Notes under the pieces: model-generated | Databases searched by the model: none | Told to the model about the DNA's origin: nothing | What the model saw: only the letters and a program-made list of their open reading frames with translations | Assembly: GCF_019710475.1 (NCBI RefSeq) | Contig: NZ_JAJFAX010000002.1 | Span: 310,001-374,000 of the forward strand | Direction of reading: 5' to 3' | DNA length: 64,000 bases | Source of the DNA: Glycomyces sp. TRM65418 | GTDB lineage: Bacteria > Actinomycetota > Actinomycetes > Mycobacteriales > Micromonosporaceae | Translations under genes and position numbers: made by a program | In this document: piece after piece, positions 1 to 64,000 of the stretch | Numbering within the stretch: position 1 is the first letter of the stretch | Layout: each line of letters opens with the position of its first letter

Positions 1-843
1 CCGGTGCGTCTCCGCGCCGCGGTGGCGCGAGGGCGCCTCCTCGGCGGCCGCGGGGACGGCCTCGGGCTTGGGGCGCTTGGCCTGCAGGAGCCCGATGAGC
101 CCTTCGAGCGAGCGGTCCCAGGCCGAGACGGCCTCGGCGGTGGCCGACACGGAGGGCGCGACGGACGGGTCGTCCCCGCCGCCGATCTCGCGGATCGCCT
201 CGGTGAGCGCGCCGGCCATCGCGGCCACCTGGCCGGGGTCGGCGACGGTGGCGAGGTCCGCGGCGAGCTCTTCGGTCGAGATGGACTGGAGCGCACCGGG
301 CTGCGGCAGCCGGGTGAGGATCGCGACGGCGTTGGCCTCGCTCGGGTCGTCCCAGGCGGCCAGCGCCGCCGGGAAGACCGCCCGCAGGAGGCACGTGAGC
401 GCCTCTGCCGCGTCGTGGCGGGCTCGGGCGGCCGAGGCCACGGTGTCGAGGATGGGCCGCAGAGCGTTGATCTCAGGGCGCGCGGCGTACGGCTGGCCGT
501 GGACCTCGCCGGTGGCGAGCCCGCGCGCCATGGCGATGGCGTCGTCGAGGGCGTCCTTGGAGCGGGAGGCCGGGCTGGCGGCGCGGACGACGAGGTGCCC
601 GGCGGCGGCGGCGTACTCGGCCAGCTGGGCGACCTCGCCGTCGACCGCCACGGAGGCGGATTGGCCTGGGGCCGATCTGGCGAGGAGGCTGTTGAGGCGG
701 ACCCAGCCGCGGGGGTCGTCGCCGAAGGTGTCGGTGGCGATGAGGCCGCCTCCGGCCGCGACGAGTGCGACCGCGCAGGCGGTGTCGCCGTGTCCGGCTC
801 CCGCTACCTGCTGGTCGATGGTGATGCCGCAGAACACTTGCAC
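1..843 (-). CDS. IS110-type transposase-like protein, probably domesticated (3' end outside window)
   Basis: The first 281 residues are visible; the gene runs off the left edge. The start is GTG at 843, preceded by an AGAGGAG ribosome site 8 nt upstream. The layout follows the RuvC-like DEDD half of IS110 transposases: an N-terminal VFCGI strand, a VAVDGE strand, an AAGHLVV strand, a SKDALDDA block where the family has its paired Asp (KSDPLDA), and a later RAVFPAALAAWDD segment like the family's linker. The first catalytic Asp appears replaced (GIT instead of GID) and the EG motif reads DG, so cleavage activity looks lost. The tail is Ala/Glu/Lys-rich. No inverted repeats or IS ends are seen on the visible side. 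I infer a host-adopted relative rather than an active element; the C-terminal Ser domain cannot be checked. Confidence 0.5.
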   Translation of the reverse strand, partial: MQVFCGITIDQQVAGAGHGDTACAVALVAAGGGLIATDTFGDDPRGWVRLNSLLARSAPGQSASVAVDGEVAQLAEYAAAAGHLVVRAASPASRSKDALDDAIAMARGLATGEVHGQPYAARPEINALRPILDTVASAARARHDAAEALTCLLRAVFPAALAAWDDPSEANAVAILTRLPQPGALQSISTEELAADLATVADPGQVAAMAGALTEAIREIGGGDDPSVAPSVSATAEAVSAWDRSLEGLIGLLQAKRPKPEAVPAAAEEAPSRHRGAETHR

Positions 844-1156
844 CCGCGGAGCTCCTCTCGTGGGGCGCACCCGAAGAGCGCCGGCCCCTGTCGGCGGGGC
901 TTGCGCCCGGCCCGTTTTTACCAGTCCGTTATCAGTTTTCCGCAGAATACTCGGTTCTGCAAGCGGAGAGCCGGTGCGGGTTCTGGCCGAGCGGGAAACT
1001 CATAGCACACATTTCCGTCATTTTCCCGACAGCGCTGACCAGGGAATTCCCTTATGGATCAACGCATTGGTGCCGACGTGATCACATTGCGGCGGCACGG
1101 GGAATCGGACTCGGCGTATGAGTCGGCATGGGCTGTTCGGCCGAGGGGCGAACGCG
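844..1156. other. Intergenic region with a 12-bp palindrome
   Basis: This 313-bp gap separates two minus-strand genes. It is less GC-rich than its surroundings around 905-1060. It holds a perfect palindrome AGGGAATTCCCT at 1041-1052, about 200 bp upstream of the IS110-like gene, and a small inverted repeat (GACTC/GAGTC) at 1108-1124. I see no gene, no tRNA and no convincing terminator. The palindrome could be an operator, but nothing else supports this. Confidence 0.4.
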
Positions 1157-1975
1157 CTATCCGCGCCATTCCACATGGTCGTTGATCTTGCCGATGACGC
1201 CGCGCCAGGCGATGGCGGCCTGCTGCGCGTCGTACTTGCGCAGGCGCCGCTTGGCGAGCTTGCCGCGCAGGCCGCCTTCGACGACGACGCGGAAGGCCTC
1301 GTCGAGGTCGTCGAGGGGCGATCCGGGGGAGAGCGCGCCGATGATCGAGGTGTTCTTGAGCGCGTAGCCGAGGTCGCGGCCGACTTCGGCGGCCTTGATG
1401 AGGAGTTCGGGCTCCCAGGCGTCGTGGCCGCCGCGGAGGTTGGCGACCACCAGGTCCAGCTCATAGGTGTCGTCTTCGTCACAGACGATGTCGTCGACCG
1501 TGAGGCGTTCCTGCAGTTCGCCGTACTCCTCGATGACGGCGAGGTCGTGGTCCGACTGCTCCCTGACGTACGCCACCAGCGCCTCCGGCTCGCGGAAGAC
1601 CAGCAGCTTCCCCTTGCGGGTCAAGAAGACCGGGACTTCCTCGGGCTCGGCGTCGAGGGCGTCCTCCTCGTCGTCGGCCTCGATCGCCTCGTCGGCGAAG
1701 TCGGCCGCGTCGGGCTCGGGGGCGTCCTCGTCCTCGGCGTTGTCGGCGATGTCGGGGCGCTCGTCGTCGTCGGTCTCCCCGGCCGCCGCGTCCGCCTCGT
1801 CCGCTTCGGTCTCCTCGGCGTTCCCGGCCCCGGGGAGCGTGTCCGACATCCGGTAGGCGCGCAAGGTGAAACCGGAGTCCTTGCCCAGGTGGAGTTCCAC
1901 CGGGTCGACGCTCGTCTCGTTCCAGAGCTTGTCGGTCTCGGCGCTGCGCGCCGGGACGTCCGAATCGGCCGCCAT
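1157..1975 (-). CDS. Conserved acidic actinobacterial protein of unknown function
   Basis: A 272-residue soluble protein with no signal peptide or membrane segment. Residues about 50-115 are a strongly acidic Glu/Asp/Ala-rich linker. The C-terminal half (from VPVFLTRKGKLLVF to the end) is compositionally normal and looks folded, with a basic LAKRRLRKYD stretch near the end. The start at 1975 is chosen because GGAGGGA lies 6 nt upstream; the same frame is open to a TTG at 2062. Proteins of this shape occur widely in actinomycetes without an assigned function, as far as I recall. Nothing in the neighbourhood suggests a role, and I do not name one. Confidence 0.75.
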   Translation of the reverse strand: MAADSDVPARSAETDKLWNETSVDPVELHLGKDSGFTLRAYRMSDTLPGAGNAEETEADEADAAAGETDDDERPDIADNAEDEDAPEPDAADFADEAIEADDEEDALDAEPEEVPVFLTRKGKLLVFREPEALVAYVREQSDHDLAVIEEYGELQERLTVDDIVCDEDDTYELDLVVANLRGGHDAWEPELLIKAAEVGRDLGYALKNTSIIGALSPGSPLDDLDEAFRVVVEGGLRGKLAKRRLRKYDAQQAAIAWRGVIGKINDHVEWRG

Positions 1976-2073
1976 GTCGCGTCCCTCCCGTAAGTCGTCT
2001 AGCTCGGGACAGCCTACGACCTCGCGACACGCCGCATCGCATCCGGTGTGCGCTTTTCTCAATGGAATACGCG

Positions 2074-2103
2074 AAAAGGCCGCGCCGCTCTCGCGACGCG
2101 GCC
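2074..2103 (-). terminator. Rho-independent terminator after the deoC operon
   Basis: On the minus strand a hairpin (GGCCGCG / CGCGGCC, extended by 3 bp past one mismatch) is followed directly by TTTT. It begins 14 nt past the stop codon of the pseudo-aldehyde dehydrogenase. Confidence 0.7.
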
Positions 2104-2117
2104 CTCGCTTTCGACTG

Positions 2118-2993
2118 CTAGTACGCGCCTCCGGCGGCGGCCGCCATGCCGGCGGGGTGCCAGACGGTCTTGTACTCGGTCCACTGCCGCAGCAGGTCGA
2201 GCGGGCTCCCGGCCTTGCCGGGGCGGCGGACGACCTTGAGCGTCTCGGCGGCGGCGGCCTCCAGGCCCGCGGCGAGGTCGGCGTCCGCCACGCCGCCGAG
2301 GTCGAGCCCGTTGACGTCGGCGTGGGCGGCGAGGTGCGGCGCGACCTCGGCGACCTTGCCGCTGAGGAGGTTCACGACGCCGCCCGGCAGGTCCGAGGTG
2401 GCGAGCACCTCGCCGAAGCTCAACGCGGGCAGCGGCTTCGCCTCGCTCGCGAGCACGACGACGGTGTTCCCGGCGGCGATCGCCGGGGCGACGGCCTCGA
2501 CGAGGCCGAGGAGCGGGTCGTCCTGCGGGGCCACGACGGCGACGACGCCGAGCGGTTCGGGCTTGGTGTGGTTGAAGTACGGGCCGGCCACGGGGTTGGC
2601 CCCGCCGAGCACCGACGCGTACTTGTCGGTCCAGCCCGCGTAGTGTACGAGCCGGTCGATCGCGGACTCCACAGTCGACAGCGCCTGCCCCGGTTCGGCG
2701 CCGGTGGCGTCCGCGAGCTCCTCGGCGAACTGCCCGGCGCGGCCTTCGAGCATCTCGGCGGCCCGGTACAGGATCTGGCCGCGCAGGTACGCGGTCTGCC
2801 CGGCCCACGGCCGCTGCGCCTTGCGGGCGGCGGCCACGGCGTCGCGGGCGTCCTTGCGGCTGGCGAGCGCGGCGTTCGCCAGTTCGGTGCCGTCGGGTCC
2901 GCTCACCGGGTAGCTCCTTCCGGACTCCGAACGGGGGAACTTCCCGCCCACGTACAGCTTGTAGGTCTTCTTGACGCGCAGTCGGTCAGACAT
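2118..2993 (-). CDS. Aldehyde dehydrogenase-like protein lacking the catalytic half
   Basis: This 291-residue protein matches only the first three-fifths of an aldehyde dehydrogenase. It stops before the region carrying the catalytic Glu and Cys. Even the retained part is altered: the PWNFP motif of the neighbouring enzyme reads PQDDP, and KPAE reads ASEA, so the Asn and Lys needed for catalysis and NAD binding are gone. It overlaps the upstream full-length enzyme by 8 nt (ATG at 2993), implying translational coupling. I infer a non-catalytic partner or regulatory subunit of the neighbouring dehydrogenase rather than a decaying pseudogene, because codon use and reading frame are clean and a terminator follows. 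Confidence 0.8.
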   Translation of the reverse strand: MSDRLRVKKTYKLYVGGKFPRSESGRSYPVSGPDGTELANAALASRKDARDAVAAARKAQRPWAGQTAYLRGQILYRAAEMLEGRAGQFAEELADATGAEPGQALSTVESAIDRLVHYAGWTDKYASVLGGANPVAGPYFNHTKPEPLGVVAVVAPQDDPLLGLVEAVAPAIAAGNTVVVLASEAKPLPALSFGEVLATSDLPGGVVNLLSGKVAEVAPHLAAHADVNGLDLGGVADADLAAGLEAAAAETLKVVRRPGKAGSPLDLLRQWTEYKTVWHPAGMAAAAGGAY

Positions 2994-4410
2994 CGAGGTA
3001 GGCCTCCAGCCCCTGGCGGCCGCCTTCGCGGCCGTAACCGGACTCCTTCAGGCCGCCGAACGGGCTGGCGGCGTCGAACTGGTTGAACGTGTTGGCCCAC
3101 ACCACGCCCGCGCGCAGCCGCTCGGCCGCCCACAGGATCTTGGAGCCCTTCTCCGTCCACACCCCGGCCGAGAGCCCGTAGGGGGTGTTGTTGGCCTTGG
3201 CGATCGCCTCGTCGGGCGTCCGGAACGTCAGCACGCTGAGGACGGGCCCGAAGATCTCCTCCTGGGCGATCCGCATGGACTGCTGGACGCCGGTGAAGAC
3301 GGTGGGCCGGAACCAGAAGCCGCGCTCGGGGAGGTCGCAGGCGGGCTGCCAGGCCTCGGCGCCCTCGCCGGCGCCGGTCTCGGTGAGCGCCCGGATCCGC
3401 GAGAGCTGCTCGGCGGAGTTGATCGCGCCGATGTCGGTGTTCTTGTCGAGCGGGTCGCCCACGCGCAGCGTCTCGACGCGGGCCTTGAGCCGCTCGAGCA
3501 CCTCGTCGGCGACCGACTCCTGGACGAGGAGCCGGGAACCGGCGCAGCAGACGTGCCCCTGGTTGAAGAAGATGCCGTTGACGATGCCCTCGACGGCCTG
3601 GTCGAGCGGCGCGTCGTCGAAGACGATGTTGGCGGCCTTGCCGCCCAGCTCCAGGGTGAGCCTCTTCGTCGATCCGGCGACGGTCCGGGCGATCGCGCGC
3701 CCGACCGCGGTGGAGCCGGTGAACGCGATCTTGTCCACGGCGCTGTCGACGAGCGCCGCGCCCGTGGCCCCCGCGCCGGGGAGGATGTTGACGACGCCCG
3801 CGGGCAGGTCGGCCTCCTGGCACAGCTCGGCGAACATGAGCGCGGTCAGCGGCGTGGTCTCGGCGGGCTTGAGCACCACGGTGTTCCCGCACGCGAGCGC
3901 GGGCGCGATCTTCCACGCGAGCATGAGCAGCGGGAAGTTCCACGGGATGACCTGGCCGACGACGCCCAGCGGCCGCGGGTCCGGCCCGAGGCCCGCGTAG
4001 GCGAGCTTGTCGGCCCACCCGGCGTGGTAGAAGAAGTGCTGCGCCGCGGTCGGGACGTCGAAGTCGCGGGTCTCCTTGATGGGCTTGCCGTTGTCGAGCG
4101 ACTCGGCGACGGCGAACTCGCGGGCCTTCTCCTGGAGGAGCCGGGCGATGCGGAACAGGTACTTGCCGCGTTCGCTCCCGCTCATGGGGCCCCACACGGC
4201 CTCCTGGGCGCGGCGGGCGGCGGCGACGGCCTTCGCGACGTCGGCCTCCCCGGCCTCCGCCACCGTGAAGAGCGCCTCCTCAGTGGACGGGTTGACCGAT
4301 TTGAAGACCGCCCCGTCCTCGGCGTCGACGAACTCGCCGTCGACGAACAGCCCGTAGTGCTCGTTGATCTGGGGCCGCACCGACTCGGGCGCGGGCGCGT
4401 ACTCGAACAT
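2986..4410 (-). CDS. NAD(P)-dependent aldehyde dehydrogenase
   Basis: A complete 474-residue aldehyde dehydrogenase oxidising an aldehyde to the acid. Visible family features are PWNFP near residue 156 (Asn158 for the oxyanion hole), KPAE near 181, the Rossmann GSTAVG near 232, the general base Glu254 in LELGGK, and the nucleophile Cys288 in NQGHVCCAGSR. The gene lies 3 nt after deoC and overlaps the truncated paralogue, so the three form one operon. DeoC releases acetaldehyde and glyceraldehyde 3-phosphate, so acetaldehyde made during deoxyribose breakdown is a likely substrate; this is inferred from context only. Confidence 0.9.
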   Translation of the reverse strand: MFEYAPAPESVRPQINEHYGLFVDGEFVDAEDGAVFKSVNPSTEEALFTVAEAGEADVAKAVAAARRAQEAVWGPMSGSERGKYLFRIARLLQEKAREFAVAESLDNGKPIKETRDFDVPTAAQHFFYHAGWADKLAYAGLGPDPRPLGVVGQVIPWNFPLLMLAWKIAPALACGNTVVLKPAETTPLTALMFAELCQEADLPAGVVNILPGAGATGAALVDSAVDKIAFTGSTAVGRAIARTVAGSTKRLTLELGGKAANIVFDDAPLDQAVEGIVNGIFFNQGHVCCAGSRLLVQESVADEVLERLKARVETLRVGDPLDKNTDIGAINSAEQLSRIRALTETGAGEGAEAWQPACDLPERGFWFRPTVFTGVQQSMRIAQEEIFGPVLSVLTFRTPDEAIAKANNTPYGLSAGVWTEKGSKILWAAERLRAGVVWANTFNQFDAASPFGGLKESGYGREGGRQGLEAYLDV

Positions 4411-4413
4411 CGC

Positions 4414-5328
4414 TTAGTCCACCGTCACGTAGTCGGGGCCGGAGTAGTGGCCGGTCTTGAGCTTCTGGCGCTGCATGAGCAGGTCGTTGAGGAGGCTGGA
4501 GGCGCCGAAGCGGAACCACTCGTTCGTCAGCCAGTCGTCGCCGAGGGTCTCGTTGACGCACACCAGGTACTTGATCGCGTCCTTGGTGCCCCGGATCCCG
4601 CCGGCGGGCTTGACGCCGACCTGCACGCCCGTGGCGGCGCGGAAGTCGCGCACGGCCTGCATCATGAGCAGGGTGACCGGCAGGGTCGCGTTGACGCCGA
4701 CCTTGCCGGTGGAGGTCTTGATGAAGTCGGCCCCGGCGTGCATGGCGAGCCAGGAGGCGCGGCGCACGTCGTCGTAGGTGACGAGTTCGCCGGTCTCGAG
4801 GATCACTTTGAGGCGGGCGTCGCCGCTGGCGGCCTTGACGGCCGCGATCTCGTGGAAGACCCGTTCGAGGTCGCCCGAGAGGAACGCGCCGCGGTTGATG
4901 ACCATGTCGATCTCGTCGGCCCCGGCGCGGACGGCGGCCTCGGTGTCGGCGAGGCGGACGTCGAGGGGGACCTGCCCGGCGGGGAACCCGGTGGCGACCG
5001 AGGCGACCTTGACGCCGGTGCCCTCGAGGGCTTCGGCGGCCGTCGCGACCATCGACGGATACACGCAGACCGCCGCGGTGGAGGGCGCGTCCCCGTCGGG
5101 CCGGACGGCCTTGGCGGCGAGCGACCGGACCTTGCCGGGGGTGTCGGCGCCTTCGAGCGTGGTGAGGTCGATCATGCTGATGGCGAGGTCGATGGCCCGG
5201 GCCTTCGACTCCTGTTTGACGGAGCGGGTGGCGAGCCCGGCCGCGCGGGCCTCGAGGCCGACCGCGTCGACGCCGGGGAGGGCGCGGACGAGGGCGGCGG
5301 CCTCAGCGCCGCTCAAAATAGATCCCAT
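4414..5328 (-). CDS. deoC: Deoxyribose-phosphate aldolase
   Basis: The 304-residue protein splits 2-deoxyribose 5-phosphate into acetaldehyde and glyceraldehyde 3-phosphate in deoxynucleoside catabolism. The Schiff-base lysine is in GADFIKTSTGK; a second conserved Lys sits in VGVKPAGGIRG. It is the first gene of the operon with the two aldehyde dehydrogenase-type proteins. It is longer than the classic 220-260 aa enzyme because of an N-terminal extension of about 50 residues and a C-terminal tail, as in many actinobacterial homologues. A -10 like box lies 6 nt before the ATG, suggesting a leaderless message. Confidence 0.93.
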   Translation of the reverse strand: MGSILSGAEAAALVRALPGVDAVGLEARAAGLATRSVKQESKARAIDLAISMIDLTTLEGADTPGKVRSLAAKAVRPDGDAPSTAAVCVYPSMVATAAEALEGTGVKVASVATGFPAGQVPLDVRLADTEAAVRAGADEIDMVINRGAFLSGDLERVFHEIAAVKAASGDARLKVILETGELVTYDDVRRASWLAMHAGADFIKTSTGKVGVNATLPVTLLMMQAVRDFRAATGVQVGVKPAGGIRGTKDAIKYLVCVNETLGDDWLTNEWFRFGASSLLNDLLMQRQKLKTGHYSGPDYVTVD

Positions 5329-5334
5329 GACCCG

Positions 5335-5340
5335 ATGGTA
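5335..5340 (-). promoter_or_regulatory. -10 box of leaderless deoC promoter
   Basis: TACCAT on the minus strand, separated from the deoC ATG by 6 nt. With usual spacing, transcription would start at the ATG itself. Confidence 0.5.
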
Positions 5341-5422
5341 TCCAAACTCGTGTGGTGCGGAACGCCGGCTGTGGTGACCAGCTCACATTAGCGCGGCGAG
5401 CTGGCCGTTAAGGTTGGGAACC

Positions 5423-6055
5423 GTGGATGTCAAGATCGTCGAACACCCGCTCGCCGCAGAACGGCTTACCGCCATGCGGGACGAGCGCTCGGACTCGCCT
5501 AGGTTCCGGGCCGCCCTGCACGAGCTCACTACGATGCTCGTCTACGAGGCCACGCGGGACGTGGCCGTGACCGAATACGAGATCAGGACACCCGTGGCCC
5601 CCGCGGGGGGCTTCCGGCTGGCGAACCCGCCGCTGCTGGTGCCGGTGCTGCGCGCCGGGCTCGGCATGGCCGACGCGGCCCAGGCGATGATCCCGGACGC
5701 CTCGATGGGCTTCGTGGGCCTGGCCCGCGACGAGGAGACGCATGAGCCGTACGCGTACATGGAGTCGCTGCCCGACGATCTGGCCGGACGCCATGTCATC
5801 GTGCTCGACCCGATGGTCGCCACGGGCGGTTCGCTGCTGCGCTGCTGCGAGATGATCGCCGCGCGCGGGTGCACGGACATCGACCTCATCAGCGTCCTGT
5901 GCGCGCCGGACGGCATCGAGCGGCTGGCGTCGTCGGGGATCGCGATGAAGATGACGACCGCCGCGGTCGACCCGCGGCTCGACGACAAGGCCTACATCGT
6001 CCCCGGCCTGGGCGACGCGGGAGACCGCCAATTCGGCGCCTACCGCCGCTTCTAG
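5423..6055 (+). CDS. upp: Uracil phosphoribosyltransferase
   Basis: A 210-residue enzyme making UMP from uracil and PRPP (pyrimidine salvage). The PRPP loop is LDPMVATGGSLLRCCE near residues 125-140, and the uracil-binding C-terminal segment is IVPGLGDAGDRQFG. I choose GTG 5423 (MDVKIVEHPL) because it matches the usual N-terminus of the family; an in-frame TTG at 5414 is also open. TAAGGT at 5409-5414 may be the -10 box, giving a nearly leaderless transcript. It is divergent from deoC, so both nucleoside-salvage functions share an 94-bp promoter region. Confidence 0.95.
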   Translation: MDVKIVEHPLAAERLTAMRDERSDSPRFRAALHELTTMLVYEATRDVAVTEYEIRTPVAPAGGFRLANPPLLVPVLRAGLGMADAAQAMIPDASMGFVGLARDEETHEPYAYMESLPDDLAGRHVIVLDPMVATGGSLLRCCEMIAARGCTDIDLISVLCAPDGIERLASSGIAMKMTTAAVDPRLDDKAYIVPGLGDAGDRQFGAYRRF

Positions 6056-6064
6056 CAACGAGGA

Positions 6065-6095
6065 GCGGGGCCGGGCGCATCGCGCCCGGCCCCGC
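6065..6095. terminator. Bidirectional hairpin terminator between upp and the phosphohexomutase gene
   Basis: A perfect 14-bp stem (GCGGGGCCGGGCGC and its complement) with an ATC loop lies between two convergent genes. Confidence 0.75.
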
Positions 6096-6104
6096 TCGCT
6101 TCGC

Positions 6105-7781
6105 TCAGTAGTGGGGCACGCCCAGGATCGCCGCGACTTCGGCCCGCAGGGCCTGCACGCTGGCGCGGGCGCGTTCCCTCGCCCCGGTCAGGTCGCCGCC
6201 GACGTCTTCCCTGACCTCCAGGTAGGCCTTCAGCTTCGGTTCGGTCCCGCTCGGGCGGGCCACCACCCGCGCGTTCGCGGTCGTGACCGTCACGACGTCG
6301 GCGTCCGGGAGGCGGTCGTGGTAGTCCACGACCGGCTCGTCCAGCAGCGTCGTCGGCTGGTGCGCCCGCAGGCGCTTCATGCACGCGCCGATCTCCGACA
6401 GGTCCTCGACCCGCACCGACAGCTGCCCGGTCTCGAACACGCCGAACTCCTCGGCCAGCTCGTCGAGCCGGTCCTGGAGGGTCGCGAAGCGCGCCGCCTG
6501 GCCCGCCGCGATCTCGCTGACGACCAGCGCCGCCGAGATGCCGTCCTTGTCCCGCAGGAACCCCGGGGCCACGCAGTAGCCCAGGGCCTCCTCGAACGCG
6601 AACGCCAGGTCCGCGCCCGCGCGGGCCAGCCACTTGAAGCCGGTGAGGGTCTCCTCGTAGCCGAAGCCGCGCTTGTCGCACATGGCCTTGAGCTGCGTCG
6701 TGGAGACGATCGTGGTCGCGTAGGTCCCATGGTGGCCCTTGCGCATCCAGTGGTCGGCGAGGAGCACGCCGACCTCGTTGCCGCTCAGCTGCCGCCATGT
6801 GCCGTCGCCCACGGGGATCGCCACCGAGCAGCGGTCGGCGTCAGGGTCCAGCGCGATGGCGACGTCGGCGCCCTCGTCGACGGCGAGGGCCGTGAGCAGG
6901 TCGATCGCGCCGGGCTCCTCGGGGTTGGGGAACGCCACGGTCGGGAAGTCCGGGTCCGGGTCGGCCTGCTCGGGCACGAGGGTCGGGGCCGGGAACCCGG
7001 CCCGCTCCATGGCCCGCACCAGGGTGGCGCCGCCGACGCCGTGCATCGGGGTCGCCACGGCCGCGAGGCGCTTGGGGTCGTCGGGGTCGACCACCGAGGC
7101 GACGGCGGCCAAGTACTGGTCCACGATGGACTCGTCGAGGGTCTCACCCTCGTCGCCCAGCGGGATCTCCGAGAGCGGCCCGAGCGCTTCGATCGCGGCC
7201 TCGATCTGGGTGTCGGCGGGCGGGATGATCTGCGCGCCCGCGCCGAGGTCGCCCCCGAGCCCGCGGCCGAGGTACACCTTGTAGCCGTTGTCCTGCGGCG
7301 GGTTGTGGCTGGCGGTCACCTGGACCGCGGCCGCCGCGTCGAGGCGGGTGACCGCGAAGGCGGTCACGGGGGTCGGCAGCGGCCCGGGCATGACCAGCGC
7401 GCGGCGTCCCGATCCGGTGACGACGCGGGCGGTCTCCACGGCGAAGTCGCGGCTGCGGTGGCGCGCGTCGTAGCCGATGACGACCGGGCCTTCGGCGCCG
7501 TTCGCGTCCAGCCAGCTCGCGAGTCCCGCGGCGGCGGCGCGCACGACGGCGAGGTTCATGCCGTTCGGTCCGGCCCGCAGCGGGCCGCGCAGGCCGGCGG
7601 TGCCGAAGCGGAGCCGTCCGGCGAAGCGGTCGGACAGTTCCGCGGCCGTCGCCGGGAGCCCGTCGAGCAGCCGGTACAGCTCGTCCCGGGAGTCCTTGTC
7701 GGGGTCGTCGGTGATCCACTGCAGCACTTCGGCGCGCAGCGCATCCAGGTCGGTCGCGTCGTGAGTGTGAACAGGCTCCAT
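6105..7781 (-). CDS. Phosphoglucomutase/phosphomannomutase family protein
   Basis: A 558-residue alpha-D-phosphohexomutase interconverting hexose 1- and 6-phosphates. Landmarks in order are the phosphoserine loop TASHNPPQDNGYKVY, the metal loop DPDADR, the sugar-binding FEEALGYC, and the phosphate-binding RPSGTEPK near the C-terminus. The length suits the actinobacterial PgmB/ManB-like group. The start MEPVHTHDATDL at 7781 is where the family homology begins; the frame stays open far upstream across the antisense of the kinase gene, which is not coding. It may supply glucose 1-phosphate or mannose 1-phosphate for glycogen or wall sugars; the exact substrate cannot be read from sequence. Confidence 0.92.
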   Translation of the reverse strand: MEPVHTHDATDLDALRAEVLQWITDDPDKDSRDELYRLLDGLPATAAELSDRFAGRLRFGTAGLRGPLRAGPNGMNLAVVRAAAAGLASWLDANGAEGPVVIGYDARHRSRDFAVETARVVTGSGRRALVMPGPLPTPVTAFAVTRLDAAAAVQVTASHNPPQDNGYKVYLGRGLGGDLGAGAQIIPPADTQIEAAIEALGPLSEIPLGDEGETLDESIVDQYLAAVASVVDPDDPKRLAAVATPMHGVGGATLVRAMERAGFPAPTLVPEQADPDPDFPTVAFPNPEEPGAIDLLTALAVDEGADVAIALDPDADRCSVAIPVGDGTWRQLSGNEVGVLLADHWMRKGHHGTYATTIVSTTQLKAMCDKRGFGYEETLTGFKWLARAGADLAFAFEEALGYCVAPGFLRDKDGISAALVVSEIAAGQAARFATLQDRLDELAEEFGVFETGQLSVRVEDLSEIGACMKRLRAHQPTTLLDEPVVDYHDRLPDADVVTVTTANARVVARPSGTEPKLKAYLEVREDVGGDLTGARERARASVQALRAEVAAILGVPHY

Positions 7782-7837
7782 GGGGAAATGGTCGCATATC
7801 CGCCACCTGGGGGACCGGTGTTGCGGGCGGTGTGGCC

Positions 7838-10018
7838 TCAGCCGGTCGCGAAGGAAGCGACGGCCTCGTCGTACACCTGCTGTGATAGGTCCCAGGCGTC
7901 GGCGTCGCCGGAGATGAAGACGCCGTAGGCGTTCCCGTCGCCGGCGTCCACGATGGCCCAGATCGAGTGCCGTTCGGCCCCGGCGTCGTCGAGGTTGGTG
8001 CCGGTGTACTCGAGCACCGACCCGCTCATGCCGGCGATCTCGACGCCTTCGAGCCGCACCTGCTCGAGGTCGGTCATCTCCTCGGGGAGGCCGTCCCAGT
8101 AGTCGCCGAGATAGCCCTCGGGGTCGGCGGCGCCGCGGTCCGAACCGGAGTAGAACCGGACCCACTGGGTCTCGTCCTCGGGGTTGTAATAGAGCGCGTA
8201 GTCGTCCCCGCCGTCGCCTTCGGCCCACGCCGACGGGTAGTTCACGGTGAAGCCGTCGCCTTCGTGCGTGGCGGTCGCGAAGGCCGGGCCCGCCGAGTCG
8301 CCTTCGGGCTCGTCTTCGGACGGGTCCTCGGATCCGGCGCTGTCGGACGCGCCCGGTGCCGCGCCGCCCCCGCCGCCGTCGTCGATGAGCGCTTTGTAGG
8401 CGCCCCAGCCGAGCACGAGGACGAGCAGTGCGCAGACGACGATGACCGCCGCGGACTTCCACGGGTTCTGCTCCGGTTCCGGCTCCGGCTCGCGAACGCG
8501 GGGCCGCCCGCCGGTGCGCGGGGGCGAGACCTCCTGGTAGCCGCCGGACCTGCTGCCCATGGTGTGCCCGCCGGGGGGCGTCCCGGCCCCGCCCGGGCCG
8601 GCCAGCGGCCCGGCCAGGAGCACCTGGAGCTCCTCGCGCACCTGCGGCAGCGGCGTGCGCTGATGCGGGTCCTTCGCGAGCATCCCGCCCAGCAGGAGGG
8701 TGAGCGGCCCGGCGTTGCGCGGGTTCTCCGGCGGCTCCTGGACGACCGCGCGCATCGTGGCCACCGCGTTGCCGCGGTCGAACGGCGGTCGCCCCTCGAC
8801 GGCCGCGTACAGGGTCACGCCGAGGCTGAACACGTCGCTCGCGGGCTCGGCCGGACGCCCGACGGCCCGCTCGGGCGCGATGTAGTGCGCCGAGCCGAGG
8901 ACCTTGCCCGGGGTGGTCCCGCCCGAGACCTGGTGCATCTGGGCGGCGCCGAAGTCCGAGAGCACGCAGCGCCCGTCGGTGGAGATGAGGACGTTGCCGG
9001 GTTTGACGTCGCGGTGGATGATCCCGGCGTCGTGCGCCGCCTGGAGCGCGCCGACGAGCGCCAGGCCGATCTTCGCGGCCACGCGCGGGCTGAGCGGCCC
9101 GTCCTGGGTGAGGATCTCCGCGAGGCTCCGGGCCTGCAGGAGTTCCATGACGATCCACGGCAGGCCGAGGTGCTCGACGACGTCGAAGACGCGGATGACC
9201 GCCGGATGCGAGAGCCGGGCGGCGCTCTGGGCTTCGCGCCGGGACCGGTCGATGAGCTGGACGCGCTCCTGCGGCGGCAGGTCCGGCGGCAGGAAGACCT
9301 CTTTCAGGGCCACTTCGCGCCGCAGCACGGTGTCGTGGGCGCGCCACACGGACCCGTTGCCGCCCTTGCCCACGAGGTCGACGAGCCGGTACCGGTCGGC
9401 GACGAGGTCGCCGGGGCCGGCGCGGTGGCCGGACGCGGGCGGCCCGAAGGTCCGGCCGGGGCCCTCGGCGGGGACGCTCCCGCCGCCGACCGCGAAGCTC
9501 TGGCCGAGGTTCCCGAAGTTGCCGTAGGAGGAGCTGCCCTGGCCCGAGGAGTCGCCGTAGGAGTCGCCGCCGTACGCGTCGCGGTTGTAGCCGGGATGCC
9601 GACGGGTCGAATACGGGTCCGACATCGGCCCGCGGTGCGGGTCGGACATGGGACCGCGGTGGGGATCCGACATGGGACCGCGGTGGGGATCCGACATCGG
9701 CCCGCGGTGCGGGTCCGACATGGGCCCCCGGTGGGGGTCCGAACCGGCGAACCGCGCCCCGAACGAAGGATGGGGGTCGCGCCCGCCGGGCTCCGAGCCG
9801 TGCCCGGGGACGGGGCCGCGGTGCGGGTCCGAGCCCGCGAAGCGCGCGCCGAAGGAGGGGCGGGGATCGCGCCCGCCGGGCCCGGAATCGTATGATGAGC
9901 GGGGAAACTCTTGGGGCTCTTGGGGTTCGGAGGAGTAGCGGGGTGACGGCACCGCACCGCGCCGGGGGTCCTCGTAAGCGCCGGGACCACCGCGACCGTA
10001 GTCAGATGAGTACGTCAT
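7838..10018 (-). CDS. Membrane-anchored Ser/Thr protein kinase with repeat-rich N-terminus
   Basis: 726 residues. Residues 1-200 are disordered and Gly/Pro/Arg/Ser-rich and hold five tandem copies of SDPHRGPM (93-132) plus two copies of a longer [22 protein letters not shown] unit. The kinase domain spans about 209-465: glycine loop GKGGNGSV (217-224), Lys239 in [15 protein letters not shown] (335-342) and SDFG (354-357, where DFG is usual). A single membrane helix at about 522-544 is followed by an extracellular domain of about 180 residues ([12 protein letters not shown] onward). The intracellular-kinase / outside-sensor layout matches actinobacterial PknB-type receptors, but there are no PASTA repeats, so the ligand is unknown. 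GAGGAG lies upstream of the ATG at 10018. Confidence 0.93.
9621..9740. repeat. Five tandem 24-bp repeats inside the kinase gene
   Basis: Units at 9621-9644, 9645-9668, 9669-9692, 9693-9716 and 9717-9740 encode SDPHRGPM on the minus strand. Two adjacent units are identical, and the others differ at a few positions, as expected for a repeat that changes copy number by slippage. Confidence 0.9.
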
Positions 10019-10221
10019 TCGGCCACTCCTCGCGAGGGATCCCCACTATATTGCCGCGCCGCGGCCACCGCGTCCGTACCGGGCCGCTCAAAGCCGCAGG
10101 ATCCGCCGTGGTCCGCGGGGCGGCGGCCTGCCGGCGTCGGTGTCACGAGGGCGGCTCCGGGGGTTCGGCGGCGCGCCGCCGACAAGGCCGCCAGGACTTC
10201 CCGAAGACGCAGTTCAACCCC

Positions 10222-10227
10222 TAGGAT
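10222..10227 (+). promoter_or_regulatory. -10 box of leaderless acyl-CoA mutase promoter
   Basis: TAGGAT, 7 nt before the ATG at 10235. It supports that start over the in-frame ATG at 10226, which would lie inside the promoter. Confidence 0.5.
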
Positions 10228-10234
10228 GGCAGCC

Positions 10235-11821
<1,587 letters not shown>

Positions 11822-12327
11822 CGGCCCTCTCACCGAAGGCGGAGCGCACAACGGGTCTGTCGACGGATCCGGGGAACCGGGAAACACTGGACCGCGGACG
11901 CGTCACGAACCGCGGGCACGTCCGTGTCCTGTATGAAAATCGGATCCCGGCCGTAACTTATCGGCTCGGCAAGCGTTATGCCTCGTGACGGCGGGTTCGG
12001 CCGAAGCGGCAGTAACCGCCCGTCGTGCGGTCGTGACCCCCGGCTCGGGGATCGGGGATCCGGGCGTCGCAGATCACGGCGCTAGCCGCAACGGAGTGCG
12101 ATCGGATTAAGCTTGCCGGATCGTCCTCCATTGGCTTTGATCCTCGAACGCGAATTGCGAGGCGCGAAGGAATGTACACGCTCACTGCGGAGAAAGTCGT
12201 CGAGATGGGTACCGCCACAAAATCCAATGAGCCGCTCCCGCGCGCGATCGCGCCCCAAAGCCTCGTGGTACCCGGCGCCATGCCCAGGCTCGACGGTTCG
12301 CCCGGCAACCCCGCGGAGGAGCAGGCC
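11822..12327. other. Long intergenic region before the amidohydrolase gene
   Basis: About 500 bp. An imperfect hairpin at 11987-12024 (GACGGCGGGTT against AACCGCCCGTC) could end the mutase transcript. The frame of the amidohydrolase is open back to an ATG at 12172, but those 52 extra residues (Pro/Ala-rich, no ribosome site) do not belong to the family, so I treat them as leader. I see no further gene or RNA in it. Confidence 0.5.
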
Positions 12328-13515
12328 ATGATGTCGCTGCCCGACTTCCTCGACGACTGGCTCGCCGCCCACGCGGACGAGGTCATCGCGGCCCGCCGCC
12401 ACATCCACGCGAACCCCCGCCTCTCGCGCCAGGAGCACGACACCGCGGACTACGTGGCCGCCTGCCTCGCCGAAGCCGGACTCGACCCCCAGATGATCCC
12501 CGACGGCACCGGCCTGACCTGCGACATCGGCTCCGGCGACCGGGTGATCGCCATCCGCGCCGACATGGACGCCCTGCCGATCCACGACCCCAAGCCCGTC
12601 CCGTACCGGTCCACCGTCGAGGGCGTGTGCCACGCGTGCGGGCACGACGCCCACACCGCCATGCTCATCGGCGTCGGCCGCGTCCTGGCCGAGATCGAAC
12701 GCCGCGAGGGCCTCCCCGGGCGGTTCCGGCTCGTGTTCCAGCCCTCCGAGGAGCAGTTCCCCTCCGGCGCGCCCACGATGATCAAGTACGGGGCGCTCAC
12801 CGACGTGGCCGCGATCTTCGCGTTCCACTGCGACCCGCAGTTCCCGGTCGGGCAGGTCGCCGTGCGCAACGGCCCCCTGACGGCCGCCTGCGACGTCATG
12901 GAGGTCCGCATGCAGGGCCGCGGCGGCCACACCTCCCGCCCCCACCTGACCTCCGACCTCGTGACCGCCATCGGACGCGTCGTCGTCGACGTGCCCGCCC
13001 TGGTGAACCGCCGCCTCGACCCGCGGCAGTCGGTCGCGATCGTCTTCGGCGCGGTGCAGGCCGGCGAGGCCGCGAACGCGATCCCGCAGGAGGCGCTCGC
13101 CCGCGCGACCGTGCGGGTGCACGGCCACGAGACCTGGGACATGATCCCGGACCTGGTGCAGGAGGTGACGCGGTCGGTGGCCCGCGCCTCCGGCGTCGAG
13201 TGCGAGATCGAGTACCGCCGCGGCGTGCCGCCGGTGGTGAACGACCGCGTGGCGTCGGCGATGTTCGCCGGAGCGACCGCCGCCGCGCTCGGCGACGACG
13301 CCGTGGCCGAGGCCCCGATGTCCATGGGCGGCGAGGACTTCGCGTACTACCTGGAGCAGGTGCCGGGAGCGATGGCCCGCCTCGGCGTGGCCCGCCCGGG
13401 CGAGCACCTGGACATCCACCAGGGCAACTTCGACATCGACGAGGAAGCACTCTCGCACGGGGTGCGCGTCATGATCCACACCGCCCTGGCGGCCGCGGTG
13501 AGCCCGGCCTTCTAA
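12328..13515 (+). CDS. M20D-family amidohydrolase (aminoacylase / hippurate hydrolase type)
   Basis: A 395-residue zinc metallopeptidase-family enzyme that hydrolyses N-acyl amino acids or related amides. Metal ligands are visible in VCHACGHDAHTA, in PSEEQFPSGA, in FHCDPQ and in the C-terminal MGGEDFAYYLEQVPGA. A lid (dimerisation) domain with RGGHTSRPHLTSD occupies the middle. The start ATG at 12328 is chosen for the GGAGGAG 6 nt upstream; ATG 12331 is equivalent. The gene stands alone with its own terminator and has no metabolic neighbours, so the substrate is open. Confidence 0.9.
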   Translation: MMSLPDFLDDWLAAHADEVIAARRHIHANPRLSRQEHDTADYVAACLAEAGLDPQMIPDGTGLTCDIGSGDRVIAIRADMDALPIHDPKPVPYRSTVEGVCHACGHDAHTAMLIGVGRVLAEIERREGLPGRFRLVFQPSEEQFPSGAPTMIKYGALTDVAAIFAFHCDPQFPVGQVAVRNGPLTAACDVMEVRMQGRGGHTSRPHLTSDLVTAIGRVVVDVPALVNRRLDPRQSVAIVFGAVQAGEAANAIPQEALARATVRVHGHETWDMIPDLVQEVTRSVARASGVECEIEYRRGVPPVVNDRVASAMFAGATAAALGDDAVAEAPMSMGGEDFAYYLEQVPGAMARLGVARPGEHLDIHQGNFDIDEEALSHGVRVMIHTALAAAVSPAF

Positions 13516-13526
13516 GACGGATCGAG

Positions 13527-13558
13527 GACAGGGACGGCGCGGCAGCGCCGTCCCTGTC
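13527..13558 (+). terminator. Terminator of the amidohydrolase gene
   Basis: Perfect 14-bp stem (GACAGGGACGGCGC) with a GGCA loop, starting 12 nt after the stop codon. Confidence 0.75.
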
Positions 13559-13559
13559 C

Positions 13560-13800
13560 CGCTGCGGCGGGACGAACAGCGAAACGTGAACGGCGCGTCC
13601 GGGACGAATCGGACATCGAGGGACCCCCGTTGACAACGCTACGCGGCGGGTGCGACAGCGGATCCCGCGTCGCGAACGTGACCGGAGCGTCCCGGCGAAA
13701 CGGGCACCAGGGGACCCCGAATCAACACCATGCGGCAGGTGCGACAGAAAAACCGGTGCGCGCGAACCATGGACGGAGCGCCCTGGCAAAGCGGACGCCG
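13560..13800. repeat. Three imperfect direct repeats of about 91 bp
   Basis: Copies lie at about 13560-13620 (5' truncated), 13621-13710 and 13711-13800. Anchors recur at a spacing of 89-92 nt: GGGACCCC at 13620 and 13711, GTGCGACAG at 13650 and 13739, CGGMGCG at 13591, 13683 and 13774. Each unit ends with a CGGNGCGYCC..CGRAWCGGRCAYC-like stretch. Copies differ by substitutions and small indels, so this is an old tandem duplication. Confidence 0.75.
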
Positions 13801-13883
13801 CCCCTGCGCGGCTCGCAAGCGTCGCGGCGATGGCGGCCTCGCCGGTCCGCCGATGCGGCACGGGCCCGACACCGCCCGGCAGG

Positions 13884-14327
13884 TCATTCGGCGGTCGGCC
13901 GTTTCCTCAGGGCCTCCACGTAGTCCTGCGGGGCGCCGGCCGCTTCGGCCGCGCGCATGATCTCGTCGAGGTACCACTGGCTCGGCAGGCCGCCCTCGAA
14001 GCCCTCGAACACGTACAGCCACACCGGACGGTTCGCCTCCAACGTCGCCGCCTGCGTGTGCATCCTCCGGTAGAGCCCCGAGTTCAGGCCCTCCAGCTCG
14101 TCCAGCACCTGCCGGTCGGCCGGGTCGAGGTCGTACAGCGCCACGAAGACCCGCTCGCCGGGGGACTCGACCACGGTCGCGACCGCCGTCTCCGATCCCA
14201 GATCGGCGTCGCAGAACGTCAGGCGCCAACCCTCCAGCCAGCCGGTGCCCACCAGCGGCGACCGCGGGCACGTCGCTTGCATGCGGGCAGGGTCTAGATT
14301 CGAGCCGTAGGCGGCATAGAGATGCAC
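13884..14327 (-). CDS. Gamma-glutamylcyclotransferase-like protein
   Basis: A 147-residue protein of the GGCT-like (AIG2/BtrG) fold. The substrate loop YGSNL is at residues 7-11 and the catalytic Glu region is VLDELEGLNSG. Members cyclise gamma-glutamyl amines or amino acids to 5-oxoproline and the free amine. The GTG start at 14327 lies 6 nt after a TATCTT -10 box, so the mRNA appears leaderless. It is divergent from lpdA. The substrate cannot be read from sequence. Confidence 0.85.
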   Translation of the reverse strand: MHLYAAYGSNLDPARMQATCPRSPLVGTGWLEGWRLTFCDADLGSETAVATVVESPGERVFVALYDLDPADRQVLDELEGLNSGLYRRMHTQAATLEANRPVWLYVFEGFEGGLPSQWYLDEIMRAAEAAGAPQDYVEALRKRPTAE

Positions 14328-14333
14328 GTCTTG

Positions 14334-14339
14334 AAGATA
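14334..14339 (-). promoter_or_regulatory. -10 box of leaderless cyclotransferase promoter
   Basis: TATCTT on the minus strand, 6 nt before the GTG start at 14327. Confidence 0.5.
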
Positions 14340-14388
14340 CCCTTAAACCTGCCCGCACTGAAGCATCCCGAACACCGAAAGGCGCGAC

Positions 14389-15774
14389 GTGGCACGTGTA
14401 GCGATCATCGGCGGAGGACCGGCCGGGTACGAGGCAGCCCTCGTGGCAGCCCAGCTCGGCGCCGACGTCACCCTCATCGAGGCCACCGGGGCGGGCGGCG
14501 CCTGCGTCCTCTCGGACTGCGTCCCCTCCAAGACGTTCATCGCCGCCTCCTCGCTCCTGACCGAGATCCAGGAGTCCAGCGAGCTCGGCGTCGGCACCAA
14601 GGAGGCCAGCGCCGACCCCGTCGCCGTCAACGGCCGCGTGCGCCGCCTCGCCACGCAGCAGTCGGCCGACATCGCCCAGAAACTCGTCAACGCCGGCGTC
14701 GACATCGTCTACGGCCGCGGCGCCCTGCGCGTCGACAAGGGCTACAACTACGTGCACGAACTCCACGTGGTCCCCGTCGAAGGCGAGCCCTTCGACGCCG
14801 ACGCCGACATCGTCCTCATCGCCACCGGCGCCACCCCCCGCACCCTCACCTCCGCGCCCGTCGACGGCGAGCGCATCCTCACCTGGCGGCAGCTCTACGA
14901 CCTCAAGGAACTCCCCGAGCACCTCATCGTCGTCGGCTCCGGCGTCACCGGCGCCGAGTTCGCCTCCGCCTACCTCGCGATGGGCTCGCACGTCACCCTC
15001 ATCTCCTCCCGCGACCGCGTCATGCCCCACGAGGACGCCGAGGCCGCCGAGACCGTCGGCCGCGTCTTCGTGCGCCGCGGCATGGACGTGCGCAACCACT
15101 CCCGCGCCGCCGCCGCCCGCCGCACCGAGAACGGCGTCGAAGTCGAACTCGAGGACGGCACCGTCATCGAAGGCAGCCACGCCCTCATCTGCGTCGGCTC
15201 CATCCCCAACTCCGACGACCTCGGCCTCCACGCCTACGGCATCACCGTGGACGAACGCGGCTTCATCCCCGTCGACAAGGTCTCCCGCACCAACGTCCCC
15301 GGCGTCTACGCCGCGGGCGACGTCACCGGCGTCCACGCCCTCGCCTCGGTCGCGGCCATGCAGGGACGCATCGCGATCTGGCACGCCCTCGGCGAGGCCG
15401 TGCGCCCCATCAAGCTCGCCCACGTGGCCGCGAACGTGTTCACCGACCCCGAGCTCGCGTCCGTCGGCGTCACCCAGGCCGATGTGGACTCCGGCAAGGC
15501 GGACTGCCGGACCGTGCTGCTCCCGTTCGCGTCCAACCCGCGCGCCAAGATGGTCGACCGCACCGAGGGCTTCGTGAAGCTCTTCGCCTGGAACTCCTCG
15601 GGGATCGTCGCCGGCGGCATCGTGGTCGGCTCCCGCGCCTCCGAACTCATCACCCCGATCGCGCTGGCCGTGGAGCAGCGGCTCACCGTCGAGCAGGTCG
15701 CCCGCACGTTCACGATCTACCCGTCGCTGTCGGGGTCGGTCGCCGAGGCCGCCCGCCAGCTCATGGAGTTCTAA
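14389..15774 (+). CDS. lpdA: NAD(P)H-quinone dehydrogenase of the LpdA type
   Basis: A 461-residue flavoprotein disulfide reductase-fold enzyme. It starts with the FAD motif IIGGGPAGYEAA, has the cysteine pair region GACVLSDCVPSKT, the NAD-binding VVGSGVTGAEFASAY and the second FAD motif YAAGDVTG. The spacing and the wording ACVLSDCVPSKTFIA, HVAANVFTDPELASVGV and TIYPSLSGSVAEAARQL closely resemble the Mycobacterium tuberculosis LpdA (Rv3303c) quinone reductase rather than lipoamide dehydrogenase; the His-Glu dyad typical of lipoamide dehydrogenase at the C-terminus is not seen. GAAAGG precedes the GTG start. Likely role: quinone reduction and redox defence. Confidence 0.88.
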   Translation: MARVAIIGGGPAGYEAALVAAQLGADVTLIEATGAGGACVLSDCVPSKTFIAASSLLTEIQESSELGVGTKEASADPVAVNGRVRRLATQQSADIAQKLVNAGVDIVYGRGALRVDKGYNYVHELHVVPVEGEPFDADADIVLIATGATPRTLTSAPVDGERILTWRQLYDLKELPEHLIVVGSGVTGAEFASAYLAMGSHVTLISSRDRVMPHEDAEAAETVGRVFVRRGMDVRNHSRAAAARRTENGVEVELEDGTVIEGSHALICVGSIPNSDDLGLHAYGITVDERGFIPVDKVSRTNVPGVYAAGDVTGVHALASVAAMQGRIAIWHALGEAVRPIKLAHVAANVFTDPELASVGVTQADVDSGKADCRTVLLPFASNPRAKMVDRTEGFVKLFAWNSSGIVAGGIVVGSRASELITPIALAVEQRLTVEQVARTFTIYPSLSGSVAEAARQLMEF

Positions 15775-15789
15775 GCGCCGCAAGGCGAA

Positions 15790-15816
15790 GGGCCCGCGGT
15801 GTCGCGCCGCGGGCCC
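15790..15816. terminator. Bidirectional terminator between lpdA and the lectin gene
   Basis: Perfect 10-bp stem GGGCCCGCGG / CCGCGGGCCC with a 7-nt loop between convergent genes. Confidence 0.7.
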
Positions 15817-15831
15817 TCCGCCGTCGACGGC

Positions 15832-16842
15832 CTAAGCGAAGGTCTCGACCCGCAGATGGCGGATCAGGTGCACGTCGGTGGCCCCGCCGGTGGACGACGC
15901 GAAACCGAACTTGAACGTGTCGGGGGCCTCGTGCGGGACCCGGGTCTCCAGGACCCGGTGCCAGCCGTCGCCCTGCATGAAGTCGACGTCCACGGTCACC
16001 GTCGGCTCGGCGTCGTCGGTGATCTTGAGCTTCACGAGGCGCTTGGCCTCGGCCAGCGTCGGCATCTCGAGGCTCTCGGGGAAGTCGGTGCCGTAGAGGT
16101 CGCCGCGCGGGTGGGTGCCGATCTTCTCGTCGGTGGCGGTGGTCGCCAGGAGGCAGTAGCCCTCCATGCCGTCGCCGGGGCCGCGCAGGGCCACGTTGTC
16201 CGGCGCCCTGTTCGCGCCGGTCCGGAGGTGCCCGGGGGCCCGGTGCTCCTCGGGGCAGCCGGTGCCGCGGCCCTCGGTGTCGGCCGAGAAGTTGCCCCAC
16301 GCGTCCAGACCCAGACCCAGGTAGCCGCCTTCGACGCCGGGCATGTCGCCTTGGCGGGACTCGATCTGGGCGTAGCCGAGGCTGCCGCCGTACGCGCCGA
16401 CCTCGTCCAGGTCGGTGTCGCCGTCGACGATGAAGAACGAGATGCCGTCGGCGCCGGTCCCGCCGTACTGGTACTGCGCGAACGTGACCTCGATGCCGCC
16501 CTGGTTGCGCAGGGCCTTGTCGTAGAGGACCCCGCCGAAGTCGTATTTCGCGGCGTCGGTCAGCTGAAGGTAACCCGGCGACTTGCCCGAAGCGGGGACC
16601 GGACCGGTGCTCTGGTCGGCGCACGAGTCGAACTCGTCCTCGCCGAGCAGCTCGGCGGCGGCGGTCAGGCAGGCGTTGTGCGACTCGAAGTTCGGGTCGG
16701 CGACGCTGCCACCGGTGAAGCTCTCGGCCACCAGCAGCGTCTTCTTCTCCTCGGCGCCTTGGGCTCCGGCCCCGGCGGGCATCGCCGCGAGAGCGGCGGC
16801 GAGCATCATCGAACCCGCCCCGAACATGGCTGTACGTTTCAC
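15832..16842 (-). CDS. Secreted legume-lectin-like (concanavalin A-fold) protein
   Basis: A 336-residue exported protein. The GTG start at 16842 has a textbook AAGGAG 5 nt upstream. Residues 1-29 form a Sec signal (KR, then hydrophobic MMLAAALAAMPAGAGA). The mature part shows L-type lectin landmarks: GGIEVTFAQYQYGGTG, GISFFIVDGD, GGSLGYAQ and GLGLDAWGNFS. Such domains bind carbohydrate on the cell surface or in the environment. No catalytic residues or anchor are evident. It has no operon partner; its binding target is unknown. Confidence 0.8.
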   Translation of the reverse strand: MKRTAMFGAGSMMLAAALAAMPAGAGAQGAEEKKTLLVAESFTGGSVADPNFESHNACLTAAAELLGEDEFDSCADQSTGPVPASGKSPGYLQLTDAAKYDFGGVLYDKALRNQGGIEVTFAQYQYGGTGADGISFFIVDGDTDLDEVGAYGGSLGYAQIESRQGDMPGVEGGYLGLGLDAWGNFSADTEGRGTGCPEEHRAPGHLRTGANRAPDNVALRGPGDGMEGYCLLATTATDEKIGTHPRGDLYGTDFPESLEMPTLAEAKRLVKLKITDDAEPTVTVDVDFMQGDGWHRVLETRVPHEAPDTFKFGFASSTGGATDVHLIRHLRVETFA

Positions 16843-17035
16843 AGGTGCTCCTTCGATCCGGTCGCGGAGCACCGGCCGCTGCGGCCGTGCCCGCGTGGGC
16901 TGCGGCCCCCGCGAACGAAAGCCGACTACAGAGCGAAGCTATATGAGAACATCGGGCGACGAGACCGATTCGGGCAACCATGAACAGTCTACAGAGGACG
17001 TCCGGAATCCGGCCGCCCCCGTCCCGGCGCCCCGC

Positions 17036-17791
17036 TCAGGCGTCCCTGCGGCGCATGGCCAGCCAACCGCCCGCCAACGCCGCCGCCGTCCACAGCACCA
17101 GGATCGCCACCCCGGTCCACGCCCCGTAGTCCCGCCCGAACCGCGGATCGCCCGGAATCGTCATGTGCATGATCACATGACCGACCTGGTCGGGGAAGTA
17201 CTGCACCACCGGCCTGATCGCGTCCACGTTCCCCAAGCCCTGCCCCGACAGGAACAGGACCGGCAGCAGGATCGCGAGCGTCCACACCGTACTGCGCGTC
17301 ACGACGGTGATCGCCGCCGCGAACACGCACAGCAGCATCAGACTGATCCAACCCCCCAGCAGCGACTCGATCGTCGCCCACTCGGTCCACGAGACCGCCG
17401 CGTCGCCCGCCAGGCCCTGCACGATCGCGAACACGGCCAACTCCACCGGCAGCACCACGAGCGCCACGGTCGCCCCGACCGCGCTCATCTTCGCCGCGTA
17501 CAACCTCCCCCGCGACGGCACCGCCGCCAAGGACGCCTTGATCGTGCCCGTGGCGTACTCCGAGCCGACGCACGCCACCGCGAACGTGACCAGCAGCAGC
17601 TGCGCCACCAGCAGCCCCATGAACGCGGCCGTGAGCGGATCGTCCAAGTCCGCGCCCGGCTCCATCGTCGAGCCGATCAGCCACCCCATGCCGAGCGCCA
17701 CGACCGCGAACACCGTCAGCGTCACCGCGGTCGACCGCACCGACCGGACCTTCACCCACTCGGCCGCGGCCGCCGCCCCGAACGCGCTCAT
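17036..17791 (-). CDS. ABC-2 type transporter permease
   Basis: A 251-residue membrane protein with six predicted helices (for example TAVTLTVFAVVALGMGWLIG, LLVAQLLLVTFAVACVG, WISLMLLCVFAAAITVV, TLAILLPVLFLSG, and a last one near ILVLWTAAALAGGWLAM). The start codon overlaps the ATPase stop (ATGA), so the two subunits are translationally coupled. Together they form an exporter of the ABC-2 kind. The divergent two-component system 100 bp upstream suggests that this pair is its target, as in antibiotic- or stress-responsive exporters. Confidence 0.88.
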   Translation of the reverse strand: MSAFGAAAAAEWVKVRSVRSTAVTLTVFAVVALGMGWLIGSTMEPGADLDDPLTAAFMGLLVAQLLLVTFAVACVGSEYATGTIKASLAAVPSRGRLYAAKMSAVGATVALVVLPVELAVFAIVQGLAGDAAVSWTEWATIESLLGGWISLMLLCVFAAAITVVTRSTVWTLAILLPVLFLSGQGLGNVDAIRPVVQYFPDQVGHVIMHMTIPGDPRFGRDYGAWTGVAILVLWTAAALAGGWLAMRRRDA

Positions 17792-18519
17792 CGCGAACCC
17801 CCCGCCCTGAACTCGACCGATTCGCTCGTCAACCGCATGAACGCCTCCTCCAGACTCGCGCCGCGATGCGAGGCGAGGAACGCCTCCATCGGCACGTCCG
17901 CCAGCAGCCGCCCCCGCCCGATCACGACCAGATGCTCGGCCGTCAACGCCATCTCGGCCATGAGATGACTCGACACCAGCACCGTGCGGCCCTCGGCCGC
18001 CAGCCGCTTCATGAGATTCCGGATCCACACCACCCCCTCGGGATCGAGGCCGTTGACCGGTTCGTCGAGGATGAGCACCCCAGGATCGCCGAGCAGCGCC
18101 GCGGCGACGCCGAGGCGCTGCTTCATGCCCAGCGAGAGCGCCCTGGCGCGCTTGCGGCCGGCCTCCGTCATACCGGTCGCCTCCAGGACCTCCCCGATGC
18201 GCCGCTCGCCGATGCCGTTGCTGCGCGCCAGCCACCGCAGATGCTCCCGCACCGACCGGCTCGGATGCAGATCCCCGGCCTCCAGCAGCGCACCCACCGC
18301 CGTCAACGGCCGCGGCAGGGACGCGTACGGCCGCCCGTTCACCGTCGCATCCCCGCTCGTGGGACGGTCGAGGCCCAGGATGAGCCGGATCGTGGTGGAC
18401 TTGCCCGCGCCGTTGGGCCCGAGGAACCCCGTGACGCGGCCCGGCTCCACCGTGAAGGACAGGTCGTCGACGGCCGTGCCGCCGCGATACCGCTTGGTCA
18501 GATTGCGTACTTCGATCAC
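17788..18519 (-). CDS. ABC transporter ATP-binding protein
   Basis: A 243-residue ATPase: Walker A GPNGAGKST near residue 38, signature LSLGMKQRLGVA, Walker B VLILDEPVNGLD and switch His in VLVSSHL. The GTG at 18519 lies 6 nt after a TACGGT -10 box on the minus strand, so the mRNA is probably leaderless; the frame is open further upstream but lacks homology. The short C-terminus resembles the BcrA / bacitracin-exporter group. It is divergent from the histidine kinase. Confidence 0.9.
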   Translation of the reverse strand: MIEVRNLTKRYRGGTAVDDLSFTVEPGRVTGFLGPNGAGKSTTIRLILGLDRPTSGDATVNGRPYASLPRPLTAVGALLEAGDLHPSRSVREHLRWLARSNGIGERRIGEVLEATGMTEAGRKRARALSLGMKQRLGVAAALLGDPGVLILDEPVNGLDPEGVVWIRNLMKRLAAEGRTVLVSSHLMAEMALTAEHLVVIGRGRLLADVPMEAFLASHRGASLEEAFMRLTSESVEFRAGGSR

Positions 18520-18525
18520 CAGGCC

Positions 18526-18531
18526 ACCGTA
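18526..18531 (-). promoter_or_regulatory. -10 box of leaderless ABC exporter promoter
   Basis: TACGGT on the minus strand, 6 nt before GTG 18519. Confidence 0.5.
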
Positions 18532-18615
18532 CGAACGCCGACGCCCGCGGCACAGTCGCCGAAGGTCGCGGCCCCCCGCGACGAAAGTGCACTGCGGCGG
18601 CGCCGATCCGATGCG

Positions 18616-18621
18616 TACCCT
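18616..18621 (+). promoter_or_regulatory. -10 box of leaderless histidine kinase promoter
   Basis: TACCCT, 6 nt before the ATG at 18628. With the divergent box at 18526 it leaves about 85 bp for shared regulation. Confidence 0.5.
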
Positions 18622-18627
18622 GACGGC

Positions 18628-19497
18628 ATGAGAGGTCTGCTCGCGGCGATCGCGGTAGTGCTGGCCGAGTTCGCCCTGCTCCTCGCCCTCCCCGCCGGGC
18701 CGCTGCCCGCCGGGATCCTCGCCCTGCTCGCCGCGGCCGTCGTCCTCGCGCTCTGGCAGCTGTTCCGCCGGGCCGAACGCGAACAAGAGGTCGCGGTCCA
18801 CCGCGAACGGCTGCGCCTGGCCCGCGACATGCACGACCGGATCGGACGACGGCTCGGCCTGGCGGCCGTCCAGGCCGCGGCCCTGGAGGTCCGCGAAGCC
18901 GACCCCGCGCGCCGCGCCGACGCCCGGCAGATCGGCGACACCGTCCGCGCCGCGGTCGACGACCTCCACGGCCTCGTGTCACTGCTGCGCACCGGGGCCG
19001 AGGCCGAAGCGAAGTTCGACGCCGCCGAGGCCGCCGCGCTCGCGGCGACGTTCATGGAGGCGGGCGTCCCGGTCGAACTCCGGCACGAAGGCGAGCCCGG
19101 GACACTCCCGGCCGTGGCCGCGCGGGCCGCCTACGCGGTGCTGGAAGAGGGCCTGGCGAACGCGGCCAAGCACGCTCCTGGCCGACCGGTGCGCGCGACG
19201 GTCACCTGGGAGGCCGACGCACTGCTGGTGGCCGTCGAGAACCCGCTGACCGGCGGCGCCCCGGACCTGGAACTCCCCGGCGGCCATGGCCTCGCGGGCC
19301 TGCGCGAGCGGATCGACGCGGCGGGCGGCCTCCTCGACTGCCGGGCCGCGGACGGCCGGTTCCGAGTGAGCGCCATGCTCCCGCTGCCGGCGGCGCGGGC
19401 GACGCGCTCGCAGGCGGCCCGGACGGCGGCGATCGCGACGGTCGTGGTGCTGCTCGCGCTGCTGCCGTTGAGCGCGGTCACCGGGGCGCAGCCGTGA
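18628..19497 (+). CDS. NarL-type sensor histidine kinase, short form
   Basis: 289 residues. Two N-terminal membrane helices (about 4-20 and 27-45) leave almost no extracellular loop, so it senses within or at the membrane. The HisKA_3 phosphoacceptor is His69 in ARDMHDRIG. The ATP-binding domain shows EEGLANAAKHAP (N box) and GHGLAGLRERI (G box). Unusually, a third hydrophobic helix (AIATVVVLLALLPLSAVTG) ends the protein, so the kinase core is anchored at both ends. The stop overlaps the regulator start by 4 nt. Intramembrane-sensing kinases of this type commonly control a neighbouring ABC exporter, here 17036-18519. Confidence 0.88.
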   Translation: MRGLLAAIAVVLAEFALLLALPAGPLPAGILALLAAAVVLALWQLFRRAEREQEVAVHRERLRLARDMHDRIGRRLGLAAVQAAALEVREADPARRADARQIGDTVRAAVDDLHGLVSLLRTGAEAEAKFDAAEAAALAATFMEAGVPVELRHEGEPGTLPAVAARAAYAVLEEGLANAAKHAPGRPVRATVTWEADALLVAVENPLTGGAPDLELPGGHGLAGLRERIDAAGGLLDCRAADGRFRVSAMLPLPAARATRSQAARTAAIATVVVLLALLPLSAVTGAQP

Positions 19498-20135
19498 CGC
19501 GGGTGGTGATCGCCGACGACGAACCGCTCGTGGTCGAAGGGGTGCGGACGGTCCTCGAAGCGGCCGGCATCGACGTCGCGGCAATCGCCCATAATGGACG
19601 CGACGCCCTCACCGAGGCCGAGCGGCACCGGCCCGAAGTGGCGCTGTTGGACCTGCACATGCCGGGACTCGGTGGCCTGGAGGTGGTCGAGCGGCTGGGC
19701 GCGGTCGCCCCGGGCACGCGGGCACTGGTGCTGACCTCGTTCGGCGACCAGCCGAACGTGCTCGCCGCGGTGGAGCGCGGCGCGGCCGGGTTCGTGCTGA
19801 AGACCTGCGCCCCTGAGGAACTCGTGACAGCGGTGCGCGCGGTCGCGGCGGGGGAGGCGTACCTGTCGCCGGCGGTGACGCGGATGGTGCTGGGCCTGGT
19901 GGCCCCCGAATCGGTGCCGCGGCGGCGGGATGCGGTGGAGCGGCTCGCGCGGCTGGCCGCGCGCGAGCGGGAGGTCTTGGAGCTGGTGGCCGAGGGCCTG
20001 TCCAATGCGGAGATCGCCGTGCGGGCCCATATGAGCGAGGCGACGGTGAAGACCTACGTGAGCCGGGTCCTCGCGAAGCTCGACTGCGCCAACCGGGTCC
20101 AGGCGGCGATGCTCGCCAGGGACGCCAGAGGCTGA
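19494..20135 (+). CDS. NarL/LuxR-family response regulator
   Basis: 213 residues. The receiver has acidic pocket DDE (8-10), phosphoacceptor Asp53 in LLDLHMPG, Thr in VLTSFGD and Lys in FVLKTC. A LuxR-type helix-turn-helix follows at about 150-205 (AREREVLELVAEGLSNAEIA, then SEATVKTYVSRVL). It starts with GTG overlapping the kinase stop. The likely target is the divergent ABC exporter promoter. Confidence 0.93.
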   Translation: MTRVVIADDEPLVVEGVRTVLEAAGIDVAAIAHNGRDALTEAERHRPEVALLDLHMPGLGGLEVVERLGAVAPGTRALVLTSFGDQPNVLAAVERGAAGFVLKTCAPEELVTAVRAVAAGEAYLSPAVTRMVLGLVAPESVPRRRDAVERLARLAAREREVLELVAEGLSNAEIAVRAHMSEATVKTYVSRVLAKLDCANRVQAAMLARDARG

Positions 20136-20352
20136 ACCCGGCAGCGCCGCGGCGTTATCCACAGGCCGCTGTCCTGGGGAAACGCAGCGTTATCCACAGG
20201 CGGGAAATAGTTCTTGGCGGCACTGGTGGGACATGTGATGGTTGATAGATAAAAACAGCTGCTTCGCCGGTGGCGGTGGAAGTGCGGAGTGGCGACCCGG
20301 TTCTGGCAGGACTGGCGGCGAAAGTGGGAATCCCGGGGGCCGCCCCCGAAGA

Positions 20353-20378
20353 CCGCGCGCGGGTGCACCCGCGCGCGG
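20353..20378. terminator. 26-bp perfect palindrome / hairpin 1 of copy I
   Basis: CCGCGCGCGGG, TGCA centre, then its exact complement. Can fold as an 11-bp stem with a 4-nt loop. It may act as terminator or as a structured RNA. Confidence 0.6.
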
Positions 20379-20407
20379 CTCCTGCCAGGACACCTCGCGA
20401 GGAACCC

Positions 20408-20440
20408 GCGGGCGCACCGGCAAGGCGCCGGTGCGCCCGC
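20408..20440. terminator. Hairpin 2 of copy I
   Basis: Perfect 14-bp stem (GCGGGCGCACCGGC) with an AAGGC loop. No U tract follows, as is usual for actinomycete terminators. Confidence 0.6.
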
Positions 20441-20619
20441 ACCAAACAGCGCATCAAGAACACGCCGCTCCCATACGCGGATCAGCTCGGTGCTTGCAGG
20501 ACTGCCTATCTGCAGCGCCGCGGACGCCCGCCCTCCGGCAGACATCTGCGGCTTCAGCGGACCGAGCCTCCGCCGGGCGCGCCTCCTCGGGTGGCGACCC
20601 GGGGTTTCGCTCGGGGTGC

Positions 20620-22113
<1,494 letters not shown>

Positions 22114-22237
22114 CTAACCCCTTTTCGGTCGGCTGGAGCAGTGCTTGTGGTGTTCCGCACAGCACTGCCCATTGTCCCTCTTCCGGGGCCGACTTGTAAG
22201 TCTGCGATCCGACAGACCGGGGACGGCCGCCGCCCGG

Positions 22238-23980
22238 TCAGTCGGTGATCTGGCAGATCGGGGCGCCGGCGGACACGACGTCGCCGATGGCGACGTCCAG
22301 CCCGGACACGGTGCCCGACTTGTGCGCTTCGATGGGCTGCTCCATCTTCATGGCCTCCAGGACCACGATGGTGTCGCCCTTGACGACGGACTGGCCTTCG
22401 GCGACCGCGACCTTGACGATGGTGCCCTGCATCGGGGACGGCAGGCCGTCGCCGCCGATCGCGGGCCCGGAGTCGGCCTGCTTCTTGGGGCCGCGCTTCT
22501 TCGGCTTGGCCGACGCGACCGGGTTGAGCAGGCCCGCGGGGATCGACACCTCGAGGCGCTTGCCGCCGACCTCGACGACGAGGCTCGTGCGCTCCTCGGC
22601 GTCGCCGCCGGCAGCGGCTCCGGCGCCGTACGGCTCCAGGGTGTTGTCCCATTCGGTTTCGATCCACCGCGTGTGGACGGTGAAGTCCTCGGCGAACGCG
22701 GGGTCCTCGATGACGGCCCGGTGGAACGGGAGCACCGTCGGGAGGCCCTCGACCTCCATCTCGGCGAGCGCCCGGCGGGAGCGCCGCAGCGCCTCCTCGC
22801 GGGTGGGGGCGGTGACGATGACCTTGGCGAGCAGCGAGTCGAAGTTCCCGTCGATGACGGTGCCCTCTTCGATGCCGGTGTCGACGCGCACGCCCGGCCC
22901 GGCCGGGAGGCGCAGCTTGGTGACCGCGCCGGGGGCGGGCAGGAATCCGCGCCCGGGGTCCTCGCCGTTGATGCGGAACTCGATCGAGTGGCCGCGGGGC
23001 TCGGGGTCCTCGGTGACCGGGACGGTCTCGCCGGAGGCGATGCGGAACTGCTCGCGGACGAGGTCGAGGCCGCTGGTCTCCTCGGAGACGGGGTGCTCGA
23101 CCTGGAGGCGCGTGTTCACCTCCAGGAAGGAGATGGTGCCGTCGACGGCGACGAGGAATTCGACGGTGCCCGCGCCGTGGTACTCGGCCTCCCGGCAGAT
23201 GGCCTTGGCGGCGTTGTGGATGACGGCGCGTTGCTCGGAGGTGAGGAACGGCGCGGGGGCCTCCTCGACGAGTTTCTGGTGGCGGCGCTGGAGGGAGCAG
23301 TCGCGGGTGCCGACGACGATGACGTTGCCGTGCGTGTCGGCCAGGACCTGCGCCTCGACGTGGCGGGGCCGGTCGAGGTAGCGCTCGACGAAGCACTCGC
23401 CGCGTCCGAACGCGGCCTCGGCCTCGCGGACGGCCGACTCGAACAGGTCGGGGATCTCCTCGCGGGTGCGGGCGACTTTCAGGCCGCGTCCGCCGCCGCC
23501 GAAGGCGGCCTTGATCGCCACGGGGAGGCCGTGCTCGTCGGCGAACGCGAGGATCTCGCCGGCGTCGTTCACCGGGTCCTTGGTGCCGGGCACCAGGGGC
23601 ACGTTGGCCTTCATGGCGAGGTGGCGGGCGGTGACCTTGTCGCCGAGGTCCCTGATCGACTGCGGGGTGGGGCCGATCCAGGTGAGCCCGGCGTCGATCA
23701 CCGCCTGCGCGAACTCGGCGTTCTCCGAGAGGAACCCGTATCCCGGGTGCACCGCGTCCGCCTCGGACCGCTCGGCGACCCGCAGGAGCTTGTCGATCCG
23801 CAGGTACGTGTCGGCGGCGGTGAGGCCGTCGAGGGCGAACGCCTCGTCGGCCAGCAGGGTGTGGGGTGCATCGCGATCGCCGTCGGCGTAGACGGCGACG
23901 GACTCGTAGTCGGCGTCCCGGCAGGCCCGGATGACTCTCACTGCGATCTCGCCGCGGTTGGCGATCAAAACCTTGCGCAC
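22238..23980 (-). CDS. Acyl-CoA carboxylase alpha subunit (biotin carboxylase + biotin carrier)
   Basis: 580 residues. The N-terminal biotin carboxylase ([20 protein letters not shown]) contains the ATP-grasp segment with [11 protein letters not shown], the catalytic [14 protein letters not shown] and the C-terminal biotin-carboxylase domain. A linker of about 50 residues with a Lys/Pro-rich patch precedes the biotinyl domain, whose acceptor is Lys in [10 protein letters not shown]. It supplies carboxybiotin to a separate carboxyltransferase (acetyl- or propionyl-CoA), not encoded here. The GTG start lies 7 nt after a TACACT -10 box, suggesting leaderless mRNA. Two dyads upstream (24083-24093 and 24115-24128) may regulate it. 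Confidence 0.93.
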
Positions 23981-23987
23981 GTCCCGC

Positions 23988-23993
23988 AGTGTA
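23988..23993 (-). promoter_or_regulatory. -10 box of leaderless biotin carboxylase promoter
   Basis: TACACT on the minus strand, 7 nt before GTG 23980. Confidence 0.5.
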
Positions 23994-24082
23994 GTGGCCG
24001 GGTATCCGAGGTCGGGAGGACGCTGTTGCGGAGTGCCCTCCAGAACCGGGATAAACCGCCCGTAGTTTGGAGGTTCTCCATA

Positions 24083-24093
24083 ACAACGGTTGT
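24083..24093. promoter_or_regulatory. Dyad upstream of the carboxylase gene
   Basis: ACAACGGTTGT, an 11-nt symmetric site about 100 bp before the carboxylase start. Candidate operator only. Confidence 0.3.
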
Positions 24094-24114
24094 CGAATTT
24101 TTAGTGTGATCGCT

Positions 24115-24128
24115 TGAACGATCGTTCA
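24115..24128. promoter_or_regulatory. TetR-type palindromic operator candidate
   Basis: TGAACGATCGTTCA is a perfect 14-bp palindrome of the kind bound by TetR-family repressors. It sits 8 nt after the padR stop and about 135 bp before the carboxylase start, so it most likely concerns the carboxylase. No TetR gene is in the window. Confidence 0.45.
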
Positions 24129-24136
24129 GGCCGCCG

Positions 24137-24808
24137 TCAGTCGAAGACGGAGTGCCATCGGGCCGCCTCCTCGGCGAAGCGCTCGCTGCGGATCGCCTCG
24201 CGCCAATGCGCGGCCTGCTCGGCGTCGGGGTCGGGGCCGAGCGAGAGCTCGCCGGCCTCGATCCGGCGGGCGGTGTCCTCGCACCATTCGGCGTCGGCGT
24301 TCCACAGGTCCGTCTGCCGCTTGAGCAGCGCCCTGGCGTGGGCGGGCAGGAACGACGACTCGTCGCCCTCGGTGAATTCCGGGGAGGTCGCGGCCAGGAG
24401 GATCGTCACCGACTCGACGCGCTGGTAGAGGACGTCGGCGCGCTGGCGGAGCAGGGCGATGTTCTCGGCGGGGGTGAGCACCGTCGCGAAGGACCACGCG
24501 GTGTGGAAGGGGTCGTCGGATCCGGCGACCTCCCAGAGCTTCTCGCGCAGGGTCCGCTGGAACTCGCTCTCGCCCTTCGCGGTGATCCGGTACGTCGTCC
24601 TGGCGGGGCGGTCGTCCACCGATTCGGTGGCCACGACCTCGATGAGCGCGTCGGCGGTGAGCCGTTTGAGCGCGTGGTAGACCGAGCCCGCGCCGATTTC
24701 GGCGACGCCGGGCATCCGCCACGAGTCGATCTCGCGCCGCACCAGGTAGCCGTGGACGGGGCCGAGCCACCGGACCAGGCCGAGAACGATCAGACGCGTG
24801 CTCCACAT
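24137..24808 (-). CDS. PadR-family transcriptional regulator
   Basis: 223 residues. The N-terminal winged helix (LGLVRWLGPVHGYLVRREID, then IGAGSVYHALKRLTADALIE) is typical of PadR, followed by a Vir_C-like helical dimerisation domain of about 120 residues. It is divergent from a DrrAB-type exporter, the usual target of such regulators. A TATAAT box lies 9 nt before its ATG. The octamer TAGTCAAA abuts the -10 boxes of both this gene and the exporter, a candidate operator. Confidence 0.9.
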   Translation of the reverse strand: MWSTRLIVLGLVRWLGPVHGYLVRREIDSWRMPGVAEIGAGSVYHALKRLTADALIEVVATESVDDRPARTTYRITAKGESEFQRTLREKLWEVAGSDDPFHTAWSFATVLTPAENIALLRQRADVLYQRVESVTILLAATSPEFTEGDESSFLPAHARALLKRQTDLWNADAEWCEDTARRIEAGELSLGPDPDAEQAAHWREAIRSERFAEEAARWHSVFD

Positions 24809-24817
24809 GCCCGCAAT

Positions 24818-24893
24818 ATTATACCTTTGACTACTCTTCCTGGCACCGCCGAAACCCGGTTGTGCCCTCGGCGACCGCGCCTATATAGTCAAA
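24818..24893. promoter_or_regulatory. Divergent padR / exporter promoters with shared TAGTCAAA sites
   Basis: Minus strand: TATAAT at 24818-24823 for padR, with TAGTCAAA (24826-24833) just upstream of it. Plus strand: TTGTGC (24860-24865), 17-nt spacer, ATATAG (24883-24888) for the exporter, with TAGTCAAA (24886-24893) overlapping the -10. The two octamers form an inverted pair around the shared region, fitting mutual control by PadR. Confidence 0.5.
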
Positions 24894-24981
24894 CTTGAAC
24901 AAGGAAACGGCTCGTGCTCCGCACCCGGGCCCCGGCCCGCCGGACGCCACCAGAGCACCCGAACCCACCCGCGAGGTACCC

Positions 24982-25946
<965 letters not shown>

Positions 25947-25950
<4 letters not shown>

Positions 25951-26714
25951 CGGTGAAGGTCGTGCGCGACACCTGGCTCGTCTACGCCAGGGCCATGAAG
26001 CTCAACATCAAGCAGCCGGTGTGGCTCATCGTCATGCTGGTCCAGCCGATCTACTTCCTGTTCCTGTTCGCCCCGCTGCTGGAGCCGATGGACGGCATGC
26101 CCGGCTTCGAGAACGGCGCGATGGAGACCTTCGTCCCCGGTCTGATCATCATGATGGCGCTCTTCGGCTCGGCGTTCGTCGGCTTCGGCCTCATCGCCGA
26201 GCTGCGCCAAGGCGTCATCGAGCGGATGCGCGTCACCCCGGTCAGCCGCACCGCCCTCATGCTCGGCCGCACCCTGTCCACGGTGACCACCACGCTGTTC
26301 CAGGCACTCGCGCTGGTGCTGCTGGCCGCGCTCACCGGCAGGCTCGACGTCTACTGGCCCGGCGTGGGGCTCATGCTCCTCATCGTGCTGCTCACGGCGT
26401 TCATGCTCGCCGCGGTCTCGCTCGGCCTGGCGATCATCCTCAAGAGCGAGGACGCCATGGCGCCGGTCATCAACACGCTGGTGCAGCCGATCATGCTCAT
26501 CTCCGGCATCATGCTGCCGATGATCATGGCCCCGTCGTGGCTGCAGAACGTGGCCGAGTTCAACCCGTTCTACTACGCGGTGCAGGCCTCGCGCGAGCTG
26601 TTCGCGGGCAACATCGACAGCCCCTTCGTGTGGCAGGCCCCGGTCATCCTCGGGGCGCTCACGATCCTGCTCGTGTGGTGGGCGACCCGCAAGTTCGCCC
26701 GCGCCGTCGCATAG
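25947..26714 (+). CDS. DrrB-type ABC exporter permease
   Basis: 255 residues with six predicted helices, the first near PVWLIVMLVQPIYFLFLFAP and the last near APVILGALTILLVWWATRKF. The ABC-2 signature region (LIAELRQGVIERMRVTPVSR) is present. GTG 25947 overlaps the ATPase stop and has AGAGGAG in front, so the two subunits are coupled. Under likely control of the divergent PadR regulator. Confidence 0.9.
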
Positions 26715-26736
26715 ACCCCGCCGAGACCAGGGGACA

Positions 26737-26776
26737 CGGGAACCGCCGCGAGCCGGTCGGCTCGCGGCGGTTCCCG
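26737..26776. terminator. Bidirectional terminator
   Basis: Perfect 18-bp stem (CGGGAACCGCCGCGAGCC) with a GGTC loop between the convergent exporter permease and UDP-sugar dehydrogenase genes. Confidence 0.8.
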
Positions 26777-26783
26777 TCGCGGT

Positions 26784-28061
26784 CTAGAGCGCCTCGACGC
26801 CGTCGGCCCCGCGGAGCGCGCCGCGGGTGTCGAGCACCGGCACGCCGGCCGGCAGCGCGTCGGGCCGGTATTCGGCGTGGTTGGTGAGGAGCACGATCAG
26901 GTCGGCCTTCGCGGTCGCGAGGTCGGTGACCCGCTCGACGCGAGTGCTGCCGACGCTCCACGACGGCACGTGCGGGTCGTGGTAGGCCACCTCGGCGCCG
27001 GCGTCGAGGAGCTTGCGCGCCACCGGGGTCGTCGGCGATTCGCGCTGGTCGGCGATGTCGGGCTTGTAGGTGACGCCCAGCAGCAGCACCCGGGCGCGCG
27101 AGAGCGCCAGGCCGCTCGCGTTCAGCTTCGCCATCGCGCGGGTGACGACGTACTCGGGCATCCGGTTGTTGATCTCCTGGGCCAGCTCCACGAAGCGGAA
27201 CGGGTAGCCGAGGGTGCGGACCTTGTAGGACAGGTAGTTCGGGTCGATCGGGATGCAGTGCCCGCCGACGCCCGGTCCGGGGTAGAACGCCTGGTAGCCG
27301 AACGGCTTGGTCTTCGCGAGGCCGATCGCGTCCCACAGGTCGACGCCGAGTTCGCGGCAGAACACCGCCATCTCGTTGACCAGCGCGATGTTCACGTGCC
27401 GGTAGGTGTTCTCCAGCAGCTTCGCCATCTCGGCCTCGCGGGTGCCCTTGGCTTCCACGATGGTGTCGATGAACCGCGCGTACAGGGCCGTCGCGGCCGC
27501 GGTGCACGCCGGGGTGAGGCCGCCGACGACCTTGGGGGTGTTGACGATCCCGTAGACCGGGTTGCCGGGGTCGACGCGCTCGGGGGAGAAGGCGAGGTGG
27601 AAGTCGACGCCGGGTTCGAGGCCGGACTCCTCGCGGAGGATCGGGGCGACGACCTCTTCGGTGGTGCCCGGGTAGGTGGTGGACTCCAGGACCACGAGGG
27701 TCCCGCGCCGCAGGTGCTGCCCGGCGCCTCGGGCGGCGCCGACGACGGCGGCGAGGTCGGGTCCGCCGGACTCGCTGAGCGGGGTCGGCACGCAGATGAC
27801 GATGGCCTTGGCGCGGGCCTGGACGGCGGCGTCGGCGGACGCGGTGTAGCCCTGGCGGAGCATGAGGTCGAGCTCGGCGTCGGCGATGTCGTCGATGTGG
27901 CTGGAGCCGGCGTTGAGCGCGTCGACCACCCGCTGTGAGCGGTCGAGGCCGACGACGGTGAGGCCCTTGGCCGTCGCGGCCTGCGCCAGCGGCAGGCCGA
28001 CGTACCCCTGGCCGACCACGACCAGGTCGATCGGGGTCGCTGTCGCGTCAACAGTTGCCAC
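26784..28061 (-). CDS. UDP-sugar 6-dehydrogenase (WecC/TuaD-like)
   Basis: 425 residues. NAD motif VVVGQGYVGLPLA, conserved STTYPGTTEEV, substrate segment AKLLENTYRHVNIALVNE and the catalytic Cys in GPGVGGHCIPIDP. The wording is closest to UDP-N-acetyl-mannosamine/glucosamine dehydrogenases. I use GTG 28061 because AAAGGA lies 7 nt upstream; the frame is open to 28130. It makes a uronic-acid nucleotide for a wall polymer. It is divergent from a GT2 gene across a region with three GTTCACC repeats. A second dehydrogenase of a different subgroup lies at 41062-42456. Confidence 0.9.
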   Translation of the reverse strand: MATVDATATPIDLVVVGQGYVGLPLAQAATAKGLTVVGLDRSQRVVDALNAGSSHIDDIADAELDLMLRQGYTASADAAVQARAKAIVICVPTPLSESGGPDLAAVVGAARGAGQHLRRGTLVVLESTTYPGTTEEVVAPILREESGLEPGVDFHLAFSPERVDPGNPVYGIVNTPKVVGGLTPACTAAATALYARFIDTIVEAKGTREAEMAKLLENTYRHVNIALVNEMAVFCRELGVDLWDAIGLAKTKPFGYQAFYPGPGVGGHCIPIDPNYLSYKVRTLGYPFRFVELAQEINNRMPEYVVTRAMAKLNASGLALSRARVLLLGVTYKPDIADQRESPTTPVARKLLDAGAEVAYHDPHVPSWSVGSTRVERVTDLATAKADLIVLLTNHAEYRPDALPAGVPVLDTRGALRGADGVEAL

Positions 28062-28170
28062 AGTGGAGTCCTTTGCGATTCCGGAGGAGAGCTCGGGTGC
28101 GCCCACGACCTTAGCAATATGGAACGCCACTGACGTGACCAGGGCGAACTCCGATTGCTGTTGGTCATTC

Positions 28171-28250
28171 GTTCACCTGGGCGACACGGTTCGTCCGAAC
28201 ATTCGTTGCCCGAGGCGTGCTGTTCACCGATTGATCAAAAAGAGTTCACC
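28171..28250 (+). promoter_or_regulatory. Three GTTCACC direct repeats, PHO-box-like
   Basis: GTTCACC occurs at 28171-28177, 28222-28228 and 28244-28250, all on the plus strand. The last two are 22 nt apart, exactly two 11-nt units, with GATCA at the unit between. GTTCACC is the core of the 11-nt direct repeats of Streptomyces PhoP boxes. It lies between the UDP-sugar dehydrogenase and GT2 promoters. Confidence 0.45.
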
Positions 28251-28387
28251 ATTTCCCGGCGTGTCCCCCCATGCGCCGGAATGGCACTGGGATATCGCCG
28301 CCATGGCGCCGTTGACGTGCGAGGACGTTCCTATCGCGGGGTGACGGCGGTCCTATTCGGCGGCCGAGGTCACGGTCCTCCGGCCGC

Positions 28388-28393
28388 TACGAT
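28388..28393 (+). promoter_or_regulatory. -10 box of leaderless GT2 promoter
   Basis: TACGAT, 6 nt before the ATG at 28400. Confidence 0.5.
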
Positions 28394-28399
28394 CGGTGC

Positions 28400-29566
28400 A
28401 TGCCCATGTTGAGCATCGTCATCCCCGTCTTCGAGGCCGAGGCATACCTCGCGGGCTGCCTCGACACGATCGTGGGCGGGGGCGACCGGCTGGAGATCGT
28501 CGTCGTCGACGACTGCTCGCCCGACGGCTCGCGGGCCGTCGCGGAGCGGTACGCCGCCGCGGACGAGCGCATCCGGGTGATCACGACCCCCGAGAACGCG
28601 GGGTCCGGTCCGGCCCGGAACGTCGGTCTCGCTCAGGCGAAGGGCGACTACGTGTGGTTCGTGGACGCCGACGACGAGCTCAAGCCCGGCGCGGTCGAGC
28701 GGGTGCTCGACGCGGTCTCGGGCCCTCGGCGGCCCGACGTGGTGCTCGTCCAGCACGAGAAGGTCCGCGACACCGGCGCGGTCGAGATCGGCGAGCTGCC
28801 GGAGCTGGCCGAGCGCTGCCCGGCCGACCCGAACGGCTTCACGCTCGCCGAGTGGCCCCGGATCGTCGACTACACCCACACGCCGTGGACGAAGGTCTCG
28901 CGCCGCGCGTTCCTCACCGGCATCGACGTGGGTTTCCCCACCGGCTGGTACACCGACATCCCGTGGACGTACGCGCTGCTGCGCCGCGCCGAGCGGATCG
29001 CGGTGGTCACCGAATGCTGCTACCAGTGGCGCCAGCGCGCCGGGTCCTCCATCACCCGCACCCGCGACGACCGCCACTTCGACGTGTTTACCCAGTGGCA
29101 GCGCACCTGGGACGACTTCGCGGACGTCGACGACGCCGGGATCCGGACCGCCCTGTTCAACCACATGGTCTGGCACCTGCTGCTCGTCATCGGCAACACC
29201 GAGCGGGTCGAGCCGAAGAAGCGGCGCGAGTTCTTCCGCCGCACCTCCGAGCTGTACCGCCGCTACCACCCCGGGCCCGACGCCTGGCGTCCCGCCGGCG
29301 GCGTCACCGGCCTCAAGCAGCGGCTCCTCGCCGCCCGCGCCTATCTCGGCTACGAGGCGCTCCGGCAGGTCTACCGGATCGCCAAGCGCGTCAACCGGTC
29401 CGGTACCCGACCGGCGAACCCGGTGCCGGCGGCCTCCGAAGTGGAGGCCTCGGTCGCCGACGGCGCGAACGCCGGCGGTTCAGCGGCCCAGGGCGCGCCG
29501 GACGACGCCGCGGGCCTTGCGCCGCAGGCCCCCCTGCCCGCCGCCCCGCGCGTCTCCCGCCGCTGA
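28400..29566 (+). CDS. Family 2 glycosyltransferase
   Basis: 388 residues. The GT-A fold starts at once (MLSIVIPVFEAEAYLAGCLD) with VVVDDCSPDGSR and the metal DxD in FVDADDE. The rest of the domain (WTKVSRRAFL, ECCYQWRQRAGSSITR) resembles the GT2 modules found on actinobacterial teichoic-acid polymerases and glycosyltransferases. About 60 C-terminal residues are low-complexity Ala/Pro/Gly. Its last 87 nt overlap the antisense 3' end of the next GT2 gene. Donor and acceptor are unknown; the wall-polymer context is clear. Confidence 0.85.
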   Translation: MPMLSIVIPVFEAEAYLAGCLDTIVGGGDRLEIVVVDDCSPDGSRAVAERYAAADERIRVITTPENAGSGPARNVGLAQAKGDYVWFVDADDELKPGAVERVLDAVSGPRRPDVVLVQHEKVRDTGAVEIGELPELAERCPADPNGFTLAEWPRIVDYTHTPWTKVSRRAFLTGIDVGFPTGWYTDIPWTYALLRRAERIAVVTECCYQWRQRAGSSITRTRDDRHFDVFTQWQRTWDDFADVDDAGIRTALFNHMVWHLLLVIGNTERVEPKKRREFFRRTSELYRRYHPGPDAWRPAGGVTGLKQRLLAARAYLGYEALRQVYRIAKRVNRSGTRPANPVPAASEVEASVADGANAGGSAAQGAPDDAAGLAPQAPLPAAPRVSRR

Positions 29567-30934
29567 CGCCGCGGCGCTGAACGCCTCGGCGAGCGGCCCG
29601 TCCGCGAGCCGCGCACGCCCCCACACCGCGTCGATCCCGACGCCGAGATGCGCGGCCCGCGCCGCCGCGGCGGTGCGCTCCAAGCTGATCGCGCCCTCGG
29701 GGAGCGCCAGTTCCACCAGGCCGAGCCGGTGCCGATTGGCGTACTCGACCAGCGCGGCCACCGCCTCCGGGCCCGGCCGCGCCGCCGCGGGCACCCGGAT
29801 CACATAGGGCACCGTCGGATCCGCTTCGGCCTTCGCGGCGAACCGCACCCGGCTCTCGCCTCGGAACGACTCCAGCAGCAGCCGCGCCTCCAGTTCCGGG
29901 TCGTCCAGGACCGCGTGGCGGCCGGTCGGGGGCTCGGGCCAGTCGCCGACGAGCGTCACCCGCACGTCGGGCACCGACCCGCCCAGGATGGCGTCCACAC
30001 AGGACTCGGTTTCGGCGGCGTCGTCGCCGGCCTCCACGACCACGTCCGCCAGCGGCGTCGCCCACCCCCGGGCGGCCCGGGGCCGCTTCACGTCCAACTC
30101 CGGCACCCGGTTCGCGATCCGCGGCCGCCGGTACCGTTTCGCGAGCGCTCCGCGTTCGGCGATCTGCCGCGGCCCCAGGTGCCACGCCGACGAGCCGTCG
30201 TCCGGCACGAACAGCGCCCCCGCCTGGTGCAGCCGGTACCCGAAGATCGTGTCCGACCCCAGGGGCACGTCGGCGTCCATCCCGCCCGAGGCGCGGAACA
30301 TCGCCCGCGTCACCGAGAACGACGCGCCCACCATGACCCGGAACGCCCGGTGGTCGGCCTGCCGCAGCCGGTCGGTGGCGTCGATGATCTGCTCGATCCA
30401 CTGCGGCTCGGACCGCTCGGCGTCGAACAGCGACGCCGCCTCGCCCGCCCGCACCGACTCGTACACCGCCGCCGGCTCCAGCACGCCGGGCGCATAGTCC
30501 ACGAACCGCTTGTGCCCCAGCACCGCCAGGTAGTCGGCCGCGTGATGCCACCGCAGCTGCGACGCCACGTGGTCGTGGAAGACCAGCATGTCCGCGTCCA
30601 GCCGCAGCACCACGTCCCCGTCGCTCTGCGCGACGCCGGAGTTCGTGGCGTGCGCCGAGGACCATCCGCCCGGCAGGGGCGCGACGATCCGCGTCCGCTC
30701 CGGCCGCACCTCCGGCAGCCGCAGCGGCGGCTCCGTGCCGTCGTCGACGACGACGACCTCCAGCAGCCCGGCCGGATAGGTCTGGGCCGCCAGGGACGCC
30801 AGCGTCACGTCGAGCTTGTCCTGGTGCCCGTGCGCCGGGACCACGACGCTGACGCTCAGGCGGGGGTCGCCGGCGGGCGGGGCCAGGGGCCCGTAGTCGT
30901 TGCCGCGCAGGGCGGGGCCGTAAGCGACGGGCAC
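29480..30934 (-). CDS. Family 2 glycosyltransferase, paralogue A
   Basis: 484 residues: GT-A domain at about 26-250 (SVSVVVPAHGHQDKLDVTLA, VVVVDDGT, DxD in LRLDADML, then RWHHAADYLAVLGHKRFVD), followed by a divergent region of about 200 residues. It is a clear paralogue of the next gene: the RWHHAADYLAVLGHKRFVD stretch is identical and the layout is the same. Only 3 nt separate it from that gene, so both are co-transcribed. The 3' end overlaps the convergent GT2 gene by 87 bp. Predicted cytosolic, membrane-associated wall-polymer assembly. Confidence 0.85.
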   Translation of the reverse strand: MPVAYGPALRGNDYGPLAPPAGDPRLSVSVVVPAHGHQDKLDVTLASLAAQTYPAGLLEVVVVDDGTEPPLRLPEVRPERTRIVAPLPGGWSSAHATNSGVAQSDGDVVLRLDADMLVFHDHVASQLRWHHAADYLAVLGHKRFVDYAPGVLEPAAVYESVRAGEAASLFDAERSEPQWIEQIIDATDRLRQADHRAFRVMVGASFSVTRAMFRASGGMDADVPLGSDTIFGYRLHQAGALFVPDDGSSAWHLGPRQIAERGALAKRYRRPRIANRVPELDVKRPRAARGWATPLADVVVEAGDDAAETESCVDAILGGSVPDVRVTLVGDWPEPPTGRHAVLDDPELEARLLLESFRGESRVRFAAKAEADPTVPYVIRVPAAARPGPEAVAALVEYANRHRLGLVELALPEGAISLERTAAAARAAHLGVGIDAVWGRARLADGPLAEAFSAAASAAGDARGGGQGGLRRKARGVVRRALGR

Positions 30935-30937
30935 GCG

Positions 30938-32437
30938 TCACCGCCTGAGGAGGGCGCGCAGGCGCGCGCGCTGGCGGGCGTCGAAGTAGCGGCGCAGGAA
31001 GCGCCGCGCCGCGGAGGGCGGCGGCGGCTCGAAGACCGTGCCGATGGACTCGGCGGCGGCCAGGCCCGGGTAGCGCGCGGCGCCCCAGATCCCGGCGACG
31101 ACCTGGTCGAGGCCGTCGCCGCCGGTGATGTGGCGGGCGCGGGCGAAGGCCGCGGTGCGTTCGAGGCGCGCGGGCGGCGCGTCGGGCAGTTCCGCGAGGA
31201 GCAGCCCGGCGTCGGCCCGCTCCATCGCCGACAGGAGTTTCCCGACGCTGTCGGGCCGCAGCGGGACCGGGCCCGGCAGGACGAGCCGGTACGGCACGGC
31301 CGGATCGGGGGCGGGGGCCTCGGCGGCGAGCCGGACGCGGCCCTCGGCGTCGTACTGCTCTTCGATGAGGCGCAGCTGCGCGCCGTCGCCGGCGAGGATC
31401 GACGCGCGGTCCTGCGGGGCCGGGCCCTGCCCGGTGACGAGGGTGATCCGGGCGTCCCCGTCGGGGCCGGCGAGGATCGGCGCCACGCACGAGTCCACAT
31501 CGGACGCGGTGGCGTCGCCGACGTCGATGACGACGTCCAGCAGCGGGACCCGCCAGGCGCGCGGGGGCGCGGTGCGGCGCATGCCGTGCAGCGGCACCCG
31601 CTGGGCGATGTAGGGCACGCGCTGGTGGCGGCCCTCGTCCCATTTCTGCAGCATCTGCGGCATGCCGAGGTGCCACGCCGACGAGGTCCGCTCGGGGACG
31701 AACACGGCCCCGGCCTGGGCGAGCCGGTAGGCGAACTCGGTGTCCGAGCCCAGGCGCAGGTCGGTGTCGAGGCCGCCGACGGTCTTGAAGAAGTCGCGGT
31801 GCACGGACCCGGTCGCGCCGATGAAGACGCGGAAGATGCCGGGGTGGTGGGCGGTGAGGCCGTGGGTGTCGGCGATGACGTTCTCGATCCAGTGCGGACG
31901 GGAGTCCTCGACCGCGAACAGGGCCTGCGCCTCGCCGCATCGCACCTTCTCGTGGACCTGCTCGGGGGTGAAGCGCCCGGCCTCCCAGTCGACGAACCGC
32001 TTGTGGCCCAGGACCGCGAGGTAGTCGGCGGCGTGGTGCCAGCGCATCTGCGCCTCGACGTGGTCGCGGTAGGCGACCATGTCGGCGTCGAGCCGGAGCA
32101 CGACCTGCCCGTCGGCGTGGGCGAAGCCGGTGTTCACGGCGTGGGCCGAGCCCCAGGAGTCGGGCGCGGCGACGACGAGCCGGGTGTGCTCGGGCCGCAG
32201 TTCGGGCAACCGCAGGGGAGGCGTGGAGTTGTCGTCGACGACGACCACCTCGGTGAGCGTCGACGGATACGTCTGGGCGGCCAGCGCGGCCAGGGTCAGA
32301 TCGAGCTTCTCCTGGCTCCCGTAGGCCGGCACGACGACACTCACCGCGAGACTCGGCTTCCAATCCGCGGAGTTCGGCGGGTGCAAAGCCCTATAGTCGT
32401 TGCGGACGATGCGCGGGCGTTTCGGTGAGTCGCTCAT
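30938..32437 (-). CDS. Family 2 glycosyltransferase, paralogue B
   Basis: 499 residues and first gene of the two-gene operon. Same architecture as paralogue A: SVVVPAYGSQEKLDLTLAAL, VVVVDDNST, LRLDADMV, RWHHAADYLAVLGHKRFVD, then LGSDTEFAYRLAQAGAVFVP and a C-terminal region ending in a basic helix. I start at ATG 32437 where homology begins; the 40 codons before it are AT-richer and look non-coding. The tandem paralogues probably add successive sugars or act as a pair. Divergent from the 825-aa glycosyltransferase across a region with 11-nt phased repeats. Confidence 0.85.
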   Translation of the reverse strand: MSDSPKRPRIVRNDYRALHPPNSADWKPSLAVSVVVPAYGSQEKLDLTLAALAAQTYPSTLTEVVVVDDNSTPPLRLPELRPEHTRLVVAAPDSWGSAHAVNTGFAHADGQVVLRLDADMVAYRDHVEAQMRWHHAADYLAVLGHKRFVDWEAGRFTPEQVHEKVRCGEAQALFAVEDSRPHWIENVIADTHGLTAHHPGIFRVFIGATGSVHRDFFKTVGGLDTDLRLGSDTEFAYRLAQAGAVFVPERTSSAWHLGMPQMLQKWDEGRHQRVPYIAQRVPLHGMRRTAPPRAWRVPLLDVVIDVGDATASDVDSCVAPILAGPDGDARITLVTGQGPAPQDRASILAGDGAQLRLIEEQYDAEGRVRLAAEAPAPDPAVPYRLVLPGPVPLRPDSVGKLLSAMERADAGLLLAELPDAPPARLERTAAFARARHITGGDGLDQVVAGIWGAARYPGLAAAESIGTVFEPPPPSAARRFLRRYFDARQRARLRALLRR

Positions 32438-32488
32438 TTCGCGCCCACGATATCCCGGCGGCGTCGGCCGAGAAAGACCGGCTTCCCA

Positions 32489-32543
32489 GTTCAACATCTG
32501 TTTACGCACGCGAGTGCGGCTGTTCGCATTCAATTCAACATTA
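32489..32543 (+). promoter_or_regulatory. 11-nt phased GTTCA-type repeats, PHO-box-like
   Basis: Five consecutive 11-nt units: GTTCAACATCT, GTTTACGCACG, CGAGTGCGGCT, GTTCGCATTCA, ATTCAACATTA. Four of five start with (G/A)TTC or GTTT in register. They sit in the AT-richer 163-bp gap between two divergent glycosyltransferase genes. The 11-nt period matches PhoP-type direct repeats, but the cores are degenerate. Confidence 0.35.
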
Positions 32544-32600
32544 TTGCCATTCGACACGCGAAGATCTGGTCGGAAAGCAACCTGGAGATGAACGGACGAG

Positions 32601-35078
32601 ATGATCGCAGCTGACGAGACCGCGCGCTACCCGGCCCGCCTGACCGACGACCTCTTGGTCCGGGCGGGGGAGCGGGCGCCGGGCACGCTGGCCGCGACGG
32701 CGCTGCGCACGCGCTCCCCGGGCGCCCGGCACCTCCTCGCCCGGGCCGCCTGCCGGAGCCTCGACCTGCCGGGCCTGCTCGAGGCGGCACGCCGCGGCGA
32801 CGCGGGTGGCGCGCAGGTGAACACGTCGGCGCTGTGCACGCTCGCGCGGGTCGTCGGCCTCCAGTTCGGCACCGAGGAGGACCGGCGGGACGCCTTGGCG
32901 CTCTACGATCTCGCGCTGCGCCTCGGCGGCGCGCGCCGCGTCGGCGCCCGCGACACCGCCGTCCACGCGCAGCTCGCCTACGTCCTCGGCGACGTGCCGA
33001 AGACCCGGAGCCTCCTGCGCCGCTACGGGAAGCGCCTCCCGGCGCTCGAACGCGGCGCGCTGCTGGCCGACCTCGCCCATCCGGACCGCGGCGGCGACGA
33101 GGCCGCGTGGATCAAGCGCCTCGGCCGCCTGTGCGGCCACCCCGAGCTGCGCCTCGCGCCCGCGGCGGACGGCCTGCCGTGGTTCGACCGGCTCCGCGCC
33201 GCGCCCGGCCCGACGATCGAGGCGGGACCGAGGATCTCGGTCGTCATGACCGCCTACCGTCCCGACCGCGCCCTGCTCACCGCCGTCCGCTCGCTCATCG
33301 AGGGCACGTGGGCGAACCTCGAGGTGCTCGTCGTCGACGACGCCTCAGGGGCGGCCTACGACGAGGTCCTCGACGCCGCCGCCGCGATCGACGACCGGGT
33401 CCGCGTCCTCCGCCGCGACGTCAACGGCGGCACGTTCGCGGCCCGCAACACCGCGTTCGACGCCGCCACCGGGGAGTACCTGACGGGCCTGGACGCCGAC
33501 GACTGGGCCGCGCCCGATCGCCTCGCGCGCGCCGTCGCCCCGCTCCTGGAACGCCCGGAGCTGCAGTTGACCTGCGGGGAGGCGTTCCTGTTCAACGAGG
33601 ACCTCACCGCCACCCGCCCCGGCCGGGTCCTCACCACGACCTCGACGGCGTCGATGACGTTCCGCCGCAGCGCCCTCGACCGGATCGGCTACTACGACGA
33701 GGTCCGCAAGGGCGCCGACACCGAGTTCCTGCACCGCGTCGCGGCCGCCTTCGGCGACGACGCGGTCCTGCGGCTGCGGGGCGTGCGCGACACGCTCATG
33801 CGCCAGGCCCCCGGCTCGCTCTCGCGCGAGGAGTTCGGCCCCGGCTGGAAGCACCCCGCCCGCCGCGCCTACCAGTCCTCGTACCCCCTGTGGCACCGGC
33901 AGATCCGCGACGGCGCCGACCCGTACCTGCCGAAGGCCCCCCTGCGGCGCCCGTTCTGGGCCCCGCAGCACACCGCGCTCGCGCGCGCCGAGCAGCGGCA
34001 GCGCCGCTTCGACGTCGTGTTCTGCCTCGACTGGCGGCCCTTCGGCGGCCCCCAGAAGTCCACGATCGAGGAGATCAAGGCGCTCCGGGCCGAGGGCATG
34101 GCCGTCGCCGTCATGCACCTGGAGTCCTGGCGGCACATGACCGTCGAGGACCGGCCGATGTGCGAACCCGTCCAGCGGATGGTCAACGACGGCGTCGTGG
34201 AGCAGGTGCTCGTCACCGACGACGTCGTGTGCGACCTCCTGGTCCTGCGCTACCCGCCGATCCTCCAGTTCCGCTCCGGCGAGCGCTCCTCGGTGCGGCC
34301 CCGCCGCATGATCGTCCTCGCCAACCAGGCCCCGCACGAACGCGACGGCTCCGACAACCGCTACGTCCCCGACGCCTGCCACGCCAACGCGACCGACATG
34401 TTCGGGGTCGCCCCGCTGTGGGTCCCGCAGGGGCCGCAGGTCCGCGAGGCCCTCGCCGGCCTCACCGCGGGCCCCCTGGCCGACTTCGACATGCCCGGGA
34501 TCCTCGACACCGCCGACATCGCCCCGGCCCGCACCGGCTTCCGGTCCGTGATGCCCGTGGTCGGGCGCCACTCCCGCGACGACTGGACCAAGTGGCCCAC
34601 CCGCGAGGACCTGCCGCTGGTCTACCCCGGCGACGGCCGCTGGGACGTCCGGATCATGGGCGGCGCCAGGAGCGTGGCGCACATCACCGGCGAGGACCCG
34701 CCGGTGGCGTGGACCTGCTACGGCTTCAACGAGACCGACGTCGAGTCGTTCCTGTACCAGCTCGACTTCTGGATCTACTTCCCGCACCCGCAGCAGTACG
34801 AGGCGTTCGGCCGGGCGGTCCTGGAGGCGCTCGCGGCCGGGTGCGTGACGATCCTGCCGCCGCGCTTCGAGGCCACGTTCGGCGACGCCGCCCTGTACTG
34901 CGAACCCGCCGAAGTGGTCGACCTGGTGGAGGCGCACTACGCCGACCTCGACCGCTTCCTGGCCCGCAGCGCCCTCGCCCAGCAGCGGGTGCGCGAGCGG
35001 TTCAGCCACGACTCGTACCGCAAACTCGTGTCGGACCTGCTGGCCGACTCCCTCGCCGGAAAGGTCGCCCCCGACTGA
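32601..35078 (+). CDS. Two-domain glycosyltransferase (GT2 + GT4-like) for wall polymer
   Basis: 825 residues. An N-terminal helical region (about 1-205) is followed by a GT-A/GT2 domain (about 210-430) with RISVVMTAYRPDRALLTAVR, VLVVDDASG and the DxD in GLDADDWAAPDRL. The C-terminal half is GT-B-like: VVFCLDWRPFGGPQKSTIEE begins it, and the donor-site segment YEAFGRAVLEALAAGCVTIL ends it with the E-x7-E spacing of GT4 enzymes. Two active sites in one chain suggest a polymerase making an alternating or two-sugar unit. It shares one nucleotide with the next small gene (TGATG), so they are coupled. Confidence 0.85.
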   Translation: MIAADETARYPARLTDDLLVRAGERAPGTLAATALRTRSPGARHLLARAACRSLDLPGLLEAARRGDAGGAQVNTSALCTLARVVGLQFGTEEDRRDALALYDLALRLGGARRVGARDTAVHAQLAYVLGDVPKTRSLLRRYGKRLPALERGALLADLAHPDRGGDEAAWIKRLGRLCGHPELRLAPAADGLPWFDRLRAAPGPTIEAGPRISVVMTAYRPDRALLTAVRSLIEGTWANLEVLVVDDASGAAYDEVLDAAAAIDDRVRVLRRDVNGGTFAARNTAFDAATGEYLTGLDADDWAAPDRLARAVAPLLERPELQLTCGEAFLFNEDLTATRPGRVLTTTSTASMTFRRSALDRIGYYDEVRKGADTEFLHRVAAAFGDDAVLRLRGVRDTLMRQAPGSLSREEFGPGWKHPARRAYQSSYPLWHRQIRDGADPYLPKAPLRRPFWAPQHTALARAEQRQRRFDVVFCLDWRPFGGPQKSTIEEIKALRAEGMAVAVMHLESWRHMTVEDRPMCEPVQRMVNDGVVEQVLVTDDVVCDLLVLRYPPILQFRSGERSSVRPRRMIVLANQAPHERDGSDNRYVPDACHANATDMFGVAPLWVPQGPQVREALAGLTAGPLADFDMPGILDTADIAPARTGFRSVMPVVGRHSRDDWTKWPTREDLPLVYPGDGRWDVRIMGGARSVAHITGEDPPVAWTCYGFNETDVESFLYQLDFWIYFPHPQQYEAFGRAVLEALAAGCVTILPPRFEATFGDAALYCEPAEVVDLVEAHYADLDRFLARSALAQQRVRERFSHDSYRKLVSDLLADSLAGKVAPD

Positions 35079-35410
35079 TGAAATCGAAGCTCAGAGCGGT
35101 CTACATCCGGCTCGGGCGGCCCTCGCCCCTGCGCGTGGCCCTCGTCGCCTGGGCCGTGGCGGGCCTCGCGCTGCTCGCCGTCGGCCTCTTCGGCGGCGAA
35201 CGCCTCGTGTGGGTCGTCTCATCGCTGATGAGCCTGGTCACCCTGGGCGCGCTGGGCCTGGTGTGGCACGAGAGCCACCAGGCGCGGCTCGAGGCCCGCG
35301 CCTCGGCCGAGCGCGCCGAGGTCACCCTGCGGAGGATCCTGGCCGCGTTCGAGGTCGAGCGCCTGGCCGCGGAGCGCCGCCACGCCGCCGGAGGCGACCG
35401 GAACGCGTGA
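35078..35410 (+). CDS. Small membrane protein with coiled-coil tail
   Basis: 110 residues: two membrane helices (about 19-40 and 45-66) and then a charged helix rich in Glu/Arg/Ala (about 68-105) predicted as coiled coil. Its ATG overlaps the stop of the 825-aa glycosyltransferase, so it is translated with it. I do not recognise a family. It may anchor or organise the glycosyltransferase at the membrane; that is inference from coupling only. Confidence 0.75.
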   Translation: MKSKLRAVYIRLGRPSPLRVALVAWAVAGLALLAVGLFGGERLVWVVSSLMSLVTLGALGLVWHESHQARLEARASAERAEVTLRRILAAFEVERLAAERRHAAGGDRNA

Positions 35411-35539
35411 ACGCGGGCCCCGCTCCCGCGGCCCGGAGGCGCCGCGGGGCGGCGGCCGATCGGCCGTCACCGGGCGGGCCCGGCCGAGCGGTACTATTGG
35501 CGCGCCGTGTCAACCACCTGTTCCGGGAGGGCCGCCCCC

Positions 35540-36394
35540 ATGGAAGAGCCGATCATTCAGGCTCGTGACCTCGGGATCTGCTTCGCCAAAGGCAAGCAGA
35601 AGAAGGGCCGTGTCAAAGACCTGTTCGTGCGCCGCAGCGCCAACAAGCAGGGCGTGAACGCGAAGGACTTCTGGCCGCTGCGCCACGTCAACTTCGACAT
35701 CTTCCCCGGTGACGCCGTCGGCATCATCGGCCGCAACGGCACCGGCAAGTCCACGCTGCTGCGCCTGATCACCGGGGTGCTCATCCCCGACGAGGGCTAC
35801 GTGCGCCGCGAGGGCCGCGTGGCCCCGCTCATCGCGCTGTCCGCCGGGTTCTCCGGCGACCTCACCGGCCGCGAGAACGTCAACCTCGTCGGCGCGCTCC
35901 ACGGCATGTCGAACAAGGAGATCAAGGCCAAGTACGACGAGATCGTCGAGTTCTCCGAGCTCGAGGACTTCATGGACACGCCCCTGAAGCACTACTCGTC
36001 CGGTATGAAGGTCCGCCTCGGCTTCGGGGTGATCACCCAGCTGCCGCACCCGATCCTCCTGGTCGACGAGGCCCTCGCGGTCGGCGACGCCGCGTTCAAG
36101 CGCAAATGCCAGGCGGTCATCGCCGGGCTCCTCGAAGAGGGCCGGACGCTCGTGTTCGTCTCCCACTCCGAGGGCGACCTGAAGAAGTACTGCAAGCGCG
36201 GCATCTTCCTCGACGCGGGCACGCTCGTCACCGACGGCACCGTCGAGGAGGCCCTCGACTCGTACAAGGCGGCCGAGAAGCGCGACGCCGACGCCAGGGC
36301 CGAGAAGAAGAAGGCCGCCGCGGAGGCCGCGAAGCGGGCCGCCGAGACCGCCGCGCCCGCTCTCGTCCCGGGAGCGGTCGAGGCGGCCAAGTGA
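35540..36394 (+). CDS. TagH/Wzt-like polysaccharide ABC exporter ATPase
   Basis: 284 residues. Walker A GRNGTGKST, signature HYSSGMKVRLGFGV, Walker B LLVDEALAVGD and switch His VSHSEGD match ATPases that export teichoic acids or O-antigens (TagH, Wzt, RfbE). The N-terminal insertion KGKQKKGRVKDLFVRRS is typical of this group. A Lys/Ala-rich helical tail of about 40 residues ends it. The permease partner is not in the window. GGGAGG precedes ATG 35540. The stop overlaps the start of the CDP-alcohol transferase gene by 4 nt, placing export and synthesis in one operon. Confidence 0.88.
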   Translation: MEEPIIQARDLGICFAKGKQKKGRVKDLFVRRSANKQGVNAKDFWPLRHVNFDIFPGDAVGIIGRNGTGKSTLLRLITGVLIPDEGYVRREGRVAPLIALSAGFSGDLTGRENVNLVGALHGMSNKEIKAKYDEIVEFSELEDFMDTPLKHYSSGMKVRLGFGVITQLPHPILLVDEALAVGDAAFKRKCQAVIAGLLEEGRTLVFVSHSEGDLKKYCKRGIFLDAGTLVTDGTVEEALDSYKAAEKRDADARAEKKKAAAEAAKRAAETAAPALVPGAVEAAK

Positions 36395-38373
36395 GCCGAG
36401 CCGTCATCCTGCCGGCTCCGGGAGGCCACGCCGAGATCGACGACGACCGGACCGTCCTCGACCGGCTCGTCGCGCAGCTCCGCGAGGCCGGGTGCGACGA
36501 CGTCACGGTGCTCACCCGGCCGGGGACGGACCGGCCCGTCAAGGCCGCCCAGATCGCGTCCGCCGACGCGCAGTCCGACCTGCGGCACCTCGGCGACCTC
36601 GCCTTCAGCGGCGGGGGCGCCCTCTTCGTCGCCTGCGCCGATCTCGTGGCCTCCCCGACCACCGTGGCCGCGGTCCTGTCCGACTCCTCGCGCCGTTCGG
36701 GCGTGCTCGTCGGCGCCGACGACCCGGCCGCCGCGCCCGTCACCGTCGAACGCGGCCTCGTCACCGGCCCCGGGCCCGGTCCGGCCCGCCTCGGCGGCCT
36801 CGCGAAGGTCTCCGCCGCGCACCTGGCCCGTCTCAAGCGGCACTGGCCGCGCCGCGCCGAAGGCGACGCCTTCGCGTCGCTCCTCGCGGCCCTCCACGCC
36901 CGCGCGATCCCCGTCAACGTCTACAAGACCCCCGGCCTGCCGCACCGCCAGGTCGGCACCGCCGAGGAGGCCCGCGAGGTCATCGCCGCGTTCGAGGCCG
37001 TCGACATGGACGCGTGGCGGCTCCGCAACGCCGTCAAGCACGACGACGACTTCTTCGCGACCTACGCCGTCTCCACCTGGTCCCCGAAGCTCGTCACACT
37101 CAGCGCGCGCCTGGGCTGGACCCCCACCCCCATCACCTGGGTCTCCATCGCCCTCGCCGTCGGCGCCGCCGCGGTCTTCGCCGCCGGCTGGTCCTGGTGG
37201 TACCTCGCCGCCGCGGCCCTCATGTACTTCAGCTTCGTGTTCGACTGCGTCGACGGGCAGCTCGCGCGCTACACCCAGCGCTTCTCCTCCTTCGGCGGCT
37301 GGCTCGACATGATGGCCGACCGCTCCAAGGAGTTCCTCATCTACGCCGGCCTCGCCGCCGGCGCCGTCGCCGACGGGACCCCCGCGCCCGCCGCCTGGGG
37401 CCTCGCCCTCGCCGCCATGGCCACCCAGACCGTCCGGCACACCGCCGACACCTGGTACGCGGTCCTCCTCGACACCGCCGTCGTCCGCCAGGCCCGCAAG
37501 CGCGAGTCCGCGCCGCCCGCCGGCCGCGCCGCCCACCTCGGCCAGCGCCTCGGCTCCGCCTCCGAACAGGTCATGGGCGCCCACCGCACCCCCCTGTACT
37601 GGATCAAGCGCACCATCGTCGCCCCCGTGGGCGAACGCTGGCTGCTCCTCGCCGTCGCCGCCGTCGCCTTCGGGCCCCGCACCGCGATCACCGCGCTGCT
37701 CGTCTGGCAGCTCCTCGCCCTCGGCTACACCACCGCCGGCCGGGCCCTCCGGTCCCTGGCCGCCCGCACCGCCGCGCTGCGCCGCCCCGACCGGTCCGCG
37801 CACCGCGACGACGGCCCCCTCGCCCGGCTCGTCCCGCGCAACCCCGTCGACGGCGACATGGCGCCGTTCGCCGCCACCGCGGCCGCCGTCCTCAGCGCCG
37901 GAGGGGCCGTGCTCGCCGCGGCCCTCGGCGCCGCCGTGTGGGTCCCGTTCGGGCTCGCCGCGCTCGCGATCGCGCTCGCCGCCTCCATGGCCCGCACCGA
38001 CCACGAGGGCCTGTTCGACTGGTTCGTCCCCGCCGGGCTCCGCGCGGTCGAACTCGGCGCGATCGCCGCCGCCGGGATCGCCGCGGGCGTGTCCTGGCCG
38101 GTGCTGTACACGCTGCTCACCGTGATCAGCCTGTACTTCTACGACCTCGCCGCCGGACTCGACAAGGCCGCCTCCCCGGTGGCCCGCCGCGACCTCGGCC
38201 TCGGCTGGCCCGCACGGAGCCTCATCGCGATCGGCGCGGGCGCCGCCGCAGTGGCGACCGTTCCCGCAGTGGCCACTGTGGTCTACGGGGCGCTCGCCGT
38301 GTACGTCGCGTCGGTGTTCGTCGGCGCCGTCGTCGCCGGCACCGTCCGCGCCTCCCGCCCCGCCGCCGCCTGA
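36391..38373 (+). CDS. Fusion of a nucleotidyltransferase-like domain to a CDP-alcohol phosphotransferase
   Basis: 660 residues. Residues about 1-200 have the secondary-structure rhythm of a sugar-1-phosphate nucleotidyltransferase (AVILPAPGG, then DDVTVLTRPG, GGALFVACADL), but the Gly-rich nucleotide loop and key Lys/Arg are not recognisable, so this part looks inactive. The middle domain carries the full CDP-alcohol phosphotransferase motif D-x2-DG-x2-AR-x8-G-x3-D-x3-D (DCVDGQLAR ... GGWLDMMAD). At least ten membrane helices follow, including extra C-terminal ones. Bifunctional cytidylyltransferase/CDP-inositol transferases share the order. It probably transfers a phospho-alcohol to a lipid or polyol in wall-polymer synthesis. 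Confidence 0.85.
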   Translation: MSRAVILPAPGGHAEIDDDRTVLDRLVAQLREAGCDDVTVLTRPGTDRPVKAAQIASADAQSDLRHLGDLAFSGGGALFVACADLVASPTTVAAVLSDSSRRSGVLVGADDPAAAPVTVERGLVTGPGPGPARLGGLAKVSAAHLARLKRHWPRRAEGDAFASLLAALHARAIPVNVYKTPGLPHRQVGTAEEAREVIAAFEAVDMDAWRLRNAVKHDDDFFATYAVSTWSPKLVTLSARLGWTPTPITWVSIALAVGAAAVFAAGWSWWYLAAAALMYFSFVFDCVDGQLARYTQRFSSFGGWLDMMADRSKEFLIYAGLAAGAVADGTPAPAAWGLALAAMATQTVRHTADTWYAVLLDTAVVRQARKRESAPPAGRAAHLGQRLGSASEQVMGAHRTPLYWIKRTIVAPVGERWLLLAVAAVAFGPRTAITALLVWQLLALGYTTAGRALRSLAARTAALRRPDRSAHRDDGPLARLVPRNPVDGDMAPFAATAAAVLSAGGAVLAAALGAAVWVPFGLAALAIALAASMARTDHEGLFDWFVPAGLRAVELGAIAAAGIAAGVSWPVLYTLLTVISLYFYDLAAGLDKAASPVARRDLGLGWPARSLIAIGAGAAAVATVPAVATVVYGALAVYVASVFVGAVVAGTVRASRPAAA

Positions 38374-38478
38374 CCGAACGCCCCCGAATCCGTTCCCGGG
38401 CGCCGTCGTGCTTGACGCTCAAGCGAACTCGTTCGTGTCAGATGTCCCGACAGGCGCACGCCGCTGGTGCCTCGCGAC

Positions 38479-38484
38479 TAAGGT
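38479..38484 (+). promoter_or_regulatory. -10 box before the Gly/Asp-rich membrane protein
   Basis: TAAGGT, 6 nt before GTG 38491; leaderless start expected. Confidence 0.5.
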
Positions 38485-38490
38485 GTACCT

Positions 38491-38955
38491 GTGCGCAAGT
38501 GTCGGCTCCGTCGTCTGGTGCTCGCCGCGACCGTGATCGGGGTGGCGGGGCTCCTCTCGCTGCCCGTGTTCCTCGAAAGGACCGCCGTCGAGAACACCGC
38601 CGACAACGACGCCGCGATTTCCCAAGTGGACTGGATCAACGCCGACGAGACCTACCCGATCCCGCCCGGATCGCCCACCCCCAGCCCCAGCTACGACGGT
38701 GACGGCACCTCCGACCCCGACGACCAGGACGGCGACGGCGGCGACGGCGGTGACGGCGACGGCGGCGACGGCCCGTCCGGTGACGGCGCCTCGCCCGGCT
38801 CCGGCCCGACGGACGGGGGCGGCAACGGCGGCAACGGATCCGGCGGCGTCCTCGGCCTGGGCCTCCCGGCCCAGATCGCCCTCAGCGTCGGGCTCCTCGC
38901 GCTCGCGTTCCTGGCGCTGCTGCCGGGCCGCACGATGCCCGCCGAACTGCGCTGA
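38491..38955 (+). CDS. Membrane-anchored Gly/Asp/Pro-rich extracytoplasmic protein
   Basis: 154 residues. An N-terminal membrane helix or signal (about 8-28) is followed by a Pro/Ser segment (YPIPPGSPTPSPS), a low-complexity Gly/Asp/Asn region (about 70-120, with GGDGGDGDGGDG) and a C-terminal membrane helix (about 126-146). There is no LPXTG. The acidic repeat could bind calcium or form a spacer; this is speculative. It may be a wall-associated accessory protein of the neighbouring operon, though it has its own promoter. Confidence 0.7.
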   Translation: MRKCRLRRLVLAATVIGVAGLLSLPVFLERTAVENTADNDAAISQVDWINADETYPIPPGSPTPSPSYDGDGTSDPDDQDGDGGDGGDGDGGDGPSGDGASPGSGPTDGGGNGGNGSGGVLGLGLPAQIALSVGLLALAFLALLPGRTMPAELR

Positions 38956-38969
38956 CCCGGCCCCGTGCC

Positions 38970-39854
38970 TCAGAGCGCCGTGTACGCGTACCCGCGGCGC
39001 TCGAACTCCGCGAAGATCGACTCGAGCGCCCCGCACAGGTCCCGCTGGTTCGACGCGCCGTCGTGCAGCAGCACCACGGCGCCCGGCCCGGTGCGGTCGA
39101 CCACCCGCTCCCGGATCTGCGCCTCCGTCGTCGCCTCGTCCCAGTCCGAGGGGTCCACCGCCCAGTGCAGCGACTCCATCCCCAGGTCCGCGGCGACCGC
39201 GATCGCCCGGTCGGTCCACTGCCCGCCGGGGTGCCGGAAGAACCCGATCTCCGCGCCCGGCACGGCCTTCGCGATCGCGTCGTTCGTCCGCTGCAGGTTC
39301 GCGCGGATCTCGCCCTCGCTGCGCGCGCCCAGGTCGAACTCGTGGAACCACGTGTGATTGCACAGCGTGTGCCCCTCGCGCGCGATGTCCGCGACCAGTT
39401 CCGGATGCGCCTCCGCGTACGCGCCGATCATGCAGAACGTGGCCTTGATCCCGCGTTCGCGCAGCATCGCGAGGATCGTCGGCGTCCACTCCGGCGAGGG
39501 CCCGTCGTCGAACGTCAACGCCACCGCGTCCGATCCGGTGCGGTTGCGCGTGCCCAGCGGCCCGCCGTACGCGCCGCCGGCCGGCTCGGACGCCGAGGCC
39601 GGGGGCGCCGCGGTCGTGGGCGCCGCCGAGGACGCGGGCGGCGACGCCGGCTCAGACGGCGCGCTCGAGGGCGCCGCAGGCGTGCCGGTGTCCTCGGCCT
39701 CGTCGCCGTCCTCGCTCGCGGGCGGGTCGGCCGCCGAGGCAGTAGGCTCGGTCGCGGTCGGGGTCCCCGCGGGCGGTCCGCCGCCGGGCCACAGCGAGGC
39801 GAGCGCCAGCAGCGCGGCGACTGCGGCGGCGATGCCCAGTTTGTGGCGTCCCAT
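38970..39854 (-). CDS. Secreted/membrane-anchored polysaccharide deacetylase (NodB fold)
   Basis: 294 residues. A signal/anchor helix (about 6-24) and a Pro/Ala/Ser/Thr-rich linker (25-95) lead to a carbohydrate esterase 4 domain: catalytic base region ALTFDDGPSPEWT, metal ligands in HTWFHEFD (HxxxH), FFRHPGGQWT and the C-terminal VVLLHDG. It would remove acetyl groups from peptidoglycan or another wall glycan. The ATG at 39854 lies 6 nt after a TACAAT box, favouring it over the in-frame start at 39893. It is divergent from ubiX. Confidence 0.92.
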   Translation of the reverse strand: MGRHKLGIAAAVAALLALASLWPGGGPPAGTPTATEPTASAADPPASEDGDEAEDTGTPAAPSSAPSEPASPPASSAAPTTAAPPASASEPAGGAYGGPLGTRNRTGSDAVALTFDDGPSPEWTPTILAMLRERGIKATFCMIGAYAEAHPELVADIAREGHTLCNHTWFHEFDLGARSEGEIRANLQRTNDAIAKAVPGAEIGFFRHPGGQWTDRAIAVAADLGMESLHWAVDPSDWDEATTEAQIRERVVDRTGPGAVVLLHDGASNQRDLCGALESIFAEFERRGYAYTAL

Positions 39855-39860
39855 CCCGAC

Positions 39861-39866
39861 ATTGTA
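39861..39866 (-). promoter_or_regulatory. -10 box of leaderless deacetylase promoter
   Basis: TACAAT on the minus strand, 6 nt before ATG 39854. Confidence 0.5.
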
Positions 39867-39907
39867 AGTGTCATAGGCCACAGAACACGGCAACCCAAGG
39901 AGGGGCC

Positions 39908-40534
39908 ATGCGACTCGTCGTCGGCATGACCGGCGCGACCGGCGCGGTCTTCGGCGTCCGCCTGCTCGAGGCGCTGCGCGAGATCGACGGCGTCGAGACG
40001 CACCTGGTCATGAGCCGCTGGGCCCGGACCACGCTCCGGCTCGAGACGCCCTACACGCCCGCCGACGTGACCGCGCTGGCCGACCACAGCTGGGGGCCGG
40101 GGGAGCAGGCCGCGCCGATCTCCTCGGGGTCGTTCCGCACCGACGGGATGATCATCGCGCCGTGCTCGATGAAGACCGTCGCGGCGGTGCGCACCGGCTA
40201 CACCGAGGGCCTCATCGGGCGGGCCGCCGACGTGACGCTGAAGGAGCGCCGCCGGCTGGTGCTGCTGGCGCGGGAGAGCCCGCTCTCGGAGATCCACCTG
40301 GAGAACCTGCTGGCGCTCTCGCGCATGGGCGCGGTCGTGCTGCCGCCGGTGCCGGCGTTCTACAACCGGCCCGAGACCATCGACGACATCGTCGACCACG
40401 TCGTCGCCCGGACGCTCGACCAGTTCGGCCTGGAGTCGGCGAAGGCGAAGCGCTGGAGCGGACTCGGCGGCGGGGCAGCCGAGACGGGCACAGTGGACTC
40501 TGGCACGCTGGAGCCCGGCACTGCGGAGGAGTAG
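39908..40534 (+). CDS. ubiX: UbiX-type flavin prenyltransferase
   Basis: 208 residues. N-terminal FMN loop VVGMTGATGAVFGVRLLEAL, middle IIAPCSMKTVAAVRTGY, and the active-site segment LARESPLSEIHLENLLAL. The enzyme attaches a dimethylallyl group to FMN, making prenylated FMN for UbiD-type decarboxylases. AAGGAGG stands just before the ATG. The last 40 residues are a Gly/Ser/Thr-rich tail. No ubiD is in the window; menaquinone synthesis or another decarboxylation may use the cofactor. The next small gene follows after 3 nt. Confidence 0.92.
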   Translation: MRLVVGMTGATGAVFGVRLLEALREIDGVETHLVMSRWARTTLRLETPYTPADVTALADHSWGPGEQAAPISSGSFRTDGMIIAPCSMKTVAAVRTGYTEGLIGRAADVTLKERRRLVLLARESPLSEIHLENLLALSRMGAVVLPPVPAFYNRPETIDDIVDHVVARTLDQFGLESAKAKRWSGLGGGAAETGTVDSGTLEPGTAEE

Positions 40535-40537
40535 CGG

Positions 40538-40786
40538 ATGGACACGTTGATGTGGGAGGCCAAGGCCGCCGAAGGGCGCGGGGCCGAACTGCTGCGCTGG
40601 GTGCTCGACGAGGTGCGCCGCCTGGCGGACCCGCAGGTGCGGACCGAGGTCTTCATCGCGGGCGAGCGCGTGGTCGTGATCGCCGTGGGCGAGGCCGCCC
40701 CGAGGCGCCTCCCGGACCCGCCGGAGGCGCTCGTGGAACGCCCGCCGCACGCCTGGCCCTTCACCCGGGTCCACCTCCCGACCTGA
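40538..40786 (+). CDS. Small conserved protein following ubiX
   Basis: 82 residues, soluble, beginning MDTLMWEAKAAEGRGAELLR and ending PHAWPFTRVHLPT. It starts 3 nt after the ubiX stop and so is co-transcribed. I recall similar small proteins beside ubiX in other actinomycetes, but no function. The predicted alpha/beta pattern (VFIAGERVVVIAVGEA) resembles a small ferredoxin-like fold. Confidence 0.7.
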   Translation: MDTLMWEAKAAEGRGAELLRWVLDEVRRLADPQVRTEVFIAGERVVVIAVGEAAPRRLPDPPEALVERPPHAWPFTRVHLPT

Positions 40787-41005
40787 CCGCACCCGAGCGC
40801 GCCTCCGGACCGGAGCGGACCGCAGGTCGGCCGCACCCCCGTCTCCGAGTCGGCACCGGGGGCCGAGGGCCGGTCGGACCGCGGCCCGCCCTGGGCCCGT
40901 TCGCGTCCACGGTGCGAGCAGCGTCGGCCCCCCGTGGCGGGGCCGTCGCCGGAGGCCCTGCGAACGTCCGTTCCGCGGGCCGAGGCCGCGCCCTCCCGAT
41001 ACGGA

Positions 41006-41042
41006 CGAACCGCCCGGCGCGCATCGCGCGCCGGGCGGTTCG
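41006..41042. terminator. Bidirectional terminator
   Basis: Perfect 17-bp stem (CGAACCGCCCGGCGCGC) with an ATC loop, between the ubiX operon and the convergent UDP-glucose dehydrogenase gene. Confidence 0.8.
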
Positions 41043-41061
41043 GGGAATTCGCGGTTCGAGC

Positions 41062-42456
41062 TTAGCGCCCGATGCCCTGGTACGACCAGCCGTGCTTGCG
41101 CCACTGCTCCGGGTCGTACGCGTTCATGCCGTCGAGGAGGCGCCGCTCGGCGACCTGCTGGCCCAGCGCCTCGGGGTCGAGGGTCCGGAACTCCTCCCAC
41201 GGCACCATCGCGCACACCACGTCGGCGCCCGCCACGGCCTCGGCGAGGGTCTTCACGAAGCTCAGCTCCGGCGCCTCGCCCTTGGCGTTCTCCAGGCCCT
41301 CGGGGTCGTACACGACCACGTCCGCGCGGGCGGCGCGCAGCTTCCGCGCGATCGCCAGGGCGGGGGAGTCGCGGATGTCGTCGGTGTCGGGCTTGAACGT
41401 CGCGCCGAGGTAGGCGATGCGCACGCCCGAGAGGTCCGGCCCGTTCGGGCCGGGGGTGCGCCCGGCGAGCTTCGCGACGGCCCGGACGGTGTGCGCGCGG
41501 CGGCGCGTGTTGACCGAGTCGACCTCGTCGAGGAACCGGAACGACTCGCCGACGCCGAGCTCGCCCGCGCGGGCCGAGAGCGCCCGGATGTCCTTGGGCA
41601 GGCACCCGCCGCCGAAGCCGATGCCGGCGCGCAGGAACTTGTTGCCGATGCGCTGGTCGTAGCCGATGGCCTTCGCCAGGTCGGTGACGTCGCCGCCGGT
41701 GACCTCGCACAGGTCGGCCATGGCGTTGATGAAGGAGATCTTGGTCGACAGGAACGCGTTCGCGGCGACTTTCACCAGCTCGGCGGTGGCGAGGTCGGTC
41801 TCGACCACGGGAACCTCGCGGTCTTCGACCGCGGCGAGTTCGAGGATGCCGCGGTGGACGTCCTTGAGCAGCTGGGAGGCCCATTCGCTCTGGGCGGCGT
41901 ACACGATCCGGTTGGGGCGCAGGACATCGTGCATCGCGTTCGACTCCTGGAGGAACTCCGGGCTCCAGCCGACCTCGACGCCGAGGCCCTCGGGGGCGTG
42001 GCGGTCGACGAGCTCCTGGACCCAGGAGGCGGTGCCGACGGGCACGGTGGACTTGCCGACGATGAGGACCTTGCGGGTCAGGTGCCGGGCGAGGTCGACG
42101 ACGGCGGCCTCGATGTAGGAGAGGTCCGCGCCGGGCTCGCCCTTGCGCTGGGGGGTACCGACGCAGATGAAGTGGACGTCGGCGAAGTCGGCGACGGTCT
42201 GGACGTCGGTGGTGAAGCGCAGGCGGCCCGATTCGAGGTTCTTCTTGAGCAGCTCGGGCAGGCCCGGCTCGTGGATCGGCAGCATCCCCGCGTTGAACGA
42301 GTCGATCTTGGCGGTGTCGACGTCGTAGCCGATCACCTCGTACCCCAGCTCCGCGAAGCAGATCGCATAGGTCGCTCCGAGGTAGCCGCATCCCAGGAAG
42401 GAGATGCGGGGCCGGGTCGTGGTGTTCGGCGAGGGGGTCTGGATCGCGTTGACCAT
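41062..42456 (-). CDS. UDP-glucose 6-dehydrogenase
   Basis: 464 residues. NAD motif FLGCGYLGATYA, then VGKSTVPVGTA, substrate region LVKVAANAFLSTKISFINAM and the catalytic Cys in GFGGGCLPKDIRAL. This is the classic UDP-glucose to UDP-glucuronate type, distinct from the WecC-like dehydrogenase at 26784-28061. It would feed UDP-glucuronate into wall polymer or capsule synthesis. The N-terminal 15 residues are a flexible Thr/Pro stretch. AGGG lies upstream of the ATG. Divergent from the acyl-CoA dehydrogenase gene. Confidence 0.93.
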   Translation of the reverse strand: MVNAIQTPSPNTTTRPRISFLGCGYLGATYAICFAELGYEVIGYDVDTAKIDSFNAGMLPIHEPGLPELLKKNLESGRLRFTTDVQTVADFADVHFICVGTPQRKGEPGADLSYIEAAVVDLARHLTRKVLIVGKSTVPVGTASWVQELVDRHAPEGLGVEVGWSPEFLQESNAMHDVLRPNRIVYAAQSEWASQLLKDVHRGILELAAVEDREVPVVETDLATAELVKVAANAFLSTKISFINAMADLCEVTGGDVTDLAKAIGYDQRIGNKFLRAGIGFGGGCLPKDIRALSARAGELGVGESFRFLDEVDSVNTRRRAHTVRAVAKLAGRTPGPNGPDLSGVRIAYLGATFKPDTDDIRDSPALAIARKLRAARADVVVYDPEGLENAKGEAPELSFVKTLAEAVAGADVVCAMVPWEEFRTLDPEALGQQVAERRLLDGMNAYDPEQWRKHGWSYQGIGR

Positions 42457-42693
42457 GCTGGTGCTTGCCCTGTCTGTGCTCGATGCTGCGGGCGTGCCCG
42501 GTGGGGCGGCCCTGGCGTACGTCGGTCCGTTCGCGCGGCGACCTCGAATTGTACGTGAATGATGCCTATGGCCTGCGCCATCGTATATTCAGACCCACGC
42601 ATGAACAGGCGCTGACGTTGCAGTGAAGCCGCGGATAACTCGCGGTGGCGTCCATCACCGGCCGCCTCCCGAGTGCGTTACACTCGGCCTATC

Positions 42694-42707
42694 TTACTGA
42701 TGAGTAA
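42694..42707. promoter_or_regulatory. Inverted repeat operator candidate upstream of acyl-CoA dehydrogenase
   Basis: TTACTGATGAGTAA has 5-bp arms around a 4-nt centre, 18 bp before the ATG, partly overlapping a TATCTT -10 candidate (42690-42695). A TetR-type repressor responding to acyl-CoA would be expected. Confidence 0.5.
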
Positions 42708-42725
42708 CAACCGCGGGAGCCACTG

Positions 42726-43892
42726 ATGTCCACCGGGTTCAGCCCCTACCAGTTGCCAGAAGAATACGCCGACATCCGCGCGGCGACCCGGGAAGTCTGC
42801 GAAACGGGGGTCGCCCCGCACGCCGCCGAGGCCGACGCCGCCGCGACCTTCCCCGAGCAGTCCTACGAGGCGCTCAAATCCGCCGACCTCCACGCCCCCC
42901 ACATCCCCGCCGAGTACGGCGGCGCGGGCATCGACGCCCTCGGCACCGCGATCGTCATCGAAGAGGTCGCCCGCGCCTGCGCCTCCTCCTCGCTCATCCC
43001 CGCGGTCAACAAGCTCGGCTCGCTGCCGCTGCTCCTGGACGCCTCCGAGGACCTCAAGCGCCGCTACCTGCCCCCCGTGGCCGCGGGCGAGGCGATGTTC
43101 TCCTACTGCCTCTCCGAACCCGAGGCCGGCTCCGACGCCGCGTCCATGACCACCCGCGCCGTCCGCGACGGCGACCACTGGGTCCTCGACGGCGTCAAAC
43201 GCTGGATCACCAACGCCGGCGTCAGCGAGTTCTACACCGTCTTCGCCGTCACCGAACCGGGCGCGGGCGCCAAGGGCATCTCCGCGTTCGTCGTCGAGAA
43301 GGGCGACGCGGGCGTCTCCTTCGGCAAGCCCGAGAAGAAACTCGGCGTCAAGGGCTCCCCGACCGCCGAGGTCTACTTCGACTCGGTGCGCCTCCCCGCC
43401 GACCGCCTCATCGGCGAAGCCGGCCAAGGATTCTCACTCGCCATGCGCACCCTCGACCACACGCGCGTCACCATCGCCGCGCAGGCCCTCGGCATCGCCC
43501 AGGGCGCGCTCGACGCCGCCACCGGCTACGCCGCCGAACGCGAGCAGTTCGGCCGCCCGATCGCCGCGTTCCAAGGCGTCCAATTCCTCCTCGCCGACGC
43601 CGCCATGAAGATCAGCGCCGCCCGCGAGCTCACCTACGCCGCCGCCGCCAAGTCCGAACGCGTCGACCCCGACCTCACCTACTTCGGCGCCGCCGCGAAG
43701 TGCTTCGCCTCCGACGCCGCCATGCAGATCACCACCGACATGGTCCAAGTCCTCGGCGGCTACGGCTACACCCAGGACTTCCCCCTCGAACGCATGATGC
43801 GCGACGCCAAGATCACCCAGATCTACGAAGGCACCAACCAGATCCAGCGCATCGTCATCGCCCGCGAACTCCAACGCGGCAAGGCGTTCTAG
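42726..43892 (+). CDS. Acyl-CoA dehydrogenase
   Basis: 388 residues, the standard length. FAD/substrate motifs are YCLSEPEAGSDAASM and WITNAGVSEFYTVF; the C-terminal half has ERQFGRPIAAFQ-type wording (EREQFGRPIAAFQGVQF), the FAD-binding QVLGGYGYTQDFPLERMMRD, and the catalytic Glu in QIYEGTNQIQRIVIAREL. It desaturates an acyl-CoA in beta-oxidation or branched-chain catabolism and resembles mycobacterial FadE25-type enzymes. GGGAG lies upstream. Chain-length preference cannot be read from sequence. Confidence 0.93.
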   Translation: MSTGFSPYQLPEEYADIRAATREVCETGVAPHAAEADAAATFPEQSYEALKSADLHAPHIPAEYGGAGIDALGTAIVIEEVARACASSSLIPAVNKLGSLPLLLDASEDLKRRYLPPVAAGEAMFSYCLSEPEAGSDAASMTTRAVRDGDHWVLDGVKRWITNAGVSEFYTVFAVTEPGAGAKGISAFVVEKGDAGVSFGKPEKKLGVKGSPTAEVYFDSVRLPADRLIGEAGQGFSLAMRTLDHTRVTIAAQALGIAQGALDAATGYAAEREQFGRPIAAFQGVQFLLADAAMKISAARELTYAAAAKSERVDPDLTYFGAAAKCFASDAAMQITTDMVQVLGGYGYTQDFPLERMMRDAKITQIYEGTNQIQRIVIARELQRGKAF

Positions 43893-43914
43893 CGTCCACC
43901 CGACCAACGGCGAC

Positions 43915-43941
43915 GGCCCGGACCGATAGACGGTCCGGGCC
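43915..43941 (+). terminator. Terminator of the acyl-CoA dehydrogenase gene
   Basis: 11-bp stem GGCCCGGACCG / CGGTCCGGGCC with an ATAGA loop. The same stem sequence returns at 44562-44587. Confidence 0.75.
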
Positions 43942-43984
43942 CCTCGCCCACCCGGCGGACCACCGCTGTCGCCTTGCCGTCCAA

Positions 43985-43990
43985 TAGGAT
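43985..43990 (+). promoter_or_regulatory. -10 box of leaderless crystallin-like gene
   Basis: TAGGAT, 6 nt before ATG 43997. Confidence 0.5.
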
Positions 43991-43996
43991 TCGCTC

Positions 43997-44542
43997 ATGA
44001 GCGAACCTCTGCACCACGCCCCCGCGACGTCCGGCCGCACGCGCTCGCTGACCGCGATCGCGCTGTCCCTGCTGACCGCGGTCGGCCTCCCGGCCCTCGC
44101 GCCGACCGCCGCGCAGGCCGCGACCACCGCCGACCACTGCGTCGTCAACCTCACCCGCGACGAGGTCACCTGCGCCGCCACCCAGAGCGCCGCCCTCGCC
44201 CTCGACGAGGCCGCCTCCGCCGAGGCGGGCGTCCAGTCGGTCACCCTGATCACCCTCTACGACCGCACGAACTACGACCCCGCCGGCGGCACCCGCTCCT
44301 TCGTCGGCGACGGCAGCCACACCTGCTCCGCCGCATACTCGCCCGTCGAGTTCAGCGTCGACCGCCTCGACGCCGCCGGGTGGAACAACCGCGCCAGCTC
44401 CGTGCGCACGTACCGCTCGTGCGACATCCGCCTCTGGGACTCCGTGAGCCTGTCCGGCGCCTCCTCCACCTGGATCGACGCCCTCGCCAACCTCGGCACC
44501 ATCGGCTGGAACAACCGCGCCGGCTCCTACCAGATCAGCTGA
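43997..44542 (+). CDS. Secreted beta/gamma-crystallin-like (inhibitor I36-type) protein
   Basis: 181 residues. The first 40 or so form a long signal peptide (Arg-containing, then AIALSLLTAVGLPALAPTAAQA). The mature part has two repeats ending with the crystallin-like WNNRASS / WNNRAGS motif, preceded by VDRLDAAG and IDALANLGTIG, as in actinobacterial peptidase inhibitor family I36 and beta/gamma-crystallins. Four Cys could form disulfides. Members inhibit proteases or bind calcium; which applies here is unknown. It is monocistronic between two terminators. Confidence 0.75.
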   Translation: MSEPLHHAPATSGRTRSLTAIALSLLTAVGLPALAPTAAQAATTADHCVVNLTRDEVTCAATQSAALALDEAASAEAGVQSVTLITLYDRTNYDPAGGTRSFVGDGSHTCSAAYSPVEFSVDRLDAAGWNNRASSVRTYRSCDIRLWDSVSLSGASSTWIDALANLGTIGWNNRAGSYQIS

Positions 44543-44560
44543 CACCCGCCGACACCGAAC

Positions 44561-44588
44561 CGGCCCGGACCGACATCGGTCCGGGCCG
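44561..44588. terminator. Terminator after the crystallin-like gene
   Basis: 12-bp stem with an ACAT loop; the inner 11 bp are identical to the terminator stem at 43915-43941. Shared with the convergent TauE gene. Confidence 0.75.
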
Positions 44589-44635
44589 TTCCGCACCGCT
44601 GCACGCCGCCGCTCCGACCGGCGTCCGCCGCCGCG

Positions 44636-45568
44636 CTACGCCTCGACCGGCGCGGGCTCCGCCGCAGCGGCACGCGCCTCCGCCGCCGCCCTCCGCCTCG
44701 GGCCGACCAGGACCAGCGCCCAGACCGCCGCGAGCGCCAGATACAAGCCCGCGACCACCGGCCACGGGACGCTGAAATTCCCCAGCAGCGTCCGCAGGTT
44801 CAACGCCACCACGAGCATCCCGATCGTCGAACCCAGCTTCGCCGTGGGAATCTTGCGCGTCAGCCACGCCGCCAGCGGCGCGGCCGCCATACCGCCCACC
44901 GCCATGCCGACGACCAGCGGCCACAGCACCGTCAACGTCTCCGGAATCGCCATCCAGAACCCGACCACCGCGGCCGTCGAGGCGAACACCTGCGCCGTCG
45001 ACACCGACCCGACCACCCGATGCGGCTCCAGCCGCGAAGTCGTCAACGTGATCGGCATCGTCACCGGACCCCAGCCGCCCCCGCCGACCGCCGCGAGGAA
45101 CCCGCCGACCAGACCCGTCGGCGCCGCGAACCCCGACCGGACCGGACCCTCCCCCGAACCCTTGCCCCGCACGAACCGCCACACGATCACCGCGCCCAGC
45201 GCGATGAGGACCGCACTCGTCACCGGCGTGGCCGCATCGAGCCGCGTCAGCGACGCCAGCGCCCAGGCCCCCGCGAAACCGCCGAGTGCACCCGGGATGC
45301 CGAGCCGCAACGTCGTGGGCCAGTGGACGTTCCGCAGCCGGTGGTGCGCGACCGCGCTCACCGTGCCCGTCGCGATCGTCGCCACGTTCACCGACGCCGA
45401 AGCCACCGCCGGCGCGATGCCCAAACCCAGCAGGAACGTCATCGTGATGGTGCCGAAGCCCATGCCGAGACTGCCGTCGACCAGCTGGGCGACGAAGCCC
45501 GCGGCGACGGCGGAGAGGACGGTGGTCGCGACCAGCACGCGCGGCTCCCTCGAATCCGGATGGCTCAC
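44636..45568 (-). CDS. TauE/SafE-family sulfite/anion exporter
   Basis: 310 residues with about eight membrane helices in two homologous halves: VAAGFVAQLVDGSLGMGFGT in the first and LVGGFLAAVGGGGWGPVTMP in the second carry the family's Gly-rich motif. Members move sulfite, sulfoacetate or similar anions. The C-terminus is an Ala/Arg-rich cytosolic tail. The GTG at 45568 is preceded by a perfect -35 TTGACA at 45594-45599 (minus strand). No sulfur-assimilation gene is adjacent, so the substrate is a guess. Confidence 0.88.
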   Translation of the reverse strand: MSHPDSREPRVLVATTVLSAVAAGFVAQLVDGSLGMGFGTITMTFLLGLGIAPAVASASVNVATIATGTVSAVAHHRLRNVHWPTTLRLGIPGALGGFAGAWALASLTRLDAATPVTSAVLIALGAVIVWRFVRGKGSGEGPVRSGFAAPTGLVGGFLAAVGGGGWGPVTMPITLTTSRLEPHRVVGSVSTAQVFASTAAVVGFWMAIPETLTVLWPLVVGMAVGGMAAAPLAAWLTRKIPTAKLGSTIGMLVVALNLRTLLGNFSVPWPVVAGLYLALAAVWALVLVGPRRRAAAEARAAAAEPAPVEA

Positions 45569-45572
45569 AATA

Positions 45573-45599
45573 GTCCACTAAATCAATAGGACATGTCAA
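45573..45599 (-). promoter_or_regulatory. Promoter region of the TauE exporter gene
   Basis: Minus strand TTGACA (45594-45599), and a GTCC...GGAC pair spanning 45573-45592 that covers the spacer and -10. The region is clearly AT-richer than its surroundings. The flanked pair could bind a repressor. Confidence 0.4.
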
Positions 45600-45946
45600 C
45601 GATTGCCCACGGTTCGGGACGGCGCCGCCGACGGATACCCGACACCGCCGAAGCACGCCCGCCCGACCCCACACGATCCACCGCCCCGCTCGCATGTGGA
45701 GCCCCGCCCCCCGACCGCCCGCCCGGGGAGGCCTCCGCCACCCGGCCAGGGGCCGAATGCACCCTCCGAGACGAGCGTCATAGCGTGGACGTACAGACCT
45801 GGTCACGCTCGCGGAGCAACCGCACGGCTCGCAAGCCCCCGAGCGTGGCCCGCCATTCACCTGGCACACCACGGCGACGCACGCGCCGCCGCCCAACCCG
45901 AGGGCCTGCGCACCACACAGGCAGCCTTCATGCAGAGGAGCATTCG
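45600..45946. other. Non-coding stretch upstream of the malate dehydrogenase gene
   Basis: About 350 bp of GC-rich sequence between divergent genes. The dehydrogenase frame is open through it but the translation is Pro/Arg-rich and unrelated to the family. Apart from the ribosome site AGAGGAG just before 45947, I see no promoter consensus, hairpin or RNA. Confidence 0.5.
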
Positions 45947-46897
45947 ATGGGTAAGAAAGTCACGGTCGTCGGCGCCGGATTCTACGGCTCCACCACCGCC
46001 CAGCGCCTGGCCGAGTACGACATCTTCGAAGAAGTCGTCCTCACCGACATCGTCGAGGGCAAGCCCGAGGGCCTCGCCCTCGACATGAACCAGTCCCGCA
46101 CCATCGAGGGCTTCGAGACCAAGGTCGTCGGCGCCACCACCGACAACGACGGCAACGGCTACGAGAAGACCGCCGGCTCCGACGTCATCGTCATCACCGC
46201 CGGCCTCCCCCGCAAGCCCGGCATGAGCCGCATGGACCTCCTCGAAGTCAACGCCAAGATCGTCCGCGGCGTCACCGAGAACCTCGTCAAGCACTCCCCG
46301 AACGCCGTCATCATCGTCGTCTCCAACCCCCTCGACGAGATGACCGCGCTCGCACAGCTCGCCTCCGGCTTCCCCAAGCACCGCGTCCTCGGCCAGGCCG
46401 GCATGCTCGACACCGCCCGCTTCACGAACTTCGTCGCCGAGGAACTCCAGGTCCCCGTCAAGTCCGTCACCACCCTCACCCTCGGCTCCCACGGCGACAC
46501 CATGGTGCCCGTCCCCAGCCAGTCCTCCGTCGACGGCAAACCGCTCGCCGACCTCCTCCCCGCCGAGAAGATCGACGAACTCGTCACCAAGACCCGCAAC
46601 GGCGGCGCCGAGATCGTCGCCCTCCTCAAGACCGGCTCCGCCTACTACGCCCCCTCCGCCGCCGCCGCCCGCATGGCCAAGGCCGTCGCCGAAGACTCCG
46701 GCGACGTCATGCCCGTGTGCGCCTGGGTCGACGGCGAATACGGCATCTCCGGCGTCTACCTCGGCGTCAACGCCCAGATCGGCGCCGAAGGCGTCAAGAA
46801 AGTCGTCGAGACCCCCCTCACCGACGCCGAACTCGCCAACCTCAAAGAAGCCGCCGAAGCCGTCCGCACCAAGCAGGCCGACGTCGCCGACCTGTAA
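45947..46897 (+). CDS. mdh: Malate dehydrogenase (lactate dehydrogenase-like type)
   Basis: 316 residues. NAD motif VVGAGFYGSTTAQRL, substrate loop ITAGLPRKPGMSRMDLL with the Arg that selects malate over lactate, IIVVSNPLDEMT, and the catalytic His in TLGSHGDTMVP. It oxidises malate to oxaloacetate in the TCA cycle. AGAGGAG lies 6-7 nt before the ATG at 45947, which fixes the start. Monocistronic, ended by the hairpin at 46932-46961. Confidence 0.95.
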   Translation: MGKKVTVVGAGFYGSTTAQRLAEYDIFEEVVLTDIVEGKPEGLALDMNQSRTIEGFETKVVGATTDNDGNGYEKTAGSDVIVITAGLPRKPGMSRMDLLEVNAKIVRGVTENLVKHSPNAVIIVVSNPLDEMTALAQLASGFPKHRVLGQAGMLDTARFTNFVAEELQVPVKSVTTLTLGSHGDTMVPVPSQSSVDGKPLADLLPAEKIDELVTKTRNGGAEIVALLKTGSAYYAPSAAAARMAKAVAEDSGDVMPVCAWVDGEYGISGVYLGVNAQIGAEGVKKVVETPLTDAELANLKEAAEAVRTKQADVADL

Positions 46898-46931
46898 GAC
46901 CCGAGAAGCCGGGCGCCACCCGGCGATCCGC

Positions 46932-46961
46932 TCCGGGGCGTCCGTTCGCGGACGCCCCGGA
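46932..46961 (+). terminator. Terminator of mdh
   Basis: 13-bp stem TCCGGGGCGTCCG with a stable TTCG tetraloop. Confidence 0.8.
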
Positions 46962-47013
46962 ACGCGCTCCGACCACGATGCGGTATCGGATTCGCGCCGT
47001 TCCACCCAGTCGC

Positions 47014-47019
47014 TAGGCT
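47014..47019 (+). promoter_or_regulatory. -10 box of leaderless PAP2 gene
   Basis: TAGGCT, 6 nt before GTG 47026. Confidence 0.5.
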
Positions 47020-47025
47020 TACGCC

Positions 47026-47772
47026 GTGATCGTCGCAGACCAGCGCCGCACCGAGGCCCCCGCGGAGGCCTGGCGGCCCTTCGTCCCGAGGCGGCCGCGC
47101 TCATGGCTCCCCGAGATCGTCATGGCCGTCGCCTTCATCGCGCTGACGATCCCGCTCACCTGGCCCAGCCCCCTCGTCCACCTCGACATCCGGATCCGCG
47201 ACCTCGCCGACGCCCACCGACCCCCCCTCGCCGAGGACATCGCCGTCATCACCAACATGCTCGGCCAAGGCGGCGTGCTCGGCACCGCCGCCCTCGGACT
47301 CGCCGCCTACCTCGGCTGGCGCGGCCGCAACGTCCGACCCCTCGTCGCCTTCCTCACCGCCTACGCCATGGCCGGCGCCGTCCTCGTCGTCAAAGACGCC
47401 CTGCCCCGCGTCTACCCGCACTGGCCCGAGATCACCGACCCCCCGTACGCCGACGCCGCCCAAGCCGTCCTCTTCACCACCCTCGAACCCGCCGGCGCCT
47501 ACCCCTCAGGCCACGTGCTCAACACCATCGTCTGGTACGGGTTCATCATCTTCCTCGTCGGCGGCCACATGCGCGCCTGGCAGCGCGGGCTCCTGCGCTA
47601 CGCGCCCCCCGTGATCGTCACCTTCTCGACCACCTACCTCGGATTCCACTGGTTCACCGACACCCCCGCCGGACTGTTCCTCGGCGTCATCATCCTCCGC
47701 GTCGTTCAACGCATCCCTTGGGACACAATAGAACTGCCACTCTGGCTCGAGCCCGAACGACGATATCGGTAA
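47026..47772 (+). CDS. PAP2-family membrane phosphatase
   Basis: 248 residues with five or six membrane helices. The acid-phosphatase signature is spread over KDALPRVYP, YPSGHVLNT and the last motif TYLGFHWFTDTPAG, in which the usual Ser-Arg is not conserved but the catalytic His and Asp are. Members dephosphorylate lipid phosphates such as undecaprenyl pyrophosphate or phosphatidate, facing the outside of the membrane. Recycling of the lipid carrier for wall polymers would fit the window, but is unproven. Confidence 0.88.
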   Translation: MIVADQRRTEAPAEAWRPFVPRRPRSWLPEIVMAVAFIALTIPLTWPSPLVHLDIRIRDLADAHRPPLAEDIAVITNMLGQGGVLGTAALGLAAYLGWRGRNVRPLVAFLTAYAMAGAVLVVKDALPRVYPHWPEITDPPYADAAQAVLFTTLEPAGAYPSGHVLNTIVWYGFIIFLVGGHMRAWQRGLLRYAPPVIVTFSTTYLGFHWFTDTPAGLFLGVIILRVVQRIPWDTIELPLWLEPERRYR

Positions 47773-47796
47773 CGCGAACCCGCAACCCGCACGCGG

Positions 47797-47802
47797 TATC
47801 TT
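47797..47802 (+). promoter_or_regulatory. -10 box of leaderless APC permease gene
   Basis: TATCTT, 6 nt before ATG 47809. Confidence 0.5.
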
Positions 47803-47808
47803 CAACCC

Positions 47809-49050
47809 ATGCCAACCCCGCCGCGAGCACGGCCACCGCTCCAACGCCGCCTCGGCCTCCCCTCCGCGATCGCGATCGGACTCGCGTCCATGCTCGGAGC
47901 CGGCGTCTTCGCCGTCTGGGGCCCCGCCGCACTCGCCGCCGGATCCGGACCCGGCCTCCTCGCCGCGCTCACCCTCGCCGGAGGCATCGCCTACTGCAAC
48001 GCCCGCTCCACGGCCCGCCTCGCCGCCCGCTACCCGCAGGCGGGCGGCGCCTACGTGTACGGCACCCGCCGAATCAACCCCGCCGTCGGATTCACCGCCG
48101 GATGGGCCTTCCTCGTCGGCAAAACCGCCTCCGCCGCCGCCATGGCCCTGACCCTCGGCGCCTACCTGCTGCCCGACCACCCCCGGGCGATCGCCGCGGC
48201 CGCCGTGGTCGCCCTCTGCGCCATCAACCTGCTCGGCGTCAAGAAGACCGCGCTCGCCTCGGCCGTGTTCGCCGCGAGCACGCTCGCCGTGCTCGCCGCC
48301 GTCGTCGTCGCGGGGCTGACCGGGCCCGTGGCCGCGCAGCCCCTCGGCGACACCCACTTCTGGGGCATTCTGACCGCCGCGGGGTTCATCTTCTTCGCGT
48401 TCGCCGGGTACGCCCGCGTCGCCACGCTCGGGGAAGAGGTCACCGATCCCGAGCGGACCATCCCCAGGGCCATCCCGATCGCCCTCGGCATCACCTTCGC
48501 CGTGTACCTGCTCGTCGCGGTGACCGCCCTGATCGTGCTCGGCCCGGGCATGCTCGCCGCATCGACCGCGCCCCTGAGCGACCTCGCCGGGGCCGGGGCC
48601 CCCGCGCTCAAGCCGCTCGTGGCCGTCGGCGCGGGCGTCGCCGTCGCCGGGGTCCTGCTCAGCCTCCTCGCCGGCATCGGGCGGACCTCGCTCGCGATGG
48701 CACGCGACCGGCGGCTCCCGGGCGGCCTGGCGGCGGTCTCCGAACGCTTCGGGGTCCCCTGGGCCGCCGAGCTCGCCGCGAGCGCCCTCGTCCTCGTCCT
48801 GGTCTCCACACTGGACCTGCGAGGGGCGATCGGGTTCTCGAGCTTCTGCGTGCTGATCTACTACGCGGTCGCGAACGCCTCGGCCGTCACTCTCGACCGG
48901 CGCGCCCCGATCCCGTGGCTCGGGCTCGCCGGCTGCCTGCTGGTCGCCGTGAGCCTGCCGTGGGCCGCAGTGCTGGGCGGCCTGGCGGTCTTCGCGGTGG
49001 GCGCGGCCTGGTACGCCGTCACCGAACGCCGAGCCGCCGAATCCCACTGA
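47809..49050 (+). CDS. APC-superfamily amino acid permease
   Basis: 413 residues, about 12 membrane helices. The first helix holds the substrate/ion loop AIGLASMLGAGVFAVWG (the G-x-G-x-F kind), and helix 6 carries FIFFAFAGYARVATLGEEV, a hallmark of the family, followed by DPERTIPRAIPIALGI. It takes up or exchanges an amino acid or amine using the proton gradient. It is a little shorter than the usual 440-500 aa. Substrate unknown. Confidence 0.88.
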   Translation: MPTPPRARPPLQRRLGLPSAIAIGLASMLGAGVFAVWGPAALAAGSGPGLLAALTLAGGIAYCNARSTARLAARYPQAGGAYVYGTRRINPAVGFTAGWAFLVGKTASAAAMALTLGAYLLPDHPRAIAAAAVVALCAINLLGVKKTALASAVFAASTLAVLAAVVVAGLTGPVAAQPLGDTHFWGILTAAGFIFFAFAGYARVATLGEEVTDPERTIPRAIPIALGITFAVYLLVAVTALIVLGPGMLAASTAPLSDLAGAGAPALKPLVAVGAGVAVAGVLLSLLAGIGRTSLAMARDRRLPGGLAAVSERFGVPWAAELAASALVLVLVSTLDLRGAIGFSSFCVLIYYAVANASAVTLDRRAPIPWLGLAGCLLVAVSLPWAAVLGGLAVFAVGAAWYAVTERRAAESH

Positions 49051-49140
49051 AGCCGCAGCGGACCGGCCGCCGTGGACCGGTCAAAGCCGGCAAGCGCCTC
49101 GGGACGGACCGCCGGCCGGCCGCCATCGCGGCGATATCGG

Positions 49141-49536
49141 TCAGCGGGCGGCGCGGCGCTGGTCCCGGGCCGCGCGGAGCCGCCGGACGACCGCCGGCTG
49201 CTCCGCCGCCGCCTCCGGGTGGTCGATGAGCCGCGCCAGATGCTGGTAGTACCGCTCGGGAGTGAGCTCCAATTCGTCCGCGATCGCCTGCGTCTTCGCG
49301 CCCGACGCCCGCCACCACTTCGCCTCGAACGCGAGGATCCGCGACTCCAGCGAACTCAGCTTGGCCTCGGATTCGCGCCGGGGCCGCGCCTCCTGCCCCG
49401 ACCGCTGCGGCGCCTCCCGTGCCGGACGGGAGGCCTCCTGCGGCCCGCGCGAAGAACGCGGCGCCGACACGGCATCCCCCTCACCCACCTGGCGCGCACG
49501 CGAAACTGGCTTGGCGGGGCGGTGAGCGGAAGGCAT
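49141..49536 (-). CDS. DUF3263-containing protein, putative DNA-binding
   Basis: 131 residues. The first 55 are disordered and rich in Arg/Ser/Pro/Ala. Residues about 60-131 match DUF3263: LESRILAFEAKWWRASGAKT, AIADELELTPERYYQHLARL and a basic end VRRLRAARDQRRAAR. In other actinomycetes DUF3263 proteins are helix-turn-helix-like and sigma-factor-like in size. A perfect AAGGAG sits 5 nt before the ATG. It follows the HAD phosphatase gene by 9 nt, so they are probably co-transcribed. Confidence 0.85.
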   Translation of the reverse strand: MPSAHRPAKPVSRARQVGEGDAVSAPRSSRGPQEASRPAREAPQRSGQEARPRRESEAKLSSLESRILAFEAKWWRASGAKTQAIADELELTPERYYQHLARLIDHPEAAAEQPAVVRRLRAARDQRRAAR

Positions 49537-49545
49537 GGGAACTCC

Positions 49546-50331
49546 TTATTCGATCCAGTCGATCAGGTCCGCCACCGAATCCTTGACGTGGTTCGGACGG
49601 AAGGGGTAGCGCTCGACTTCTTCAATAGTGTCAGTGACCCCCGACAGAACGAGGACCGTCTCGAGCCCCGCTTCGAGGCCCGACAGCACGTCGGTGTCCA
49701 TCCGGTCCCCGATCATCACCGTCGATTCCGAGTGGGCCCCGATGCGCCGCAACGCGTTGCGCATCATCAGCGGGTTCGGCTTGCCCACGAAGTACGGGTC
49801 CTGCCCGGTCGCGGCAGTGATCATCGCCGCAACCGCGCCGCACGCCGGCAGAATGCCCTCCAGCGACGGGCCGGTCGTGTCCGGGTTGGTGCAGATGAAC
49901 CGCGACCCGGCCTTGATCAGCCGCGAAGCCGTCGTGAGCGCCCCGAAGTCGTACCGCCGGGTCTCACCGAGCACCACGTAATCCGGGCGGTAGTCGGTGA
50001 GCACGAAACCGATCTCGTGCAGGGCCGTCGTCAGGCCCGCCTCGCCGATGACGTACGCGGACCCCTTGGGGCGCTGCGAGTGCAGGAAGTCCGCCGTGGC
50101 CATGGCCGAGGTGTAGATGTTCTCCGCCGGCACCTCGAGCCCCGAGTTCTTCAGTCGCGCATGCAGGTCGCGCGGGGTGTAGATCGAGTTGTTCGTGAGG
50201 ACGAGGAACCGCTTCCCCGCGGACTGCAGCTTCTCGATGAGCTTGTTGGCGCCCGGGACGGGAACCCCCTCGTGGACGAGCACGCCGTCCATGTCCGAGA
50301 GCCAGCTGTCGAAGGGTCCAGGTGTAGTCAT
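49546..50331 (-). CDS. HAD-superfamily IIA phosphatase (NagD-like)
   Basis: 261 residues. HAD motif I SDMDGVLVHEG (DxD), motif II in LVLTNNS, a C2 cap domain in the middle (YVIGEAGLTTALHEIGF), then FVGKPNPLMMRNAL (motif III Lys) and MIGDRMDTDVLSG (motif IV). NagD-like members hydrolyse nucleotide or sugar phosphates. The start at 50331 (MTTPGPFDSW) matches the family's beginning; ATG 50340 is an alternative. Substrate unknown. Confidence 0.9.
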   Translation of the reverse strand: MTTPGPFDSWLSDMDGVLVHEGVPVPGANKLIEKLQSAGKRFLVLTNNSIYTPRDLHARLKNSGLEVPAENIYTSAMATADFLHSQRPKGSAYVIGEAGLTTALHEIGFVLTDYRPDYVVLGETRRYDFGALTTASRLIKAGSRFICTNPDTTGPSLEGILPACGAVAAMITAATGQDPYFVGKPNPLMMRNALRRIGAHSESTVMIGDRMDTDVLSGLEAGLETVLVLSGVTDTIEEVERYPFRPNHVKDSVADLIDWIE

Positions 50332-50377
50332 GCTCAACATCTTGCCATCGGTCGGGGAAATCAGCGAGCAGCGGACG

Positions 50378-50383
50378 TAAAGT
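50378..50383 (+). promoter_or_regulatory. -10 box of the small membrane protein gene
   Basis: TAAAGT, 7 nt before GTG 50391; leaderless start expected. Confidence 0.45.
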
Positions 50384-50390
50384 GGTGGCC

Positions 50391-50486
50391 GTGGAGACGG
50401 CATTGACGGCCGTGCTCGTCATCGCCGCAGGCGCCATGGCGGGCGCAATCGGCTACTGGACCATTCGAACCGCGAGGAACAAATGA
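50391..50486 (+). CDS. 31-residue single-pass membrane peptide
   Basis: GTG start 7 nt after a TAAAGT box, then a hydrophobic stretch (LTAVLVIAAGAMAGAIGYW) and a basic end TIRTARNK. The stop overlaps the ATG of the nitrobindin gene (ATGA), giving translational coupling. Two further in-frame GTGs at 50382 and 50385 are open. The N-out, basic C-in arrangement fits a genuine small membrane protein. I do not recognise a family; the function may be regulatory or simply to couple translation. Confidence 0.55.
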   Translation: METALTAVLVIAAGAMAGAIGYWTIRTARNK

Positions 50487-51073
50487 GCGAGCGCGAAGTA
50501 CCGACGGAATTCGCCTCGACCTTCCAGAAGGTCGAGCCCTACCCCTTCGAAGAAACCGACGACCTGCGTCAGGGCCCCAACCTGCACGACGACCTCCTCC
50601 CGCTCCTGCCCCTGGTCGGCCGCTGGCGCGGCCGGGGCCAAGGCGGCTACCCCGATTCGGAGGACTTCCTGTACGCCCAGGAGATCAGCTTCCTCCACGA
50701 CGGACGACCGTTCCTGCGCTACCACGCCCGCTCGTGGATCATCGACGTCGACGGCAAGCCCGTGCGCCCCGCGGCACAGGAGACCGGGTGGTGGCGTGTG
50801 ACCAAGGGCGAGGACCCGAAGCGGCCCGAGGTCGAAGTGCTGCTGGCTCACCCTACGGGCATCCTCGACCTGTACTACGGGCATGTGGACGGCACCCAGA
50901 TCGAGATCGCCACCGACGCGGTGGTGCGCAGCCCGCAGGCCAAAGAGGTCACCGCAGGCAAGCGCCTCTACGGCATCGTCGAAGGCGCCCTCATGTACGC
51001 CCAGGAGATGGCCGCCGAAGGCAAGCCGCTGAGCCCGCACTTGAGCGCCAGCCTCACACGGGTGGCCGGCTGA
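50483..51073 (+). CDS. Nitrobindin-family heme-binding beta-barrel protein
   Basis: 196 residues of the FABP-like/THAP4 nitrobindin fold. The family signature G-x-W-x-G-x-G-x-G-x-Y is LVGRWRGRGQGGYP near residue 45, followed by QEISFLHDGRPFLRY and, later, EVLLAHPTGILDLYYG. Bacterial members bind ferric heme and can handle nitric oxide or peroxynitrite. The gene is preceded by the coupled 31-aa membrane peptide and ended by a strong hairpin. Confidence 0.85.
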   Translation: MSEREVPTEFASTFQKVEPYPFEETDDLRQGPNLHDDLLPLLPLVGRWRGRGQGGYPDSEDFLYAQEISFLHDGRPFLRYHARSWIIDVDGKPVRPAAQETGWWRVTKGEDPKRPEVEVLLAHPTGILDLYYGHVDGTQIEIATDAVVRSPQAKEVTAGKRLYGIVEGALMYAQEMAAEGKPLSPHLSASLTRVAG

Positions 51074-51093
51074 GACGGGTCGGATTGATGGTT

Positions 51094-51127
51094 GCGGGCG
51101 GTCGGGCTGGTGTGCCCGACCGCCCGC
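51094..51127. terminator. Hairpin 2 of copy II / nitrobindin terminator
   Basis: Perfect 13-bp stem GCGGGCGGTCGGG with an 8-nt loop, 20 nt after the nitrobindin stop. Confidence 0.75.
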
Positions 51128-51156
51128 GTGTTCCGCGGAAGGCATGGTCCTGCGGG

Positions 51157-51188
51157 GACCGCGCGCGGGCGGCTTCCCGCGCGCGGTC
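51157..51188. terminator. Hairpin 1 of copy II
   Basis: Perfect 13-bp stem GACCGCGCGCGGG with a 6-nt loop; the 5' arm is identical to that of hairpin 1 in copy I. Confidence 0.65.
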
Positions 51189-51500
51189 TCGGTATGGCGA
51201 CGTTCGCGAATCCCCTTCTGTCGCCGCCATCCCGCAGGGCCAGATGGCTTTTTTGTTTCAACCCTGACACGCTCTGCGATTGACCGGCAACAGCGAGTTT
51301 CTTCCTGTGGATAACTTTCCGCCCAGGGGTTTCCATGCTGGTCTCGGCCTTGGGGGCAGTGGTGGTCAGGGCCTTGGCGGCGATGCTTCGGCGGTGCATC
51401 TTCCAACCGTGTCACGGGCTGTAGATGAGTGACAACCTTGGGCTCTCCGCCTGTGGATAACCCTGGGGATTCGCTTGTCGTTGCAGGTCAGCGGCTCGGC

Positions 51501-53849
51501 TTAGAAGTCGCCCGGCCACAGGTCGTCCTCTTCTTTCTCCTTGGCTGCCGACTTCGGGGCCAGGACCGTCGACTGCAGCGGGCCTTCTCCCGCTTTCAAG
51601 AGGAGGTCGAGGATCGCGACTGCGCCCTTCTTGTGCAGCGGCTCGTTGCCGTTGCCGCACTTGGGGCTCTGGATGCAGCTCGGGCAGCCGAGCTTGCAGT
51701 CGCAGTCGGCGATCGCGTCCTTCGTGGCGCTCAGCCAGTCCCGCCATTTGCGGAAGGCCTGCTCCGCGAAGCCAGCGCCCCCGGGGTGGCCGTCGTAGAC
51801 GAAGACCGTCGGGAGTTCCGTGTCCATGTGCACGGCGGTCGAGAGGCCGCCGATGTCCCACCGGTCGCAGGTCGCAATGAGCGGGAGTAGCCCGATCGAC
51901 GCGTGCTCGGCCGCGTGGAGCGAACCCGCGAGATCGGTGATGCCTTCCAGCGCTTCGGGTGCCACCGTCCACCAGACCGCCACGGTCCGGAGGGTCTGCG
52001 GCGGCAGGTCGAGCGCCTGCGTGTCGATGACCTCCCCGGAAGGGATCCGCCGGCGCTGATAGGAGATGACGTTCGAGGTGACCTCGACTTCCCCCAATAC
52101 GAGCGCGACGTCGCCCATGTCCAGGCGTTCCCGCTCCGCCAGGACCTCCAGGTGCGTGATCTCCTGGGCACTGGTCGTCCACGGCGGCTTCGCCGCGTGG
52201 ACCAGCGCCAAGCCGTCGTCCAAGTCCAGGTCGTCGACGATGTAGGACTCGCCCTGATGCAGGTACAGCGCGCCCCGGTGGACCAGGCGGTGCGAGGCCG
52301 CCGCGTCGATCGTGCCGATGAGCCTGCCGGTGCTCGTCTCGGCGATGTCCACGCCCATCGGGCCCGAGCCGCGGAGTGTGACCTCGGGGCGCTCCGAGCC
52401 GATCCAGTAGTACCGGCCTCCGGGCCGGCAGCGCAGCAGCTTCTGCTCGCAGAGCTGCTCGGCCACTGCCTTGCTGCCCGGGATCGCCGCCAGGTCGGAT
52501 TCGCGCAGCGGGAGTTCTTCCGCCGCCAGGCACAGGTGCCCGGCCAGGACGTACGGGTTCGACGGGTCGCACACGCTGGCCTCCACCGGGCGGTCGAAGA
52601 TCGCCTCCGGGTGGTGGACCAGGTACGTGTCGAGGGGGTCGTCCTTCGCCAGCATCACCGCCAGCGCCTCGGTGTCGCCCCGTCCCGCCCTGCCGATCTG
52701 CTGCCAGAACGAGGCGAGCCGGCCCGGGTAGCCGCACAGCAGGACGGCGTCCAGGCCCGTCACGTCGATGCCGAGTTCCAGCGCGTTGGTGGTGGCCACG
52801 CCCAGGAGCCTCCCTTCGCGCAGGTCCGCTTCGAGGTCGCGTCGGTGCTCGCGCAGGTAGCCCGCCCGGTATGCGGCGATCCTGTCCGCCGCCGGGTCGG
52901 CGCCGAGTCTCGCTTTGGCTTCTGCCGCAATGATTTCCGCGCCTCTGCGGGAAGGCACGAACGCGAGGGTCCGCACGCCTCGGCGTACGAGTTGCGCCAG
53001 CATCCGTGCCGTCTCGCTCAGTGTGGACGCCTGCTGGGGTTCGCCTTCGATCTCGTACGTGACCGGCTCCCACAGGGCGACCGTCGCCCCCGGTGACGGC
53101 GAGGCGTCCTCGGTCACCGCGACGGCGGGGCGTCCGGTGAGGACCGACAGGGACGCCGCCGGGTCGGCCGCGGTCGCGCTGGCCGCGATCACCGTGGGGT
53201 TCGCGCCGTAGTGCTCGGCGAGGCGGAGCAGGCGTCGGAGGGTGAGGGCCACGTGGGCGCCGAAGACGCCGCGGTAGACGTGGCATTCGTCGACCACGAC
53301 GTATTTCAGGTGCTTCAGGAGTGAGCGCCACATGCGGTGGCGGGGGAGGAGCGAGTGGTGGAGCAGGTCGGGGTTCGAGAGGATCAGGTTCGCGAAGCGC
53401 TGGGCCCATTGGCGGTGTTCGAACGGGGTGTCGCCGTCGACGATCGCGGGGATGAGGCCGGGCACCTGGAATTCGCTCACGGCTCGGGCCTGGTCGGCCG
53501 CGAGGGCCTTCGTCGGGGCGAGGTAGAGGGTCCTGCCTTCGCCGGCCTGAGAGCCGGGGGTCGGTCCGGTGGCGGCTTCGGTGAGGAGCGGCAGGAGGTA
53601 GGCGAGGCTCTTGCCGGAGGCGGTGCCGGTGGCGACGACGACGTCGCGGCCTTCGAAGGCGTGGGTCGCGGCTTCGGCCTGGTGGGGCCAGGGCCGGGTG
53701 ATCCCGGTGTCCGCCAAGGCGTCGCGGACTTCGGGGGGCACCCATTCGGGCCATGCGGTGCGCACCGACTCGCGGGGTGGGAGGCGGCGCAGATGGCGCA
53801 GGCCTCCGTCCTCGCTTTCGAGGGCGGCGATGAGCTGGTCGACGGGCAC
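51501..53849 (-). CDS. DEAH-type helicase with DUF1998 zinc domain (YprA/MrfA-like)
   Basis: 782 residues. Superfamily 2 helicase: motif I ATGTASGKSLAY, TLYLAPTKALAADQ, motif II VVVDECHVYRG, motif III AASATAADP, then LAFVPSRRGAEII, ATTNALELGIDV and QQIGRAGRG. The C-terminal DUF1998 region carries the four-Cys cluster CDCKLGCPSCIQSPKCG. Bacillus MrfA, with this layout, excises mitomycin-type DNA lesions, so a role in DNA repair is likely. The GTG start at 53849 lies 6 nt after CATCAT, a weak -10. A helicase of this kind lies divergently next to bldG in Streptomyces as well (from memory). Confidence 0.9.
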   Translation of the reverse strand: MPVDQLIAALESEDGGLRHLRRLPPRESVRTAWPEWVPPEVRDALADTGITRPWPHQAEAATHAFEGRDVVVATGTASGKSLAYLLPLLTEAATGPTPGSQAGEGRTLYLAPTKALAADQARAVSEFQVPGLIPAIVDGDTPFEHRQWAQRFANLILSNPDLLHHSLLPRHRMWRSLLKHLKYVVVDECHVYRGVFGAHVALTLRRLLRLAEHYGANPTVIAASATAADPAASLSVLTGRPAVAVTEDASPSPGATVALWEPVTYEIEGEPQQASTLSETARMLAQLVRRGVRTLAFVPSRRGAEIIAAEAKARLGADPAADRIAAYRAGYLREHRRDLEADLREGRLLGVATTNALELGIDVTGLDAVLLCGYPGRLASFWQQIGRAGRGDTEALAVMLAKDDPLDTYLVHHPEAIFDRPVEASVCDPSNPYVLAGHLCLAAEELPLRESDLAAIPGSKAVAEQLCEQKLLRCRPGGRYYWIGSERPEVTLRGSGPMGVDIAETSTGRLIGTIDAAASHRLVHRGALYLHQGESYIVDDLDLDDGLALVHAAKPPWTTSAQEITHLEVLAERERLDMGDVALVLGEVEVTSNVISYQRRRIPSGEVIDTQALDLPPQTLRTVAVWWTVAPEALEGITDLAGSLHAAEHASIGLLPLIATCDRWDIGGLSTAVHMDTELPTVFVYDGHPGGAGFAEQAFRKWRDWLSATKDAIADCDCKLGCPSCIQSPKCGNGNEPLHKKGAVAILDLLLKAGEGPLQSTVLAPKSAAKEKEEDDLWPGDF

Positions 53850-54120
53850 CGTCCAATGATGCCGCAGACCTCCGACAGGGCCGCCGCGAGCGCGTCCGCC
53901 GGTGGTGACGCGTCCGCGTTCCGGTCGCCCGCTCCCGGCTCCCGTCGGCTCGGAACGCAGTACGCTTATGGGCCAAGACACCGTGCACCCGGGCTCGGGG
54001 TCCCGGCCCGGCCGGGTCTCGGCCGTGGTCCGGTTCGTGCGCTTCGTGTGCGGCCCGCTGCCGGGGCCGGAGGCGTTGTCGTGACTCGCAGGCTTCGTCG
54101 AGACGAGACAAGGAGACGGC

Positions 54121-54480
54121 GTGAGGGGAACATCAGGCGACGGCGCCGCGGGGCCCGAGCTCGGGCTCGGTCTGTCCGAGGTCGGTGAGTACGCGGTCAT
54201 CAGCGTCACCGGCGAGATCGACATGTACACCGCCCCGCAGTTGCGCGAGGCCGTCCGCCAGCTCGCCTCCGAGGGCCGTATGCGGGTCGCGATCGACTTG
54301 ACGCCGACGGAGTTCTGCGATTCGACGGGTCTGGGCGTGCTCATCGGGGCGCGGCGGCGTCTCTCCGATTCCGGCGGGAGCCTGGTGGTCGTCTGCGCGA
54401 ATCCGCGCATCAGGAAGCTCTTGGATCTCACCGGACTGGACAAGGTGCTCGATGTCCGGGAAGCGGTGCCCGGCGAGTGA
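54121..54480 (+). CDS. Anti-sigma factor antagonist, BldG-like
   Basis: 119 residues with a single STAS domain (about 15-110). The phosphorylatable Ser is Ser68 in FCDSTGLGVLIG, the usual place. Start GTG 54121 has AAGGAG 6 nt upstream. The position, directly before an anti-sigma kinase and between a helicase and a proton pyrophosphatase gene, matches the Streptomyces bldG locus, where BldG controls development and sigma-factor release. Orthology is likely but rests on synteny recalled from memory and on the domain. Confidence 0.88.
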   Translation: MRGTSGDGAAGPELGLGLSEVGEYAVISVTGEIDMYTAPQLREAVRQLASEGRMRVAIDLTPTEFCDSTGLGVLIGARRRLSDSGGSLVVVCANPRIRKLLDLTGLDKVLDVREAVPGE

Positions 54481-54995
54481 ACGGCTCCAAGCACGACCGC
54501 GCAGGGGGACGGGCGGAGCCGGCGACCGTCCGGTTCGCCTTCACTCCCGCCGCCGCCTACGTTCGGGCCGCCCGGCTCGTGGCCGCCGATGTGGCGGCGC
54601 ACGCGGGGGTGGCCACGGGGTTGCTCGACGAGGTGCGTCAGGCCGTGGGCGAGGCGTGCACGCGCGCGGTGCTGCGGCATCGTGACCGGGGGATCGAGGA
54701 TCTCGTGCGCGTGGAATTCGCGATCGGTGATCGTTTCGTTGCGAGAATCACGGATAATGCGCAGGAGCTGCGCGCGCGGCCGAGCGGCGGGTTCGGGGTG
54801 AACGCGGGGCGCGGCGATGCGCGAGCGAACGATCACGACACGCTCGAAGAGGACACGCTCTCGGAGGAGATCACGCTCATCGTCCTCGGCGGGCTGGTGG
54901 AAGACCTGGTCGTGACGGGTCCGGACGCGAACGGCGGCACCACCGTCAGCATGAGCTGGCCCCTGCCGGGGTCGGGTTCGGCCGCCGATCACTGA
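54477..54995 (+). CDS. Anti-sigma factor / serine kinase (HATPase type)
   Basis: 172 residues, starting with GTG that overlaps the antagonist stop by 4 nt. The first 20 residues are flexible. A HATPase_c_2 fold follows, with helix LLDEVRQAVGEACTRAVLRH in the N-box position (the usual Asn is replaced by Thr) and RITDNAQELRARP in the place of the ATP-binding D-x-G. These deviations suggest weak or absent kinase activity. It should bind a sigma factor and the antagonist just upstream, as SCO3548 does beside bldG (recalled). Confidence 0.8.
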   Translation: MNGSKHDRAGGRAEPATVRFAFTPAAAYVRAARLVAADVAAHAGVATGLLDEVRQAVGEACTRAVLRHRDRGIEDLVRVEFAIGDRFVARITDNAQELRARPSGGFGVNAGRGDARANDHDTLEEDTLSEEITLIVLGGLVEDLVVTGPDANGGTTVSMSWPLPGSGSAADH

Positions 54996-55188
54996 GGCGT
55001 TCCACACCACCCTCCACGGGCGTGACCGTCCCCACTCGCAAAGCCCTCACATCGTTACACTCCGCACGTTATGAGTGCCCGGCTGCGAAGCCGGCTCCGG
55101 CCGCGCCGTCCTACCCGTCCCGCGGCCCCACACGTGTCTGGTTACCGGCGGCGCGGTGCCCCGCGCCGCCACCATATGGAGGAACTAC

Positions 55189-57516
55189 ATGCATACGTTG
55201 CTCGCCAACGGCGACGAGGGCGTAGGCCAGCTCGCGGGCTCGAACCTGAGCCTCGTCGTGGTGGCCGCCGCGCTCGCGCTGGTCGCGCTCGGAGGGGCCG
55301 CCGCGCTCGTCAAGAGCATCCTCGCGGCAGGCACCGGCACCGACAAGATGCGCGAGATCGCCGGAGCCGTCCAGGAAGGCGCCTCCGCCTACCTGCGACG
55401 TCAGTTCCGGGCGCTCGGCGTCTTCGTCGTGATCGCGGTGGTCCTGCTCTTCCTGCTGCCGGTCGGAGAGGCCGGGAACGACGTCCGCATCGGACGGAGC
55501 CTGTTCTTCATCGTCGGGGCCGGGTTCAGCGCCTTCATCGGCTGGGCCGGCATGAGCCTCGCGACCCGCGCCAACGTGCGCGTGGCGTCCGCGGCCCGCG
55601 ACGGCGAGCCGATCGGCGCGATGCACCTGGCCTTCCGCACCGGCGGCGTGGTCGGGTTCCTCACGATCGGCCTGGGTCTGCTCGGCGCCGCGATCGTGGT
55701 GTTCGTCTACCACGGCGACGCGCCGGTGGTCCTGGAGGGCTTCGGCTTCGGCGCCGCGCTCCTGGCCATGTTCATGCGCGTCGGCGGCGGCATCTTCACC
55801 AAGGCCGCCGACGTCGGCGCCGACCTGGTCGGCAAGGTCGAGCAGGGCATCCCCGAGGACGACCCGCGCAACCCGGCGACGATCGCCGACAACGTGGGCG
55901 ACAACGTCGGCGACTGCGCCGGCATGGCCGCCGACCTGTTCGAGTCGTACGCGGTCGTCCTGGTCGCGAGCCTCATCCTGGGCCGCGCCGCGTTCGGCGA
56001 GACCGGCCTGGTCCTGCCGCTGCTGGTCGCCTCGGTCGGCATCGTCTGCGCCATCATCGGCGTGATCATCACGCGCATGCGCGCCTCGGACGCGTCGGGC
56101 CTGACCGCGATCAACCGGGCGTTCTACATCTCGGCGGTCATCGGCGCGCTGCTCACCGCGGTCGCCGTCGTCGCGTACGTGCCCTCCACGTGGGAAGCGC
56201 TCGGCAGCGGCATCGACGCCGCCGAGATCCCGGTGAACCCGCAGGTGCTCGCCATCGTCGCCGTCGTCATCGGCATCGCGCTCGCCGCGGCGATCATGAG
56301 CCTCACCGGCTACTACACCGACACCCGCTACAAGCCGACGCGGGCGGTCTCGGCCTCGACCCGCACCGGCGCGGCCACGAACATCCTGTCCGGTTTCTCG
56401 CTGGGCCTGGAGTCGGCCGTCTACACCGCGCTGCTCATCGCCGCCGCGGTCCTGGGCGCCTACCTCCTCGGCGGCGGCGTCATCCTGGTGAGCCTGTTCG
56501 CGGTGGCCCTCGCCGGCTGCGGCCTGCTGACCACCGTCGGCGTCATCGTCGCGATGGACACCTTCGGGCCGATCAGCGACAACGCGCAGGGCATCGCGGA
56601 GATGTCCGGCGACGTCGAAGGCGACGCCGCGCAGACGCTCACCGACCTGGACGCGGTGGGCAACACCACCAAGGCCATCACCAAGGGCATCGCGATCGCG
56701 ACCGCGGTCCTGGCCGCCACGGCCCTGTTCGGGTCCTACACCGACGCGGTCCGGACCGAGGGCCTCATCGGCGAGGCGCTCCTGACGGCGCTGAGCATCG
56801 CCGACCCGGCCAACATCGTCGGCCTGATCATCGGCGCCAGCGTCGTGTTCCTGTTCTCCGGCCTCGCGATCAACGCCGTCGCCCGCTCCGCGGGCGCGGT
56901 CGTCAACGAGGTCCGCGACCAGTTCGCGCGCTTCCCGGGGATCATGGAGGGCACGCAGCGGCCCGAGTACGGCCGCGTGGTCGACATCTGCACCCGCGAC
57001 GCGCAGCGCGAGCTCATGACGCCGGGCCTGCTGGCCATCACCGCGCCCATCGCCGTCGGCTTCGGCCTCGGCGTCGGGCCGCTGGCCGCGTACCTCGCCG
57101 GCGCGATCGCCTGCGGCGTGCTCATGGCGATCCTCCTGGCGAACTCGGGCGGCGCCTGGGACAACGCGAAGAAGGACGTCGAGGACGGCAACCACGGCGG
57201 CAAGGGCTCCGAAGCCCACGCCGCGGCCGTGATCGGCGACACCGTCGGCGACCCGTTCAAGGACACCGCCGGTCCCGCCATCAACCCGCTCCTCAAGGTC
57301 ATGAACCTGGTGAGCCTCATCATCGCCCCGGCCGTGGTCGTCTACACGGTCGAGGATGTCGGCGCGGGCGCCGACGGGCCGGTCCGCTGGATCATCGCCG
57401 GGCTGGCCGTGGCGATCCTGGTGGCCGCGATCCTCATCTCCAAGCGCCGGTCCTCGGTGGTGGAGGCGGGGGAACCCCAGAGCCCGGAGCCGCGTGAGTC
57501 GGTCGAGGTCGGCTAG
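55189..57516 (+). CDS. hppA: Membrane-bound proton-translocating pyrophosphatase
   Basis: 775 residues and about 16 membrane helices. Catalytic wording: DVGADLVGKVE, DPRNPATIADNVGDNVGDCAG, TDTRYKPTRAVSASTRTG, DTFGPISDNAQGIAEMS and GDTVGDPFKDTAGPAINPLL. It couples pyrophosphate hydrolysis to proton export. GNTTKAITKG has Lys where potassium-dependent enzymes have Ala, so this is the potassium-independent type. Start ATG 55189 follows GGAGGAACTAC; the frame is open upstream but only as leader. Likely removes pyrophosphate made in polymer and nucleotide synthesis. Confidence 0.95.
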   Translation: MHTLLANGDEGVGQLAGSNLSLVVVAAALALVALGGAAALVKSILAAGTGTDKMREIAGAVQEGASAYLRRQFRALGVFVVIAVVLLFLLPVGEAGNDVRIGRSLFFIVGAGFSAFIGWAGMSLATRANVRVASAARDGEPIGAMHLAFRTGGVVGFLTIGLGLLGAAIVVFVYHGDAPVVLEGFGFGAALLAMFMRVGGGIFTKAADVGADLVGKVEQGIPEDDPRNPATIADNVGDNVGDCAGMAADLFESYAVVLVASLILGRAAFGETGLVLPLLVASVGIVCAIIGVIITRMRASDASGLTAINRAFYISAVIGALLTAVAVVAYVPSTWEALGSGIDAAEIPVNPQVLAIVAVVIGIALAAAIMSLTGYYTDTRYKPTRAVSASTRTGAATNILSGFSLGLESAVYTALLIAAAVLGAYLLGGGVILVSLFAVALAGCGLLTTVGVIVAMDTFGPISDNAQGIAEMSGDVEGDAAQTLTDLDAVGNTTKAITKGIAIATAVLAATALFGSYTDAVRTEGLIGEALLTALSIADPANIVGLIIGASVVFLFSGLAINAVARSAGAVVNEVRDQFARFPGIMEGTQRPEYGRVVDICTRDAQRELMTPGLLAITAPIAVGFGLGVGPLAAYLAGAIACGVLMAILLANSGGAWDNAKKDVEDGNHGGKGSEAHAAAVIGDTVGDPFKDTAGPAINPLLKVMNLVSLIIAPAVVVYTVEDVGAGADGPVRWIIAGLAVAILVAAILISKRRSSVVEAGEPQSPEPRESVEVG

Positions 57517-57571
57517 CTCCGGGAAGCGGACGACGGCGCGCGAACGCCGTTGAAAGCGGGACGTCTTCCGC

Positions 57572-57602
57572 GTGTGCCCCGTTCCATCGGAGCGGGGCAC
57601 AC
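57572..57602 (+). terminator. Terminator of hppA
   Basis: 14-bp stem (GTGTGCCCCGTTCC, one G-T pair) with an ATC loop. Confidence 0.75.
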
Positions 57603-57669
57603 TCATACTCAGGGGACGCACGGCGGAAGCGTGAGCTACCGTAACGAATCGAGCGCATTTTCCGAGTGA

Positions 57670-60429
57670 ATGGTGGGAGCAGTGGCCGATCTCAGACGCC
57701 TGGTCATCGTGGAGTCCCCGGCGAAGGCCAAGACGATCGCCTCCTATCTCGGCCCCGGCTACATCGTCGACTCCTCCCTCGGGCACATCCGGGACCTGCC
57801 GCGGAACGCGAAGGAGATCCCGGCCAAGTACAAGGACAAGGCCTGGTCGCGCCTGGGCGTGGACGTCGACAACGACTTCACGCCGCTGTACATCGTCAAC
57901 CCCGACCGCCAAGCGCACGTCAAGAAGCTCAAGGGCTACCTCGCCGAGGTCGACGAGCTCTTCCTCGCCACCGATGAGGACCGCGAGGGGGAGGCCATCG
58001 CCTGGCACCTGCTCGAGACCCTGAAACCGAAGGTCCCGGTCAAGCGGATGGTCTTCCACGAGATCACCCCGGCCGCGATCGCCGAGGCCGCCGCGAACCC
58101 GCGGGAGCTCAACCAGGACCTCGTGGACGCCCAGGAGGCGCGCCGCATCCTCGACCGCCTCTACGGCTACGAGGTCAGCCCGGTCCTGTGGAAGAAAGTG
58201 ATGCCGCGGCTGTCGGCCGGGCGCGTCCAGTCCGTGGCGACCCGGATCGTCGTCGAACGCGAGCGGGCCCGCATGGCCTTCCGCGCCGCCGACTACTGGG
58301 ACGTCACCGCGAACCTCACCACCGACGAGGACCAGCAGTTCAAGGCGACGCTCATCGCCGTCGACGGGGACCGGGTGGCGACCGGCAAGGACTTCGACGC
58401 CGCCACCGGCCGCGTCAAGGGCAACGTCGTCCACCTCGACGAGGCCGGCGCGCGCGGCCTGGCCCGCCGCCTCGAAGGCCGCGACTTCACCGTCGTCAAG
58501 GTCGAGAAGAAACCGTACCGGCGCAAGCCCTACCCGCCGTTCATCACCTCCACGCTGCAGCAGGAAGCCGGGCGCAAGCTCCGCCTCTCCAGCGCCCAGG
58601 TCATGCGGGTCGCCCAGCGGCTCTACGAGAACGGCCACATCACCTATATGCGGACCGACTCGACGAACCTGTCGAACACCGCGATCGACGCCGCCCGCAG
58701 CCAGGCCGCCGAGCTGTACGGCGCGCAGTACGTGCCCTCGGAGCCGCGCCGCTACGCCCGCAAGGTGAAGAACGCCCAGGAGGCGCACGAGGCGATCCGG
58801 CCCTCCGGCGACCGCTTCAAGACCCCGCAGCAGCTCAAGGGCCAGCTCTCGGCCGAGGAGCACCGGCTGTACGAACTCATCTGGCGGCGCACGCTCGCCT
58901 CCCAGATGGTCGACGCCACCGGGAACTCCACGTCGGTGCGCACCCGCGCGACCACCGCCGACGGCGAGCAGGCCGACTTCGGGGCCTCCGGCAAGACCAT
59001 CACCAACCCGGGCTTCCTGCTCGCCTACGTCGAGTCCATCGAGGACGGCGACGCCGACGACGCCGAGAAGCGCCTCCCCGAGCTGGCCGAACGCCAGCAC
59101 CTGGCCGAGCGCGGCCTGGAGCCCGCCGGGCACACCACGCAGCCGCCCGCCCGCTACACCGAGGCGAGCCTCGTCAAAGCGCTCGAGGAGCGCGGCATCG
59201 GCCGGCCCTCGACGTACGCGTCGATCATGCAGACCATCCAGGACCGCGGGTACGTGTTCAAGAAGGGCCAGGCCCTCGTGCCGTCCTTCCTCGCGTTCGC
59301 GGTGATCGGCCTCATGGAGCGGCACTTCCCCCGCCTGGTCGACTACGACTTCACCGCGGGCATGGAGAACGAGCTCGACGAGGTCGCCGCCGGCCAGGAG
59401 GGCCGCGCGGAGTTCCTGCGGCTGTTCTACTTCGGCGGCGCCGACAAGGAGGGCACCGTCGCCGCCTCCGGCGGACTGCGGCACCTCGTCGAGGAGGAAC
59501 TGGGCAAGATCGACGCCCGCGGCGTCAACTCGATCCCGCTGTACACCGACGACCAGCAGCGCCGCGTCGTCGTCCGCGTCGGCCGCTACGGGCCCTACCT
59601 CGAACGCACCAGCCCGGCGCAGGCCGAGGCGGGCGAACCGGGCGAGCGCACCTCGATCCCCGAGTCCCTCGCCCCCGACGAGCTGACCCCCGCGAAGGTG
59701 GAAGAGCTCTACGAACTCGGCTCCGGCGAAGGCGAACTCGGCACCCACCCCGAGACCGGCGAGCCCGTGTACGGCAAGGTCGGCCGCTACGGCCCCTACG
59801 TCACCAGCGGCGAGAAGTCCTCGTCGCTGCTCACCGGCCAGAAGCTCGCCGAGCTGACCCTCGAGGACGCGGTGAAGCTGCTGACGCTGCCGCGCCTGGT
59901 CGGCGTGGACGCCGACGGCGAGGAGATCCGCACCGGCCTGGGCCCGCACGGCCCGTACGTGAAGAAGAAGCGCGAGTTCCGGTCGCTCGACAACGAGGAG
60001 CAGCTGTTCACGCTCACGTTGGAGGAGGCCGAGAAGCTGCTGGCCCAGCCGAAGTCGCGCGGGCGGCAGCAGCGGTCGCAGACGCTCCTCAAGGAGCTGG
60101 GCCCCGACCCGGTGACGGGCAAGGAGGTCTCGCTCAAGGACGGCCGCTTCGGCCCGTATGTGACCGACGGCGAGACCAACGCCTCGATCCGCAAGACCGA
60201 CTCGATCGAGGACCTCACCATCGACCGCGCCGCCGAGCTCCTCGCCGAACGCCGCGAGAAGGTCGCCTCCGGCGCGGTCCCCGCCAAGAAGACCGCGAAG
60301 AAGGCGGCCAAGAAGGCTCCCGCGAAGAAGACCGCGGCGAAGAAGACTGCGGCCAAGAAGACCACCACCGCCAAGAAGGCCGCAGCCAAGAAGGCGGCGA
60401 AGAAGACCGGCCGGCCGAAGGGCGCCTAG
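57670..60429 (+). CDS. topA: DNA topoisomerase I
   Basis: 919 residues. TOPRIM domain first (VIVESPAKAKTI, then ATDEDREGEAIAWH), catalytic Tyr in GHITYMRTDSTNLS near residue 320, and FTAGMENELDEVAAGQE. After residue 600 there are four repeats of the actinobacterial TopA C-terminal domain (for example RVGRYGPYLER, KVGRYGPYVTS, GLGPHGPYVKK, DGRFGPYVTDG) instead of zinc fingers, and a Lys/Ala-rich tail (PAKKTAAKK type). It relaxes negative supercoils. ATG 57670 is used; GTG 57682 (MADLRRL) is also possible. Proximity to bldG/hppA is as in other actinomycetes. Confidence 0.95.
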   Translation: MVGAVADLRRLVIVESPAKAKTIASYLGPGYIVDSSLGHIRDLPRNAKEIPAKYKDKAWSRLGVDVDNDFTPLYIVNPDRQAHVKKLKGYLAEVDELFLATDEDREGEAIAWHLLETLKPKVPVKRMVFHEITPAAIAEAAANPRELNQDLVDAQEARRILDRLYGYEVSPVLWKKVMPRLSAGRVQSVATRIVVERERARMAFRAADYWDVTANLTTDEDQQFKATLIAVDGDRVATGKDFDAATGRVKGNVVHLDEAGARGLARRLEGRDFTVVKVEKKPYRRKPYPPFITSTLQQEAGRKLRLSSAQVMRVAQRLYENGHITYMRTDSTNLSNTAIDAARSQAAELYGAQYVPSEPRRYARKVKNAQEAHEAIRPSGDRFKTPQQLKGQLSAEEHRLYELIWRRTLASQMVDATGNSTSVRTRATTADGEQADFGASGKTITNPGFLLAYVESIEDGDADDAEKRLPELAERQHLAERGLEPAGHTTQPPARYTEASLVKALEERGIGRPSTYASIMQTIQDRGYVFKKGQALVPSFLAFAVIGLMERHFPRLVDYDFTAGMENELDEVAAGQEGRAEFLRLFYFGGADKEGTVAASGGLRHLVEEELGKIDARGVNSIPLYTDDQQRRVVVRVGRYGPYLERTSPAQAEAGEPGERTSIPESLAPDELTPAKVEELYELGSGEGELGTHPETGEPVYGKVGRYGPYVTSGEKSSSLLTGQKLAELTLEDAVKLLTLPRLVGVDADGEEIRTGLGPHGPYVKKKREFRSLDNEEQLFTLTLEEAEKLLAQPKSRGRQQRSQTLLKELGPDPVTGKEVSLKDGRFGPYVTDGETNASIRKTDSIEDLTIDRAAELLAERREKVASGAVPAKKTAKKAAKKAPAKKTAAKKTAAKKTTTAKKAAAKKAAKKTGRPKGA

Positions 60430-60451
60430 CCCGCTGCGTCGCACCGCCCGC

Positions 60452-60469
60452 CACCGCCCCGCGGCGGTG
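60452..60469 (+). terminator. Short hairpin after topA
   Basis: 7-bp stem CACCGCC / GGCGGTG with a CCGC loop, 23 nt after the topA stop. Confidence 0.4.
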
Positions 60470-60534
60470 TGCCCGGTCCGGTGGCGCCTCTGACAGCGTC
60501 GTCCCGCCCGCCGCGCCGCGACGCCGTATGTCAC

Positions 60535-60564
60535 CCTGGAGTTCAGCCTTCGGTAAACTCCAGG
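60535..60564. promoter_or_regulatory. 9-bp inverted repeat upstream of the GT4 gene
   Basis: CCTGGAGTT and AACTCCAGG flank a 12-nt centre that contains TAAACT, a possible -10. Position suits an operator or an RNA hairpin in the leader about 125 bp before the gene. Confidence 0.4.
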
Positions 60565-60688
60565 CCGCACGGAGGCAACCCGAGACGCGGGTCGGCGCGT
60601 CAAGGCAGTGCGGACGAGGACTCGGCGCCGACGCCGACCGTCTGCTGTGTCTGAAGACGGCCATGCTGCGAAAGCGAGTTCCGAGTAC

Positions 60689-61858
60689 ATGCGCATCACT
60701 TTTCTGGTCCGTAACATCTGGGGTATCGGCGGCACCATCAAGACCACCTTGAACACCGCCGAAGCCCTGGTGGCGCTGGGCCACGACGTGACCATCGCGT
60801 CGTTCGTGCGGCACAAGAAGAAGTCCGACTTCGCCATCGACCCCAGGATCAAGGTCGAGAACCTCTGGGACGTGCGCAGGCCCGCCGACGGCGGGGAGCG
60901 GCTGTCCCTCCTGGACCGCGTGCGCGCCAAGCGGCCGTCGTTCCTCGACGCCGACAAGGTGAACAACCAAGGCGAATCCTCGAAGCTCCTCGACCTGCGG
61001 GTGCGCAGGTACCTGCGGGAGCTCGACACCGACGTCGCCGTGGGCACCCAGGTCTCCGTGAACCTGTACATGGCGAAGTACGGGCGCCCCGAGCGGTACG
61101 CGATGGTCGCCCAAGAGCACCTGTACCTCGACACCTACCGCGCGAACATCCGCAAGCACATCGACGCGCAGTACCGCAAGATGGACGCGATCGTCACCAT
61201 CACCGAGGCCGACGCCGCCGCCTACCGCGCGGCCTTCCCCGACCTCGTCGAGAAGATCACCTGCATCCCCAACTCCATCCCCGCCAGCGCCGAGGCCCCC
61301 GCCGAGCTGACCGAGCCGCTCATCATGACCGCCGGGCGCCTCACCGGCATGAAGGGCTTCGACATCCTCGTCCAGGCCTTCGCGCTGCTCGCCGACGAGT
61401 TCCCCGAATGGAAGGTCCGCATCTTCGGGCGGGGCCCCGACAAGAAGAAGCTCCAGGGGCTCATCGCCGAGCACGGCCTCAAAGGCCGCGTCGAGCTGCC
61501 CGGCCCGGTCGCGCCGCTCGACGCCGAGTGGCGGAACGCCTCGATCGCCGCGATCCCCTCCCGCTTCGAGCCGTTCGGCCTCGTCATCGTCGAGGCCATG
61601 GCCGCAGGCCTCCCGGTGGTGTGCAGCGCCGTCAAGCACGGCCCGATCGAGATCATCGACACCGAGGTCAACGGCCTCCTCGTCGCGCCGAAGAAGCCGA
61701 AGGAACTCGCCGACGCGCTCCGCCGCCTCATGTCGGACCCGGCGCTGCGCCGCAAGCTCGCCGACAACGGCATGGTCACCGCCAAGCGCTTCGAGCCCTC
61801 CGTGGTCGTCGGCCTCCACGTGCAGCTGTTCGAGAAGCTGCTCAAGGCCCGCGCCTGA
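60689..61858 (+). CDS. Family 4 glycosyltransferase
   Basis: 389 residues, GT-B fold. The N-terminal half starts RITFLVRNIWGIGGTIKTTL and the donor domain has LIMTAGRLTGMKGFDILVQA, FGRGPDKKKL and the E-x7-E segment SRFEPFGLVIVEAMAAGLPV. These are typical GT4 marks (retaining transferase using a nucleotide sugar). I start at ATG 60689 where the fold begins; the open frame before it is Arg-rich. It heads a run of wall-polymer genes and may glycosylate a teichoic-acid-like chain. Substrate unknown. Confidence 0.9.
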   Translation: MRITFLVRNIWGIGGTIKTTLNTAEALVALGHDVTIASFVRHKKKSDFAIDPRIKVENLWDVRRPADGGERLSLLDRVRAKRPSFLDADKVNNQGESSKLLDLRVRRYLRELDTDVAVGTQVSVNLYMAKYGRPERYAMVAQEHLYLDTYRANIRKHIDAQYRKMDAIVTITEADAAAYRAAFPDLVEKITCIPNSIPASAEAPAELTEPLIMTAGRLTGMKGFDILVQAFALLADEFPEWKVRIFGRGPDKKKLQGLIAEHGLKGRVELPGPVAPLDAEWRNASIAAIPSRFEPFGLVIVEAMAAGLPVVCSAVKHGPIEIIDTEVNGLLVAPKKPKELADALRRLMSDPALRRKLADNGMVTAKRFEPSVVVGLHVQLFEKLLKARA

Positions 61859-61954
61859 CCGCTCCCGCGACGCGCGGGCCCGCCCGGCCCGGGCCGACGC
61901 CCGGGAACGTAGATTGGTCCGGCAGCCGATCGCCGACCAGCAGGAGACGTACCC

Positions 61955-62662
61955 GTGTCCCATCCACCGACCATCGCGGCGCTCCTCGCGGGCGGCCGCG
62001 GCACCCGCATGGGCGCCGGGCTGCCGAAGCAGCTCCTCGACGTCGCCGGGAAACCGATCCTGCAGCACACCCTCGAGGCCTTCGAGGCCGCCGAAGGCGT
62101 CGACCGGATCGTGCTCGTCATGGCCGAGGGTTTCCACGACGCCGCCTGGGCCATTGCGAAAGCCGCGAATATGACAAAACTCTCGGCAGTGATCGACGGC
62201 GGCGCGACCCGCGCCGACTCCTCCGTCGCGGCCATCCGCTGGGCGCAGGCGCAACCCGATGTCGGCGACGACGCGAAGCTGCTCCTCCACGATGCCGCCC
62301 GCATGCTCGTCACCGGCCGGATCATCGCCGATGTCATTGCCGCCCTCGACGAGTGCGAAGCCGTCACCGCGGCGATCCCCTCCTCCGACACGGTCGTCGA
62401 AGTGCGGGACGGACGCATCGTCGACGTCCCCGACCGCTCCCGGCTCGCCCGCGTGCAGACCCCCCAGGGCTTCCGCCTCGGCCTCATCGCCGCCGCCCAC
62501 GCCGAGACCGCCGATCCCGGCGCCACCCCCACCGACGACTGCTCGGTGGTCCTGCGCCGCCGCCCCGACGTGCCCGTGCGCATCGTGGCCGGCGCCGAGC
62601 GCAACCTCAAGGTGACCGAACCGGCGGACCTGGCCCTCGCCGAAGCCCTGCTCCGCAGCTGA
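61955..62662 (+). CDS. IspD/TarI-family cytidylyltransferase
   Basis: 235 residues. The nucleotide loop is AALLAGGRGTRMGAGLPKQLL, metal Asp in LLLHDAARMLVT, then RVQTPQGFRLGLI and DDCSVVLRRR. IspD and TarI share all of these. Because the flanking genes make wall polymers and no isoprenoid-pathway gene is near, a CTP:ribitol- (or other polyol-) phosphate cytidylyltransferase is the better guess; IspD (methylerythritol phosphate) remains possible. An AGGAGA ribosome site precedes GTG 61955. Confidence 0.8.
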   Translation: MSHPPTIAALLAGGRGTRMGAGLPKQLLDVAGKPILQHTLEAFEAAEGVDRIVLVMAEGFHDAAWAIAKAANMTKLSAVIDGGATRADSSVAAIRWAQAQPDVGDDAKLLLHDAARMLVTGRIIADVIAALDECEAVTAAIPSSDTVVEVRDGRIVDVPDRSRLARVQTPQGFRLGLIAAAHAETADPGATPTDDCSVVLRRRPDVPVRIVAGAERNLKVTEPADLALAEALLRS

Positions 62663-62818
62663 CGGTCACTGCAGGTCGCTCTCGCGCGACAAGCCGTATC
62701 AGCAGCGGTTTCGCATGTGACGCCCGCGTGAACCGCGCGTTGGTCCATGCGTCACGGAACGTTCATCTAGGTAAACTTCACCAAACCATCATCCAAACCG
62801 AACGAGGTGGCACTCGAC

Positions 62819-63514
62819 ATGTCCACGAACATCGTGATCCTCGCGGCCGGCGTCGGCTCCCGGCTCGGCAAGCCGCACCCGAAGCCGCTGACGCCGCTGA
62901 ACACCGGCGAGACCATCCTCGGCCGCTCCCTGCGCCTGCTCACCTCCCGGTTCAGCCGCCACTCGATCCACCTCGTGGTCGGCTTCAAGAAAGAGGTGAT
63001 CATGGAGGAGGTGCCCGACGTCGGCTTCATCTACAACCAGGCCTACGGCGACACCAACACCTCCAAGAGCCTCCTCAAGGCCTTCAACATCCTCGGCCCC
63101 GGCGGCGTCCTCTGGCTCAACGGCGACGTCGTGTTCGACCCCCAGGTGCTCGACGTGATCCTGCCGCACATCGCCATGGACCGCTCCTTCGTCTCCGTCA
63201 ACACCGCGAAGGTCTCCGACGAAGAGGTGAAGTACACCCTCGGCGCCGACGGCTACATCAACAAGCTCTCCAAGCAGGTCACCGAGGGCGCCCTCGGTGA
63301 GGCCGTCGGGATCAACTACGTGTCGGCCGACGACCGCGCGATCGTGGCCAAGCGCCTCGCCGAGGTCGACGACCAGGAGTACTTCGAAGGCGGCATCGAG
63401 CTGGCCATCGAGAAGGACGGCCTCAAGTTCGAGGCGGTCGACATCTCCCAGCACCAGGTCATCGAAGTCGACTTCGCCGAGGACCTCGACAACGTCAACC
63501 GGCACTTCAAATAG
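62819..63514 (+). CDS. LicC-like sugar/choline-phosphate nucleotidyltransferase
   Basis: 231 residues. Starts with IVILAAGVGSRLGKPHPKPL, the NTP loop; Lys is in HPKPLTPL; metal site in VLWLNGDVVFD; later FEGGIELAIEKDG and a final VIEVDFAEDLDNVNRHF resemble LicC-type CTP:phosphocholine cytidylyltransferases and related enzymes. It activates a small phosphorylated alcohol or sugar. GAGGTG lies 9 nt before ATG 62819; GTG 62807 overlaps that site and is less likely. With the preceding cytidylyltransferase it gives two activating enzymes in one locus. Confidence 0.85.
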   Translation: MSTNIVILAAGVGSRLGKPHPKPLTPLNTGETILGRSLRLLTSRFSRHSIHLVVGFKKEVIMEEVPDVGFIYNQAYGDTNTSKSLLKAFNILGPGGVLWLNGDVVFDPQVLDVILPHIAMDRSFVSVNTAKVSDEEVKYTLGADGYINKLSKQVTEGALGEAVGINYVSADDRAIVAKRLAEVDDQEYFEGGIELAIEKDGLKFEAVDISQHQVIEVDFAEDLDNVNRHFK

Positions 63515-63604
63515 GCAGCATCCGCACCGGCGGAGCCGGCGGGTGAGAAGCACGGGCGACACCTCGCGGTACCGCCCAGAACGACTGAGCAGAGGCACGG
63601 CGAG

Positions 63605-64000
63605 TTGAAGCAGCTCCTGAAATCCTGGCCCCTCCGATTGAACCTCCTGTCCGTCCTGGCCGTCGCCGCCGCCGTGGCACTCCAGGACCGCCCCTGGCTG
63701 ACGGTCGGACTCGCCCTCGCGGTCTTCGGCGTCGGCGCCTGGCGGTATCGCGACGACGTCGCGACCCTCCGCAGCGCCCGTGCGCTCACCGCGTTCGCCC
63801 TGCTGGTCACCGTCTGGTACGACGGCGGCCTCGACCGCTGGCCCCTGCTCCTGGCCGGGGCCGGGATGATGCTCTTCATCACCGCCGCCGACCTCGTCGC
63901 GCGGGCCCTGAACGTCGGCTACCTCCAGACCTACAACCTCAACATCGTCCGCGGCCGCCGCGAGCGGTGGACCTCCCCGCCGGCGATCGCGCGGATGATG
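63605..64000 (+). CDS. N-terminal part of a membrane protein of the wall-polymer locus (3' end outside window)
   Basis: Open to the right edge for 132 codons from TTG 63605 (AGAGG lies 9 nt upstream). The visible part has four or five hydrophobic helices (LNLLSVLAVAAAVAL, WLTVGLALAVFGVGAW, ALTAFALLVTVWY, LLLAGAGMMLFITAADLVA) and then a basic segment NIVRGRRERW. A membrane domain in front of a CDP-glycerol glycerophosphotransferase domain is known in related loci, but that part is not visible, so this is only a guess. Confidence 0.6.
   Translation, partial: MKQLLKSWPLRLNLLSVLAVAAAVALQDRPWLTVGLALAVFGVGAWRYRDDVATLRSARALTAFALLVTVWYDGGLDRWPLLLAGAGMMLFITAADLVARALNVGYLQTYNLNIVRGRRERWTSPPAIARMM

Follow-up and report, generated by a model that had tools for sequence, protein, structure and literature searches.

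A predicted family of structured RNA genes in Glycomyces, with an upstream DnaA-type box and a loop palindrome suggestive of dimerization

Two gaps between genes in a 64-kb stretch of DNA from Glycomyces sp. TRM65418 (hereafter, the window) contain the same series of short sequence blocks, which raises the question of what kind of element is repeated there and what it could do. The original prediction had described copy I as two 12-mers followed by an A tract, a GC block, a 26-bp palindrome, and a hairpin with a 14-bp stem, and all of these blocks are present. It had also placed a second copy at 51094-51461, where the boxes, an A6 run, the stem of helix P3, and the hairpin do recur in the same order when the minus strand is read (Table 1). 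The two copies (loci L005 and L007) align with 70.5% identity over 139 bp, with an E-value of 2e-7 in a set of ten sequences. The convergent gene setting was borne out for both elements: copy I is flanked by genes for a LuxR-type response regulator and an IMPDH-family protein, and copy II by genes for a THAP4-like haem-binding protein and an MrfA-type helicase. The 12-mer GTTATCCACAGG, which occupies the four boxes of Table 1, has four matches in the window when up to one mismatch is allowed, compared to 0.03 expected, and none of 100 shuffled sequences reached four. The presumed pairing of the boxes holds for both window copies, whereas many other copies have one box in the examined stretch; the box nearest the promoter is the one that keeps a nearly constant distance to the A-run.

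Table 1. Features of the two window copies, in window coordinates, and protein genes that share the box. A2 is the alignment of 81 matches defined in the text.
Element	Feature	Position	Strand	Basis or remark
Copy I	Distal DnaA-type box GTTATCCACAGG	20154..20165	+	Motif match
Copy I	Promoter-proximal DnaA-type box	20189..20200	+	Motif match; box and A-run layout of 121/137 copies
Copy I	Predicted promoter	20214..20242	+	-35 TTGGCG 20214-20219, 17-nt spacer, -10 GATGGT 20237-20242; read from sequence
Copy I	Predicted structured RNA core, type A	20250..20399	+	5' A-run, hairpin P0, P1/P2/P3 three-way junction
Copy I	A tract	20251-20255	+	
Copy I	Closing helix P1	20300-20311 pairing with 20380-20391	+	
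Copy I	GC block	20306-20324	+	
Copy I	P2-loop 8-mer UCCCGGGG, predicted kissing loop	20331..20338	+	Self-complementary with one U.G pair
Copy I	P3 (the 26-bp palindrome)	20353..20378	+	P3 pairs kept in 99.2% of A2 cells
Copy I	Pre-terminator palindrome CCTCGCGAGG	20393..20402	+	Read from sequence; counterparts in other copies
Copy I	Hairpin with 14-bp stem, probable terminator, without T-run	20408..20440	+	
Copy II	Distal DnaA-type box	51450..51461	-	Motif match
Copy II	Promoter-proximal DnaA-type box	51304..51315	-	Motif match
Copy II	Predicted promoter	51262..51290	-	-35 TTGCCG 51290-51285, 17-nt spacer, -10 region TCAGGG 51267-51262; read from sequence, with other copies compared by eye
Copy II	Predicted structured RNA core, type B	51139..51254	-	A6 at 51254-51249
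Copy II	P2-loop palindrome UUCGCGAA	51203..51210	-	
Copy II	P3 hairpin	51157..51188	-	
Copy II	Hairpin with 14-bp stem, probable terminator	51094..51127	-	
Protein genes sharing the box	M23 peptidase, L002			Pfam; relatives L111, L118, L127, and L134 by likeness
Protein genes sharing the box	DUF4192, L025			Pfam; L113 by likeness
Protein genes sharing the box	L014			Sub-threshold match to a REase family

The whole genome of this strain (5.09 Mb in 37 contigs) contains 26 exact TTATCCACAGG sites, compared to none for the reversed control. Some of these sites precede a GC-rich block, as they do in the window elements, and others precede the starts of protein genes; further groups lie upstream of dnaA (L017 and L018) and dnaB (L026) or inside a coding repeat (L012 and L013), and one site (L004) is unexplained. 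The 12-mer is present in all 22 Glycomyces genomes. Its combination with GAAA three bases behind occurs in four of 296 genomes sampled from the class, a sample in which our strain is the only Glycomyces, with five sites in its own genome and one in each of the three others. For the putative RNA, a covariance model (R1) was built from an alignment of nine type-A copies (A1), and it gave matches at E ≤ 0.1 in 19 of the 22 Glycomyces genomes. A wider model (R2) was again positive in 19 of 22, and for each positive genome 4 to 20 matches were listed, of which a few are short antisense matches to P3. Alignment A2 holds 81 R1 matches at E ≤ 0.001, taken from 80 fetched regions, the window, and seven loci of the same strain, and alignment A3 holds 65 further R2 matches from outside the R2 training set, among the matches listed. 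When identical cores and three antisense P3-only matches are dropped, 137 distinct copies remain (77 from A2 and 60 from A3); the 81 matches of A2 and eight weaker ones make up a second set of 89. The core of copy I scores 172.5 bits against R1, and that of copy II scores 91.7 bits against R2, each being a training member of the model concerned. Outside R1 training, the core of copy II scores 38.2 bits against R1 (E = 9e-6) in a match starting at 51301, upstream of the A-run. The strain's own genome has ten credible RNA copies, namely nine and the type-C copy L344.

A search of the whole genome and its relatives had been set beforehand as the test of the predicted repeat, and the many further copies returned by it support a dispersed family that has no Rfam match at threshold. 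No RNA match was obtained in three of the 22 Glycomyces genomes (G017, G018, and G021), though the 12-mer is present in them, and the RNA is therefore not needed throughout the genus. With R2, our strain was the only positive genome among 296 sampled from the class, two of 39 genomes in the family sample were positive, both of them Glycomyces, and nine of 298 were positive in the order sample, comprising eight Glycomyces and one weak match; the class and order runs were made with stricter filters that lose weak matches. The weak match (G410, E = 4.5e-4) was rejected as a distant homologue, since its locus has no box that could be found and no 8-nt loop palindrome. Thus, no credible RNA match to another genus was found in the class, family, and order samples. 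Within the genus, L335 was judged to be a probable false match because it lacks the box and the 8-nt palindrome, and it is still included in the counts.

The architecture deduced for these copies starts with a 5' A-run and hairpin P0, which are followed by helix P1 and by P2 with its large loop; a linker leads to P3, behind which stand the pre-terminator palindrome and the terminator hairpin. In 56 of the 121 copies that have both box and A-run, the match to the model extends upstream of the A-run by more than 20 nt, and the P0 pairs of A2 and A3 are untrustworthy because they lie partly in promoter DNA; P1-P3 were therefore counted alone. Hairpin P0 is clear within type A only. In A2 (77 distinct of 81 rows), which like A3 was fitted to a model so that agreement is inflated, 96.7% of the P1-P3 cells pair, compared to 82.7% in shuffles, and 22 of the 29 pairs have changed on both sides. 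Cells in which both sides have changed number 298; shuffles yield 74.2 (sd 10.8) and slid structures 7-24, and the slid controls, which keep the relatedness of the copies, score far below the model. The whole model gives a similar picture on A2, with 92.9% of cells paired (78.4% when shuffled), 38 of 48 pairs changed on both sides, and 434 both-side-change cells, compared to 114 (sd 12.2) in shuffles and 43-80 in slid structures. The corresponding number for A3 is 392, compared to 143.7 and 56-92, respectively; the weak parts of A3 are outer helix 3 (55.6% paired) and the apical pairs of P2 (53.6%). Covariation is also present among the nine type-A copies of A1. Moreover, G-U cells outnumber A-C cells by 298 to 72 in A2 and by 208 to 113 in A3, and this excess favours an RNA made from the promoter strand.

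Collectively, the comparative sequence data indicate that the elements form a family of probable structured non-coding RNA genes, having a conserved fold with compensatory changes beyond both the shuffled and the slid controls. The GC block and the palindrome, which had been listed as separate blocks, are parts of helices P1, P2, and P3 of one three-way-junction RNA. The original prediction had combined a protein-binding box with either a structured RNA or a bidirectional terminator; the comparative data support the structured RNA, whereas bidirectional termination is possible as at most a part of the function. The final hairpin is probably the terminator of the RNA gene. A T-run of the kind that accompanies an intrinsic terminator is absent behind it in both window copies, where ACCAAACAGC follows 20408-20440 and AACCATCAAT follows 51127-51094. 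The pre-terminator palindrome is perfect, with a varying sequence, in 108 of the 137 copies, compared to 31.7 in shuffles; it is given little weight because the GC-rich background is high.

The loop of P2 contains purines with GGG or GGGA, followed by an 8-nt self-complementary stretch that adjoins the 3' arm. Among the 57 distinct loops of A2, 49 have an 8-nt palindrome, seven have one of 6 nt, and one has none, while shuffled loops yield 1.6 with a palindrome of exactly 8 nt and 1.9 with one of 8 nt or more. The distinct loops of A3 behave in the same way, a palindrome of at least 8 nt being found in 35 of 38 (1.2 expected) and in 29 of the 31 loops unseen in A2. Four Watson-Crick pairs can be formed by the loop 8-mer in 125 of the 137 copies, three in 11, and one in a single copy (L335); for the adjacent 5' stretch taken as a control, four pairs were found in none of 133 copies and three in one. 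UUCGCGAA is the loop 8-mer of 58 of the 137 copies, whose common descent means that the counts are not independent. All four positions of the palindrome switch pair type, and at least nine different palindromes occur, including CCCCGGGG, UCCCGGGA, UUCGCGAA, UCCGCGGA, UCCAUGGA, UCGAUCGA, UCUGCAGA, CCGCGCGG, and UUCCGGAA. Copy I, having UCCCGGGG with its U.G pair, is intermediate between UCCCGGGA and CCCCGGGG. Palindromes can differ at one site, as in the gap at the MrfA gene, where L239 has UCCAUGGA and window copy II, L246, and L254 have UUCGCGAA. The middle bases of the palindrome are unable to pair within one molecule, which indicates pairing between two molecules. Self-complementarity is thus kept while the sequence changes, which is the signature looked for in a symmetric kissing loop, and the P2 loop predicts a homodimer of that type.

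The models R1 and R2 start downstream of the box, which therefore lies outside of them, and a TTNTCCACA box is present in the searched upstream stretch of 88 of the 89 matches. In 121 of the 137 distinct copies, a TCCACA box is followed by an A-run at a distance of 55-69 nt; counted from the first T of the box, the distance is 60-62 nt in 114 of them. The 121 boxes read TTATCCACA in 115 cases and TTGTCCACA in six, and they are followed directly by GG in 95 copies and by another pair of bases in 26; the conserved unit is the DnaA 9-mer, the consensus of which we take to be TTATCCACA. The layout is missing in 16 copies, of which 14 have TTATCCACA but no A-run at that distance; L219 and L335 have no exact box. 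Both window copies have a TTG-type -35 element and, 17 nt on, a weak -10 element. A similar arrangement can be seen by eye in other copies, and the consensus outside the box is weak across copies. The layout is shared by several protein genes (Table 1), in which the first G of the 12-mer lies 60-62 nt before the starting ATG, and by analogy with these the start of the RNA was put at the A-run. The protein genes in question are probably leaderless and could possibly represent a wider regulon, although the M23 peptidase and DUF4192 genes do not form an obvious replication set.

Which protein could read this box? The 9-mer TTATCCACA also occurs shortly before the open frame of dnaA, in the gap that follows this gene, and upstream of dnaB. 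The gap after dnaA is rich in DnaA-like boxes and is probably oriC, with dnaN as an assumed neighbour. A DnaA_C gene was found once in each of 21 of the 22 genomes and was not found in G012; a paralogous DnaA-type regulator was rejected as the reader, as no second DnaA_C gene was detected across the 22 genomes. From the 9-mer at dnaA and dnaB and the single DnaA_C gene, DnaA appears to be the likeliest, not proven, reader of the box, and the consensus 9-mer does stand at a near-fixed position before the predicted start, as would be expected of a DnaA regulon.

A comparison of flanks places 71 of the 89 copies in 16 orthologous groups, whose members have at least one flank, and mostly both, in common, while 18 copies stand alone. 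In the gap of L010, five genomes carry UUCGCGAA, one carries UCCCGGGA, and two have other GC-rich forms. By a rough measure of identity, in which the ends of the element are cut where the model match ends, for 36 of the 71 copies a paralog in the same genome is closer than every ortholog at the same site in the set, and for the other 35 it is not. L009 and L010 have in common a stretch of 231 bp, bounded by the box and the terminator, with 99% identity. Since orthologous gaps hold differing RNA types, conversion fits better than fresh insertion, suggesting that copies have been converted between loci of one genome. At the site of the IMPDH gene, 14 named Glycomyces loci could be compared, whose IMPDH-family genes are the closest named relatives of the window gene, with 88-95% identity; the element is present in nine of them (L029 being cut by a contig end) and absent in five, and therefore gain or loss also occurs.

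On the basis of these properties, we propose that the element is a small-RNA gene in which the DnaA-type box controls the promoter and the three-way-junction RNA works as a homodimer through its palindromic loop, a reading that we regard as reasonably probable. DnaA, or another factor of the same specificity, would bind the TTATCCACA box centred ~55 bp upstream of the start and would thereby control a promoter of the sigma-70 type. The transcript, of ~160-190 nt, would start at the A-run, end at the GC-rich hairpin, and fold into a 5' hairpin (within type A only) and the three-way junction whose helices are indicated by covariation. Its P2 loop would expose the GGG(A) purines and then the 8-nt palindrome, so that two molecules of the same type could pair loop to loop, and the switching of the palindrome makes a homodimer the most likely working form. 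Because DnaA would control the promoter, the dose of the RNA would likely track DnaA activity, i.e., the replication state. The copies occupy gene gaps, in many cases conserved between species, and appear to become overwritten by copies from elsewhere in the same genome. The dimer may act in trans, for which a protein partner is the most plausible, if speculative, guess. More tentatively, the whole could form a replication-coupled dimer system, in which DnaA drives up to ~20 small-RNA genes, own-type recognition is provided by the switchable 8-nt palindromes, loops are kept matched within a genome by conversion between loci, and several types coexist in one cell.

Other explanations should be weighed against this proposal. 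Many dispersed copies, two of which (L009 and L010) are nearly identical from box to terminator, and the occupied and empty IMPDH-gene sites would suit a non-coding mobile or selfish repeat of the MITE or REP kind, whose fold is a feature of transposition or of its hairpins. We consider such a repeat quite unlikely, given that the flank-sharing groups with RNA types switching at a site prefer conversion over insertion, and that neither the near-fixed position of the promoter box nor the switching of the loop palindrome would be expected of it. No match was found in phages with copy I as the query or in plasmids with copy II as the query, and the flanks of L009 and L010, a single near-identical pair, show no clear target-site duplication by eye. 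Another view is that the boxes are sites for DnaA titration or regulation, similar to datA, and that the rest is a bidirectional terminator with the RNA as a by-product. In this case, covariation in P1-P3, the G-U excess on one strand, the box spacing, and the loop palindromes would be hard to understand, as they need selection on an RNA, and this view is accordingly very unlikely despite the DnaA-type boxes, the strong hairpins, and the convergent genes around both window copies. In a rough ORF scan, six of the ten copies in the strain's own genome have an opposite-strand frame downstream, but three have a same-strand frame and one has no called frame, so that convergence is not general.

Two further alternatives leave the RNA family in place. 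It is somewhat unlikely that another factor recognises the box in place of DnaA, with all else as described: the same box and spacing before the M23 peptidase, DUF4192, and other genes might point to such a factor, whereas the nature of the conserved 9-mer, its recurrence at dnaA and dnaB, and the lack of a second DnaA_C gene in the 22 genomes point to DnaA itself. The loop palindrome could also be a site of cleavage or protein binding, or could pair internally, in an RNA that works as a monomer. The GGG before the palindrome of type A can indeed pair with the CCC of the palindrome, but the GGGGA stretch of type B, as read from its sequence, cannot do so with UUCGCGAA. In addition, the inner 6 nt of the palindrome recur elsewhere in the RNA and terminator in 7 of 143 cases only, and the existence of at least nine different palindromes argues against a single protein site, making the monomer unlikely. 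The homodimeric small RNA under a DnaA-type box is thus the reading that we prefer.

No Rfam family matched the window at its gathering score, and none matched copy I at E ≤ 1. The best sub-threshold match of copy II was BjrC80, with 30.6 bits compared to a gathering score of 80 (E-values of 0.0002-0.04, depending on the amount of sequence); it was rejected, as it occurs only on copy II, is aligned best over the terminator hairpin, and is absent at E ≤ 0.5 from nine other member loci. A search of titles and the beginnings of abstracts, covering part of the literature, found no published account of this RNA. With no match to a described family at threshold, the RNA is apparently undescribed. 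The 6S and Ms1 RNAs are long bulged hairpins, present in one or a few copies, with a length roughly similar to that of the Glycomyces RNA. Identity with them was rejected in view of the three-way junction, the 4 to 20 matches per positive genome among the matches listed, and the lack of an Rfam match. Neither Ms1 nor its synteny was detected in Glycomycetales, according to parts of the text of PMC9130861.

Functional RNA oligomers are described as rarely observed in nature in the abstract of a review (PMC7357161). For loop L9.3 of OLE and loop L21a of GOLLD, palindrome switching between relatives has been taken as support for intermolecular pairing, as stated in sections of PMC12286853. The Glycomyces RNA resembles OLE, ROOL, and GOLLD in being a bacterial non-coding RNA with a symmetric loop, the palindrome of which switches its sequence between relatives (in OLE and GOLLD, in the same sections of PMC12286853). 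It differs from them in its predicted length of ~160-190 nt, its single three-way junction, its many dispersed loci with DnaA-type boxes, and a palindrome of 8 nt rather than 2-4 nt, and its oligomer is only predicted. HIV-1 DIS, the oskar 3'-UTR, and the hatchet ribozyme likewise have a self-complementary loop for which a symmetric loop-loop dimer is expected (PMC7357161, in part). The palindromic kissing loops tabulated in the portion of that review available to us have 2-6 nt, compared to 8 nt here. In contrast to the HIV-1 DIS type, the 8-mer is located on the 3' side of a 16-24-nt loop in a multi-copy bacterial RNA, with the pairing being a prediction. The function of DnaA as a transcription factor is covered in a review (PMC8203912), in which the terms "srna" and "small rna" do not occur. 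A consensus DnaA box upstream of a promoter, here a predicted one, is common to DnaA-regulated promoters and the Glycomyces elements; the near-fixed distance of the box before a dispersed small-RNA family is different.

If the proposed mechanism is true, the family would provide an unusually clear natural RNA oligomer, with a loop palindrome that is switched yet stays self-complementary in a multi-copy RNA, and this RNA is of a size that ordinary biochemistry can handle. If the RNA is under DnaA control, the replication initiator would directly drive a small-RNA family, which may couple DNA replication to an as yet undescribed RNA partnership. Both the claim of DnaA control and that of an oligomer are open to experiment, in vitro as well as in a soil actinomycete.

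Several minor observations concern the boxes and the hairpins. Three near-identical type-B copies (window 51461-51316 on the minus strand, L019, and L022) have a second box 146 bp upstream, after which a short reading frame runs towards the RNA. The gap before dnaB in the strain's own genome (L345:3861-3936) holds six DnaA-type boxes, five of them TTGTCCACA and one TTATCCACA. The boxes in L012 and L013 and, by likeness, in L122 and L124 were rejected as boxes of the RNA type and judged to be coding repeats. These four loci contain clusters of TTATCCACAG, several of which are 21 bp apart, in an apparent coding region for SYPQ-like repeats, and this reads as a codon effect that mimics DnaA boxes. 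Finally, L187, L206, L232, L237, L240, and L248 have long G/C runs, some with N, at the place of the terminator hairpin, and these runs, found in several assemblies, probably arose as artefacts of sequencing or assembly where a hairpin is strong.
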